Shown here in pieces: positions 1-48,401 of a DNA stretch of 48,401 nt. The translations under genes were made by a program, and so were the position numbers. The notes beneath the pieces were generated by a model. That model was not told where the DNA came from and did not search any database. It was given only the letters and a program-made list of their open reading frames with translations. The stretch's first letter is position 1. Every line of letters begins with the position of its first letter. Source of the stretch: an uncultured Verrucomicrobia subdivision 3 bacterium (lineage in GTDB: Bacteria; Verrucomicrobiota; Verrucomicrobiia; Limisphaerales; UBA11358); assembly GCA_903835255.1 (NCBI GenBank), contig CAILMI010000021.1:1-48401 (forward strand), read 5' to 3'.

Positions 1-12
1 AAAATTATTTTT

Positions 13-3000
13 ATGAAAAGTTGGTTGGCATCAGGATTCTTGCTGGCGGCTACCATGCTAAATGGCAGCGCGCAGAATTTGATTAACATAAAACCATACA
101 ACAGTTCATTGTCCGGCATCAGTGGCGCGGCGGTCGTTGGCACCGCCGGCGATGCCTGGAACCTCTTCGGCAATCTGCAAACGAATAGCACCGGCTTCCT
201 CACCAACGCAGCGACGATCAAAGATTCTTCAGGCGCAACGTTGAGCGGCGTTTCCATGACACTGGCGATCGCCACCACCACGCAGCCGTTATCTGGCTTC
301 AGCTCCACGGCCTTCAATCCGCTTCCGCTGGCGATCATGCAGAATTACATCTACGACGGGAACGGCGATTATTACACCGTCGTTTTTTCCGGGCTCCCCG
401 CGAACAAGCCATACCTGATTTGCGGCATGGGCACCGGCAACGCGCAGGGACAAGGGACTACCTGGTGGGCCGACACCGCGAACGGTCACGCCAGCGCCAC
501 TTGCACGGCGAACTTCACCAGCGGCACGCCGCTCGGCACCCGCGACGCCACGGCGGCGACCAATGAAAGCGTTTGCTTCGTGAAAGTTCCCGCTACCACC
601 ACGGCAGCGGGTGTGTTGACGTTTCGTGTTTGCAAACTGGGCGCGACGGAATCCGGCGGAGTGGTCACTGGCGGCAGCGGCCGCGCTTACTTGAATGCTT
701 TCCAATTGCAACCGGCCTCGGCTCCGGTCATCAGCAATCTCACAAATCAAACAGTGATCGCCGGCAGCAACACGGTGCTGAATCCCGCCATCACGGGCGT
801 GCCGACTCCCTCCTATCAATGGCGCTCCAACAGCGTTGCCATCGCGGGAGCAACGAATTCTGCTTTCACGTTGAACAACGTCCAGTCGGCGCAAAATGGC
901 ACCGTCTATTCGCTGGTCGCCAGCAATTGGGTTGGCTCGGTGACGAACTCAATGACGCTCACGGTCATCGTTCCACCCAACATCTCGGGATTGAATAATC
1001 AAGCCGTCGCCGTCGGCGCGAACGTAACTATTGCTCCGTCGGTGTCCGGCGTTCCCGCGCCCGCGTTGCGCTGGCAATTCAACGGCGGGAATATATCCGA
1101 TGGCGCGACCGGCCACGGCTCCACGCTTTCCGGCAGCGCGACGAGCACGCTGGCGTTGCTCAACTCGCAGGTTGCTGATAGCGGTTCTTACTCGCTCATC
1201 GCCAGCAACAGCGCGGGCATTGTGACCAACAGCATGACGCTCACGGTTTCGTCCGGCAATGTCGCGCCGCAAATCACCGGCCCTTCAGATCAGACCGTGG
1301 TGCAAAGCAACAACGCCACATTCACCGCCTCCGTATCGGGACTGCCCGTGCCGACGTTGCAATGGCGCGTGAATGGAACCGATATTCCCGGCGCCACCGG
1401 TTCGTCGCTGACCGTTACGAACGTGCAATTTGCCCAGAACGGCTTTGTCTATTCGCTCGTGGCCAGCAACAGCGTTGGGTCGGCGACGAATAGTGCGACG
1501 TTGTTCGTGTTGGTGCCGCCGTCCATCTCGCAGCAGCCGACGAATGTTTCAACTTACGTCGGCAGTGCTGCGGTGTTCAGCGTCACGGCGAGCGGTGTGC
1601 CGTCGGTAAAATATCAATGGCGCAAGAATGGCAGCCCGATTGCCAATGCCACCAACGCCAGCTACACCACGCCGAACGTGACCGGCGCCGACAATGGCGC
1701 GGTATTTTCAGTCGTGGTCAGCAACAGCGTCAGTTCCGTCACCAGCAGCAATGCCGTGCTCACCGTGCTTTCCACGATGACCGGCGTGTTTCTGCCGACC
1801 AACAACGCCACCGGCATTGCCCCGGATCAGCAATTGCGACTGGTTTTCCCGAGTCCTATAAAATTGTTCACCAACGGCATTATCCAGTTGCGCGATTTGG
1901 CAAATAACTCTGTCGTGGCCACCATTGACGCGTCGCAGTTCGTGACGTTTGTTCCGGGCAACGCATCCGCCACCATCCCCAATGCTGCCGTCCGCACCGT
2001 CCAAGGCGCAAATTATTACTACATGCCGATTGCTATTTACGGCAACGAGGCGTGGATCACGTTCACCAACCGGCTTGCCTACAACAAAACTTACTATGTG
2101 ACGATGGATGCCGGTTTGTTGCGCGACACCAACAACGCTTCCATTGCCGCCGTGACCGGCACGAGCGCTTGGAGATTTTCGACCAAGAGTTCCGGCCTCG
2201 CGACGCCGACTACGGCCACCGGTCCGACCAATATTTTCGTCGGCCAGGATGGCAGCGGCGACTTTGCCACCTTCCAAGGCGCGTTCGACTGGATTCCGCA
2301 GAACAACACGCTGGCGCGCACCATTCGCGTGAAAGCTGGCATCTATCGTGACAACGCCACGCTCGCGCAGAACCGCAACTTTGTGACGATCGTGGGCGAC
2401 GGCACGAGCCGGACGAATGCCCAGCTCATTTATCCGTTCGCGTATTTTACCACGCCGTTCACCGCCGGTTCGCTGCGCATCGAGAGTTCGGATGTCACGG
2501 TGTTGAACCTCACGCTCGACAACATCATCTATCAGGAATATCACCCCACCGGTGATCCATCGAGCGGCGCGGTGGGTGCGTTTGCCGGCGCGATTAACAC
2601 ACTGGCCACCACCGGACGGCGTATCGTGTTGGACAATGTTTTGATCAAGGGCGGTCAGGACACGATCTACCACGACAGCACCACGGGTGTGGTTTACTTC
2701 CGTAACTGCGAAGTCTGGGGCAGCGTAGATTACATTTACGGCACCAGCTTGGCAGTGTATGACCAGTGCAACATTGTCGAGATCCGTTCCACTGGCGGCC
2801 CGATCACTGCGCCCAATACGGCCTATGCCCAGCCGTATGGACTCGTGTTTCTGAATTGCACCTTTCCGCGCGCGCTGATTGCCAACGGTTATCCCTACGA
2901 TGTGGGCACGAGCACCACAACGTTCCAGCGCCCATGGCAGCAAGACGGCGCGACAGCCATCATCAATTGCCAGCTCGGTTCGCAACTATCTACCAAAGGC

Positions 3001-6000
3001 TGGAGCGAATGGGTCGGAGCCGAAGGCGCGAAGGAAGTCACTTGTCGCGCCCGCGAATATGGTTCGACGTTGATCGGGGGCGGGGCCGCGCCGACGCCCG
3101 CGCAACGTCAGACGGCGGGAGCCTATTGGCTCAATACGATTGACCCTGATTACACTGGTCCGCCGATGCAGCCGCTCGATCCGTTGGTCGCGCCCGACAC
3201 CGGCACCGGCAATCGCGTGGCCGTCACCGTGAATCCCGCTGACTACACGCTCGATGCGATTTTCGGCAACGCCTATTTCAGTCTCGGCACCTGGCGACCA
3301 GCTTATTTGCCGGTGATTCTCGCGCAGCCCACCAATCTGACTGTCAACGCCACGGATACGGCGACGTTCAGCGTGACCGCGATGGGACTGCCCGCGCCGA
3401 CCTATCAATGGCAGCACGTCGGGACAAATCTCCTGAACCAAACCAACGCCACCCTGACGCTGACCAACGTGTCCTTGGCTGACGTGGGTGCGTATTCCGT
3501 TATTGTTTCCAACAGCGCCGGTGCGGTTGCCAGCAGCACCGCTACGCTTGCGGCCATTGGATTTACCGCGCCACAAATCACAACGCAGCCGACCAATACA
3601 ACGGCCGCCTATGGATCGAATGCTACGTTTACGGTCGCTGCTTCCGGCGTTCCCGCGCCGGTCTATCAGTGGCGCAAAAACAGCACCGTCATTTCCGGCG
3701 CGACGAATACCTCGCTCACATTGACGAACGCGCAGGTCACAGACATCGGCACCTACAGCGTGGTGGTGTCCAACAGTATCGGCAGCGTCACCAGCAGCAA
3801 CGCCACGTTCAATCTCACCGGCGCGAATGGTTTCGCGATGGTCAACGGCACCACAATCGGCGGGACGGGTGGCACCGTGGTGACGGTGACCAACGGCACG
3901 GATTTCAACACGCAAATCAACATCGTCGGCCCGCGCATTATTCAAGTGCTGGGCGTCATCAGCATCAGCGAGGGAACCGGTGACGGACGCGCATTCACCA
4001 CCGCCAACAAAACCATCGTCGGTTTGGGCACCAACGCCATGATTTACGGCAACCTCAATATTTCCGACTCCCATAGTGCCACGAATGTCATCATTCAAAA
4101 CCTGCGCATTTCCTGTCCGGGAGCAGACGGCTTGACGATCTGGGGCGCGACCAATGTCTGGGTGGATCATTGCACGTTTTACGATTGCAGCGACGGCTCG
4201 GTGGACATGAATAACGGTTCGCAATACATCACGGTGTCGTGGTGCAAATTTTTTTACACCAACCAGCTCGAGCATCGTTTCGTGTCCATCGCCGACGGCT
4301 ACACCAACACCGCGACGCATGTTGTCACCTACGGCTACTACACCTTTCATCACAACTGGTTTGCCACCCGTTGCGACCAGCGTCAGGGTTCCTCAAGCTA
4401 CGGGCGGTTGCACTACTACAACAATTTTTGGAATTGCACGAACAACTCCTACGCCTCGCTGGCGCGCGTGGACACGCAGATTCTTTCCCAAAACAATTAC
4501 TATTCCGGCGTGAACAATCCGCTCTACAAGAATACCGGCAACCCAGATGAATTGATCCAATCCAGCGGCAATATTTATTCCGGTTGCACGGGTTCGATTG
4601 ATGACGGCAACGACACGGTTTTCACTCCGCCCTACGGTTACTTGCTGGATGCCACTGCGGATGTGCCCGCAATCGTGATGGCTGGCGCGGGGGCTGCGGG
4701 GCCGGACATGTTGCCGGTTCCGCCGAAGATCTGGGACGGTGGCGGGGCCAACAATAATTTGTCCACGAGCGGGAACTGGGGGTTCAATGAAATCCCGAAA
4801 TACTGGGACACGCTGGTCTTTGCCGGCAGCACGCGTTTGGCGCCGAACAACAATCTCGCCGTCGGTGCGGAATTCGACAGCCTTGTCTTCAGCAACAATG
4901 CCGGGGCGTTCGTGCTGGGGGGCAGCCTCCTCAACTTTGGCGGGAGCATCACGGACGACAGCTCGTCGGTTCAAACCATCAATGCCAATTTGGATTTTAT
5001 TTACGGTTTGTTTCATTACTCGAGTAACCGCTATGTGAATGTCAGTTCGCCGTCTGGTTCGCTGGTCATCAATGGCAATCTCACCGGCACCAACAGCCCC
5101 ACCTATTTTTCCGAGTATTGCCTGATCAAGCAGGGAGCGGGTTTGCTCACGCTAAATGGCACCAATCCGTTTACCGGCTGGCTCAAACTTGACGGTGGAA
5201 TGGTGCAATTCAAATCGCTCGCCACCAACCAACCCGGCAGCATCGGCGACGGAGACAGGATCGAATTCAATGGCGGCGGCCTGCGCTGGGCGGCGGGCAA
5301 CACTGCTGATATTTCACCACGCACCGTCACCATCCAGAGCAACGGCGCGACGTTCGACGTGGGCGCGAATAATGTCACGTTCGCCAACCGCATCGGAAAT
5401 AACGGCACAGGCAGTCTGGTCAAACTGGGCTCCGGCACATTGCAGTTCAACACCACTAACAATTACAAAGGCAACACGATCATCGGCGACGGCGTGCTCG
5501 CTTTGGGAACTGCCGGTCTGTTGACCAATAGTCCGCAAATTATCTTAAGCAACAATGCCGTATTGGATGTGTCTGGCCGTGCGGACGGCACGCAGTTGCT
5601 GCCTTCGGGAAAGTCGCTCATCGGCAGCGGAACCGTGCGCGGCAGTGTCACGGCGGCGAGCGGGGCGACCATTTCTCCCGGATTTTCTATCGGCACGCTG
5701 CTCATCACCAACGCGCTGACGTTCCAGTCTGGCAGCACCAATTTCATGGAGATCAATGCCGCGACTCATACCAACGATCTGGTCACCGGCATGAACAGTG
5801 TGAGCTACGGCGGCAAATTGATCGTGACCAATTTAGGCGGCACGCTGGCGGCGGGCGACAGCTTCAAATTATTTAGTGCTGGCAGTTACGCGAATTCATT
5901 TTCAAGCCTTACCCTGCCTGCGTTGACCGGAAATCTGTTTTGGACCAACAAGCTCTCGCTGAATGGCACGCTTGCCGTGATTTCGCCGGTGAACCCTTCG

Positions 6001-6216
6001 CCTACCAATCTGGTTTACGCTGTCGTAGGTGGTCAGCTTCAACTTTCTTGGCCGAACGATCACACCGGTTGGCGGCTGGAAACGCAGACCAATTCAGCGG
6101 GGATAGGTCTTGGCACGAACTGGGCCACCGTCGCTAGTTCGGCACTGACCAACCAAGTTATCATCCCCATCAGCCCGGATAACGGCAGCGTGTTTTTCCG
6201 GCTGGCTTATCCGTAG
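13..6216 (+). CDS. Giant secreted pectinase: pectin methylesterase (CE8) + pectate lyase (PL1) with Ig-like and beta-strand repeats
   Basis: This 2067-residue exported protein is predicted to de-esterify and cleave pectin outside the cell. A signal peptide covers residues 1-21. Four Ig-like domains follow (about 237-585), each with a YQWR or LQWR core and a YSLVASN-like strand, then an SbsA-like Ig domain (about 588-722). A CE8 domain (about 737-1090) shows GGQDT (D883), GSVDYIYG (D906) and RPW (R973, W975); the usual first oxyanion glutamine is not apparent (FAGAIN replaces a QALA-like motif). Two more Ig domains (about 1097-1272) lead to a PL1 domain (about 1275-1560) with WVDHC, DGSVDMNNGS, TVSW and a modified arginine motif RCDQRQG (R1457). 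Residues about 1570-1990 are autotransporter-associated beta-strand repeats, and the end (LQLSW, WRLETQTN) resembles the C-terminal module of verrucomicrobial secreted proteins. No RBS is visible, but only 12 bases precede the start. Domain identity is firm; activity and cell attachment are inferred. Confidence 0.9.
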   Translation: MKSWLASGFLLAATMLNGSAQNLINIKPYNSSLSGISGAAVVGTAGDAWNLFGNLQTNSTGFLTNAATIKDSSGATLSGVSMTLAIATTTQPLSGFSSTAFNPLPLAIMQNYIYDGNGDYYTVVFSGLPANKPYLICGMGTGNAQGQGTTWWADTANGHASATCTANFTSGTPLGTRDATAATNESVCFVKVPATTTAAGVLTFRVCKLGATESGGVVTGGSGRAYLNAFQLQPASAPVISNLTNQTVIAGSNTVLNPAITGVPTPSYQWRSNSVAIAGATNSAFTLNNVQSAQNGTVYSLVASNWVGSVTNSMTLTVIVPPNISGLNNQAVAVGANVTIAPSVSGVPAPALRWQFNGGNISDGATGHGSTLSGSATSTLALLNSQVADSGSYSLIASNSAGIVTNSMTLTVSSGNVAPQITGPSDQTVVQSNNATFTASVSGLPVPTLQWRVNGTDIPGATGSSLTVTNVQFAQNGFVYSLVASNSVGSATNSATLFVLVPPSISQQPTNVSTYVGSAAVFSVTASGVPSVKYQWRKNGSPIANATNASYTTPNVTGADNGAVFSVVVSNSVSSVTSSNAVLTVLSTMTGVFLPTNNATGIAPDQQLRLVFPSPIKLFTNGIIQLRDLANNSVVATIDASQFVTFVPGNASATIPNAAVRTVQGANYYYMPIAIYGNEAWITFTNRLAYNKTYYVTMDAGLLRDTNNASIAAVTGTSAWRFSTKSSGLATPTTATGPTNIFVGQDGSGDFATFQGAFDWIPQNNTLARTIRVKAGIYRDNATLAQNRNFVTIVGDGTSRTNAQLIYPFAYFTTPFTAGSLRIESSDVTVLNLTLDNIIYQEYHPTGDPSSGAVGAFAGAINTLATTGRRIVLDNVLIKGGQDTIYHDSTTGVVYFRNCEVWGSVDYIYGTSLAVYDQCNIVEIRSTGGPITAPNTAYAQPYGLVFLNCTFPRALIANGYPYDVGTSTTTFQRPWQQDGATAIINCQLGSQLSTKGWSEWVGAEGAKEVTCRAREYGSTLIGGGAAPTPAQRQTAGAYWLNTIDPDYTGPPMQPLDPLVAPDTGTGNRVAVTVNPADYTLDAIFGNAYFSLGTWRPAYLPVILAQPTNLTVNATDTATFSVTAMGLPAPTYQWQHVGTNLLNQTNATLTLTNVSLADVGAYSVIVSNSAGAVASSTATLAAIGFTAPQITTQPTNTTAAYGSNATFTVAASGVPAPVYQWRKNSTVISGATNTSLTLTNAQVTDIGTYSVVVSNSIGSVTSSNATFNLTGANGFAMVNGTTIGGTGGTVVTVTNGTDFNTQINIVGPRIIQVLGVISISEGTGDGRAFTTANKTIVGLGTNAMIYGNLNISDSHSATNVIIQNLRISCPGADGLTIWGATNVWVDHCTFYDCSDGSVDMNNGSQYITVSWCKFFYTNQLEHRFVSIADGYTNTATHVVTYGYYTFHHNWFATRCDQRQGSSSYGRLHYYNNFWNCTNNSYASLARVDTQILSQNNYYSGVNNPLYKNTGNPDELIQSSGNIYSGCTGSIDDGNDTVFTPPYGYLLDATADVPAIVMAGAGAAGPDMLPVPPKIWDGGGANNNLSTSGNWGFNEIPKYWDTLVFAGSTRLAPNNNLAVGAEFDSLVFSNNAGAFVLGGSLLNFGGSITDDSSSVQTINANLDFIYGLFHYSSNRYVNVSSPSGSLVINGNLTGTNSPTYFSEYCLIKQGAGLLTLNGTNPFTGWLKLDGGMVQFKSLATNQPGSIGDGDRIEFNGGGLRWAAGNTADISPRTVTIQSNGATFDVGANNVTFANRIGNNGTGSLVKLGSGTLQFNTTNNYKGNTIIGDGVLALGTAGLLTNSPQIILSNNAVLDVSGRADGTQLLPSGKSLIGSGTVRGSVTAASGATISPGFSIGTLLITNALTFQSGSTNFMEINAATHTNDLVTGMNSVSYGGKLIVTNLGGTLAAGDSFKLFSAGSYANSFSSLTLPALTGNLFWTNKLSLNGTLAVISPVNPSPTNLVYAVVGGQLQLSWPNDHTGWRLETQTNSAGIGLGTNWATVASSALTNQVIIPISPDNGSVFFRLAYP

Positions 6217-6265
6217 GCAATTGGGATGTGAGCATTTGGCTCACGGCGTCAATCATTGGTGAATC

Positions 6266-9200
6266 ATGAGGCATAGCACGACAAAGAGAATCATGTTGGC
6301 TTTGATTTGGATTGTCTTTCAAGGCGACCAGATTTTACAGGCCGGGTTCTCGGTCAATACTTCCGTCAACGCGTCCGATTTCGACGACGAGATTGCCCCG
6401 GGCGACAACAATCTGGTTCGGGCGATGTCCGGTGGGCGAGTCGGCTACATCAAAAATGGTTCCTGGGTGCGATACGCGGGATTCGATTGCGGAGCCGGAG
6501 CGACTAATTTCATGATCGAGACTGCCGCCGCCGGTGCCGGGGGAACCATCGAGGTCCGGCTCGGCGCGACGAATGGCACGCTGATTGGCTCCGTTACGGT
6601 GACCAACACCGGATCGAATACCAACTTCCAGTGGTGTGCCGCCACGCTTTCGCCCCAGCCAAGCAACACCAACCATCTCTTCCTGATGTTTCTCGGCAAC
6701 GGCAGCGGTTTTCTGTTCGACATCAGAAACTTTTTGTTGAGCGGTCCCGCCAGTGTCGTTCCCAAGGCCGCAGGAAATCCCATACGTTCCGTTGATTTTG
6801 ATCTGGAACCTTCTCCTGGAGGCGCTCCCATACTGGCCAATGAAGAGGTGCTCGAATCCATCGTTGATCAATCTTGGGTCGCTTACACGAACTTCAATTT
6901 TGGCGAAGACGCCAACCGGTTTGCCATCGAAGCCGCCACGCTGCTTGCGGGCGGACGGATTGAAGTGCGTCTCGGTTCCCCGACCGGTTCGCTGGTGGGG
7001 ACGGTGGCGGTTCGTCATACCGGCAGCGATGTGCATTATCAGGATTTCGATTGCGTTTTGTCTCCATCGGTCGGTGGAACCAATGACCTTTACCTGAAGT
7101 TTGTTGGCGGTCCGGGCGGTAATCTGTTCAAGACGAAACGATTTCTCGTTTGGCGCGAGATTCCCGGCTTGGGGAACTCGTTGGTTTCGGATGAGGATTT
7201 GGATGGCGTTCCCGCGCTGCTGGAATATGCCAGCGGGATGCATCCGGTATCCAAGGATGCGCTGCCGTTTGATTTGAAGAAGAAAACAAACGCTCTGGGC
7301 GTTGACTTCCAACTCCGGGTGCGCGCGGAATCTGGGCTGGCGACACAAGTGCTCGTCACGGCCAGTCTGACCGGTGCGTCTTGGCAGCCGGTCACGCTTC
7401 TTTTCACTAATGGAAGCTGGCAGACCGACAACGCAGAGATTGTGGTCAGCGAAGTGATTTCCAAAGGCGATGGGCTATCCGCTGTCCGGTTGGCAAACGG
7501 GCGCACCGAACAACGACTCTTTGCGCGCCTGGCCGCCAGCAAAGCCGAGGGGCGTCTGCATGTTTATCCACCTGTTCCGGGTTTTGGCATGACGAACAAT
7601 TGGGGGCAGATGACGAAGGATCAATGGACCGAGTCGCCATACTACGCCTACGGGGTGCAAAAGGTGAGCGAGCTGAACCATACCAACTTTGCGCTGGCGA
7701 CGAACTGGGAGACGCCGTTTGCCTTCTTTACCCGCTGTGTTGATTACGATCCCAATAAAGCTTCGGCATACTTCGATGAATACGTCGGCGGTTGGTCGCA
7801 CACCTATTGCAATTTTGAGATGGATCCGCACACGCCCATCGTCATCAAGATCCATCGGCGCACGCAGGCGGAGATGAACACCTTGGGCATCGTGAGCCAG
7901 GCCCCCAAAGGCCCCATCACCAACGCCGTCGCCTACCCGACGCGCAAGGTGGATTCCTGCCAGATCATCAATGGCGATGTGTATGTCACCATGAGCAATC
8001 CGGCGTTGATCGCTGTGGATATTGACATGCAGATGGACGGGCGGGATGCCCCGAGAAACCTGCCGACGGGTTGGGGTGAAGCGGCGTTTCCGTTTCGCTA
8101 CGAGAGCAATGCCACCCATGCTGTGACCATTTTTGCCAACCCGTTCATCGAGGACAAACCAGATACCAACGACACGGCCAATGTCCATGTGGTGTATCCC
8201 GGACAAAAACCTCCGACAAATTTCACCGAGTCCGTCCTCTATTTCGCGCCCGGCGTCCACAAGCTGTCCGTGGACACCAGCGGCAACGAGCGCGAGTGGA
8301 TGGATGCGGACAGGATCATTCCAATCAGTGGCAAGAGTTATTATCTTCCGGGCGACGCCATCGTTTATGGGAATTTCAGTGATGGTGCGGATCAGGCTTC
8401 CAGCCAGAGCATCCGGATTTTCGGACATGGAACACTCAGCGGGGCAAAAATTCCCCACGAACACGACTTCGCCATTCCCAACTCCGTGGAGGGAAAGCGG
8501 CTCTGGATGCTGGGCTGTGATGAGGCGGAGAATGTGGTTTACGAGGGGCTGACACTGGCCAATCCACCGGGCCATACCGTGGCGGTCGTTGCCGACAAAG
8601 ACCGTGTCTATCCGCCCAACTACATCAAGTGGTGCAAGTCCATCTCCTGGCGCGTCAACAATGACGGGATGACAGCACAAGGTAACAGTTATCTGGAGGA
8701 TTGTTTCATCCGACATCAGGATGATGGAACCTATATCCGGGGGATGGGCATCCGCCGCACCACCTACTGGACCGATGTGAATGGCCATCCATTTCGCGGC
8801 AGCTTCATCAACAGCGACCGAGACGCGAGCTACCCTGCAAACTTGCCGAAACATCTCGTCGTTGAAGATTGCGACGTTCTTTATGCTCGGGCCGTTTTTA
8901 CCACCACCGGAACTGCCGGGGCGGATCGGAATGGCATCATCGCCCAGTGGCAGGGCGCGAACGCCACCTACGCGGACGGAACGGAAAACACCGGGCAACA
9001 TATTATTTTCCGCAATTTCACAGTTTCCGATTCCAAGCCCCAGAAGTTGCTGCTCTCATTTCACGGTTCATTTCCGTCAGAAAACGAGAACAAGGTCGGC
9101 GACTGGCGCGGGCTGCGTTTTGAGAATGTGAATTACCTACACGCAAATACTTGGGGCTGGCCCAACAAACTGATGGGCGACGCCGACACACAGTTCAAAT

Positions 9201-9313
9201 ACTGGACGTTCAAGAATGTTCGCATCAATGGCGCTCCGTTGGACGCCGCGTTGCTTGCTGACCCGACCGTGTTCACTACCAATAACGTATCGGACATGAT
9301 CTTTGAGCCGTAA
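6266..9313 (+). CDS. Secreted GH49-like right-handed beta-helix glycoside hydrolase with two CBM6-like domains
   Basis: This 1015-residue protein has an N-terminal hydrophobic signal; M1 or M10 could start it, and M10 gives the more compact signal. Two CBM6-like beta-sandwiches occupy about residues 25-165 and 170-300; each contains a WVxY motif and an IEVRLG strand. The C-terminal half resembles family GH49 (dextranase/isopullulanase, clan GH-N): VHVVYPG, a YFAPGVH strand, FGHGTLSG, a GLTLANPPGH turn, then VNNDGM and RHQDDG. D800, D819 and D820 have the spacing of the three catalytic aspartates of GH49 as I recall it (376, 395 and 396 in a fungal dextranase). The neighbours on both sides are pectin enzymes, so the real substrate may be a pectic or other plant glucan or galacturonan rather than dextran. 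The gene starts 49 bases after its upstream neighbour and is probably co-transcribed. GH28-like activity is the alternative. Confidence 0.75.
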   Translation: MRHSTTKRIMLALIWIVFQGDQILQAGFSVNTSVNASDFDDEIAPGDNNLVRAMSGGRVGYIKNGSWVRYAGFDCGAGATNFMIETAAAGAGGTIEVRLGATNGTLIGSVTVTNTGSNTNFQWCAATLSPQPSNTNHLFLMFLGNGSGFLFDIRNFLLSGPASVVPKAAGNPIRSVDFDLEPSPGGAPILANEEVLESIVDQSWVAYTNFNFGEDANRFAIEAATLLAGGRIEVRLGSPTGSLVGTVAVRHTGSDVHYQDFDCVLSPSVGGTNDLYLKFVGGPGGNLFKTKRFLVWREIPGLGNSLVSDEDLDGVPALLEYASGMHPVSKDALPFDLKKKTNALGVDFQLRVRAESGLATQVLVTASLTGASWQPVTLLFTNGSWQTDNAEIVVSEVISKGDGLSAVRLANGRTEQRLFARLAASKAEGRLHVYPPVPGFGMTNNWGQMTKDQWTESPYYAYGVQKVSELNHTNFALATNWETPFAFFTRCVDYDPNKASAYFDEYVGGWSHTYCNFEMDPHTPIVIKIHRRTQAEMNTLGIVSQAPKGPITNAVAYPTRKVDSCQIINGDVYVTMSNPALIAVDIDMQMDGRDAPRNLPTGWGEAAFPFRYESNATHAVTIFANPFIEDKPDTNDTANVHVVYPGQKPPTNFTESVLYFAPGVHKLSVDTSGNEREWMDADRIIPISGKSYYLPGDAIVYGNFSDGADQASSQSIRIFGHGTLSGAKIPHEHDFAIPNSVEGKRLWMLGCDEAENVVYEGLTLANPPGHTVAVVADKDRVYPPNYIKWCKSISWRVNNDGMTAQGNSYLEDCFIRHQDDGTYIRGMGIRRTTYWTDVNGHPFRGSFINSDRDASYPANLPKHLVVEDCDVLYARAVFTTTGTAGADRNGIIAQWQGANATYADGTENTGQHIIFRNFTVSDSKPQKLLLSFHGSFPSENENKVGDWRGLRFENVNYLHANTWGWPNKLMGDADTQFKYWTFKNVRINGAPLDAALLADPTVFTTNNVSDMIFEP

Positions 9314-9334
9314 TAAAATTTTACAGACACAAAT

Positions 9335-11077
9335 ATGAAACTCACATTTACACTCTTTAGGTTGTTGCTGCTTACTCTGTTGATTGGCCGCACGTCTGGC
9401 GTGGTCCGAGCAGAATCCTTGTCCGCCCAGCGTGCTGATTTGTCGGCAGATCACGCCATCCGCATCATTCTCGTAGGCGATTCCACCGTGACGGACAACG
9501 CCGGCTGGGGACTGGGCTTCAAGCAGTTTTTGAACACCAATGCCGAGTGCATCAACACCGCGCAAGGTGGACGCAGCTCCGAAAGTTTTCGCCGCGAAGG
9601 TCGCTGGACCAATGCGCTGGCGTTGAAGGGCGATTATTATCTGATCCAGTTCGGCCACAACAACGAGCCGGGCAAACCGGGCCGCTCGACCGATATGCCG
9701 ACGTTCGTCAGCAATATGGTCAGCTACGTCGAGGAAGCGCGAGCTGCTGGCGCAACGCCTGTGCTCGTGACGCCGCTCACGCGCCGCCAGTGGGATAAGG
9801 CGAATCCGGGCAAAATCAAATCCAGTCTCGCGCCTTACGCGGAAGAAGTCCGCAAGATTGCCGCCGCGAAAAATGTTCCGCTCGTAGATTTGCAGGCCTG
9901 CAGCATCGCCCTGTGCGAATCGCTGGGGCCGGAGAAATGTCTGGAGTTCAGTCCGCCGAAAGTGGTGGATGGAACGAACACCGGCGGTTACGACGGCACG
10001 CATTTGAAAGGCAGCGGCTATGTGCTGTTTGCCCGCCTCGTCGTGGAAGATCTGCGCAAAGCTGTGTCCGCGCTCGCTCCCGTGTTGCGCAACGAGCCGT
10101 TGAACGCCCAGCCGGTGGCCAAGGAATCAAAGTATGACGCCGTGGTTTCGGCGGATGGCTCTGGCACGCACAAAACCGTGCAAGCCGCAGTGGATAGCGC
10201 GCCCGCCAACCCGACCAACCCATTTGTCATTCTCATCAAGGCGGGCGTTTACCGCGAACATCTGGTCGTATCCAAGGAGCGTCCGAATCTGAAATTGCTC
10301 GGTGAGCCGACGGAAGTCGAACGCACCGTCATCACGGGTGGTTTGAATGTGAAAACGCCGACACCGGATGGCAAAACCGTGAGCACGCGCGACAGCAGCA
10401 CCGTGCTGGTGCAGGCCACAAATTTCACCGCTGAAAATATCACCTTTGAGAACACCACCACCCGCGAAGATCGCGTGCAGGCGCTGGCCATGTATGTGGA
10501 GGCTGACCGCGCGGTGTTCCGCAACTGCCGCTTTCTCGGCTGGCAGGACACACTCCGTGCCGATGCGCCGAAAGGCGGGGTGGGACGACACTATTTTCGC
10601 GATTGTTATATCGAAGGCCACGTGGACTTCATCTACGCGGCCGGCACATCTGTGTTCGAACGTTGCCACATCCATGTGAAAGCCGATGGCTACATCACCG
10701 CCGCTTCCACGCCGGAAAGCACGGCCTTCGGCTATGTGTTCCTTGATTGCAGAGTGACCGCTGGCCCGGCGGTGGTGAAAGGATTTTATCTCGGCCGCCC
10801 TTGGCGACCGTTTGCCGCCACGGCGTTCATCCGGTGCGAATTGCCCGCCCAAGTCCGGCCTGAAGGTTGGGAAAATTGGGGGAAAGTCGAAAACGAAAGC
10901 ACGGCTCGATATGCGGAATACCAAAGCACCGGGCCCGGAGCCAACAGGGCGGCTCGAGTGAAATGGGCACGCCAATTGACCGATGAAGCAGCGGCGGCAA
11001 TGACCGTTGAAAGTATTTTGCGCGGAGCAGATGGCTGGAATCCCCAACTTCAACTCGCCTCCATCAAAAAACCATGA
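9335..11077 (+). CDS. Rhamnogalacturonan acetylesterase (CE12) fused to pectin methylesterase (CE8)
   Basis: This 580-residue protein has a signal peptide (about 1-26) and two pectin esterase domains. Residues about 40-245 form an SGNH/GDSL hydrolase of the rhamnogalacturonan acetylesterase type: GDSTVTD (catalytic S50), GHNN (N108) and DGTHL (D219, H222). Residues about 265-570 form a CE8 pectin methylesterase with all expected active-site residues: Q381 in VQALAM, GWQDT (Q403, D404), GHVDFIY (D430) and LGRPW (R487, W489). One polypeptide should therefore remove acetyl groups from rhamnogalacturonan I and methyl esters from homogalacturonan. It lies 21 bases after the GH49-like gene, so the three enzyme genes probably form one transcript. 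No frameshift is seen at the fusion point. Confidence 0.93.
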   Translation: MKLTFTLFRLLLLTLLIGRTSGVVRAESLSAQRADLSADHAIRIILVGDSTVTDNAGWGLGFKQFLNTNAECINTAQGGRSSESFRREGRWTNALALKGDYYLIQFGHNNEPGKPGRSTDMPTFVSNMVSYVEEARAAGATPVLVTPLTRRQWDKANPGKIKSSLAPYAEEVRKIAAAKNVPLVDLQACSIALCESLGPEKCLEFSPPKVVDGTNTGGYDGTHLKGSGYVLFARLVVEDLRKAVSALAPVLRNEPLNAQPVAKESKYDAVVSADGSGTHKTVQAAVDSAPANPTNPFVILIKAGVYREHLVVSKERPNLKLLGEPTEVERTVITGGLNVKTPTPDGKTVSTRDSSTVLVQATNFTAENITFENTTTREDRVQALAMYVEADRAVFRNCRFLGWQDTLRADAPKGGVGRHYFRDCYIEGHVDFIYAAGTSVFERCHIHVKADGYITAASTPESTAFGYVFLDCRVTAGPAVVKGFYLGRPWRPFAATAFIRCELPAQVRPEGWENWGKVENESTARYAEYQSTGPGANRAARVKWARQLTDEAAAAMTVESILRGADGWNPQLQLASIKKP

Positions 11078-11081
11078 GCGG

Positions 11082-11582
11082 ATGGGTATGTTTAGAAAAT
11101 ATCCATCAAAAAAAGTAAGAAGCGATGTGGTTTGGCCGCGCTTCATGTCTGTTGACCGGCCTATGCCACATCGTGGAGTGGCGCGTAGTCTGAAATTCAT
11201 GGCCACGCATTTTCAGACTCCGGTTCAGTTGCAGGATCTGGTCGTAGAATCCGGCATGTCTCGGCGGGGATTAATCAAAGCGTTCCACAAGCATGTTGGC
11301 CGCCCGCCCGCCGCTGTATTACGTCAGATGCGGATCGAAAAGGCTCGGCATTTGTTGGTAACCGAGGATTTGTCTTTGAAGGAATTGGCCGAACGCGTTG
11401 GCTTTCGCAGTGCTAATACCTTTTGCGTGGCGTTTCAGCGCTCCGTCGGCATCGCCCCCAAACAATACCAGCGCAAAATCTGGTTGGCTGAACGACGCAA
11501 CCAGCAAAAGTTTGGTAATCCACTTCTCAAATTATCTGCAGCACATCAGAGCGACCGTTTGCATTCATTTGTCCTAGTATAA
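11082..11582 (+). CDS. AraC/XylR-type DNA-binding protein lacking a sensor domain
   Basis: The protein has a C-terminal AraC-type double helix-turn-helix (from GVARSLKFM to QYQRK), including SGMSRRGLIKAFHKHVG and a second helix set LKELAERVGFRSANTFCVAF. It resembles the DNA-binding half of XylR-like regulators, which normally carry a long periplasmic-binding-protein-like sugar sensor in front. Here only about 30 residues precede the HTH. The start at 11082 is chosen because it falls just after the upstream stop (11075-11077); the frame is open from 11007, and M at 11088 is also possible. It may be a free-standing regulator of the pectin genes or the surviving 3' end of a larger regulator. The HTH is certain; functionality is not. 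Confidence 0.7.
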   Translation: MGMFRKYPSKKVRSDVVWPRFMSVDRPMPHRGVARSLKFMATHFQTPVQLQDLVVESGMSRRGLIKAFHKHVGRPPAAVLRQMRIEKARHLLVTEDLSLKELAERVGFRSANTFCVAFQRSVGIAPKQYQRKIWLAERRNQQKFGNPLLKLSAAHQSDRLHSFVLV

Positions 11583-11854
11583 TGGACATTGCCTAGTTGC
11601 CGTCTTGAACTTGCGATAAATCAGTCGGTATAGATTTTTGCTCTAGTGCGTCTGCCAAGCAGCCATCAGCCAACGGAATTCGCTATATGCTTTCAATAAA
11701 ACGCCTTGCAATTTTATGCATTATGGAGAAACTACTCTGGCTTTAAGCGAGCGCTTACATTTGAAAACACAGCGTTTTATTGCACACGGGGTCCAATGGC
11801 GGGGTGCAATGGCAACTCTGAATAAAAACACCCTTGTAAGTGCTTGATTATCAA
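11583..11854. other. Spacer between pectin locus and tRNA-Leu
   Basis: This AT-richer stretch of 272 bases has no convincing coding frame. It must hold the tRNA promoter, but no clear -35/-10 pair can be picked by eye. Confidence 0.4.
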
Positions 11855-11939
11855 GCCCACGTGGCGGAATTGGCAGACGCGCTAGATTCAGGTTCTAGTG
11901 AGTAACATCGTACAGGTTCAAGTCCTGTCGTGGGCACCA
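11855..11939 (+). tRNA. tRNA-Leu (anticodon CAG)
   Basis: A full cloverleaf with long variable arm is visible. The acceptor halves GCCCACG and CGTGGGC pair perfectly. The anticodon arm CTAGA/TCTAG encloses the loop TTCAGGT, giving anticodon CAG. The T-arm contains GGTTCAAGTCC. The discriminator A at 11936 is followed by an encoded CCA (11937-11939). A class II tRNA with a CAG anticodon is leucine-specific. Confidence 0.95.
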
Positions 11940-11958
11940 TCTTCAAAAAAGCTCGCAA

Positions 11959-11990
11959 AAAAAGGCGTTCTGTTCGATATCAGCCTTTTT
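11959..11990 (+). terminator. Possible terminator after tRNA-Leu
   Basis: An A-rich inverted repeat (AAAAAGGC at 11959-11966 with GCCTTTTT at 11983-11990) lies 20 bases downstream of the tRNA and ends in a T run. The stem is short and the loop is 16 bases, so it is only a plausible intrinsic terminator. Confidence 0.4.
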
Positions 11991-12252
11991 AAAGGTCACC
12001 GGATACCGGCCCTATCTGGGGCAAAAAAAGTTTTCGAAAAATCAGTTTACCTGCGCTTTGAGAGCGTTTGTCCTTCACGGCACCATCGCGTGTCTTCGAT
12101 ATGGAAAAATTATAGGAGAGCAACCGTTCAGCGCCCCCCCATTATACAAGATTCACCAGCCAGCACATTTGAGGAGAGCGCCCCCCGCCGACGGGCCGTC
12201 CGAGGGTTGATGACCAAAACTGGCGCGGCAACGGGTTTCCCAAGCTAAAGGA
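11991..12252. other. Non-coding gap between tRNA-Leu and murA 3' end
   Basis: No credible gene is seen. A long frame across the tRNA and this gap has no recognisable protein character and overlaps the tRNA, so it is treated as chance. Confidence 0.5.
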
Positions 12253-13515
12253 TCATTTTTCTTGGATGCGCCGGATGTGCGCGCCCAATTTCCGAAGTTT
12301 TGCGTCCATCTGTTCGTAGCCGCGGTCGAGGTGATAGATCCGGTTCACCTGGGTCGTGCCTTTCGCCGCTAATCCCGCGATGACCAGAGCCGCGCTCGCT
12401 CGCAAATCACTCGCCATCACCGGCGCTCCGCTCAACGCCTTTCCGCCCTTCACAATCGCGCTGGGCCCCTCGATTTCAATGTCTGCGCCCAGGCGCGCCA
12501 GTTCGCTGACGTGCATAAAGCGCGATTCAAAAATCCGCTCGGTGATGATGCTGATGCCAGGTGCCAGCAGCAGCAGCGCCATCATTTGCGCCTGCACATC
12601 CGTTGGAAATCCAGAGTGCGGCAGCGTCGTTATGTCGACGGCTTTTAACTTTCCTCGGCGCCGGACGACCAGTGTTTCTCCCCGCGTCTCCACGGTTACC
12701 CGGGCCTCGTTCAATTTGTCAATCACCGCGCGCAGATGATCCGCCCGGGCGCCTTTTATAATTACTTCCCCATTCGTTGCCGCCGCGGCGATCATGAACG
12801 TTGCCGCCTCGATCCGGTCGGGGATGACCTCGTGCTCCGCCCCGTGCAATTTGGAAACACCCGTGATGGTGATCGTCGGGCTTCCAGCCCCCTCAATCCT
12901 TGCGCCCATTGCGTTCAGAAACTTGGCTAGGTCCACCACCTCCGGTTCGCAGGCTGCACTTTCGATGACGGTCACGCCCTTGGCCAGGGTCGCCGCCATC
13001 ATCACGTTCGCCGTGCCGAGCACTGTGGGCCCCGCCCGCCCGCCAAGAAATATCGTCGCGCCCCGGAGTTTTTTTGTCACAGCCTCGACGTAGCCGCCTT
13101 CAATTTTTATTTTAGCGCCCAAGGCCTGAAACCCTTTCAGATGCAGATTGATCGGACGGGCTCCGATTATGCAGCCGCCGGGCAGCGAAATGCGCGCTCT
13201 CTGCAGGCGCGCTAGCAGCGGCCCGGCAATGCAGATTGAACCTCGCATTTTGCGCACCAGATCGTAGTCAGCGAAGCCCTTGATTTTCCGTGCGCATACC
13301 GTCAGGGTCCCGTTTTCAAGCTTCGCGGTCGCGCCCAGCGATTGCAGAATTTGAACCATGAACCGCGTGTCGCTCAAGTCCGGCACGCGCCGGATCACGC
13401 AAGGCTCCTGAGTGAGGAGCGTTGCGGCCAGAATGGGCAGCGCCGCATTTTTGCTTCCGCTAATGGTCACTTCGCCACACAGGGGCCGGCCGCCTTTGAT
13501 TAAAAAACTTTCCAT
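12253..13515 (-). CDS. murA: UDP-N-acetylglucosamine 1-carboxyvinyltransferase MurA
   Basis: MurA transfers enolpyruvate from PEP to UDP-GlcNAc, the first committed step of peptidoglycan synthesis in the cytoplasm. The 420-residue length is normal. The N-terminal SGSKNAALP motif supplies K22 and N23, and the active-site loop LPGGCIIGARP places the catalytic cysteine at position 115, the same number as in E. coli. The cysteine implies sensitivity to fosfomycin-type inhibition, unlike variants with aspartate there. The gene stands alone, on the opposite strand from the pectin locus, and opens with ATG at 13515. Confidence 0.97.
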   Translation of the reverse strand: MESFLIKGGRPLCGEVTISGSKNAALPILAATLLTQEPCVIRRVPDLSDTRFMVQILQSLGATAKLENGTLTVCARKIKGFADYDLVRKMRGSICIAGPLLARLQRARISLPGGCIIGARPINLHLKGFQALGAKIKIEGGYVEAVTKKLRGATIFLGGRAGPTVLGTANVMMAATLAKGVTVIESAACEPEVVDLAKFLNAMGARIEGAGSPTITITGVSKLHGAEHEVIPDRIEAATFMIAAAATNGEVIIKGARADHLRAVIDKLNEARVTVETRGETLVVRRRGKLKAVDITTLPHSGFPTDVQAQMMALLLLAPGISIITERIFESRFMHVSELARLGADIEIEGPSAIVKGGKALSGAPVMASDLRASAALVIAGLAAKGTTQVNRIYHLDRGYEQMDAKLRKLGAHIRRIQEK

Positions 13516-13662
13516 GAGAAATATATTTCGCGCGTTTAGGTTGCTAAGGCCGCAAGCATAGTCAACCTATCCGGCAACGACAACCCACTTTTCTGCACCC
13601 ATGCTGGATTAAAATGACCGGCCCAAGGGCTTTCCAGCATTAGCTTTCCGGGGCTCACGGCC

Positions 13663-13935
13663 TCACTTCTTTTCCGCCATGACGGCTTGAATCTCCGCCA
13701 GGGTCACGAAGCCATCCTTGTCCTTGTCGATGCGCTTGAAGTTCTTGGAAACCCGCGGCATGCCGTCCTTGGCTTCGGCGGGCGATAATTTTCCGTCGCT
13801 GTTTTTGTCGGCTGCCTTGAATGCCTTCTCCATTTTCAACTCCTCTTCCGACCCCACGGCCAGGGCGGGCGCTGCGGATAAACAAGTAATGGAGACGGCG
13901 ATGCCGGCAAACAGGGGACGCAGATGTTTTTTCAT
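13663..13935 (-). CDS. Small exported EF-hand protein
   Basis: This is a 90-residue protein with a signal peptide (MKKHLRPLFAGIAVSITC, cleavage likely after ALA) and two EF-hand loops: DKNSDGKLSPAE and DKDKDGFVTLAE. It should bind calcium in the periplasm; the physiological role is unknown. The frame also opens at a TTG (13950) that overlaps the argJ stop, but the ATG at 13935 gives a canonical signal peptide and is preferred. It is probably expressed with argJ, which ends 12 bases upstream, although no functional link is obvious. Confidence 0.85.
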   Translation of the reverse strand: MKKHLRPLFAGIAVSITCLSAAPALAVGSEEELKMEKAFKAADKNSDGKLSPAEAKDGMPRVSKNFKRIDKDKDGFVTLAEIQAVMAEKK

Positions 13936-13946
13936 AAATTTAAAAT

Positions 13947-15344
13947 TCAACCCCCGAGCGTTGTCGGGTCGGTCACGTCGCCCTTGTTGTAGTCCACGTA
14001 GGCTTCGGTCAGATCGGCGGCATACATCACCGCACTCGCCTTCCCTAGGTTCAGGTGGATGTGCAGTTCAAATTCCTGGGGCGCGACGGCAGCGCAGAGC
14101 TGCTGGAACGTTGCCCGCGTCGGCTGGCCGCGCTTGAGGCTCCAGATAATTTTACGGCTGCCCACCGCGCTGTAACCGATGTCAATTTTCTCCTCCACCA
14201 CCGCCGCCGGCGAATACCCGACCGCGTCAATGATGCGGCCCCAGTTGGGATCGCCGCCGTGCCAGCTGGTCTTCACCAGGGCGCTGTTGGCCACCGCCCG
14301 GGCGGCGGCATCGGCGTCCTGAATGGTTTTCGCGCCCGCCACCCGCACGGTCACAACGCGGTGCACGCCTTCGCCGTCGCGCACAATTTTCTTGGCAAGT
14401 TCGAGGCAGACGTGGTTTAAGGCCGCCTGAAAGACTTCAAAATCCGGAAGCGGGCGGCGCGGGGCATGTTGGGCTTGTGCTTTCTTTTTTGAATCAAGAT
14501 GCGCCCCCCCGACTCCGAGGATGGGATTCCCGGCCAAACCATTGGCGAGAACCAAAACCGTGTCGTTCGTGCTCATGTCGCCATCCACGGTGATGCGGTT
14601 GAAACTGTGCGCGACGGCTGTATTCAAGGCCGACTGCAGGGCGGCCGCCCCGATGGCCGCGTCCGTCGTAATAAAGCAAAGCATCGTCGCGTGGAGCCCG
14701 CCGTGGGGCAGCGTGGCGGGTCGCGCGCCCGTGGGGCTCATACCCGGCTGGATCATTCCGGCCCCCTTGCAGATACCGCCGATGCGAACAGTCCTGCCCC
14801 CGAGTGGGAACTCAATGGCGATCTGTTTCGACCGGGAATCGCTGGTCATGATGGCCTCGGCGGCGTGGTCCGCACTTTCAATCTTGGCCCCCAGCAACGT
14901 CGCCGCCTCAATGATGCCGGCGCGAACCTGATCCATCGGCAGCGTCACGCCGATGCGGCCGGTGGAGCCGACCAGCGCCGAACCTTTTGGCAAATTCAGC
15001 GCGCGCTCGGTGAACGACACCATTTCGCGGGCATCTGCCATGCCCTGCTTGCCGGTGCAGGCGTTGGCATTGCCGGAATTAACGACCAGCACTTGCGACC
15101 GCCCCCCCGCTTTCACCCGCGCCACGCAGACCTTGACGGGCGCCGCGCAGACCTGATTGGTCGTGAACATGCCGGCGACGGTCGCGGGCGTCTCGGAAAC
15201 GATGAGCGCGAGGTCCCGCTTGGGACCCTTGTTGGAGCCCTTGCCAGTGCCGAGGCGTTTGATATCGCAAAAGACGCCGCTGGCAAGAAAGCCGCGGGGG
15301 GCAACGATGGAACCCGAAACGGATTTAAATGTTTTTTTACTCAT
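13947..15344 (-). CDS. argJ: Bifunctional ornithine acetyltransferase / N-acetylglutamate synthase ArgJ
   Basis: ArgJ recycles the acetyl group between N-acetylornithine and glutamate in arginine synthesis. It is made as a precursor that self-cleaves before a threonine; here the motif HATMLCFITTDA places that residue at T220. Other family signatures are VNSGNANACTG, KGAGMIQPGM, RITVDGDMSTND and SWHGGDPNWGR. At 465 residues it is longer than usual (about 400). One extra segment (residues 203-218) sits between GMIQPGM and the cleavage motif, where most ArgJ proteins run directly from one to the other. A second longer stretch lies near residues 276-301. The C-terminus is also extended beyond EAYVDYN. 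The frame is intact, so activity is expected. argC lies 900 bases upstream on the same strand. Confidence 0.95.
   Translation of the reverse strand: MSKKTFKSVSGSIVAPRGFLASGVFCDIKRLGTGKGSNKGPKRDLALIVSETPATVAGMFTTNQVCAAPVKVCVARVKAGGRSQVLVVNSGNANACTGKQGMADAREMVSFTERALNLPKGSALVGSTGRIGVTLPMDQVRAGIIEAATLLGAKIESADHAAEAIMTSDSRSKQIAIEFPLGGRTVRIGGICKGAGMIQPGMSPTGARPATLPHGGLHATMLCFITTDAAIGAAALQSALNTAVAHSFNRITVDGDMSTNDTVLVLANGLAGNPILGVGGAHLDSKKKAQAQHAPRRPLPDFEVFQAALNHVCLELAKKIVRDGEGVHRVVTVRVAGAKTIQDADAAARAVANSALVKTSWHGGDPNWGRIIDAVGYSPAAVVEEKIDIGYSAVGSRKIIWSLKRGQPTRATFQQLCAAVAPQEFELHIHLNLGKASAVMYAADLTEAYVDYNKGDVTDPTTLGG
14691..14738 (-). repeat. Extra in-frame segment inside argJ with inverted-repeat character
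   Basis: These 48 bases encode SPTGARPATLPHGGLH, absent from the ArgJ consensus as I know it. The DNA is rich in CCCACGG/CCGTGGG-like complementary words, as expected of a short palindromic element inserted in frame. Confidence 0.45.
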
Positions 15345-15380
15345 GAACGGAAATGAATTTGCAAAAGCCGGGACCGGTTT

Positions 15381-16199
15381 TCAAACCTTAACCGCATCCA
15401 TTTCCAGCCGCACCATGCGGACAGGGATCCGGCCGGATTGGTCCCGGGGATGCCGGTCAAGGTAGCGCCCGGTCACGGCGGCGATGAAATCCTCGCGCGC
15501 GCATTCTGGCACGCGCTGGACATAGGGGATCCAGGCGGTGCGCAACCAGGCGGCAAAACCCGCCGCGCCGTCATAGGTCTCATCTTTGGGCGCGAGTTCC
15601 AGCCGCTGAATTTTGAAGCCGGATTTCGGCAGCCATTTTTCGTAATCGGCCGGCGAGTAAAAAAAATAAGGCGTGCGCATCTTGCGGAAAAACCCGCGCC
15701 AGCGCTTGAGCCGCATCTCCGGCCGCAGCGCCAGAAACACGTCGTGGGCATTGCCCTTCCCGCCGCAGGAGACAACCAGCCGCCCGCCCGGTTTCAATAC
15801 CGAAGCCGCACCGCGCAGGACAGCCGGATGATCCTCCATCCAATGCAGGGCGGCATTGGAAAAGAAGACGTCAAACGGGCGGCTCAATTTTATTTTCCCC
15901 GCGTCCATTACGCGAAACCGCAAGTTTGGAAACGCATCCGGCGGAAACGTTTTCGTGGCAAACTCAATCATCTCCGGCGAGGCATCGACGCCCGTGACCG
16001 CACCGCGCGGCAAAGCACGGGCGATTTCCGCCGTCACCTTGCCGTCACCGCACCCCACATCCAGAAGGTGCTCACCGCCCCGCAGGTTAAGCCGAGCAAT
16101 CCGCTCTCGGGCCCAGCGGTGCTGCACGGCGGAATTCGCAGCGTAGTCAGCAGCGTTCCAGACAATCCTTTCTGCGGAAGACGGGGTCACCAGACTCAT
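15381..16199 (-). CDS. Class I SAM-dependent methyltransferase, trans-aconitate methyltransferase-like
   Basis: The 272-residue protein has the Rossmann motif LLDVGCGDGKVTAEIA, the acidic second strand GVDASPEMI, and a FSNAALHWM motif shared with the trans-aconitate 2-methyltransferase (Tam) group. It is probably a small-molecule carboxyl methyltransferase in the cytoplasm. The substrate cannot be read from the sequence. It sits between argC and argJ on the same strand, with short gaps, so it may be transcribed with them without a shared pathway. Confidence 0.8.
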   Translation of the reverse strand: MSLVTPSSAERIVWNAADYAANSAVQHRWARERIARLNLRGGEHLLDVGCGDGKVTAEIARALPRGAVTGVDASPEMIEFATKTFPPDAFPNLRFRVMDAGKIKLSRPFDVFFSNAALHWMEDHPAVLRGAASVLKPGGRLVVSCGGKGNAHDVFLALRPEMRLKRWRGFFRKMRTPYFFYSPADYEKWLPKSGFKIQRLELAPKDETYDGAAGFAAWLRTAWIPYVQRVPECAREDFIAAVTGRYLDRHPRDQSGRIPVRMVRLEMDAVKV

Positions 16200-16242
16200 T
16201 TTTTAGTTAGAGACTCCTCAGGTCGTCTCCTGCGAGTCGAGT

Positions 16243-17304
16243 TCAAACCAGTCCCGCCGTTTCGGGGAAATCACAGAGAATGTTCATGCTTTGAACGGCC
16301 TGACCGCTCGCGCCTTTGACCAGATTATCCTCGGCGCTCATCCCGATGAGCCGGCCGGTGCGAGGGTCGATCCGCCACGCAATTTCGCAGACGTTCGTGC
16401 CGACGACGTTTTTCGTGTCGGGCAATGCCTTGCCTTCGAGCAAACGGACGAACGGTTCGCTCGCGTAAGCCGAGTGATAGGCGGCGGAAATTTTCTCCGC
16501 AAACTGGGCCGCACCCGCCGCGTCGCAGACGCGTTCGGTCGGCGCAAGATACAGCGTCGTCAGAATGCCGCGGTTCACGGGAATCAAGTGCGGGGTGAAT
16601 TGAATCGTGACGTTTGTCCCGGCAGCCAAAGAAAGCTGCTCCTCGATCTCCGACAAATGCCGGTGCTTGGGGACGCCGTAGGGGCGGACGCTTTCATTGC
16701 ATTCGCAGAAGAGATAATCCAGCTCCGCCTTGCGGCCCGCGCCGCTGACGCCGCTCAAAGAATCCGCAATGATGCCGTCGGGCTGGACCAGCCCGGCCTT
16801 GAGCAGCGGGATCAATGGGAGCAGGATGCTGGTCGGGTAGCACCCCGGCGAGGCGATCAGCCGCGCGCGCTTGATTTCGTCCCGGTAAATCTCCGGGAGG
16901 CCATAAACCGATTTCGACAGCAAGTCCGGGGCGGGATGGGCGTGGGCATAAAACTCCTGGTAGACCGCCGCGCTCTTGAGCCGGAAATCGGCGCTCAAAT
17001 CGATGACCGTGCAACCGGCGGCGAGCAGCGGCACGGCATACTCGGCGGCGACGCCGTGCGGCAGCGCGAGAAAGACCACGTCGGCCAGTTTGGCTAGGGC
17101 CGGGGCGTCCGGCTCGGTGAACCGCAGCGTCTTGGATTTCGGATGGCTCGCAAACTTGGGAAACACCTGCGCCAGGGTTTGGCCGGCATTCTGGCGCGAG
17201 GTGACGGCGACCAATTCCGCGTGCGGATGATTGAGGAGCAGCTGCACGAGCACTTCGCCGGAATAACCGGACGCACCAACGATGGCGACCTTCTTCGTTT
17301 TCAT
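16243..17304 (-). CDS. argC: N-acetyl-gamma-glutamyl-phosphate reductase ArgC
   Basis: ArgC reduces N-acetylglutamyl phosphate to the semialdehyde with NADPH, the third step of arginine synthesis. The N-terminal NAD(P) fold starts VAIVGASGYSG. The catalytic cysteine is C155 in ASPGCYPTS. The 353-residue length is normal for the long ArgC type. The order argC, methyltransferase, argJ on one strand suggests an arginine gene group; argB and argD are not in the window. Confidence 0.96.
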   Translation of the reverse strand: MKTKKVAIVGASGYSGEVLVQLLLNHPHAELVAVTSRQNAGQTLAQVFPKFASHPKSKTLRFTEPDAPALAKLADVVFLALPHGVAAEYAVPLLAAGCTVIDLSADFRLKSAAVYQEFYAHAHPAPDLLSKSVYGLPEIYRDEIKRARLIASPGCYPTSILLPLIPLLKAGLVQPDGIIADSLSGVSGAGRKAELDYLFCECNESVRPYGVPKHRHLSEIEEQLSLAAGTNVTIQFTPHLIPVNRGILTTLYLAPTERVCDAAGAAQFAEKISAAYHSAYASEPFVRLLEGKALPDTKNVVGTNVCEIAWRIDPRTGRLIGMSAEDNLVKGASGQAVQSMNILCDFPETAGLV

Positions 17305-17316
17305 CTTTAAAAAATC

Positions 17317-17346
17317 TTAACCACGAAAGACGCGAACCACACGAAA
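17317..17346. repeat. Dispersed CACGAAA-type repeat
   Basis: The stretch contains CCACGAAAGACGCGAACCAC followed by ACGAAA. This iterated CACGAAA pattern is a familiar intergenic repeat in verrucomicrobial and planctomycete genomes (from memory). It sits directly before the argC start. Confidence 0.5.
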
Positions 17347-17477
17347 AATTCTCTGACCCGGAAAATAAAAAGGGCCAGGGACGATGAAACCCTTCATCAT
17401 CCCCGGCTTAGATTTCCAACTTCGGTTTAGTTAGCAGTGGAAACTCATAGCCAAAAAATTTTCCATTTTAAGTTTTC

Positions 17478-17498
17478 AGTTAAACAACAAAGGAACGA
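17478..17498. repeat. Left copy of a 21-base direct repeat flanking the AAA ATPase
   Basis: AGTTAAACAACAAAGGAACGA matches 19061-19081 (AGTTGAACAACAAAGGAATAA) at 18 of 21 positions, in the same orientation. Confidence 0.45.
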
Positions 17499-17649
17499 AG
17501 GAACAAACTCGAGCTGGTGTTTGTTACTGGAACACCTTGTTTTGGCACTGCCGCGGGTTGCCGTTCCCGGAAACCGGCCGAAATCCTTCGCAACCGTGGA
17601 GCCAAAAAGACATCTTGCAAATCAGGAGACAGACTCCATAATTACATAC

Positions 17650-18816
17650 ATGTTGCCAAGACGCCTCGGCGCACGCCTTAATCACCTGCTCACGCATTCC
17701 CCGGCGGTTGTTCTGCTGGGGCCGCGACAGGTCGGCAAAACGACGCTAGCTTTGGAAATCGGTGAAAAACGGCCTTCGGTTTATTTGGACCTTGAGGATA
17801 ATACGGACCGTGTAAAGCTGTCCGATCCTGTCCGCTACTTTGCCGATCACGAAAGGGATCTGGTCATTTTGGATGAGGTTCACCGGCTACCGGAATTATT
17901 TCAATGTCTGCGCGGAGTCATTGACCGGGGCCGCCGCCGCGGAAAACCGAATGGGCAATTTCTGCTGCTTGGGTCAGCGGCGATAGACCTGCTCAAGCAG
18001 TCCGGCGAAAGTCTGGCCGGTCGTATTTCCTATTTGGAGCTTGGGCCGTTTGACCCATTGGAGGTGGCATCCGCCAAACTCGAAACCCTTTGGGTTCGTG
18101 GCGGCTTTCCGCGCAGCTTCCTCGCCGACAGCGACGAACTCAGTCTGGCCTGGCGGCGAGACTTTATCCGCACCTATTTGGAGCGGGACATTCCGCAATT
18201 TGGCTCGCGGATACCCGCCGAAACCCTGCGGCGGTTCTGGACGATGCTCGCGCACAACCAATCGCAGCTGCTCAATGCTGCCAGTCTGGCCGGCGGTTTG
18301 GGGGTGGATGGCAAAACGGTGGCCAGCTATCTCGACCTGCTGGTGGATCTTTTGCTCGTGCGCCGCCTGCCTGCCTGGCATCGCAATGTTGGGAAACGCT
18401 TGGTCAAGTCGCCCAAGGTTTATGTGCGCGACAGCGGCCTTGCCCATGCGTTGCTGGGCATTCGGGACAAGGAATCTCTGCTGGGTCATCCCGTCGTCGG
18501 ACCGACGTGGGAAAGCTTCGTCATCGAAACGCTCATTGCCACCGCGCCAGACGGAACTGAGGCGCATTTTTATCGCACGGCCACCGGCCATGAAATTGAT
18601 CTCGTTCTTACCCTGCCGGGCGGCAAACTGTGGGCCATTGAAATCAAGCGAAGTTCCGCGCCGGGTGTGGAACGCGGCTTTCACCTGGCCTGCGCTGACC
18701 TCAAGCCGGACAAACGCTTCGTCGTCTATTCGGGCACCGAACGATTCCCGCTCAATGCCGACACCGATGCGATTGGACTCGGCGACTTGGGACGGGCATT
18801 GCAGGCGACAAAATAA
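17650..18816 (+). CDS. AAA-family ATPase with DUF4143 domain
   Basis: The protein (388 residues from the ATG at 17650) belongs to the AAA_14/DUF4143 group. It has a Walker A GPRQVGKTT (K30), a Walker B LVILDEVHRL (D75, E76), an arginine-rich LGSAAIDLL segment, and a C-terminal DUF4143 region containing FYRTATGHEIDLVL and WAIEIKRS, which resembles a PD-(D/E)XK nuclease-like fold (ID..., EIK). Genes of this family usually stand alone and have no proven role. The open frame extends upstream to 17437, but that part looks non-coding and the ATG at 17650 starts the conserved sequence. It lies alone on the + strand between - strand housekeeping genes and is flanked by a short direct repeat, so recent insertion is possible. 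Confidence 0.85.
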   Translation: MLPRRLGARLNHLLTHSPAVVLLGPRQVGKTTLALEIGEKRPSVYLDLEDNTDRVKLSDPVRYFADHERDLVILDEVHRLPELFQCLRGVIDRGRRRGKPNGQFLLLGSAAIDLLKQSGESLAGRISYLELGPFDPLEVASAKLETLWVRGGFPRSFLADSDELSLAWRRDFIRTYLERDIPQFGSRIPAETLRRFWTMLAHNQSQLLNAASLAGGLGVDGKTVASYLDLLVDLLLVRRLPAWHRNVGKRLVKSPKVYVRDSGLAHALLGIRDKESLLGHPVVGPTWESFVIETLIATAPDGTEAHFYRTATGHEIDLVLTLPGGKLWAIEIKRSSAPGVERGFHLACADLKPDKRFVVYSGTERFPLNADTDAIGLGDLGRALQATK

Positions 18817-19129
18817 CGAATGATTCTTGCCGGACTGGCCGCCCTACCCGCCATCGGCACCGGCGAAATTGAAGTTTTAACCAGGTAAAACTCCATGATC
18901 TTTGGTTCGTATAAAAATTCCAAAAATATGGGTAGCTCTAGTCGTAAATCATTTATTTCGGATTAAGATTGGAGGAGTCGATTTTCAAAAGATGACCAGC
19001 GTATTCGAACATTTCCTATTCCGCAGGCCATTTAGTTTTCTCAGCGGGTTTTGAAGGTTGAGTTGAACAACAAAGGAATAAATTTCTTTCCGGTCTTCGG
19101 TGCTTGTTTTCTTAGTTGTTGAAAAACAA
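18817..19129. other. Gap between the AAA ATPase and the rpsI terminator
   Basis: These 313 AT-rich bases carry no supported gene. They include the right copy of the 21-base repeat (19061-19081). Confidence 0.5.
19061..19081. repeat. Right copy of the 21-base direct repeat
   Basis: It pairs with 17478-17498 (18 of 21 identical) and lies on the far side of the AAA ATPase gene. Confidence 0.45.
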
Positions 19130-19159
19130 AAAACCCGCCGGCAGCAGCCAGCGGGTTTT
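19130..19159 (-). terminator. Rho-independent terminator of rplM-rpsI
   Basis: The stem GCGGGTTTT / AAAACCCGC (19151-19159 with 19130-19138) is perfect over nine pairs. On the - strand it is followed by a long T-rich tract (19122-19133). It starts 18 bases after the rpsI stop. Confidence 0.85.
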
Positions 19160-19176
19160 GAAACGTTCCGTTGCAA

Positions 19177-19578
19177 TTAACGCTTCGAGAACTGGAAGCG
19201 TTTGCGGGCGCCGGGCTGGCCGTATTTTTTGCGTTCGCGCATGCGGGAATCACGGGTGAGCAACCCTTCCGCCTTCAACGGCGGGCGCAGGGCGGCATCA
19301 AACTTGATCAGCGCGCGGGCAATCCCGTGGCGCACGGCATCGGCTTGGCCATTGGGCCCGCCGCCGGCGACGGTCACCCGGACATCAAATTTTTCCAGGG
19401 CGCCCGCAACGGTCAGCGGTGCGGTGGCAATGGAACGCTGGGTTTCCAGCGGGAAATAATTTTCAAAAAGCCGGCGGTTGACGGTGATTTTTCCGCTGCC
19501 GGTGGCGAGACGCACGCGAGCGACGGCGGTTTTACGCCGGCCGGTGCCGAGAAATTCTTCAGGGGTTTTGGTGGCCAT
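19177..19578 (-). CDS. rpsI: 30S ribosomal protein uS9
   Basis: This 133-residue protein has the uS9 signatures [34 protein letters not shown] and the basic tail [11 protein letters not shown], which reaches toward the P-site tRNA in the ribosome. It follows rplM by 8 bases, the usual bacterial rplM-rpsI pair, and ends at a strong intrinsic terminator. Confidence 0.98.
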
Positions 19579-19586
19579 ACAAAAAA

Positions 19587-20021
19587 TTACTTAACCGGCA
19601 CGAGCACGGCGGGCATTTGGGCCGCATGCGGATGTTTATCGCCCTTGAACACTTTCAGCTTGGTGAGCAGCTGGGATCCGAGGCGGTTCTTGGGAATCAT
19701 GCCTTTGACGGCGTGGGTGATGAGAAATTCGGGCTGTTTGGCGCGGACCTGCTCGACGGTGGCGTATTTCTCGCCGCCCTTCCAGCCGGAGTAGCTCATG
19801 TATTCCTTGGCCAGCTCCTTCTTGCCGGTCAGGCGGACCTTCTCCGCGTTGATCACGACGACGAAGTCGCCCGCATCCAGATGCGGCGTGTAAACGGGCT
19901 TGTTCTTGCCGCGTAAAATATCCGAGACCTGCACAGCCAATCGGCCAAGCACGGCGCCATCGGCATCAATCACATGCCACTTGCGCTGGTCCAAATTCAC
20001 TTTAGGTAAATGCGTTTTCAT
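19587..20021 (-). CDS. rplM: 50S ribosomal protein uL13
   Basis: This is a 144-residue uL13 with [34 protein letters not shown] and [12 protein letters not shown]. An in-frame upstream start exists at 20036, but the protein normally begins near MKTHLPKVN, so the ATG at 20021 is chosen. It is the first gene of the rplM-rpsI operon; the 144-base leader upstream contains a CCCGGG-centred hairpin of unknown meaning. Confidence 0.97.
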
Positions 20022-20165
20022 TTCAAAACCCAACAAAGGGACGCGGAATTTATCAGATGGGCATTTGAAGTCAACAGGTCATTTTGCATTCCTTCGACAG
20101 TTTCAGACCGGTTTCGGGTGCGGGAATCAATCAGAAGAGTCCCCCGGGGTGGAACCCGGGCGCCG

Positions 20166-21245
20166 TCAGCGTCCCACGCGGAGCAGGATCAGCAGGTCGA
20201 TGGCGAAGAAAACCACGATGACGATTTCCAGCCAGAGCATCCTCTGCTCATTCACCTCAGCGTGGGCGACGCTATAGATCTTGTCGAGCTGGGCGAGGCG
20301 CTGCTCCACGCTGGCCCGCCATTGGTCGAGATAAAAACGGTCGCGGGCGCCGAGATAGACGCGGGCCAAATACCAGTCACCAAAAAACTTCGTGATGTGC
20401 GTGACCTCGTCGGCGAGCTTCGCCACATCCACCCGAAAACGGCGCAGCTGGCGGAGGACTTTGTTGGCCGCGCCGAACAAGGGGACCGGCCGGCGCCCCA
20501 AATCCTCGTAGGCGCGGTCGAGATACTGGTCCAGCTGCTGGTCCATCATGCGGAATTCCTCAAGCTGCAGGTTCGCCAACTCCAACGCGTACAGCACGTC
20601 GTCCACGTAGCCCGTCACATCCACCACCAGCGCGGCGTCCCAGTCAATCACCACCAGGTCCGTGTTTTCGAAGGAGCGCTGGATGCGCAGCACCTCGGCC
20701 ACCTGCCCGGCGCTCAGTTTTTCCGCCGGCGTTTCCGTGAGCAACCCGGCCACCGCCCGCCCCTGTCCGACGAGCCAGGCATCCGTCTCCCGGACCCCGT
20801 CCAGATCGGTGAGGCAAAACACGGTGTAGGCTTCCGGCGGAGGGAATTCCGTGCGCCCCACGATGGAATCCTGAAGGTTGCCGCAGACCTCCGCGCACAA
20901 TCTCGCTGCGGCCGTGTCGAGCATGACCCCGTTGTCCAGCCGGGGATTATGAAACCGCATCAGCTCCGACAGCGTCTCCACCTCAAACGCCACCCGCATC
21001 ATCACCGTGACAACCCCCACGTCATAAATGCGGATCAACAGGCGGACAGGGGCGCCGGACAGTCTGTCGGGCAGAGGGGGCGGCTCGATGGCGAGCGGAC
21101 GGTAGAGCGGCATGTCCTTGGGGAGCGTCCGGTCCATGCGGATTTCAAAAGGGAAGGGCTTTTCCGACAGGATTTGCTGCACGCGCGAGGTGACGATTTC
21201 ATTCGCCACATCAAACGCATAAAGATAGATAGCCTCCCCTTTCAT
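20166..21245 (-). CDS. DUF155/RMD1-like tail-anchored membrane protein
   Basis: The 359-residue protein has a long soluble part and a single C-terminal membrane helix (LEIVIVVFFAIDLLILL) followed by a short basic tail. The segment DWYLARVYLGARDRF, the helix RLAQLDKIYSVAHAEVNEQR and the terminal anchor recall the C-terminal half of the DUF155/RMD1 (RMND1, Sif2) family. The N-terminal half (YAFDVANEI, IYDVGVV) is compatible with it. Family members are membrane proteins of unclear function; the mitochondrial ones support translation. It lies upstream of rplM on the same strand. The call rests on pattern recognition and is tentative. Confidence 0.55.
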   Translation of the reverse strand: MKGEAIYLYAFDVANEIVTSRVQQILSEKPFPFEIRMDRTLPKDMPLYRPLAIEPPPLPDRLSGAPVRLLIRIYDVGVVTVMMRVAFEVETLSELMRFHNPRLDNGVMLDTAAARLCAEVCGNLQDSIVGRTEFPPPEAYTVFCLTDLDGVRETDAWLVGQGRAVAGLLTETPAEKLSAGQVAEVLRIQRSFENTDLVVIDWDAALVVDVTGYVDDVLYALELANLQLEEFRMMDQQLDQYLDRAYEDLGRRPVPLFGAANKVLRQLRRFRVDVAKLADEVTHITKFFGDWYLARVYLGARDRFYLDQWRASVEQRLAQLDKIYSVAHAEVNEQRMLWLEIVIVVFFAIDLLILLRVGR

Positions 21246-21296
21246 TCCGGTTCCAACTTAACCGGGCCGCGCGATTTGTCGAGCGGGCGGGATTCC

Positions 21297-22004
21297 CTAG
21301 CCGCCGAGATACGCGCTCTGCACCTGGGGATTCTGGCGCAGGCTAGCGGACTCGCCGGACAGGGCGATGCGGCCGGTCTCCAGGACGTAGCCAAAATGGG
21401 AAATCTCCAGGGCCAGATTGGCGTTTTGTTCGACCAGCAGCACCGTCAGCCCCTGCTCCCGGTTGATCTCCACAATTTTCTCGAAAATGGTTTTAATCAG
21501 CAGCGGCGCGAGGCCGAGCGACGGCTCGTCCAGGAGCAGCAATCGGGGCCGCCCCATGAGCGCGCGGCCAATCGCCAGCATCTGCTGCTCGCCTCCGGAA
21601 AGCGTTCCGGCCAGCTGCGGCTGGCGTTCCTGGAGCCGGGGGAACAGACCGAAGACGTGTTCCAATTCCCGCCGGATGACGCGCCGGTCCTTTTCCAGGT
21701 AGGCGCCGAGCTGGAGATTTTCCAGCACGGTGAGATTTGTGAAGATCATCCGGCCTTCGGGCACGTGCGAAAGGCCGAGCTTCACGATGTGGTGCGGGGG
21801 CAGGCCGGCGATGTTTTTGCCCTCGTATAAAATCTCCCCCGTCTTGGGCTTCAGCAAACCGGAAATTGCCTTGAGCGCCGTCGTCTTGCCCGCGCCGTTC
21901 GCGCCGATGAGCGTGACGATGCTACCCGCCTTCACGGACAGGGAAATCCCGTGCAGCGCGGGAATGGCGCCGTAGCTCACTTGAAGATTTTTGATTTCCA
22001 GCAT
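21297..22004 (-). CDS. livF: Branched-chain amino-acid ABC transporter ATPase LivF
   Basis: This 235-residue ATPase has Walker A GANGAGKTT, signature LSGGEQQMLAIGRAL and Walker B LLLLDEPSLGL. Together with LivG it drives uptake through LivH/LivM. The short length and the ELEHVFGLFPRL segment are typical of LivF rather than LivG. It is the last gene of a five-gene operon and starts 6 bases after livG. Confidence 0.93.
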   Translation of the reverse strand: MLEIKNLQVSYGAIPALHGISLSVKAGSIVTLIGANGAGKTTALKAISGLLKPKTGEILYEGKNIAGLPPHHIVKLGLSHVPEGRMIFTNLTVLENLQLGAYLEKDRRVIRRELEHVFGLFPRLQERQPQLAGTLSGGEQQMLAIGRALMGRPRLLLLDEPSLGLAPLLIKTIFEKIVEINREQGLTVLLVEQNANLALEISHFGYVLETGRIALSGESASLRQNPQVQSAYLGG

Positions 22005-22010
22005 GAGTTT

Positions 22011-22805
22011 TCAATCCCCCAGATACGCCTCAATCACCTTGGGATGCGCGCGGATTTCGGCCGGCGTGCCTTCCGCGATTTTCATACCGTAATCCAAAAC
22101 GACGATGCGCTCGCAGATGCCCATCACGACCTTCATGTCATGTTCGACCAGCAAAATCGAAACCTGAAACCGGTCCTTGATGAATTGGATGAGCCGCATG
22201 AGTTCCGCCTTTTCTGTCGCGTTCATGCCGGCGGCAGGCTCATCGAGAAGGAGTAATTTAGGTTTTGTGGCCAGCGCGCGGATGATTTCCAAGCGCCGCT
22301 GGTCGCCATAGCTCAAGCTCGTCGCCGCCGCCGCGTGGAATTTCCCGAGCTGGAAAATTTCCAGCAGCTCCATGACCTGGCCGGAGATCTCTTTTTCTCC
22401 ATCACGGAAGGAGCGTCCGCGCCAGAGAGCATTCCGGACGCCGCGCGGACAGTGCAGCCGAGCGGCGGTGCGCACATTGTCGAAAACGGTCATCGAGGCG
22501 AACAGCCGGATATTTTGAAAGGTCCGCGCAATGCCGGCCCGGGCAATCTGGTGGGGCTTGCGATTCGCCATCGGACGGCCGTCAAAGAGAATGCTGCCGC
22601 CGGACGGCGGGTAGACACCGGTGATGAGATTGAACGCGCTGGTCTTGCCCGCGCCATTGGGCCCGATAAGGCCGACGAGTTCGTTGCGCCCGAGGGACAG
22701 GTCCAAATCCGACACCGCGGCGAGTCCGCCGAAGCGGAGAGTGGCTTTGTCGAGCTGAAGCAAGGGAGAATCAAACTTCTCCGCACCGGGGCGGGCGGGG
22801 TTCAT
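22011..22805 (-). CDS. livG: Branched-chain amino-acid ABC transporter ATPase LivG
   Basis: This 264-residue ATPase has Walker A GPNGAGKTSAFNL, signature LSYGDQRRLEIIRAL and Walker B LLLLDEPAAGMN. The glycine-tyrosine signature (SYGDQRR) and the AGIARTFQNIRLF segment are typical of LivG. Its start overlaps the livM stop by 4 bases (ATGA), which indicates translational coupling. Confidence 0.93.
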   Translation of the reverse strand: MNPARPGAEKFDSPLLQLDKATLRFGGLAAVSDLDLSLGRNELVGLIGPNGAGKTSAFNLITGVYPPSGGSILFDGRPMANRKPHQIARAGIARTFQNIRLFASMTVFDNVRTAARLHCPRGVRNALWRGRSFRDGEKEISGQVMELLEIFQLGKFHAAAATSLSYGDQRRLEIIRALATKPKLLLLDEPAAGMNATEKAELMRLIQFIKDRFQVSILLVEHDMKVVMGICERIVVLDYGMKIAEGTPAEIRAHPKVIEAYLGD

Positions 22806-23728
22806 TTAGCATCCCCCTGTTTTCTGAAGGTGAAGAGCCCCTGCGGCCGCGCGAGCATCAGCACGACTAGGAGGAGGGAGTAAAGGATCATGCGATATTC
22901 GGCGATGGGGCGGAGGAATTCCGGCAGCAGCGTGAGCAGCACGGCGGCGAGGATGACGCCGACGGTGTTGCCCATGCCTCCCAGGATGACCATAACTACG
23001 ATGGAGACAGACTGCATGAAATTGAATCCGCCGGGCGTGATGAACTGCTTGGAATGCGCGTAAAGTCCGCCGGCGACGCCGGCAAAAAAGGCGCCGACTA
23101 CGAAGGCGGTGACCTTGTAGCGGACCGGGTTGATGCCCATGGCCGAGGCGGCCACCTCGTCATCGCGCACGGCGAGGAAGCCGCGGCCGTAAGTGGAATG
23201 GACAAGGGCGGCGACGACGTAAACCGCGGCGGCGGCGGCGCCGAAGGCCCAGAAAAAATCCGTCCAGCCATGCGCCACGCTCAAGCCGCGGGCGCCGCCG
23301 ACCCCCTGCATGTTCTGAAAAATGACGCGGATGATTTCGCCGAAGCCGAGGGTGACGATGGCCAGATAATCGCCGCGGAGGCGAAGAGTGGGGATGCCGA
23401 CCAGCAGCCCGGCGCCGGCCGCGAGAGCGCCCCCTGCCAGCAATGCGCCGGAGAAAACCGCCCCGGCGGCAAAGGGATTCAGGTCCCCGAATTGGTTGGT
23501 GATGACGGCGGCGGTGTAGGCGCCCACGGCCATGAAACCGGCATGACCCAGCGAAAACTGGCCGGTATAACCGTTGATGAGGTTCAGGCTGACGGCGAGG
23601 ATGACATTGATGGCGATGTCATAGGTGATGAACAGCCAGTAGGAATTGAAATGGCTGGCGGCCACTGAAACCAGAAAGCCCAGGGCGAGGGCGCCGAGCA
23701 AAAATGTTTTGGCGTGACGAATATTCAC
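22802..23728 (-). CDS. livM: Branched-chain amino-acid ABC transporter permease LivM
   Basis: This 308-residue permease has multiple hydrophobic helices and the LivM signatures LNLINGYTGQFSLGHAGFMAVGAYTAA split over the first helices, the cytoplasmic loop GDYLAIVTLGFGEI, and RDDEVAASAMGIN. It forms the membrane channel with LivH. Start and stop both overlap neighbouring genes by 4 bases. Confidence 0.94.
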   Translation of the reverse strand: MNIRHAKTFLLGALALGFLVSVAASHFNSYWLFITYDIAINVILAVSLNLINGYTGQFSLGHAGFMAVGAYTAAVITNQFGDLNPFAAGAVFSGALLAGGALAAGAGLLVGIPTLRLRGDYLAIVTLGFGEIIRVIFQNMQGVGGARGLSVAHGWTDFFWAFGAAAAAVYVVAALVHSTYGRGFLAVRDDEVAASAMGINPVRYKVTAFVVGAFFAGVAGGLYAHSKQFITPGGFNFMQSVSIVVMVILGGMGNTVGVILAAVLLTLLPEFLRPIAEYRMILYSLLLVVLMLARPQGLFTFRKQGDAK

Positions 23729-24630
23729 ACTTTCTCGATTTCTTTTTTTCCGAGCAGCCCAGACGGCTTCACCAGCAGAATCACAATCAGAATGCCAAAT
23801 GCAATAGCGTCGCGATAGGTGGAAGAAAGGTAGCCGGCCACCAAGGTCTCAGTGACACCGATGAGGATGCCTCCGAGCGCCGCGCCCGGCAGATTGCCGA
23901 TGCCGCCCAGCACCGCCGCGACGAACGCCTTGAGGCCGGGCAGAATTCCCATGAGCGGATCAATGGAGGGGTAGACGATGGCGAATAAAATCCCCGCCGC
24001 GGCCGCCAGCGCTGAGCCGAGGCCGAAGGTGAAAGAGACAATCCAATCAGTGTTAATTCCCATCAGCGCCGCCGCCTCGGGATTGAACGCCAGGGCGCGC
24101 ATGGCCATCCCCATCCGGGTCTTGAGCACAATGTGCCGCAACGCAACCAGCAGCAGCAGAGTCACGCCCAGCACGATGAGCTGACTGCTCGTGATGCTCA
24201 GGCCGCCAAACTTCAAAACAGGATAGACAGGGATAATTTCGGGAAATTTTTTTGGGGTGGCGCCAAATACCAGCTGGCCGGTGTTTTCCAGAAAAAGAGA
24301 AATCCCAATCGCAGTGATCAGGACGGTCAGCTTAGGGCGGCGGCGCAGCGGACGGTAGGCGACCCGTTCAATCACAACGCCCAGCACGGCGCAGATTAGC
24401 ATAGCGAGGCCGAGGACGACGAGGCCGCTCCCGAGCGAGGGGCCCGGCAACACGGCCGCAACGGCGGGGGAAATATAAAACCCGGCAAAGGCGCCCAGCA
24501 TAAAGAGGTCGCCGTGCGCAAAATTGATGAACCGCAGGATCCCGTAAACCATCGTGTAGCCGAGGGCAATGAGCGCCAGGATGGACCCGAGAGCGAGCCC
24601 GTTGATCAGCTGCTGGAGTAATTCGGTCAC
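23725..24630 (-). CDS. livH: Branched-chain amino-acid ABC transporter permease LivH
   Basis: This 301-residue permease begins with the LivH pattern LINGLALGSILALIALGYT and contains FINFAHGDLFMLGAF and the coupling-loop sequence MAMRALAFNPEAAALMGIN. It pairs with LivM in the membrane. Its start overlaps the livK stop by 4 bases. Confidence 0.94.
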   Translation of the reverse strand: MTELLQQLINGLALGSILALIALGYTMVYGILRFINFAHGDLFMLGAFAGFYISPAVAAVLPGPSLGSGLVVLGLAMLICAVLGVVIERVAYRPLRRRPKLTVLITAIGISLFLENTGQLVFGATPKKFPEIIPVYPVLKFGGLSITSSQLIVLGVTLLLLVALRHIVLKTRMGMAMRALAFNPEAAALMGINTDWIVSFTFGLGSALAAAAGILFAIVYPSIDPLMGILPGLKAFVAAVLGGIGNLPGAALGGILIGVTETLVAGYLSSTYRDAIAFGILIVILLVKPSGLLGKKEIEKV

Positions 24631-25811
24631 GGCGAAACGGTCTCGACGTATTTGAACTGGCCGTCCCGGATAGCCAGAATCACCGCGGGCTTGGACGCGT
24701 TGCGGTCCGCGTCCATGGTAATCTTGCCGGTCACACCCTGAAAATCTTTTGTGGCCGCCAGGGCGTCGCGGACTTTCGCCCCGTCGGTTGTGCCGGCACG
24801 CTTCATGGCGTCCGCCAGAATCATCGCTGAGTCATAGCCGAGCGCCGCCATGGCATTGGGGGTCTCATTGTATTTGGCGCGGAAAGCCTTCACAAAATCC
24901 TGCACCGCCGCCGAGGTGTCCTCTGGCGAATAATGGGTGGAAAAATAACTGCCCTCCAGCGAAACGCCGCCAATGGGTATCAGCGAGGAGGATTCCCAGC
25001 CGTCGCCGCCCAACAGCGGCACATTCAGGCCCAGCTGCCTGGCCTGCAACGCAATCAACCCCACTTCCGTGTAATAGCCCGGAACAAAAATGCCATCGGG
25101 ATTCACTGCCTTGAGGGCTGTCAACTGCGCGCTAAAATCCTTGTCGCCGCTGCTGTAATTCTGTTCCGCAACAATGGCTCCGCCGTCGGCAATAAACCCC
25201 TCCTTGAAAAACTTCGCAAGGCCCAGGCTGTAATCGCTTTTCACATCCGTCAACACCGCCACCTTTTTCAGGTGCAGCGTGTGCCGCGCAAAGTTTGCCA
25301 TGACGGTGCCCTGGAACGGGTCAATGAAACAAACGCGGAAGATATAATCCCCGACCGCCGTGACCTTCGGATTAGTGGACGAAGGGGAAATCATCGGGAT
25401 CTGGCTCTGCTGACAGATGGGGGCGGCCTCGAGCGAGCGGGAAGAGGCGACCTCGCCCAGCACGGCCACCACCCCGTCCCGCGCGATCAGTTTGCGGACG
25501 ACGGTAGCCGGCTGGCCGGCCTGCGACTGATCGTCTTCCATGAGCAGCTCCATTTTCCGCCCCAGCACGCCGCCCGCGGCATTGAGATGATCCACGGCCA
25601 GCAGCGTGCCCTCGTGCGATGACTGGCCGAAAGTGGCTTCACTGCCTGTCATCGAGGCAAACTCCCCCACCTTGATGGGTCCGGTTGCGGCACCCGGAGT
25701 GGAGGCGGGCTTGTCGCAGCCGGTCAGGAAAACGGTCAGGAAAAGAGTGGTTGCCGCGGCGATGAGAGAGATTCCGCGCGCGTGTTGAATCGGGGCCAGA
25801 AATTTTTGCAT
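24627..25811 (-). CDS. livK: Branched-chain amino-acid-type substrate-binding lipoprotein LivK
   Basis: This 394-residue protein carries a lipoprotein signal peptide ending in LTGC (lipobox), so the mature protein is likely anchored by a lipidated cysteine. The rest is a type I periplasmic binding fold: KVGEFASMTGSEATFG, LAVDHLNAAGGVLGRK, and ISPSSTNPKVT. It is the first gene of the livKHMGF operon. The substrate is inferred from the family (leucine/isoleucine/valine, amides or urea are all possible). An aminotransferase and an Lrp-type regulator lie just upstream on the same strand, which favours an amino acid. Confidence 0.92.
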   Translation of the reverse strand: MQKFLAPIQHARGISLIAAATTLFLTVFLTGCDKPASTPGAATGPIKVGEFASMTGSEATFGQSSHEGTLLAVDHLNAAGGVLGRKMELLMEDDQSQAGQPATVVRKLIARDGVVAVLGEVASSRSLEAAPICQQSQIPMISPSSTNPKVTAVGDYIFRVCFIDPFQGTVMANFARHTLHLKKVAVLTDVKSDYSLGLAKFFKEGFIADGGAIVAEQNYSSGDKDFSAQLTALKAVNPDGIFVPGYYTEVGLIALQARQLGLNVPLLGGDGWESSSLIPIGGVSLEGSYFSTHYSPEDTSAAVQDFVKAFRAKYNETPNAMAALGYDSAMILADAMKRAGTTDGAKVRDALAATKDFQGVTGKITMDADRNASKPAVILAIRDGQFKYVETVSP

Positions 25812-26014
25812 GATTTTTTATTTGGTTGGCTAATGCGTTCGACGGGCGGTGCCAGTCTAAATAATCCTGCGGAGACTATCAACCTTGTTTGCGGCGACAC
25901 CTGATTTGCAAAACATGAAAGAGGAATCTGCAGCGGCAGCCTCCGTCGGCTCGGCCAGATACCCTCAAAGGGGAAAATACCGCCCAAGCGACACATCCGG
26001 GGGAGTGAGGTAGG

Positions 26015-27190
26015 CTAGGTCTTGTTTCCGAGAGACTGCACGTGCTGCTCAATTCGGTTGCTCGCCTCGATGAGCTGCTCGTAGCTCGTGGCGAAGCACG
26101 CCCGACAAAAACCCTTGCCGCCGTCACCAAACGCCGTGCCGGGAACAATTGCAACCTTGGTCGCTTGCAACAAACCGATGGCGAAATCCTTTTCGTTCAT
26201 GCCCGTCTTGCTGATGTCGGGGAACGCGTAGAACGAGCCGCGCGGCAGATGGCATTTAAAGCCGATTTCATTGAACCGGCGCACGATGAAGTCGCGGCGG
26301 CGATGATACTGGTCGCGCATCTTTTTCATCGCGTCCTCGCCGCGCACCAGCGCTTCAATGGCCGCTTCCTGAGCGATGATAGACGCACAGAGCATCGAGT
26401 ATTGATGCACCTTCATCATCGCTTCGATGAGCGTCGCCGGGCCGCAGGCGTAGCCGATGCGCCAGCCGGTCATCGAAAACGCCTTGGAAAATCCGTGCAG
26501 AAAAATCGTGCGCTCCTTCATGCCGGGCAGGCTGGCGATGCTGGTGTGCACGCCCTCGAACGTCAGCTCGGAATAGATTTCATCGCTCAAAACGATGAGG
26601 TCTTTTTCCACCGCGAACTTCGCGATGGCCTCGACCTGCGCGCGGTCGCAGGTGCCGCCGGTGGGATTGCACGGCAGGTTGAGCATCAGAATCTTGCAGC
26701 CCGGCTGCCACGCGGCCCGGAGCGCGTCCACGGTCAGCGCAAACCCGTCCCTGGCGAACGTCGGAACGGGCACGGGAATGCCGTGGGCCAGCGTGATGCT
26801 CGGCGAATAGCTGACGTAGCACGGCTGGTGATACAGGACCTTATCGCCAGGATTGATGAGCGCGCGGCAGGCCAGGTCGAGGCCTTCGCTGACGCCGACG
26901 GTGATGATGACTTCGTTTTCCGGCGCGTAGCTGACGTTGAAATTTTTGCCGACGTAATCGCAGATCGCGCGGCGCAGCTCGATCAAGCCGAGGTTGGAGG
27001 TGTAGTGCGTCTTGCCTTTTTCGATGGCGTAGATGCCGGCCTCGCGGATGTGCCAGGGCGTGTCGAAATCCGGTTCGCCGACGCCGAGCGAGATCGCGTC
27101 CTTCATCTTGGCGACGATGTCAAAAAAATCGCGGATGCCTGACTTGGGCAGGTTGACAACGTGCTGGGCGATGTAGCGTGACTGGTCCAT
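26015..27190 (-). CDS. PLP-dependent class I/II aminotransferase
   Basis: The protein (391 residues from the ATG at 27190) is a fold-type I aminotransferase of the aspartate/aromatic group. The PLP lysine is K236 in HGFSKAFSMTGWRIGY; LNLPCNPTGGT and LSDEIYSEL supply other cofactor contacts. Substrate is uncertain. The frame opens earlier at 27226, but a second copy of the 5' end at 28211-28273 also begins at this ATG, which supports the chosen start. The first 21 codons form copy A of a 63-base repeat, with copy B left beyond the KilA-N gene. The present 5' end may therefore have been supplied by an insertion event, which would also have replaced the promoter. Confidence 0.92.
   Translation of the reverse strand: MDQSRYIAQHVVNLPKSGIRDFFDIVAKMKDAISLGVGEPDFDTPWHIREAGIYAIEKGKTHYTSNLGLIELRRAICDYVGKNFNVSYAPENEVIITVGVSEGLDLACRALINPGDKVLYHQPCYVSYSPSITLAHGIPVPVPTFARDGFALTVDALRAAWQPGCKILMLNLPCNPTGGTCDRAQVEAIAKFAVEKDLIVLSDEIYSELTFEGVHTSIASLPGMKERTIFLHGFSKAFSMTGWRIGYACGPATLIEAMMKVHQYSMLCASIIAQEAAIEALVRGEDAMKKMRDQYHRRRDFIVRRFNEIGFKCHLPRGSFYAFPDISKTGMNEKDFAIGLLQATKVAIVPGTAFGDGGKGFCRACFATSYEQLIEASNRIEQHVQSLGNKT
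27128..27190 (-). repeat. Copy A of 63-base direct repeat (codons 1-21 of the aminotransferase)
   Basis: It encodes MDQSRYIAQHVVNLPKSGIRD. It matches 28211-28273 at 57 of 63 bases by hand alignment, same orientation, 1083 bases apart. The KilA-N gene lies between the copies. Confidence 0.9.
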
Positions 27191-27264
27191 TTTTAAAAGA
27201 ATAAAAGGCTCCACTGTTTTCAGCAAACGAATTGGGTGGTGCTGGGTGGTGCATCCATTCGAAT

Positions 27265-28107
27265 TTAATCCTTCTTCGCACCCGGCAATGATTTCAAATT
27301 GAATGAAGTCAAAACTTGCATCTGGCGAATGGCAATTTGGTTCAGCCGCTTCAACCGTTCGCCCTGCGGCAAACCCATGTGAATGAACTCCGCGTTCATG
27401 CCTTCCATATTCGCGAGCACCAGCAACTGTTCGACGCTCGCGTAGTCACGAACATTTCCCTCCAACTTGGGATTGGCGTCGCGCCATTGTTTCGCCGTGT
27501 TACCGAAGAGTGCGACGTTCAGCAAATCCGCCTCGGTCGCGTATGTGATAGCCGCCTGCGCCAGCGTGACCGCCGCCGGAATCAAGTGTGCCTTCACGGC
27601 GTCGGTGTGGATGCGATAATTCAGCTTGGACAAGGTGCGATTGAGATTCCACGCGAGCGAGAGCCGTCGGTTTTCGTCCTCCTTGAGCCGCTGGAATTCC
27701 TTGATAAGGTAAAGCCGGAACTCGACGGAAATCCACGAGGCGAATTCAAACGCGATGTCCTTGTGCGCAAACGTGCCGCCGTAACGACCCGTGCTGGAAA
27801 CCAGCCCGACTGCACGGGTCGCCTCAATCCAGCGTTTGGCCGTCAGGATAAAACTATTCAGCCCGGCCTGTTTTTTAATCCCATCGAATTCGATGGGATT
27901 AAAATCCGGATTGTTCAGCCGCTCCCAAACCCCTAGAAACTCGATTGTATTCCGGTTTCGCAACCAGTTCTGGATAAGGTAATCCGTCCGTTCACTGTCC
28001 TTGTGGCGCGCAATGTCCGTCAGGCTGATGAAGTCGTCCTGCCGCGCGGACACAATCGTGATGGCCGTGCCTTGGACTTCGATCACATTCTTTTTCGGTT
28101 TGCTCAT
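27265..28107 (-). CDS. KilA-N domain protein
   Basis: This 280-residue protein has an N-terminal KilA-N domain (about residues 20-135): DDFISLTDIARHKDSERTDYLIQNW split across the first helices, then NNPDFNPIEFDGIKKQAG, FILTAKRWIEAT and GTFAHKDIAFEFASWIS. KilA-N is a DNA-binding domain of phages, large DNA viruses and bacterial accessory genes. The C-terminal half is helical and ends in QIAIRQMQVL. The gene interrupts what was probably an Lrp-regulator/aminotransferase gene pair, between two copies of the aminotransferase 5' end. A 32-base perfect palindrome lies inside the gene and a near-copy lies 30 bases before its start. Function is unknown; a host-takeover, anti-phage or selfish role are all guesses. 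Confidence 0.9.
   Translation of the reverse strand: MSKPKKNVIEVQGTAITIVSARQDDFISLTDIARHKDSERTDYLIQNWLRNRNTIEFLGVWERLNNPDFNPIEFDGIKKQAGLNSFILTAKRWIEATRAVGLVSSTGRYGGTFAHKDIAFEFASWISVEFRLYLIKEFQRLKEDENRRLSLAWNLNRTLSKLNYRIHTDAVKAHLIPAAVTLAQAAITYATEADLLNVALFGNTAKQWRDANPKLEGNVRDYASVEQLLVLANMEGMNAEFIHMGLPQGERLKRLNQIAIRQMQVLTSFNLKSLPGAKKD
27873..27904. repeat. Perfect 32-base palindrome inside the KilA-N gene
   Basis: The half-sites TTTTAATCCCATCGAA and TTCGATGGGATTAAAA are exact complements centred on GAATTC. The core encodes FNPIEFDGIK, a conserved part of the KilA-N domain. Confidence 0.85.
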
Positions 28108-28137
28108 GGTTTCGTTACTGAGCTTCAGCTGTGGTCA

Positions 28138-28167
28138 TTTAATCCTGTCGAATTCGAGAGGTTTAAA
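28138..28167. promoter_or_regulatory. Near-palindrome upstream of the KilA-N start (operator or repeat remnant)
   Basis: The half-sites TTTAATCCTGTCGAA and TTCGAGAGGTTTAAA match as complements at 13 of 15 positions. The element shares centre and arms with the palindrome inside the gene and lies 30 bases before the KilA-N ATG. Read on the - strand it also encodes FKPLEFDRIK and a stop, like the in-gene FNPIEFDGIK, so it could instead be a decayed copy of coding sequence. Confidence 0.45.
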
Positions 28168-28210
28168 AACTTCCTCTTGCCGTTCAATTGTGACGAATTC
28201 GCCATAATTA

Positions 28211-28273
28211 ATCGCGGATGCCTGACTTGGGCAGGTTGACGACGTGCTGGGCGATGTAACGCGAGGAGTCCAT
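28211..28273 (-). pseudogene. Copy B: orphan first 21 codons of the aminotransferase gene
   Basis: The - strand reads an ATG followed by MDSSRYIAQHVVNLPKSGIRD and then a TAA. It differs from copy A at 6 of 63 bases, and mostly at silent positions. It lies directly downstream of the Lrp-type regulator, where the intact aminotransferase would be expected, so it is likely the original 5' end cut off by the KilA-N insertion. Confidence 0.85.
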
Positions 28274-28378
28274 GAGGTTAAAGGATCAATGCTTCAAACT
28301 GAAAGATTGTATGGATACCAAAATGGATTAATCAGAAATACGGGTTTTAGAGAGGGCAATCGAATCATTTTCACCCAC

Positions 28379-28861
28379 TCACGGCGCGACCTTGAGGCGC
28401 TCCGTTTCCTCGACTTTGCCGCCGAGCAGGAAGCCGTGTTCCTTGTAGGAGCGCAGCATGAAATGCGTGGCGGTGGAGAGCACGCCCTCGATGGTGGAAA
28501 GTTTTTCCGAGACGAACGCCGCGACCTTTTGCAGGCTCGCGCCGCTGACGAACACCAGCAGGTCATAGCCGCCGGACATGAGGAAGCAGGATTCCACCTC
28601 GTCGAACTTGCTGATGCGCTCGGCCAGGCGGTTGAAGCCGCCGCCCCGCTCGGGCGTGATGCGCACTTCGATGACGGCGCGCACGACCCCGCTGTCCTCA
28701 TGCGAAAGGTTCAGCACCGGGCGGAACCCCAGCAGCACGCGCTGCTGTTTCAGCTCCTCAATCTGGCGGTTCACATCCGCCTCGGACAGCTTCAGCACCT
28801 GAGCCATCTGGGAAGTATTGAGGCTGCCGCCCTCGAGCAATAATTTAATGATCGGCTTCAT
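28379..28861 (-). CDS. Lrp/AsnC-family transcription regulator
   Basis: The protein (160 residues from the ATG at 28861) has an N-terminal winged HTH (LNTSQMAQVLKLSEADVNRQ) and a C-terminal RAM/ligand-sensing domain (VRAVIEVRITPE, VESCFLMSGGYDLLVFV). It would sense an amino acid and control nearby transport or transamination genes. An in-frame start at 28915 gives an atypical extension and is not preferred. The gene probably once adjoined the aminotransferase directly, since a piece of that gene follows it. Confidence 0.88.
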   Translation of the reverse strand: MKPIIKLLLEGGSLNTSQMAQVLKLSEADVNRQIEELKQQRVLLGFRPVLNLSHEDSGVVRAVIEVRITPERGGGFNRLAERISKFDEVESCFLMSGGYDLLVFVSGASLQKVAAFVSEKLSTIEGVLSTATHFMLRSYKEHGFLLGGKVEETERLKVAP

Positions 28862-28981
28862 CTGGGAGGCAGTGTCGCAAAAACCCGCCACAAATCCATC
28901 CAAAATGCATCCCAAATTGGCGCGCGGCAGACCGTATCTTGAAGGCCCAGCTCCGAATCCCCGGTTCAGAGAGAGCTTTCG

Positions 28982-30442
28982 TTAACTCAACAGTTTCTCG
29001 AAACGCCGGGCGGCGGCGTCCCATTCCGCGGGATCCTGCGGCGCGAACATTTTAAGCTCGAAAGAATCCCGCACGATTTCGCGGGCGGCGGCGTGCGATT
29101 CAACGTGTCCCAAGGCGATGGCCTGAACGAGGATGTTGCCGAGCGCGGCGCATTCGGTGGGCCCGGCTACGACGGGGATTTTCAGAGCATTGGCGGCGAA
29201 TTGATTCAGCAGCTCCGCCTGGCTTCCGCCGCCGACGATGTGCATGTGTTCGATTTTTTTGCCGGTGAGCCGCTCGAGTTTTCGCAGCGTGACGCGATAA
29301 AACAACGCGAGGCTTTCGTAGATGCAGCGCACGCAGGCGGCAATGTCGGAGGGGACGGGCTGACCGGTCTCGCGGCAGAAGTCGGCGATCTTATCCGGCA
29401 TGTCATCGGGGCTCAGGAAGCGCGCGTCGTCCGGATTGATGAGCGACACGAACGGGGGGGCCGCGGCCGCCTGCCGCTCAAGTTCGGCAAAGTCCATGGG
29501 GTTGCCTGCCTTGACCCAATGGCGACGGCATTCCTGAATCAGCCAGAGGCCGATGATGTTCTTAAGCAGGCGGACGCTGTTGCCATAGCCGATTTCATTG
29601 GTGAAACCGAGCATGCGGGACTGCTCCGTGATGACGGGGGCGGAGGATTCGACGCCCATGAGCGACCAGGTGCCGGAGCTCAAGTAGGCCCAATTCCCGG
29701 CTCGGGCGGGAACGGCAGCGACGGCGGCGGCGGTGTCGTGGGAACAGGTGGCGATGACCTCGATCGGCGGCAAGCCGGTTTCGGTCGACAGATTTTTTTT
29801 CAACGGTCCCAGCCGCGTGCCGCTCGCGCACAGGGGAGCGAACAGCGCCTCATCCAGGCCAAGCGCGGTGAAAAGCTTCTTGGACCACGTCTGGGTCGTG
29901 GGATTATAAAGCTGGGTCGTGCTGGCAAGGGAGACCTCGTTGCGGGCCATGCCGGAGCAAAAAAAGTTGAAGGCGTCCGCAATCAGCAGGAGGTGTTTCG
30001 TCTGGGCAAGGCGTTCGGCGGGCTCGGTGGCGATCTGGTACAGGGTGTTCAACGCCATGAACTGAATACCGGTCTCGCTGTAAATCTGCGACCAGTCCAT
30101 CTTGCCCTTGACGATCTCCACGCCGTTAGCGGTGCGGGCATCGCGGTAATGCCAGACGGGCGACAGGGGCAGGCCGCGTTCGTCATAAAGCACATAATCC
30201 ACCCCCCAGGAATCGGTGCTGATGCTGGCGATAGGCAGATTGCGGGCGGCGGCTTTTTTAAGGCCGGTCTTGAGTTCATTCAGGAGCCGGTCGAATTCCC
30301 AGTGCAGTGCGCCCGCTACCTTGGTGGCGCCGGTGGGAAAACGATGGAGTTCTTCGAGGGAGATTTTGCCCCCATCGAGTGTTCCCAGAATGAGGCGCCC
30401 GCTGTCGGCTCCAAGGTCACAGGCAAGATAATAAGTCGGCAT
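28982..30442 (-). CDS. rhaB: Rhamnulokinase
   Basis: This 486-residue FGGY-family kinase phosphorylates L-rhamnulose in rhamnose breakdown. It starts with YLACDLGADSGRLILG (phosphate-binding) and contains STDSWGVDYVLYD, WHYRDART, TCSHDTAAAVAAVPA, LSSGTWSLMGVE and HIVGGGSQAELLNQF, in the arrangement of RhaB. No other rhamnose gene is near. Rhamnogalacturonan, whose deacetylation is encoded at the start of the window, would yield rhamnose, so a link to the pectin locus is plausible though unproven. Confidence 0.93.
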   Translation of the reverse strand: MPTYYLACDLGADSGRLILGTLDGGKISLEELHRFPTGATKVAGALHWEFDRLLNELKTGLKKAAARNLPIASISTDSWGVDYVLYDERGLPLSPVWHYRDARTANGVEIVKGKMDWSQIYSETGIQFMALNTLYQIATEPAERLAQTKHLLLIADAFNFFCSGMARNEVSLASTTQLYNPTTQTWSKKLFTALGLDEALFAPLCASGTRLGPLKKNLSTETGLPPIEVIATCSHDTAAAVAAVPARAGNWAYLSSGTWSLMGVESSAPVITEQSRMLGFTNEIGYGNSVRLLKNIIGLWLIQECRRHWVKAGNPMDFAELERQAAAAPPFVSLINPDDARFLSPDDMPDKIADFCRETGQPVPSDIAACVRCIYESLALFYRVTLRKLERLTGKKIEHMHIVGGGSQAELLNQFAANALKIPVVAGPTECAALGNILVQAIALGHVESHAAAREIVRDSFELKMFAPQDPAEWDAAARRFEKLLS

Positions 30443-30574
30443 ACAATTTTCCGCCTAGTTTAGAAAAAAAACCAATGAAGTCAAAAGGTTCTCCGAAGCC
30501 ACCTTAAAGATTATCAGCGTATTTACCCTATCGGAGAATCATTTCAAGACGACAAGGGCGTGGGCCTCCATCCT

Positions 30575-31291
30575 TCACTTCACACGGGCAATGGCCAGCA
30601 AGCTTTGACCGATGGGCGGCGGGCAGACTTTCACCTCCAGACCGTTCGTCAACGGAAATACGATCCGGTCGAACCAGCGGACGGCCCGCACATGAAAGCC
30701 GCGTTGCTTCAGAACACAAAAAGACAACCACCAAGCAAAGTAACCGGCGAGATTGTAATAACGCAGCTGCTGGATTTCAAAGCCGGTGCGCTCCAGTTTC
30801 TGGCGCAACTCCGGCCGGGTGTAGCGCCGGAAATGACCAAAGTCCCGATCAATGGGCGCATAAATCTCAGGCCGGGCGGGGACAAAAAGACAGAGGGCGC
30901 CTTTTTCATGCGCCAGCTTCTCCCGATAAGCCGCTAGCTCGCGCTCGTCCTCCTCAATATGTTCCAGAACGTTGATGCTCAAAATCGCATTCCACGCCTC
31001 GCCCCCCGGCAGATCGTCAATGGTGCCCTGAACGAGGCGGAGGTCCGGAAATGAGGCGCGGAACCGGGAGCAGAAGCGCGGGTTCGGCTCCAGGGAGACC
31101 AGCCGCGTGATCGCAGGATTTTGAGCCAGCAGTGAGGTCACCTGTCCGATGCCGGCACCGACTTCCAAGGTGGATCCGCGCAAATGGAGGGCAAACGCGC
31201 GCAGCAACGCATGGCGATAGTTTTCCGCCTCACTCAAGGCAGCAAACTCGAAATCGTTCGTGTGCGCGGCGGCATTGGGGATTCCGCTCAT
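30575..31291 (-). CDS. Class I SAM-dependent methyltransferase
   Basis: This 238-residue methyltransferase has [24 protein letters not shown] and [13 protein letters not shown]. Its ATG at 31291 overlaps the stop of the glycosyltransferase (ATGA), which decides the start and shows coupling. The pair may modify a lipid-linked or surface glycan. A later start further in cannot be excluded, but the overlap makes 31291 likely. Confidence 0.85.
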
Positions 31292-32019
31292 GGGCGAGAG
31301 AGGAAGTTGTATTTCACAATGCACCAGAGTGCGCGGACCCCGTCGCGCCAGCCTATTTTTTTACCTTCGGCATAGGTCCGGCCATAATAAGAGACTGCCA
31401 CCTCATAGATGCGGACTTTCAGTCGCGCCACTTTGGCAGTGATTTCCGGCTCGAAACCAAAACGGTTTTCTTCAATGATGATTTTTTGGATCACCTCGCG
31501 CCGGAACACTTTGTAGCAGGTTTCCATGTCGGTCAGGTTCAATCCAGTGGCCATGTTGGAAAACGTCGTCAGCCAGCGGTTGCCCACGGAATGCCAGTAA
31601 TAGAGGACGCGATGGCCGCCGGGACTGCTCAAAAAACGCGACCCGAAAACCACATCCGCCCTGCCGGACAAGACCGGGATCAGCAGCCGGAAATATTCCG
31701 CCGGGTCATATTCCAGATCAGCGTCCTGGATGACGACAAGGGGGGCGGTGGCGAGCGCCATGCCGGTGCGCAGGGCCGCGCCCTTGCCCTGATTCACCTC
31801 GTGCCGCACCCGCGTCACTCGCGCATCCCCGCCGGCAACGGCCCGCAGCTTTTCCCACGTCCCATCGGTGGACGCGTCGTCCACGATGATGAGCTGGAGC
31901 AGGGGTCGCTGGGCCAGGACGATGGAGATGACGTCGGCCACCGTTGCCGCCTCGTTATAAACCGGCATGACCACTGCGAGGCAGGGGGCAATGTCAGCGT
32001 TGGACTTAATTTCGCTCAT
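31288..32019 (-). CDS. GT2 family glycosyltransferase, dolichol/polyprenyl-phosphate sugar transferase-like
   Basis: The protein (243 residues from the ATG at 32019) has the GT-A motifs [39 protein letters not shown] and the DXD-like [11 protein letters not shown]. It ends in [20 protein letters not shown], the tail of DPM1-like transferases. It probably moves a sugar from a nucleotide donor to polyprenyl phosphate. The open frame extends to 32166 through repeat-like sequence; the conserved part begins at 32019. Coupled to the downstream methyltransferase. Confidence 0.88.
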
Positions 32020-32420
32020 TTGAGGTTGGGCACAATGGGTTGGGCTCCATGAAAACTCCCAAAAGCGGAGGCCTAATTCAATCTGCAATTTAAATCCGAA
32101 CTCCGAAATAGAAATTTGCGGCCCCTCTCCCGGCCCTCGCGAGGGGGAGGACCTGCGCGAGAGCATGGCCTGCTTCGTTCGGCGGCTTCAAGAGGTTCAT
32201 TTCAAACTCCATTCTGAAGTGGAGCTGGAAATGAAGCGGCGCGGTTCGACTACCACTCCCTCTCTTCCATGAAATGGAGGAGAGGGCGGGGAGAGGAGGC
32301 GCGGCTTTATCCCTTCGAAGGGCCGCAAGAGCTGGGCCCACTTCGGAAGTCGGGTTAAAGGCCGGTGGGGCCCCAGTGAATTCCCTTTTCCTTCCGCACC
32401 GGATTTCCTAGTCTGGCCTC
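32020..32420. other. Repeat-rich divergent spacer
   Basis: These 401 bases between divergent genes hold several short inverted repeats: CCGAACTCCGAAATAG (32096-32111), a CCCTCTCCCGG...CGAGGGGGAGG hairpin near 32120-32150, and CTCCCTCTC/GAGAGGGCGGGGAG arms near 32255-32305. No gene is supported. Confidence 0.55.
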
Positions 32421-32906
32421 ATGCCTTCATTCGATATTGTTTCGCAGGTCAACTCCATGGAGATCGAGAACGCGGTCAACCAGGCCAAAAAAGAACTGGC
32501 CAACCGGTTTGATTTCAAGGGGAGCAAATGGGAAATCACGCTCGAGAAGACCGAGATCAAACTCTCCGCCGACAACGCGTTCAAGGTCGCCACCCTCAAC
32601 GAGATCCTCATCGGCAAGCTGGCCAAACGCGGGATCAGCATGAAAAGTGTGGAGCAGTGCGACCCGGACATCTCCCCGCTCGGCCATGCGCGCCAGAGCA
32701 TCAAAATCAAGAACGGCATCGAAAGCGCGGTGGCCAAGGAGATCGCGGGCTTCATCCGCGACAGCAAGTTCAAGGTGACCACCCAAATTCAGGGCGACGA
32801 GGTGCGCGTGAATGGCAAGAGCCGGGACGAGCTGCAAGCCGTCATCGGCGCGGTGTCGACCCATGAATTCACCGTGTCGGTCCAATTTGTGAATTTCCGG
32901 GATTGA
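32421..32906 (+). CDS. yajQ: YajQ-family nucleotide-binding protein
   Basis: This 161-residue protein matches YajQ along its length: MPSFDIVSQVN, ELANRFDFKGSKWEI, IKNGIESAVAKEI, VTTQIQGDEVRVNGKSRDELQAV split, and FTVSVQFVNFRD at the end. Some YajQ proteins bind cyclic di-GMP; whether this one does is not shown by sequence. It is a single gene facing the fmdB-type gene tail to tail. Confidence 0.95.
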   Translation: MPSFDIVSQVNSMEIENAVNQAKKELANRFDFKGSKWEITLEKTEIKLSADNAFKVATLNEILIGKLAKRGISMKSVEQCDPDISPLGHARQSIKIKNGIESAVAKEIAGFIRDSKFKVTTQIQGDEVRVNGKSRDELQAVIGAVSTHEFTVSVQFVNFRD

Positions 32907-32947
32907 CTGCGCAGGTTACCCGACGCCCCGCCCACTCTCGGTCGGAT

Positions 32948-33193
32948 TCACTGCCGCTCGTACTCGCCTTTGCCGAGCCGTTTATAGACTTGGAATCCGG
33001 ACTTCTTGGCATCCGAGATGGAGAGGGGCTTGAGTTTGTGCGGCGAACTGAAACTAGAAAGGATTTTGCGCACCGGCTTCTTGCACGCGGGGCAGTTCGT
33101 GAGGGGCTTGGCCGACAGCGGACGGTTGAGGGTAAATTTTCCACCGCAGACCTTGCAGTCGCCTTCGCACAGTTCGTATTCGTAAAGGGGCAT
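32948..33193 (-). CDS. FmdB-family zinc-ribbon protein
   Basis: This 81-residue protein starts MPLYEYELCEGDC and has CKVCGGKF and CPACKKPVRKIL, the two knuckles of an FmdB-type putative regulatory zinc ribbon. The tail (SGFQVYKRLGKGEYER) is variable in the family. Its function is unknown. The stop faces yajQ at a distance of 41 bases. Confidence 0.88.
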   Translation of the reverse strand: MPLYEYELCEGDCKVCGGKFTLNRPLSAKPLTNCPACKKPVRKILSSFSSPHKLKPLSISDAKKSGFQVYKRLGKGEYERQ

Positions 33194-33210
33194 AAGTTGT
33201 AAGCGAGGTT

Positions 33211-34251
33211 CTATTTAACATGTTCTGCAGTTTCACGCCATGTTTTGAATCGGGCTTCCGCTAATAAAAACTGCGCACGGCTGAAGTCCGGACTCAATTC
33301 AATCTGCCGGAGGATCTTTAAAGCACGGGGCATGTTATGGCAATGCCGTCCATGAATCTCGGCCAATTGCAACCAGGCCTCGAAATCCCCGGGCCGTTCG
33401 CCGATTTTCTGCTCCAGCATTTCAACGGCGCTACCAAAACGACCGGAGGCGACCAGCGCCTCAACGGATTCCGAAACGAGGGCGGCAACCCTCACAGCGG
33501 GTTTAGGCACAGCCCATTCATCAATAGAGTGACGCGCAAAGTCGACATGACTGGCGGGGATATGGGGCTGCTGCTCCAGCCGGCAAAGGACTTCACGGGC
33601 GCGCTCCGGCTGCCGCAGGTTCTCCGCATAAAGCCGCATCAGCAACATCGCGGCATCGATGTGCGCCGGATTTTTCACCAACAGCGCCTTAAGCAACTGT
33701 TCCGCCTCGTAATATTTCTCCTGTGACCGAAACCGCGACGCCTGCGTCAGCGGACTGGAAGCCGCGGGTTTTTCCTGCTTCACTCCGAGAAACTCCAACG
33801 TCCTCTCCACCGTGATGCTGTCCACATCGCCGGACTGCTCGAATTCCCGGCACAAATTGACAGCCTCGTCCCGACGGCCACTGCGGACCAGATGCGCGAC
33901 GGCATCTATACAGCGCTGGCTTTTTCCGGGGTCAAACGGGCGGGTGTCACAAAGTGCGGGGTCCACCAGCCGGAGAACCCCGCGCGCCATCACTTCCGCA
34001 AGACTGCTGCGCAACAGCAGCGCCAGCGAGGGCGGGATGATCAGCAGCAGCGCCACCCCGCCCTGCCCGCCATCTTTCAGCTCAATGTACCAGAGAAACA
34101 CTCCCGCCAGCCAGACGATGGCCGCGCAGCGGAGGAGACGGGACACAAAATGCGGCCGCCGGCTTTCGCCACTGGCCGTCGTGTCAAACCCGGTCAGCCA
34201 CCAAGAACCCGCCAACAAGACTGACAATAGGCCGATGTTCAAGAGAATCAT
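33211..34251 (-). CDS. Membrane-anchored TPR protein
   Basis: This 346-residue protein has three N-terminal hydrophobic helices (about 1-20, 38-55 and 68-82) and a helical-repeat C-terminal half with TPR-like units such as EKYYEAEQLLKALLVKNPAHIDA split, and GDFEAWLQLAEIHGR. It probably holds a protein-binding domain at the inner membrane. It lies 17 bases downstream of the SPFH gene in reverse order (both - strand). No specific function is recognised. Confidence 0.75.
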   Translation of the reverse strand: MILLNIGLLSVLLAGSWWLTGFDTTASGESRRPHFVSRLLRCAAIVWLAGVFLWYIELKDGGQGGVALLLIIPPSLALLLRSSLAEVMARGVLRLVDPALCDTRPFDPGKSQRCIDAVAHLVRSGRRDEAVNLCREFEQSGDVDSITVERTLEFLGVKQEKPAASSPLTQASRFRSQEKYYEAEQLLKALLVKNPAHIDAAMLLMRLYAENLRQPERAREVLCRLEQQPHIPASHVDFARHSIDEWAVPKPAVRVAALVSESVEALVASGRFGSAVEMLEQKIGERPGDFEAWLQLAEIHGRHCHNMPRALKILRQIELSPDFSRAQFLLAEARFKTWRETAEHVK

Positions 34252-34268
34252 CTGAACACCTGCTTATT

Positions 34269-35051
34269 TCACTTCTTCAAAAACGCGCTGAACAGGTCGA
34301 TTGGCAGGGGAAGGAAGGTGGTGGTGTTGTGCTCGCTGGCCATCTCGCGCATGGTCTGGAGATAGCGCAATTGCAGGGCAATCGGCTCCTTGGCGATCAG
34401 CGCGGCGGCCTGCACCATTTTTTCGGCGGCCTGAAATTCGCCTTCCGCGTTCACAACTTTCGCGCGGCGCTCGCGTTCGGCCTCGGCCTGCTTGGCCATC
34501 GCGCGCTTCATGCTGTCGGGCAGCGCCACATCCTTCACCTCCACCGCGGTGACTTTGATGCCCCACGGCTCAGTCTGCTTGTCGATGATCTCCTGCAATT
34601 TCTGGTTGATGATGTCGCGCTGCGCCAGCAGGTCGTCCAGCGGCGACTGGCCCAGCACGCTGCGCAGGGTCGTCTGCGCGATCAGCGAGGTGGCCTTCCA
34701 ATAGTTCTCCACCTTGACCACCGCCGCGTTCGGATCCACCACCCGGAAATAAATCACCGCGTCCACCGTGGCCGGCACGTTGTCCTTGGTCATGACCTCC
34801 TGCTTGGGCACGTCGATGGTCACGACGCGCAAATCCATGCGGACCATCTTGTCCACGATGGGGATCAAAAAAATCAGGCCGGGGCCCTTGGCGCCCTGCA
34901 ATTTGCCGAGCCGGAAGATCACGCCGCGCTCGTATTCGCGCAGAATCCGGACGGCCTGGGGCAGGACGAAAATGGCCAGCACGACCAGGACCACCACGGA
35001 GGAGCCGAGGGCGCCGAATAATTTTGTGAGCAGGCTGATGGGTTCGTTCAT
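34269..35051 (-). CDS. SPFH/band-7 (slipin) membrane protein
   Basis: The protein (260 residues from the ATG at 35051) is a slipin: an N-terminal membrane helix, then [21 protein letters not shown] split, [20 protein letters not shown], and a coiled-coil region rich in [17 protein letters not shown]. Slipins assemble membrane microdomains and are usually encoded beside an NfeD protein, as here, where the NfeD gene lies 11 bases upstream. The frame extends to 35186 inside the nfeD gene, but 35051 is the natural start. Confidence 0.93.
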
Positions 35052-35062
35052 GATTTTTAAGG

Positions 35063-36331
35063 TTAGTCGGTTTTGGGTTTCACTTTCAAGGCCAGCCCTT
35101 CCCTTCCGATGATTTCCACCGGCTGCCCGGCTTGGACCGGCATGGCGCTGACGGCATTCCACTGTTCGCCTTCGATAAACACCCACCCGCCCTGCATGTC
35201 AATGCGCGAAAGCGCGGGCACCGTCTGGCCGATCATGGTTTCAGCGCCGGACTGGACGGGTCTGAATTGGGCGCGGACGCCCTTGCCGACGACGAAAACA
35301 AAAAACAGCGCCGTGAGCAGCGTGGCCGGCAGGATCCACTGCAGCGACAAACCGAAGCCCGGCCCGGCCCGATTGAACAACATCAGCAGGCCGAGAAAAA
35401 ACGACACCGCGCCGCCTGCGGTCAGAATACCGTGCGTGGGCGCGAAGACATCCACGGCGAACAGCGCGACCGCCAGCCCGAGCAGGGCCAGCCCCGCGAG
35501 GTTCACTGGCAGGATAGCCGCCATGTACAAAACGAGGAGGAGCGCGATAGAACCCACCACGCCGGGAAGAATCGCACCCGGACTGCTCAGCTCGCCGATG
35601 ATGCCGTAGATGGCGACAAGCATCAGCAGCATCATCACTTCCGGCCGCCAGAGCCGCTGAAAAACCTTCTCGCTCGCGATCCGCGGAATCTCCGCGATTC
35701 CAGCCTGTGCCGTATGAAGCGTTTTGCCGCCTACCTCGCGCCCGTCCAGCTGACGGAGCAGATCCGGAAGGTTCTCGGCAATCAGGTCGATGACATTCAG
35801 TCGCAGGGCCTCCTCCGAGGTGATGGAGTCACTGCGGCGGACGGCGGACACGGCCCACTCGGCGTTGCGCCCGCGTTTCTCGGCAATATTTTTAATATCG
35901 GCGGCCGTGTCATTTTCCGCCTTGGACCACAGGACGCTGTTGGTGTCGCCTTCCCCAGTGGGCCCCACCGGGTGAGCCGCACCAATCCGGGTGTGGGGCG
36001 CCATGGCCGCGATGTCCGCCGCCAAGGTGATGAAGGTTCCCGCGCTGGTGGCGGCGGCGCCGGTGGGCGAGACAAAAACCACCACCGGCACCCGCGACGC
36101 ATAGAACGACTGCTTGATGTCGTCCGCGGAAGCCAGCAGTCCGCCGGGGGTATTCAATTGGAGGATGAGGCATTCGTCATGCCGGGCACTCGCGCGATCG
36201 ATCGCGCGGGAGACGTAGCTGGCCGTGGCCGGACCGATGGCGCCCTCGATGGTGATCAATCCAACCTGGGCGGCATTCACCGCCATCGTGAAGAAAATTC
36301 CGACCCCCGTGATGAAATGCCAGTGTTGCAT
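35063..36331 (-). CDS. NfeD-family membrane protein with ClpP-class serine protease domain
   Basis: The protein (422 residues from the ATG at 36331) has a signal peptide, a ClpP/crotonase-fold protease domain (about 22-230), about five membrane helices, and a C-terminal OB-fold NfeD domain (about 355-420). The dyad is S96 in ATSAGTF and K137 in [11 protein letters not shown], matching the Ser97/Lys138 dyad known from an archaeal member (recalled). It is thought to cleave the partner SPFH/stomatin protein, encoded directly downstream. A GTG at 36361 is an alternative, less likely start. Confidence 0.92.
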
Positions 36332-36385
36332 AAAGATCCTTGCCGGATGCAACCTACTCACAACCGTCCTGACCGCAAATGAAAG

Positions 36386-36511
36386 TTATTCGTCCGCCAC
36401 CGAACCGGCGCAGGCGCTGCCGGCCAGCGTCACGCAGTCCGAACAAAGCCAGTGATCCCCTATTTCCAGTGCGCCGAAACAGCCGCACTGGTCGCACGCC
36501 GCCTCGCTCAT
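36386..36511 (-). CDS. 41-residue zinc-ribbon protein
   Basis: This short gene on the - strand starts at ATG 36511 and ends at TAA 36386. It reads MSEAACDQCGCFGALE, then DHWLCSDCVTLAGSACAG, and VADE. The CDQC and CSDC pairs are spaced like a small treble-clef/zinc-ribbon domain. It fills the gap between trpE and the nfeD gene, on the same strand as both, which supports it as a real gene. Its role is unknown; similar tiny CxxC proteins are common in Verrucomicrobiota. A non-coding reading cannot be excluded. Confidence 0.6.
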   Translation of the reverse strand: MSEAACDQCGCFGALEIGDHWLCSDCVTLAGSACAGSVADE

Positions 36512-36565
36512 GGCGGAATCCGTCGGATTATTTTTCACAGGCCTGTCGCTGAATTGCCGGCGCAC

Positions 36566-38119
36566 TCACGCCCGGGTAAAACTTTCCGCCAGCGCCACGG
36601 CTTTGCGCAGGGCCATGGATTTGTTGACTGTCTCCTGGAACTCGGCCTCAGGCGTGGAGTCATTCACCCAGCCGCCGCCGGCCTGCACGTACGCCATGCC
36701 GTCTTTGATGAGCGCGGTCCGGATGGTGATGCAGGTGTCGAGATTGCCGTTAAAGGAAAAATACCCCACGCAGCCCGCATAAGGACCGCGCGCCGTCTGC
36801 TCCAGCCCGGCAATGATCTGCATGGCGCGGATTTTCGGCGCGCCGCTCACGGTGCCGGCCGGGAAGGTCGCGCGCATCAGGTCATAGGTCGTCTTGCCGG
36901 CCGCCAGGCGCCCCTCGACGCGCGTCACGATGTGCATGACGTGGCTGTAACGCTCCACGGTCATCAGCTCCTTCACCTGGACGCTGCCGAAATCGCACAC
37001 GCGGCCGATGTCGTTGCGCGCCAAGTCCACGAGCATGACATGCTCGGCGCGCTCCTTCGGATCGGCGAGCAACTCCTTTTCCAGGGCGACGTCCTCGGCC
37101 TCGTTTTTACCGCGCCGGCGCGTGCCGGCGATGGGGCGGACCTCGATCCGGCTTTCCTCGCAGCGCACGTGGATTTCCGGCGACGCGCCCACGAGCGAAA
37201 AGCCCTCCAGCTCGAGGAGGAAAAGGTAGGGCGACGGATTGACCGAACGCACCGCGCGATAGATATCGAGGGCCGACGCCTGAATCGGCGCGGAAAAGCG
37301 CTGCGAGCCAACCACCTGAATGATGTCCCCCGCCGCGATGTATTTCTTGGCGGCCATCACGTTGGCCTGAAACTTCTCCGGCGTCACATTGGACTCGAAC
37401 GCGACCGGAGGAATTTCCGACGGCAGCGTCGCGGGCTGATGCGCGCTGGGCTGTTCCAAGAGTGCGATGATGCGGTCAATCTCGCTCGTCGCATTTTCAT
37501 AGGCCTCCTCCGGCGAGGCGGCGTCATCGAGAATCGCATTGACCAGCACGGTGAGGGTCTGGGCGACGCGATCGAAAACCAGCAGCTGGTCCGCCACGAG
37601 AAAATACATCACGGGCGTTTTCAATTCATCGTGCTCCGGGCGCGGCACGACGGGTTCGATATCATGGATGAATTCGTAGCCGATGAATCCGACGGCGCCG
37701 CCGGTGAAGCGCGGCAGGCCCGGCAGGGCGACGGCGCGGTAGCGCTTCATCACACGCTCGACGACTTCGAGGCCGTCGCCCACCGCTGGACCCTCCCCCG
37801 GTCTGGCCGCCCCTGCCGAAGGCGAGGAGCGGAGCGAGGGGGTGACGGAAAAGGATTCCACGACCCGGCCATTCTCGATGACCTCCACCCGGCGGTCGGT
37901 CTGCTTGATGACCGCGCGGGGGTTGCAGCCGACAAAGGAGTAGCGGCCCAGATGCTCGCCCCCCTCGACGGATTCGAAGAGGAAGGATTCGCCGGCACCT
38001 CGGATTTTGCGATAGGCCGAGAGCGGCGTTTCAATGTCCGCGAGGAGCCGGCGCGTGACGGGAATAAGGTTTCCCTGCGCGGCCAGCTTCAAAAATTCAT
38101 CCAGCGTGGGCGAATACAT
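36566..38119 (-). CDS. trpE: Anthranilate synthase component I
   Basis: TrpE converts chorismate to anthranilate, with ammonia supplied by TrpG. The 517-residue protein has the N-terminal feedback-sensing region (SFLFESVEGGEHLGRYSFVG) and the chorismate-binding core: GDIIQVVGSQRF, VGASPEIHVRCE, RPIAGTRRRGKNEAEDVALE split, LVDLARNDIGRV, HIVTRVEGRL and GAPKIRAMQII. Residues about 93-113 (SLRSSPSAGAARPGEGPA) look like an in-frame insert between two conserved strands. trpG is not in the window. No leader-peptide attenuator was recognised upstream. Confidence 0.95.
   Translation of the reverse strand: MYSPTLDEFLKLAAQGNLIPVTRRLLADIETPLSAYRKIRGAGESFLFESVEGGEHLGRYSFVGCNPRAVIKQTDRRVEVIENGRVVESFSVTPSLRSSPSAGAARPGEGPAVGDGLEVVERVMKRYRAVALPGLPRFTGGAVGFIGYEFIHDIEPVVPRPEHDELKTPVMYFLVADQLLVFDRVAQTLTVLVNAILDDAASPEEAYENATSEIDRIIALLEQPSAHQPATLPSEIPPVAFESNVTPEKFQANVMAAKKYIAAGDIIQVVGSQRFSAPIQASALDIYRAVRSVNPSPYLFLLELEGFSLVGASPEIHVRCEESRIEVRPIAGTRRRGKNEAEDVALEKELLADPKERAEHVMLVDLARNDIGRVCDFGSVQVKELMTVERYSHVMHIVTRVEGRLAAGKTTYDLMRATFPAGTVSGAPKIRAMQIIAGLEQTARGPYAGCVGYFSFNGNLDTCITIRTALIKDGMAYVQAGGGWVNDSTPEAEFQETVNKSMALRKAVALAESFTRA
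37781..37843 (-). repeat. Extra in-frame GC-rich segment inside trpE
   Basis: This 63-base stretch encodes a low-complexity Ser/Pro/Gly/Ala loop and contains CCCTCCCCCGG and GGAGCGAGGG arms resembling the intergenic repeat near 32120-32150. Confidence 0.4.
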
Positions 38120-38575
38120 GCGCCCTTTCTAGCTGAAGCCCATAGAAAACAAAAGCAGGAAGCCACAGAAAACTTACCCAGAATAATCCAACCCGACCTG
38201 AGATACCCTGGGGTAAAACCGAACTCCGAAGCCCAAGCCGTTAATAGTTCTGAATTCGGGTTCAAGGGTCTAGGAAGACACAACACTCTAGGTAGAGATG
38301 CCGCGCTGCGGCGTCCCCGTCGCCGAGCGCAGCGTCAGGCGACGGAAAGCAATCAGGCAAGGCGGGTGTCTTATTCCCGTTCGATTCCGCCCTCCCGGGC
38401 GGGGGCATCGCAGCAGCAGCGCGAAGCCCCTGCCACGCTGGCGCGAACTCCTATTTCGGAGTTCGGGGCAAAGCCAGCCTTGTCCCGCGGCCCTGCTATC
38501 GCGAGGCGGATTCTTATCAGTTTACGAACCCAATCCAGGCGTTGTAGTCTCCCTTCCCAACCATTGACCCAAGCC
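38120..38575. other. Repeat-rich spacer between trpE and the hydroxypyruvate reductase gene
   Basis: These 456 bases contain several hairpin-forming repeats: CCGAACTCCGAA (38219-38230), GCCGCGCTGCGGC near 38309, CCGCCCTCCCGGGCGG near 38387-38402, and the arms CGAACTCC/GGAGTTCG (38444-38465). The last contains the exact reverse complement of 32096-32111. An open frame passes through but shows no protein character. Confidence 0.55.
38444..38466. repeat. Inverted repeat shared with the 32.1 kb spacer
   Basis: The arms CGAACTCC and GGAGTTCG flank TATTTC. CTATTTCGGAGTTCGG (38451-38466) is the exact reverse complement of 32096-32111. Confidence 0.7.
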
Positions 38576-39556
38576 ATGAACAATCTTCCCGGATCAAAGG
38601 GCTGCCCGACGACCCGCCCTTGCCGGGTCGTCTTTCTAGATGCCGACACGCTGTCGTGCGGCCTGCCTTTCCCGCCAGAGTTATTGGGTCAACTGAACTA
38701 TCAGGCTTACGGGCGCACGGCCCCGGATGAGATAGCTGGACGGATGCGGGATGCCGACATCCTCATCACCAACAAAGCGCGCCTGACGGCTGAGCGGCTG
38801 CAAGATGCGCCGCACCTCAAGCGAATCTTGGTGGCGGCCGCGGGCACCGATAACGTGGACCTGTCCGCCGCGCAGGCGCTGGGCATCCGCGTGCACAACG
38901 TTCCCGATTACTGCACCGAATCGGTTGCCGAGCACACCCTAGCCAGCCTGCTGGCACTGCGGCGCCACTTGCTGACACACGCCCGCGCCGCCACGGATGG
39001 ACGCTGGTCGGCCTCGCCCTTTTTCTGCTGGCACGGTCCCCGGATCCGCGAGGTGAGAGGCTCCGTTCTGGGCATCGTTGGACGGGGGCGCATCGGCCGG
39101 GCCACGGCGCAGCTGGCGCAAGGATTGGGAGCCCGGGTGATCTTCGCGGAGCGCCCCGGCCGGCCGGCGGCTGCAGATGAGCTCCCGCTGGCCGAGGTGC
39201 TGGCCGAAGCCGATGCCATCAGCCTGCACCTGCCACTGACCCCCGATACACGGGATTTAATGAATGCTCAGCACCTAAGTCTGATGAAAGCCGATGCTGT
39301 GCTGATCAACACTGGCAGGGGGGCAGTGGTGAATGCGCAAGCCCTGGCCGATGCGCTCCGGGCCGGGCGGCTGGCGGGGGCGGCCATCGATGTGCTGGAC
39401 GTGGAGCCTCCGCCGCCGGACCACCCCCTGCTGGCGCAGGACATCCCCCACCTGCTGCTGACCCCACACGTCGCCTGGGCTAGCGAAGCCGCCCAGCAAC
39501 GGCTGGCCAAGGCTCTAGTGACTCTGGTGGCAGAACACCTTCAGGCGCCGGCATGA
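38576..39556 (+). CDS. D-2-hydroxyacid dehydrogenase, glycerate dehydrogenase/hydroxypyruvate reductase type
   Basis: This 326-residue dehydrogenase has a Rossmann GIVGRGRIG (G170, G172, G175) and the catalytic triad R248 (NTGRGAVV), E277 (DVLDVEPP) and H298 (LLTPHVAW). The glycerate kinase gene immediately downstream (4-base overlap) argues for hydroxypyruvate or tartronate-semialdehyde reduction to D-glycerate. The sequence is very GC-rich and its codon choice (CTG, GCG, GGC heavy) differs from many neighbours. A long open frame runs in from upstream, but M at 38576 starts the conserved protein. Confidence 0.88.
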   Translation: MNNLPGSKGCPTTRPCRVVFLDADTLSCGLPFPPELLGQLNYQAYGRTAPDEIAGRMRDADILITNKARLTAERLQDAPHLKRILVAAAGTDNVDLSAAQALGIRVHNVPDYCTESVAEHTLASLLALRRHLLTHARAATDGRWSASPFFCWHGPRIREVRGSVLGIVGRGRIGRATAQLAQGLGARVIFAERPGRPAAADELPLAEVLAEADAISLHLPLTPDTRDLMNAQHLSLMKADAVLINTGRGAVVNAQALADALRAGRLAGAAIDVLDVEPPPPDHPLLAQDIPHLLLTPHVAWASEAAQQRLAKALVTLVAEHLQAPA

Positions 39557-40875
39557 TGCACCCCGGCCGTTTATTGCGGATCCTGCTGGAGGCGGCGGTG
39601 GCGCGGGCCCAGCCGGCACAAGTCTTGCCCGCTCACCTGCCTCCGCCGCCCCGGGGCCGCACCGTGGTCCTCGGCGCGGGCAAGGCCAGCGCCGCCATGG
39701 CCCGCACCCTTCAACGGCACTGGCCTGCCGACCGGCCCCTGAGCGGCGTTGTCGTCACGCGCCGAGGCCATATTCCACCTCAGACCGGGGACGCGCCGCC
39801 GGATCGCATCACTCTTTTGGAAGCAGGTCATCCGGTGCCTGATGCCGCCGGACGGGACGCCACGCAGCAGATGCTGGCGGCACTGCAGGGTCTTGGCCCT
39901 GATGATCTGGTCATTGCCCTGATGTCGGGTGGCGGCTCGGCGCTGCTCGCATCCCCCCTGCCCGGCTGGACTCTGGCGGGCGAACAGGATCTCAACCGAC
40001 AGCTGCTGACTTGTGGCGCCTCGATTGCTGAGATGAACACCGTGCGGCGTCACCTGTCGGCCTTGAAGGGAGGGCGCCTGGCCCGGCACTGCCGGCCGGC
40101 CCGCCTGGTCACACTGGCCATCTCGGATGTGCCCGGAGATGCGTTGTCCGACATTGCCAGCGGCCCCACGGTGCCGGACGCCACCACCTGCGCCGACGCC
40201 CTGGCTCTGATTGAACGGTATCGGATTTCCCTGCCCGAGGAGTTGCGGCGGCGGCTGCAGCAGGGCGAACTGGAAACTCCCAAGCCGGGCGATCCCCGCT
40301 TTGCGCAGGATGTGGCCCGCGTGATTGCGACGCCGCAGGACATGCTGCAAGCGGCCGCGCAGGTGGCCCGGCAGCACGGTCTGGCGGCTCATGTGCTCAG
40401 CGACCGACTGGAGGGGGAGGCGCGCGATGTGGGCACCGTGCTGGCGGGCCTGGCGCTGCAGGCGGCTCATCGACAGGAACCGTTCCTGCCGCCCTGCGTG
40501 CTGCTATCGGGGGGCGAGACCACCGTCACGCTAGATCGGACCTTATCGGCCGGCGCGCGCGGCGGCCGCAACCGGGCCTGCCTGTTGAGTGCTGCCCTGA
40601 CACTGCGGGGCGACCCAGCCGTATGGATGCTCGCGGCGGACACAGATGGAATCGATGGGTCCAGCGATGCCGCGGGCGCTCTGATCCAGCCCGACACGCT
40701 GGAGCGGGCCCAAGCGCTGGGTTTGGACGCCCGCGCCCTGCTGGCGCGACACGAATCCGCACGCTTCTTTGAAGCCTTGGGGGATCAGATCGTCACCGGG
40801 CCCACCTTCACCAATGTGAACGACTTCAGGGCCGTGCTGATCCTGCCGACCCACCGCGTGACCGGCGTCCAGTGA
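39553..40875 (+). CDS. Glycerate 2-kinase (MOFRL/GckA-TtuD family)
   Basis: This 440-residue protein has the DUF4147 and MOFRL domains of glycerate 2-kinase: VVLGAGKASAAMART, ALMSGGGSALLASP, INVRRHLSALKGGRLA-like sequence, ISDVPGDALSDIASGPTVPD, LLSGGETTVTL and GGRNRACLLSAAL with AADTDGIDGSSDAAGA. It phosphorylates glycerate to 2-phosphoglycerate. Coupled to the upstream dehydrogenase (ATGATG with the stop inside), it would feed glyoxylate, tartrate or uronate-derived glycerate into glycolysis. GC-rich like its partner; possibly acquired together. Confidence 0.92.
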   Translation: MMHPGRLLRILLEAAVARAQPAQVLPAHLPPPPRGRTVVLGAGKASAAMARTLQRHWPADRPLSGVVVTRRGHIPPQTGDAPPDRITLLEAGHPVPDAAGRDATQQMLAALQGLGPDDLVIALMSGGGSALLASPLPGWTLAGEQDLNRQLLTCGASIAEMNTVRRHLSALKGGRLARHCRPARLVTLAISDVPGDALSDIASGPTVPDATTCADALALIERYRISLPEELRRRLQQGELETPKPGDPRFAQDVARVIATPQDMLQAAAQVARQHGLAAHVLSDRLEGEARDVGTVLAGLALQAAHRQEPFLPPCVLLSGGETTVTLDRTLSAGARGGRNRACLLSAALTLRGDPAVWMLAADTDGIDGSSDAAGALIQPDTLERAQALGLDARALLARHESARFFEALGDQIVTGPTFTNVNDFRAVLILPTHRVTGVQ

Positions 40876-40913
40876 ACCAGTGAGAGCGACGCCAGAGCAA
40901 CTCCGCTCAGGCT

Positions 40914-41306
40914 TCAGCCTTTCTTGGAGTACATCTGCTCCGGCTTGAGCAATTGCGCCTCCGTGGTTTTGAACGTTTCGCCTTTGCCTTCAACGGAGCG
41001 GTAGAAACAGGAATTGTAGCCCTCATGACAGGCGGGGCCGTTTTGCTCGACCTGGATCAGCAGCGTGTCGCCGTCGCAATCGAAGGAGACCTCTTTCACG
41101 GTCTGGGTGTTGCCGCTCTCCTCGCCCTTCATCCAATATTTCTGGCGGGACCGGCTCCAGAAATGCGTCTTGCCGGTGGCGAGGGTGCTTTCTAATGAGG
41201 CGCGGTTCATCCACGCCATCATCACCACGCGGCCGGTCTTGTGTTCCTGGATGATTGCAGGAATGAGGCCGTTGGCGTCAAATTTTAATCGATCGTAGAA
41301 ACTCAT
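40914..41306 (-). CDS. hisI: Phosphoribosyl-AMP cyclohydrolase HisI
   Basis: HisI opens the purine ring of phosphoribosyl-AMP in histidine synthesis. The protein (130 residues from the ATG at 41306) has VVMMAWMNRASLESTLATGKTHFWSRSRQ split, WMKGEESGNTQTV, SFDCDGDTLLIQVEQ and GPACHEGYNSCFYR, with the metal-binding cysteines and aspartates in place. There is no HisE fusion. It stands apart from other his genes. The earlier in-frame start (41342) reads into a repeat and is not preferred. Confidence 0.95.
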   Translation of the reverse strand: MSFYDRLKFDANGLIPAIIQEHKTGRVVMMAWMNRASLESTLATGKTHFWSRSRQKYWMKGEESGNTQTVKEVSFDCDGDTLLIQVEQNGPACHEGYNSCFYRSVEGKGETFKTTEAQLLKPEQMYSKKG

Positions 41307-41320
41307 GCGGAAGATTTTTA

Positions 41321-41344
41321 TCACCAAGACACCCCAAGACAAAG
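41321..41344. repeat. CACCAAGACACC-type short repeat before hisI
   Basis: TCACCAAGACACCCCAAGAC followed by AAAG repeats the word CAAGACA. This pattern is a common dispersed intergenic repeat in related genomes (from memory). Confidence 0.4.
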
Positions 41345-41391
41345 TTCAATTTCCAAGGTTCACCCGGCAAACGGCTCCCCCGACAATCGGG

Positions 41392-42393
41392 CTACTTTTC
41401 AGAAGCGGGCGCACCGGCGGAAACCGGGGCTGAATTTGTGGGGGCTTGCAGCGGATTAGCCCGGGGATGTTCGTGGTCGGCGAGGCTGCGGACCAGACGC
41501 GCCTGCATCTCAGCCAGGGAGGCATTCGTGACGGCGGCGAGGTGCGCCCGGGCCTCATCGTAGCGCCCGATGGCCGTCTTAACGCGCGCGAGGTGGAGGT
41601 AGACCCCCTCGCGCTCCACCTCGTCGCGCGCGATGGCCAGGGTGTTTGTCCACGCGGTCAGCGCGTCGTTGGTGCGGAGCGGCCGAATCCCGTAATAGGT
41701 CTGCGCATAATCCGTCGCGAGCGGGAAGTTGTCCGGCGCCAGCCTCATTGCCTGACGGTACAGCCCCAGGGATTTGTCGAAGACCTGCTGTTCGCTGAGG
41801 CCGTAAAACTCCCGGGCATCCTTGCGAAACAGGTAGACCGTGGTAGCGAAATTCTGATAGTAGACCGGCTCGGCGGGATTGAGCTCAATCGCCTGGGCAT
41901 AATAGGCGAACGCGTTGGTGACCGGGCTGAATTCGCCGTAGTAATTGGCGAGATTATTCCAGGCCGCCGGATTCTTAGGATCCAGCTGCCGGGATTTCTC
42001 ATATTGCAGGGACGCCGCATATTCCTCGCCGATATCATTGAGAAAACTGCCATAGGCAAGATAACCCGGCGCATAACCGGGATGCCGCTGCAGAAACGCC
42101 TCATAGTCTTTGCGGACGGGCGCAAAACGTTCGCGGATGCGGCGGTTCAGATCGTCGTCCGGCACACCGCCTCCCTGCTTGTAAAAGTCAGCGTTGTCCC
42201 GGATCCATTTATCCACCTCGGCCTGGGCGGCGTCGTCCTCGATCATCACCGCATCCAGTTCCCGCTTCACCGGGTCAGATGCATCCGGCACCGTCACCGA
42301 GAGGCCGGTCGCCTGCTGGATCTCATTGCTGAGGGCGGCGGCGGGCGGATTGGTCGCCACGAACACGGACAAGAGATGGGTCAGCAGACTCAC
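41392..42393 (-). CDS. TPR-repeat protein
   Basis: This 333-residue protein begins with GTG at 42393 and is made largely of tetratricopeptide units, for example PGYAPGYLAYGSFLNDIGE, KNPAAWNNLANYYGEF and PVTNAFAYYAQAIELNPAEP. The N-terminus is weakly hydrophobic (LLTHLLSVFVA) and could be a signal. The C-terminal 25 residues are low complexity. TPR proteins bind other proteins; no partner is evident. It sits between hisI and the carboxypeptidase gene, 87 bases from the latter. Confidence 0.8.
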   Translation of the reverse strand: MSLLTHLLSVFVATNPPAAALSNEIQQATGLSVTVPDASDPVKRELDAVMIEDDAAQAEVDKWIRDNADFYKQGGGVPDDDLNRRIRERFAPVRKDYEAFLQRHPGYAPGYLAYGSFLNDIGEEYAASLQYEKSRQLDPKNPAAWNNLANYYGEFSPVTNAFAYYAQAIELNPAEPVYYQNFATTVYLFRKDAREFYGLSEQQVFDKSLGLYRQAMRLAPDNFPLATDYAQTYYGIRPLRTNDALTAWTNTLAIARDEVEREGVYLHLARVKTAIGRYDEARAHLAAVTNASLAEMQARLVRSLADHEHPRANPLQAPTNSAPVSAGAPASEK

Positions 42394-42480
42394 GCGGAAA
42401 GGATAGCAACCGGGGACGGGGAGTCGAGGGTCAAGCGGAACGCCGCAGCCGTGAGCGGGAGCCTCGCGACTCCCCGGATT

Positions 42481-43998
42481 TTAAGGTTTCAGGAAGCGTT
42501 CCAAATCCTGCTGCATTTTTTTAAGGTCCGGCAGGTTGATGTACATCATGTGGCCGGAATCAAATTCGGCGAAGCTGAGATTCGTGCGGTACGCGGGATC
42601 CAGCTGCGTGTGGCTGAGCGCATAGCGCATCGTGTCCACGGGGCACACCAGGTCGCACCGCCCCCCGAGCACCAGCACGCGCATGTAGGGATTCTGGTGG
42701 ATGGTGGCAGCGAGCTTTTCGCCCGCGCTGGCGTAGCTGTTGCGGATGCCGTAATTCCAGGGCTGCACTCCGGCGATGATTTCGTAGGGCAGATCATCCT
42801 CAAACTTCAACTCGCTGCGGACATAGGCGTTCATCGCCGCCGAAAACGGCCCGAGCGTGGCGGCGGCAGACGGGTCAAAATCAGGCCCGGATGCGGCGGG
42901 ATTATTATCGCGCCCGGTGATGCGCGCATCGTAGGCGCCGAGGATCAGGCCCTGGCTGTGCAGCAGCTGCCTGCGGAACACGCCCTGATCCACACGCAGG
43001 TTATTGTCCTCCACAACCTGCGGCGCCAGGCCGGTCAACCGGGCGAAGGCGGCGATGATTTTCCGGCGTTCCGAGGACGGCAGAGCGGACCCCTGCTGCA
43101 AGGCTGCCGTGTAATCGCCTGCGGCAAACGCCCGCGCCTCGGCAAGGGCCCTGGGCAGATCACGCTGCAGATCGGCGGGCAGTTTCCCGTGGTAATGGGC
43201 CGCCGCCGTGAAGGCGGGCAGCAGCAGCGGATAGGGCAGATCATTGCCGGGATTGTTCCAGAGGGTCGCAAAATCCAACACTCCAGAGACCAGCATTAAT
43301 CCGTTCAAATACATGCCGCAGCGCGACCGCAGATGATCCGCCAGACCGGCCGCGCGAAACACGCCGTAGCTTTCGCCGCACAGATATTTCGGCGAGAGCC
43401 ACCGGTCATGCCGCGTCGTCCAGAGCCGGATAAATTCCCCCACCGAATCCAGATCAGCCGCATCGCCAAAAAACTGGTCGGGCTTCTCATCCTTGGCCGC
43501 CCGGCTGAATCCGGTGGCCACCGGGTCGATGAACACCAGGTCGCTGGCGCCCAGCAACGAATACTCATTGTCCACCAATCCAAAGGGCGGCGCCGGCAGG
43601 GTCCCGTCGGGATTCATTATCACGCGGCGCGGCCCCAACCCGCCAAGGTGCAGCCAGACGGAGGAGGAGCCGGGGCCGCCATTGAAACAGAATGTCACCG
43701 GCCGGGCCGTGGGGTTGGTTTCATCCAAGCGGGTGTAGGCGATGTAGAAGACCGAGGCGCGCGTCGCCCCATCCGCCTTCAAGATCGGCAGCATGCCCGT
43801 CTCCGCCGCATACGGCACCCGCCGGCCGGAGATGGTGACGGTGTTGGTGGTGAAGACTGGCTTATGCGTGGCATCCGGAATCGTCGCCGCCTCGCTTTTC
43901 GCGGCGGCCGGCGCATTGGTGGCAGGCGCGATGGCGGGTGTCTCTGCCGCGCTCACGGTGATGGCCACAGCCCCCAGCAATATCCAGATCTGTTTCAT
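42481..43998 (-). CDS. Exported serine carboxypeptidase-like peptidase (S10)
   Basis: The protein (505 residues from the ATG at 43998) has a signal peptide (about 1-18) and an alpha/beta-hydrolase fold of peptidase family S10. FNGGPGSSSVWLHLGGLGP forms the oxyanion region, S210 lies in CGESYG, D449 in GGRCDLVCP and H483 in DSGHMMY, completing the Ser-Asp-His triad. It should trim C-terminal residues from peptides in the periplasm or outside. The open frame continues to 44136, but that part is not conserved and precedes the signal peptide. Confidence 0.92.
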   Translation of the reverse strand: MKQIWILLGAVAITVSAAETPAIAPATNAPAAAKSEAATIPDATHKPVFTTNTVTISGRRVPYAAETGMLPILKADGATRASVFYIAYTRLDETNPTARPVTFCFNGGPGSSSVWLHLGGLGPRRVIMNPDGTLPAPPFGLVDNEYSLLGASDLVFIDPVATGFSRAAKDEKPDQFFGDAADLDSVGEFIRLWTTRHDRWLSPKYLCGESYGVFRAAGLADHLRSRCGMYLNGLMLVSGVLDFATLWNNPGNDLPYPLLLPAFTAAAHYHGKLPADLQRDLPRALAEARAFAAGDYTAALQQGSALPSSERRKIIAAFARLTGLAPQVVEDNNLRVDQGVFRRQLLHSQGLILGAYDARITGRDNNPAASGPDFDPSAAATLGPFSAAMNAYVRSELKFEDDLPYEIIAGVQPWNYGIRNSYASAGEKLAATIHQNPYMRVLVLGGRCDLVCPVDTMRYALSHTQLDPAYRTNLSFAEFDSGHMMYINLPDLKKMQQDLERFLKP

Positions 43999-44234
43999 GA
44001 TAAAAAGTGTTGTCCACGGAGTCGCCGCCCCGCGAATCGGGAAGGTAGTCCTTTTGGTCCCCGACAACCAACGAAAAAGTGGGGGCGGCGGCCTCACAAA
44101 AAACCGCAGGCCAGAGCCTGCATTTGCCGTCGCCAAAAATCATGCGACAGTCCCTTCAGCGTCAGGACGGACGAAACAAGGGGGAATTCCGGCAGGGTGG
44201 GTTGAGAGATGAACCGCAGGGATTCCATTGATCC

Positions 44235-44975
44235 ATGGCTATGAATGGAATGAAGGAGATCACGGCGGCGGATGCAGAAGGGACCAGGCGGTCTCGCAGC
44301 TCTTTCACGCTACTGGAGCTGCTGGTCGTGATCGCGATTCTCAGCATCCTCGCAGCACTGCTGCTGCCCGCTTTAAATAAAGCCCGGGGGACGGCTCGGG
44401 GGGCGGCCTGTTTGAATCATTTGAAACAATGGGGGCTGGCCACCTCTCTCTACCTGACGGACAGCCATGATTTATTACCACCCGAAGGCAAGGGCACCCC
44501 CTTGGCCAGCGACCTCGGGAATCCGGCCTATCAGGCTTGGTACATCCAACTCCCGCAAGTCTTGGGTCTGCCGCCTTACGCCGGCATGCCGTGGCGGACC
44601 AACGCGGCGGCTCCCCTCAGCGGCACGATCTGGCTGTGCCCCTCCACGGCGCGGACCTGTGACGCGAGCCCGCTGAAAAATAATCTATTCCATTACGCCC
44701 TGAATCAGGGGTTCAACGGGGTGGGCGGACGCGACCATCCCGTCATCAAGCTGGGCTCCCTTCCCGCCGCACCCGCGGCCGTGGTCTGGCTGTTTGACAC
44801 CGCCCAATTGCCAGCCATCGGCGACGCCGGCTCAGTGGGTCACGACCACAACCTGGGCGCGAATTTCCTCTTCCTGGACGGCCATGCCCAGCGATTCAAA
44901 AAATCCAGTTATGACAATGGCACGACCACAGGCATCACCAACAATCCCCAGCTGATCTGGGACACCTTTCCCTAA
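44235..44975 (+). CDS. Prepilin-like protein with N-terminal methylation motif (pseudopilin-type)
   Basis: This 246-residue protein has a type IV prepilin N-terminus: [20 protein letters not shown], with the E at position +5 of the mature form. The residue before the cleavage point is serine rather than the usual glycine. The C-terminal part, with [15 protein letters not shown], is the H-X9-DG-like tail typical of the many prepilin-like proteins of planctomycetes and verrucomicrobia. It is probably a secretion-system-related surface protein. The start codon choice among M1, M3 and M6 is open. A secreted repeat protein gene follows 28 bases later. Confidence 0.87.
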
Positions 44976-45003
44976 AAACCGCCGTAAATAAGAACCAAAC
45001 ATC

Positions 45004-46779
45004 ATGAAAACAAAAACATCCATCCTACCGTCCCGCTTACTTTCAAACACTGCCGGTCTTCACCCCGCCGTGAACCTGGCCAGGACCCGGCGCGAAAACC
45101 ATCCCCCCTCAAACCCGCGCCCCGGGAGGTGGCTGGCCGGCATCGGACTCCTGCTGGCATTGACCGGAGCGACCAGCCGGGCGGGGACAGAATCCTTCAT
45201 TCCCTCCGACGTCTGGAGCTATCCTGCCGGGGTGACGAATACGTCGTCGGGCGGCGGGGGCGACCAGGGCGTCATCGCTTACGCCCTACCATCCCAGACC
45301 TACACTTGGGTTGCAACGAACGGGCCTGCAGATTGGACGGCGGCAGCCAGCTGGTCGCCCGATCGAACAGTTCCCGCCACCAATGATGTTTTGCAGTTCA
45401 CTCAAGGCGGAACCCCTATCGCCACCAATGTCCCGACCCAAACCCTCGGCAGACTGCAGGTTTCGGGCGGGACCAGCCTCCAGCTGAAAGCGGGCGGATC
45501 GACCACCCTCAGCCTCAGCGAAATCGGGGGCGAAGCCTTGTCGGTGGATGCGGGGTCGCAATTAAACATCAACGGAACGAATCCGCTGACCCTCCATATT
45601 TCAACGGGGGCCAATGGAGGCATCCGCGGGACGCTGACTTTTTCCGCCACCGCATCGACCGCCCATGCGCTGACGGCGGCGGATGCCGGTGGGATCACAT
45701 TTCATACCGGCTCAATTTTCATCCAAGGAACCAACGCCTCAGGAAATGCTTTTGGAACCTCCGGCACAACCGGCACGGTAATCTTTGCTGCGGGATCCAC
45801 TTTTCAACAGCAGGGAGGCGGCAACCCTTTTAGCCTGTCCGCTCCCAGCTCCAAGGTGGTGTTTCAGACAGGCAGCCTGTTCAGCCTTCAACAGAATGCC
45901 AACCCCTCGGCCTCGGGCCGGACGTATGCAAACTTTGAACACAATATCAACGCCACAAACTCAGCCAGCGGCAACAGCCCCCTGACCGTCAGCAATTTGA
46001 GCGTGGTCCGGGGCACCTGGAACATCGCCAATGCCGGAGGCCTGAACCTGGGCGGCAACATCTCAGTGGCGGCCGGCGCCGCGCTGTGGCTGAATTGCCT
46101 TGCCACAAACTCAGGAGGGAAAACCATCACGATTGACGGCGGGCTGGGAGGATCAGGAACTAACGCAGGCCCCGCAACAGTCCTGATTTCCGCGACTGGC
46201 ACTCTGGCGCCCGGGACGGGAACCACCTTCGGAACGCTGACCTTCGCGACCGCGCCTGCCTTGAACGGGAGGGTGCTGATGAAAATCAACCGGAACGCGG
46301 GCACCCCGCTCGCCGACAAGATCATCCTGTCCAGCAGCAGCCTGCTGACGTATGGCGGCGCCCTGATCGTGACCAACCTTGGCACTGCACTGCAAGCAGG
46401 CGATACCTTCACGCTATTTAGCGCGCCCGCCTTTGACACCCGCCCGTTCACTAGCCTTCAACTGCCGGCACTCACTAACGGTCTGGCTTGGAACACCGGC
46501 CCGCTGAACGTCTCCGGCCAGATCAGCGTGTTTGCCGATTCGGCTCCCTCCCTCAGCGCCTCCACAGTTCCCGGCGGCACCCTCCGGCTCGACTCGATTC
46601 ACGGGGTCACCAACGGCACGGTCACGGTGCTATCCTCCACCAACCTGAGGCTCACCCTCGCTCAATGGCAGGTGGTGACCAATGGGAGTTTCGACGGGAC
46701 AGGCCATTTCAGCTGCACCGTGTCCAACGCTGTGGAATCGGGCGTGCCCCAGCAATTCTACATCCTGAAAACGCCCTGA
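45004..46779 (+). CDS. Secreted beta-strand-repeat protein
   Basis: This 591-residue protein has a long basic N-region, then a signal helix (LAGIGLLLALTGATSRAG, about residues 44-61). The rest is built of autotransporter-associated beta-strand repeats, e.g. TYTWVATNGPADWTAAASW opening the passenger region and later YGGALIVTNLGTALQAGDTF. This last module closely resembles the end of the giant pectinase (YGGKLIVTNLGGTLAAGDSF). No enzyme domain is recognised; it is likely a surface or structural protein. It lies just after the prepilin-like gene and is probably co-transcribed with it. Confidence 0.85.
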   Translation: MKTKTSILPSRLLSNTAGLHPAVNLARTRRENHPPSNPRPGRWLAGIGLLLALTGATSRAGTESFIPSDVWSYPAGVTNTSSGGGGDQGVIAYALPSQTYTWVATNGPADWTAAASWSPDRTVPATNDVLQFTQGGTPIATNVPTQTLGRLQVSGGTSLQLKAGGSTTLSLSEIGGEALSVDAGSQLNINGTNPLTLHISTGANGGIRGTLTFSATASTAHALTAADAGGITFHTGSIFIQGTNASGNAFGTSGTTGTVIFAAGSTFQQQGGGNPFSLSAPSSKVVFQTGSLFSLQQNANPSASGRTYANFEHNINATNSASGNSPLTVSNLSVVRGTWNIANAGGLNLGGNISVAAGAALWLNCLATNSGGKTITIDGGLGGSGTNAGPATVLISATGTLAPGTGTTFGTLTFATAPALNGRVLMKINRNAGTPLADKIILSSSSLLTYGGALIVTNLGTALQAGDTFTLFSAPAFDTRPFTSLQLPALTNGLAWNTGPLNVSGQISVFADSAPSLSASTVPGGTLRLDSIHGVTNGTVTVLSSTNLRLTLAQWQVVTNGSFDGTGHFSCTVSNAVESGVPQQFYILKTP

Positions 46780-46806
46780 ACTCCGGCCCCGCCGCCGCGC
46801 AGCGGA

Positions 46807-47913
46807 TCAAATCACCGCTGCGATGGCGTCGCCCATCTCGCGCGTGCCCACCTTGCGGGCGCCCACTTCGCTGGCGCTGAAGATGTCGCCGGTGCGATGG
46901 CCGGATTCAATCACATGCTGCACGGCGCTCTCAATCGCCGCCGCCGCCTCGTTAAGACCGAAACTGTGCCGCAGCATCAGCGCGCTGGACAGGATTTGCG
47001 CGATGGGGTTGGCCAGGTTTTTGCCGGCAATGTCCGGGGCCGTGCCGCCCGCCGGCTCATACAAGCCGAAGGTGACCCCGGCCACCGTTGCCCCGAGGCT
47101 CGCGCTGGGCAGCATCCCCAGCGAGCCGCCGAGCGCGGCGGCCTCGTCGCTCAGGATGTCGCCGAACATATTTTCGCACAGCATCACATCGAACTGCGTC
47201 GGACGCAGCATCAGCTGCATCGCAGCATTATCCACGAACATGTGCTCCAGCGTCACCTCCGGATAATTTTTACCCACGCGAGAGACGACGTCGCGCCACA
47301 GAATGCCGTTCTCCAGCACGTTTGCCTTATCGATGCTGGTCATTTTTTTCCGGCGCAACCGGGCGGCCTGGAACCCCACATGCGCGATGCGCTCAATCTC
47401 CGGCGTCGTGTACACCATCGTGTCGGTCGCTCGAAAATGGCCGCCGCCCAAGTCCTCGGTCCGTTTCGGCTGGCCGAAATACATGCCGCCGGTCAGCTCG
47501 CGCACCACCAGGATGTCGATGCCGTCGCCCTGCCGGTCCTTCGCCAGCGGGCACGCGTGCGCAAGCGCCTTGGGCAGGTTCACCGGGCGCAGGTTGGCGA
47601 AAAGGCTGAACTCCTTGCGGAGACGCAGCAGCGCCGCCCGCTCCGGACGCTCCTCCTTGGGAACGGTCGGATCACGGTCCGGCAACCCCACGGAGCCGAA
47701 CAGGATCGCATCGGACTTCTGACAGAGCGCCAGGGTGATGTCTGGCAGCGCTTTTTTGGCGAAGTCGATGCCCGCCCAGCCGACGGGCGCCTCGGTGATG
47801 GCGAGTTTGAATTTGAATTTCTGTTCGGTGACGCGGAGGACCTTGATGGCCTCGCGCATGACTTCCGGGCCGATGCCGTCGCCCGCGAGCGCTGCGATAT
47901 TGAATGTTTTCAT
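46807..47913 (-). CDS. leuB: 3-isopropylmalate dehydrogenase
   Basis: LeuB oxidatively decarboxylates 3-isopropylmalate in leucine synthesis. The 368-residue protein has NIAALAGDGIGPEVM, LRKEFSLFANLRPV, VVRELTGGMYFGQPK, DKANVLENGILWR, EHMFVDNAAMQL, NMFGDILSDEAAALGGSLGMLP split and YEPAGGTAPDIAGKNLANP, which distinguish LeuB from isocitrate dehydrogenase. It converges on the secreted repeat protein with a 27-base gap. No leader or T-box was recognised upstream. Confidence 0.96.
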   Translation of the reverse strand: MKTFNIAALAGDGIGPEVMREAIKVLRVTEQKFKFKLAITEAPVGWAGIDFAKKALPDITLALCQKSDAILFGSVGLPDRDPTVPKEERPERAALLRLRKEFSLFANLRPVNLPKALAHACPLAKDRQGDGIDILVVRELTGGMYFGQPKRTEDLGGGHFRATDTMVYTTPEIERIAHVGFQAARLRRKKMTSIDKANVLENGILWRDVVSRVGKNYPEVTLEHMFVDNAAMQLMLRPTQFDVMLCENMFGDILSDEAAALGGSLGMLPSASLGATVAGVTFGLYEPAGGTAPDIAGKNLANPIAQILSSALMLRHSFGLNEAAAAIESAVQHVIESGHRTGDIFSASEVGARKVGTREMGDAIAAVI

Positions 47914-47996
47914 TGAATGAGAGCGGCCATTTTAATTTTTTTCGGGGCGGTGACAATCTTAAACCGGATGAAAAGCGGGCCGCCGAGCCGACTCGA

Positions 47997-48401
47997 GTTG
48001 ACTCATATTAAATATTACCGGGACTGGGAGGTGGACGAGGGGTCTTCCGATACGTTGACTCATATTCATGGTTACCCGAACCACGAACATGAGTCTCTCC
48101 TCTAAACGCGAGTGTATAGCTCGCATACACGGGCGCTATCAGCGCGCCGGTCGTCTGCACAAGTCACGCACACTCAGTGAGTTTTGCGCGACGTGCGGGT
48201 ATCACCCTAAATCCGCCCTGCGGTTATTGAACCAGCCGCTGCGCACGGCGCCGCCCAAGAGGAGCGGACCCAAAGTCATTTATGATCCGGGGGAAGTGTT
48301 GCCGGTGCTTAAAGCGGTGTGGCTGGCGAGTGACCAGTTGTGCAGCAAGCTGCTCAAGGCGGCATTGCCTGAATGGCTGGAACATTACGAGCGGCGGGGC
48401 G
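47997..48401 (+). mobile_element. Left end of an insertion sequence, cut by the window edge
   Basis: Two 13-base direct repeats, GTTGACTCATATT at 47997-48009 and 48054-48066, sit just before a transposase gene and are likely transposase-binding sites near the left end. The exact terminal base and target duplication are not visible because the right end lies outside the window. Confidence 0.65.
48089..48401 (+). CDS. Transposase, N-terminal part (integrase-core type)
   Basis: The first 104 codons of a transposase are present; the gene runs off the window. The reading gives MSLSSKRECIARIHGRYQRA, then FCATCGYHPKSALRLL, VIYDPGEVLPVLKAVW and KLLKAALPEWLEHYERRG. This is the N-terminal HTH region of a widespread DDE/integrase-core transposase type found in Acidobacteria and Verrucomicrobia; I do not name the IS family. 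The catalytic domain is outside the window, so integrity cannot be judged. Confidence 0.75.
   Translation, partial: MSLSSKRECIARIHGRYQRAGRLHKSRTLSEFCATCGYHPKSALRLLNQPLRTAPPKRSGPKVIYDPGEVLPVLKAVWLASDQLCSKLLKAALPEWLEHYERRG

Follow-up and report, generated by a model that had tools for sequence, protein, structure and literature searches.

The window, by which the whole analysed stretch of 48,401 nucleotides is meant, carries on its minus strand (13947..15344) the argJ gene, which encodes a bifunctional glutamate N-acetyltransferase/amino-acid acetyltransferase of 465 aa. The protein scores above the curated NCBIfam cutoffs, both with NF003802 (403.8 bits, cutoff 351) and with TIGR00120 (374.1, cutoff 298), and its AlphaFold2 model (pLDDT 87.1, pTM 0.89) has the ArgJ/ornithine acetyltransferase fold, since Foldseek matched it with ornithine acetyltransferase 1vz6 (E 6.7e-38) and with the chains of 1vra (TMt 0.89-0.93). 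Four stretches of the model fall below a pLDDT of 50, namely residues 32-34, 36-39, 210-216 and 286-298, the last two belonging to what are called here segment 1 and segment 2. Self-cleavage is predicted from the family to occur before T220, at A219|T220 (14685..14690, minus strand). Both residues are invariant in a 45-row alignment (A2), and chain B of 1vra starts at the residue aligned to T220; an exception is L150, a relative outside that alignment, with Ser at 219. Two open reading frames of the same strand, upstream of argJ (15381-16199 and 16243-17304), look from their sequences like a methyltransferase gene and an argC gene, which suggests an arginine gene cluster.

The window's genome, G000, is a 3.17-Mb draft assembly, 97.5% complete. 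Among its relatives, ArgJ was present in 55 of 59 genomes, from which 30 loci were taken, the window's included (six family codes, same order). A further 80 named loci from GTDB genomes, the best 80 of 264, brought the total to 110 ArgJ loci; 26 of these repeat an earlier sequence, leaving 84 distinct rows. The group is called Limisphaerales in this work: many of the 80 loci are labelled Limisphaerales, Verrucomicrobia subdivision 3 or Pedosphaera, and the few labelled otherwise are probably mislabelled. For comparison outside the order, where 190 of 194 genomes of the phylum had a match, the 29 best-scoring ArgJ loci were used. In what follows, L009 is the argJ locus of the window, L010 that of G001 and L030 that of G032.

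The extension ahead of the cleavage site

Immediately before the predicted cleavage site, 16 residues, SPTGARPATLPHGGLH (203-218), separate GMIQPGM from ATML; this segment 1 occupies 14691..14738 on the minus strand, exactly where the original prediction had placed an insert. The prediction was also right that ordinary ArgJ lacks it: the solved homologue 1vz6 passes from M to A-T directly, as do 27 of the 29 loci from outside the order, the other two having six (G071) and five (G110) extra residues. It had further been proposed that these 48 bases are palindrome-like and constitute an intragenic palindromic mobile element inserted ahead of the cleavage site, resembling those of Rickettsia. In favour of such an origin, the segment is an insertion with respect to most ArgJ outside the order, and its length varies from 11 to 19 residues among the relatives. 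Nevertheless, the DNA fold of 14685-14745 gave a z of 0.02, with 98 of 200 dinucleotide shuffles folding equally well, and a search of G000 returned no further copy, the best non-self match to a 91-base query having E = 0.13. A repeat scan inside the segment found one direct repeat of 9 nt and one self-overlapping palindrome, also of 9 nt (89%).

Moreover, segment 1 is common to all 84 distinct rows, with a conserved core, S-x-T/N-G-x-R-P, and an L-H end. A first expression built for it fitted 83 of them, S, R, P, L and H being invariant, and L150, which that expression missed, also has the segment, ending LHSTML. The conserved core in every relative, together with the lack of a second genomic copy, therefore refutes the initial reading of this segment; both marks of a Rickettsia palindromic element, a palindrome and dispersed copies, are absent from it, and a mobile palindrome at this site is now hardly credible. 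The comparison of sequences marks segment 1 as an old extension at the alpha-chain C-terminus, conserved in this lineage and specific to it. After cleavage it would form a flexible tail of the alpha chain, which fits the low model confidence at 210-216.

Repeat DNA in the segment 2 loop

The second long segment of ArgJ, predicted at about residues 276-301, proved to be real. It is a hypervariable loop, residues 274-304 (14433..14525, minus strand), lying between strand 262-267 and helix 301-323. In related ArgJ the loop DNA, flanked by conserved codons for Asn and Phe, varies by lineage, and it contains GTAG-footed REP dimers (REPINs, a name taken from PMC3116915), members of two further REP families, or tandem heptanucleotides. 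The 84 rows divide into 14 REP loops, 23 heptameric ones (threshold 0.6, applied to the cut loop) and 47 others, the REP rows comprising five of family A, two of A2, two of B and five of C, with the window counted in family A by orthology. Family A elements have the ends GTAGGAG...CTCCTAC. The GTAG foot and hairpin, in inverted pairs, were found in the loops of L010, L131, L149, L029, L030 and L162, and the foot is one base off at the start of L011 (GCAG) and at the end of L146 (CTGC). The L010 loop, the sole relative's loop compared with shuffles, gave a palindrome z of -3.40. By its sequence, the element type in the relatives' loop is a GTAG REP dimer, that is, a REPIN. The likeness to the palindromic elements of Rickettsia, which failed for segment 1, thus holds in kind for segment 2, where relatives carry dispersed in-frame palindromic elements.

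Searches of whole genomes gave 63 matches to the family A segment in G001, 66 in G010 and from 2 to 49 in seven other genomes, these figures being matches, not elements (palindromic places may count on both strands), and the scoring having covered 40 candidates out of the 104 from the first look in G001 and 40 out of the 98 in G010. Family B had matches in 5 of 10 genomes, with 10 in G002 and 13 in G032, and family C in 10 of 12, the two without being G000 and G255; neither family A nor family B had any match in G000. A control segment of 87 argJ bases was matched a single time in eight of ten genomes, G003 having two matches and G007 none. In their own genomes, therefore, family A (G001, G010) and family B (G002, G032) are dispersed repeats of many copies. 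Y1 transposases (PF01797, Y1_Tnp) were detected in 51 of the 59 genomes; the REPIN-bearing G001, G010, G002 and G032 have 8, 3, 6 and 8 matches, which mark candidate RAYTs, and G000 and seven other genomes of the 59 have none. G007 keeps 26 family A matches with no Y1 transposase detected, so that transposase loss and repeat loss need not coincide, and a link between transposase loss and REP loss in the window's lineage is suggestive only.

The window's own loop measures 93 nt, the length found in G001. Within it, 14447..14519 (minus strand, 73 nt) stands where G001 argJ has its complete GTAG...CTAC element, likewise of 73 nt. The two segments are gap-free in a 12-row alignment (A1), and 39 of 70 inner positions are identical, without gaps, where 18 would be expected; none of 20000 letter shuffles did as well. 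When ten REP loops were compared with that of the window by local alignment, the score with L010 was matched by 1 of 2000 shuffles and that with L011, a borderline case, by 93 of 2000, and the other eight were not significant. Moreover, the best of the 34 dimers of G001 and G010 for the window's loop was the G001 argJ copy itself. Window and G001 are 0.57 identical in the loop (46/81) and 0.58 at the third codon positions of the gene (229/394), an equality which is the expectation for drift. The window copy shows no palindrome (z -0.40) and no GTAG ends, its start reading CTCG. A present-day repeat of its own genome was considered for segment 2 and rejected, there being no copies in G000. Aligned to L010, the segment is orthologous to a REPIN, and it is best read as a decayed orthologue of the relatives' element, at most a REPIN fossil and not a present REPIN, this origin being argued from position, length and the identities with one relative.

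A loop of 12 codons occurs in 48 of the 84 rows, and its mean lag-7 identity is 0.594, compared with 0.230 for the remaining 36-nt windows of these genes. An identity of at least 0.6 at this lag is reached by 29 of the 48 loops and by no background window, and in 31 of the 48 rows the loop tops every other window of its own gene. For the remaining lags between 3 and 12, the loop stays near or below background apart from a slight rise at lag 8. Within the 334 kb around argJ in the 80 named loci, 22 of 33 strong 7-nt clusters are the argJ loop; among the other 11 there are six outside any ORF of 150 aa, three inside unverified ORFs and two N runs. In three of the loci, L122, L126 and L129, a heptanucleotide tract stands immediately upstream of the argJ start (at about 1445-1485). 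A degenerate heptamer pattern was present in 20 of the 59 genomes, in some of them in argJ only and in others in many arrays, and gave 116 overlapping hits in all. The reversed control pattern, a heptamer repeat in its own right, gave 17, spread over 10 genomes.

Probable recurrence, junctions and copies in other genes

The history of the loop was followed on a quick tree from which the loop itself had been left out and many forks of which are unresolved. The presence of any REP demands at least 10 changes on it, with minima of 4 for family A, 2 for A2, 2 for B and 4 for C; the starred branches alone force 1, 2, 1 and 2, respectively. A single clade for the five family A rows, the window included, was rejected (AU p 0.0016). 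The window (L009), L010 and the REP-free L012 form a fork which the tree does not order, and L011 is placed elsewhere, so that the copies in L009, L010 and L011 need not share a single ancestry. Each of the two family A2 rows has heptamer rows for neighbours, L131 being grouped with L025, and L149 with L148 and L154; the two groups are distinct and both are starred. The flanks of L131 and L025 are 88-93% identical and their loops are unrelated. Those of L149 are 87-92% identical (ungapped) to its heptamer sisters, whose loops again bear no evident likeness to its own, and 62-85% to L131, the other A2 carrier, and transfer of the loop between lineages by argJ recombination is therefore not favoured. 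Distant carriers resemble one another more in the loop than at the third codon positions of the gene (for example, 0.89 vs 0.56 for L011 and L162, 0.83 vs 0.52 for L029 and L030), a result compatible both with separate entries out of related REP populations and with conversion still going on.

All 14 REP-class elements start in one frame, the start in the window having been set from its L010 counterpart. In the eight complete dimers, which belong to families A, A2 and B and measure 52-73 nt, the right junction lies 14 nt before the Phe codon without exception and the left one, in seven, 9 nt after the Asn codon; the seven dimers with both standard junctions keep 23 of the ancestral 36 nt. In family C the start is at 9 nt in three rows and at 6 nt in the other two; the far end can be recognised in L182 alone, where it stands 15 nt from Phe. 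Since the 12-codon loop is also found in several ArgJ outside the order, the REP-free loop of this length is probably the ancestral state. The flanks of the 34 complete dimers from 40 chosen stretches of G001 and G010 have T at -2 in 48 of 68 cases and T or C at -1 in 62 of 68. A strong insertion target was rejected as the cause, this TT/TC preference being too weak for exact junctions. The junctions are identical across unrelated families and sharper than the flank preference predicts, and the insertion step is thus not fully explained.

Repeats of family A also lie within other genes. Twenty stretches each of G001 and G010 were picked from the best matches, so the counts that follow are not genome-wide rates. 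In G001, 15 of 37 family A places, some of which are half copies, fall in Pfam-family ORFs or argJ (the scan took in ten of 14 listed ORFs and left two of the ten without a Pfam match). The hosts are radical SAM (2), kinase (4), xanthine-dehydrogenase-like (2), dnaE, an EPSP-synthase-family gene, presumably aroA, a UvrD-like gene, lpxB, R-M methylase (2) and argJ. In G010, 10 of 25 places fall in Pfam-family ORFs, nine of the ten ORFs scanned having matched. In-frame palindromic repeats are therefore present in several genes of the relatives, as open frames (G001 dnaE, EPSP-synthase family, lpxB, argJ and others). G001 and G010 have the insert in dnaE, which G000, G007 and G018 either lack or have in a far shorter form, and the lpxB insert is found, among five genomes, in G001 only. 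The dnaE genes of G001 (L288) and G010 (L292) carry a REPIN of different sequence at the same site, possibly another case of content turnover at one site. Three further places may be recorded: a protein-kinase ORF of 1291 aa in G001 (L099:2488-6360) with four family A matches; an extra family A REPIN dimer (G001 L112:1628-1693) about 0.9 kb upstream of argJ and outside it; and, near residues 393-405 of the G032 ArgJ (L030), a further in-frame insert in the beta chain, APAFAKSASARQG, absent from the other 11 rows of alignment A1.

Origin and significance of the loop

Taken as a whole, it is considered likely that segment 1 is an old extension, that the segment 2 loop has been filled repeatedly with repeats, and that the window keeps a decayed family A REPIN. 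The two segments would have unrelated origins. The loop, of a probable ancestral length of 12 codons, would have been refilled time and again with short repeat DNA. In most relatives of that length it consists of heptanucleotide repeats, and in others it would have taken up REP elements, chiefly head-to-head GTAG dimers, copied from the REP population of the same genome. Such copying would presumably have been carried out by RAYT-type Y1 transposases, and the survivors would be those insertions that fell in frame within a tolerant loop. In the window's lineage, an ancestral family A REPIN, shared with G001, would have outlasted the loss of both the REP population and the transposase, its palindrome having been eroded by drift while, as the comparison suggests, the reading frame was kept.

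Instead of entering repeatedly, a REPIN could have entered once, in an ancestor, and been overwritten later by other REPs or heptamers through gene conversion and lost in many lineages. Such a course agrees with families A, A2 and B having the same frame and right junction, with the high loop identity of the distant pairs L011-L162 and L029-L030, and with the different REPIN sequences at one dnaE site in G001 and G010. However, many REP-free relatives have a 12-codon loop, a length that recurs in several ArgJ outside the order, and exact excision would have had to happen repeatedly to leave it; a single clade for family A is rejected, and the quick tree calls for no fewer than the ten changes given above, although gains and losses are indistinguishable there. 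A single entry is accordingly regarded as unlikely. That the window's segment 2 is no more than a fast-changing linker, owing nothing to repeats, is quite unlikely: it has neither own-genome copies nor a palindrome, and it is disordered in the model, all of which would suit a linker, but its length is that of the G001 REPIN loop and its gap-free identity with that loop exceeds every shuffle.

Selection for protein function, by which heptamer and REP loops alike would form an adaptive hypervariable surface, is thought very unlikely. The 48 loops of exactly 12 codons speak for it, as do, by eye, the hydrophobic residues seven apart in many loops, a spacing that a 7-bp repeat gives automatically; REPINs, on the other hand, occur in several frames across many unrelated proteins, which indicates tolerance rather than a role in ArgJ. 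The loop might also be a site-specific exchange slot, where a templated process swaps unrelated repeats in and out, time after time, at one and the same pair of nucleotides, keeping the frame and the heptamer length. Its contents would be GTAG REPINs of three kinds, a GTGGGG REP and heptanucleotide tracts, and the process could be gene conversion or a transposase-guided replacement removing about 13 nt. This reading is offered tentatively, with more doubt than belief; if true, it would represent a bacterial loop-diversifying process going beyond simple REP insertion.

Several known systems come close to the one seen here. According to PMC3733652, GTAG REPs, RAYT transposases and in-frame intragenic copies are already described, and the genome richest in intragenic GTAG repeats is that of Opitutus terrae, a verrucomicrobium, so that intragenic REPINs were already known in the phylum. 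The same source reports different REPs at about the same site in recB of Xanthomonas campestris and X. oryzae, and Rickettsia palindromic elements are described as in-frame translated palindromic repeats inside many genes (PMC10969869, PMC3733652). Like GTAG REPs and REPINs, the elements of the relatives have the GTAG foot, hairpin arms, many copies and Y1 transposases in the genome, and they form head-to-head dimers (34 found, 54-79 bp); unlike the known cases, three REP families and heptanucleotide arrays occur, in different lineages, in one enzyme loop, where one lineage has a decayed copy only. With the Rickettsia elements they share palindromic repeats in frame in many genes, here read as open frames; the likeness is one of kind, and the relatives' elements differ in having GTAG feet and residing in genomes with Y1 transposases. 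As in Xanthomonas recB, different REPs lie near one site of one gene, but in place of two species the ArgJ set has 14 rows with no fewer than three REP families, and in its eight complete dimers the right junctions agree to the nucleotide. The short tandemly repeated heptanucleotides (STRR) of cyanobacteria are 7-bp tandem repeats as well, and similar arrays also occur outside genes in the genomes of some relatives; unlike STRR, the ArgJ arrays are coding, often fixed at 12 codons and placed in one loop.

Among open-licence PMC articles, as far as titles and the beginnings of abstracts tell, no ArgJ loop with repeats, no single loop struck by several kinds of repeat and no coding heptamer loops of fixed length were found. 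The novelty lies in a single loop whose content unrelated repeats have turned over. In this context, judging an 'insert' in a gene requires telling an old conserved extension from a recent repeat. Whether small mobile repeats act as seeds of new protein segments is a question usually posed from single examples. In one housekeeping enzyme of one bacterial lineage, a replicated natural experiment on repeat-derived segments is available, with several repeat families at near-identical junctions, nearby REP-free relatives whose loop length is probably ancestral, and one decaying copy in a genome devoid of the repeat population. The ArgJ loop therefore makes it testable whether such inserts are merely tolerated, and by which route they enter.
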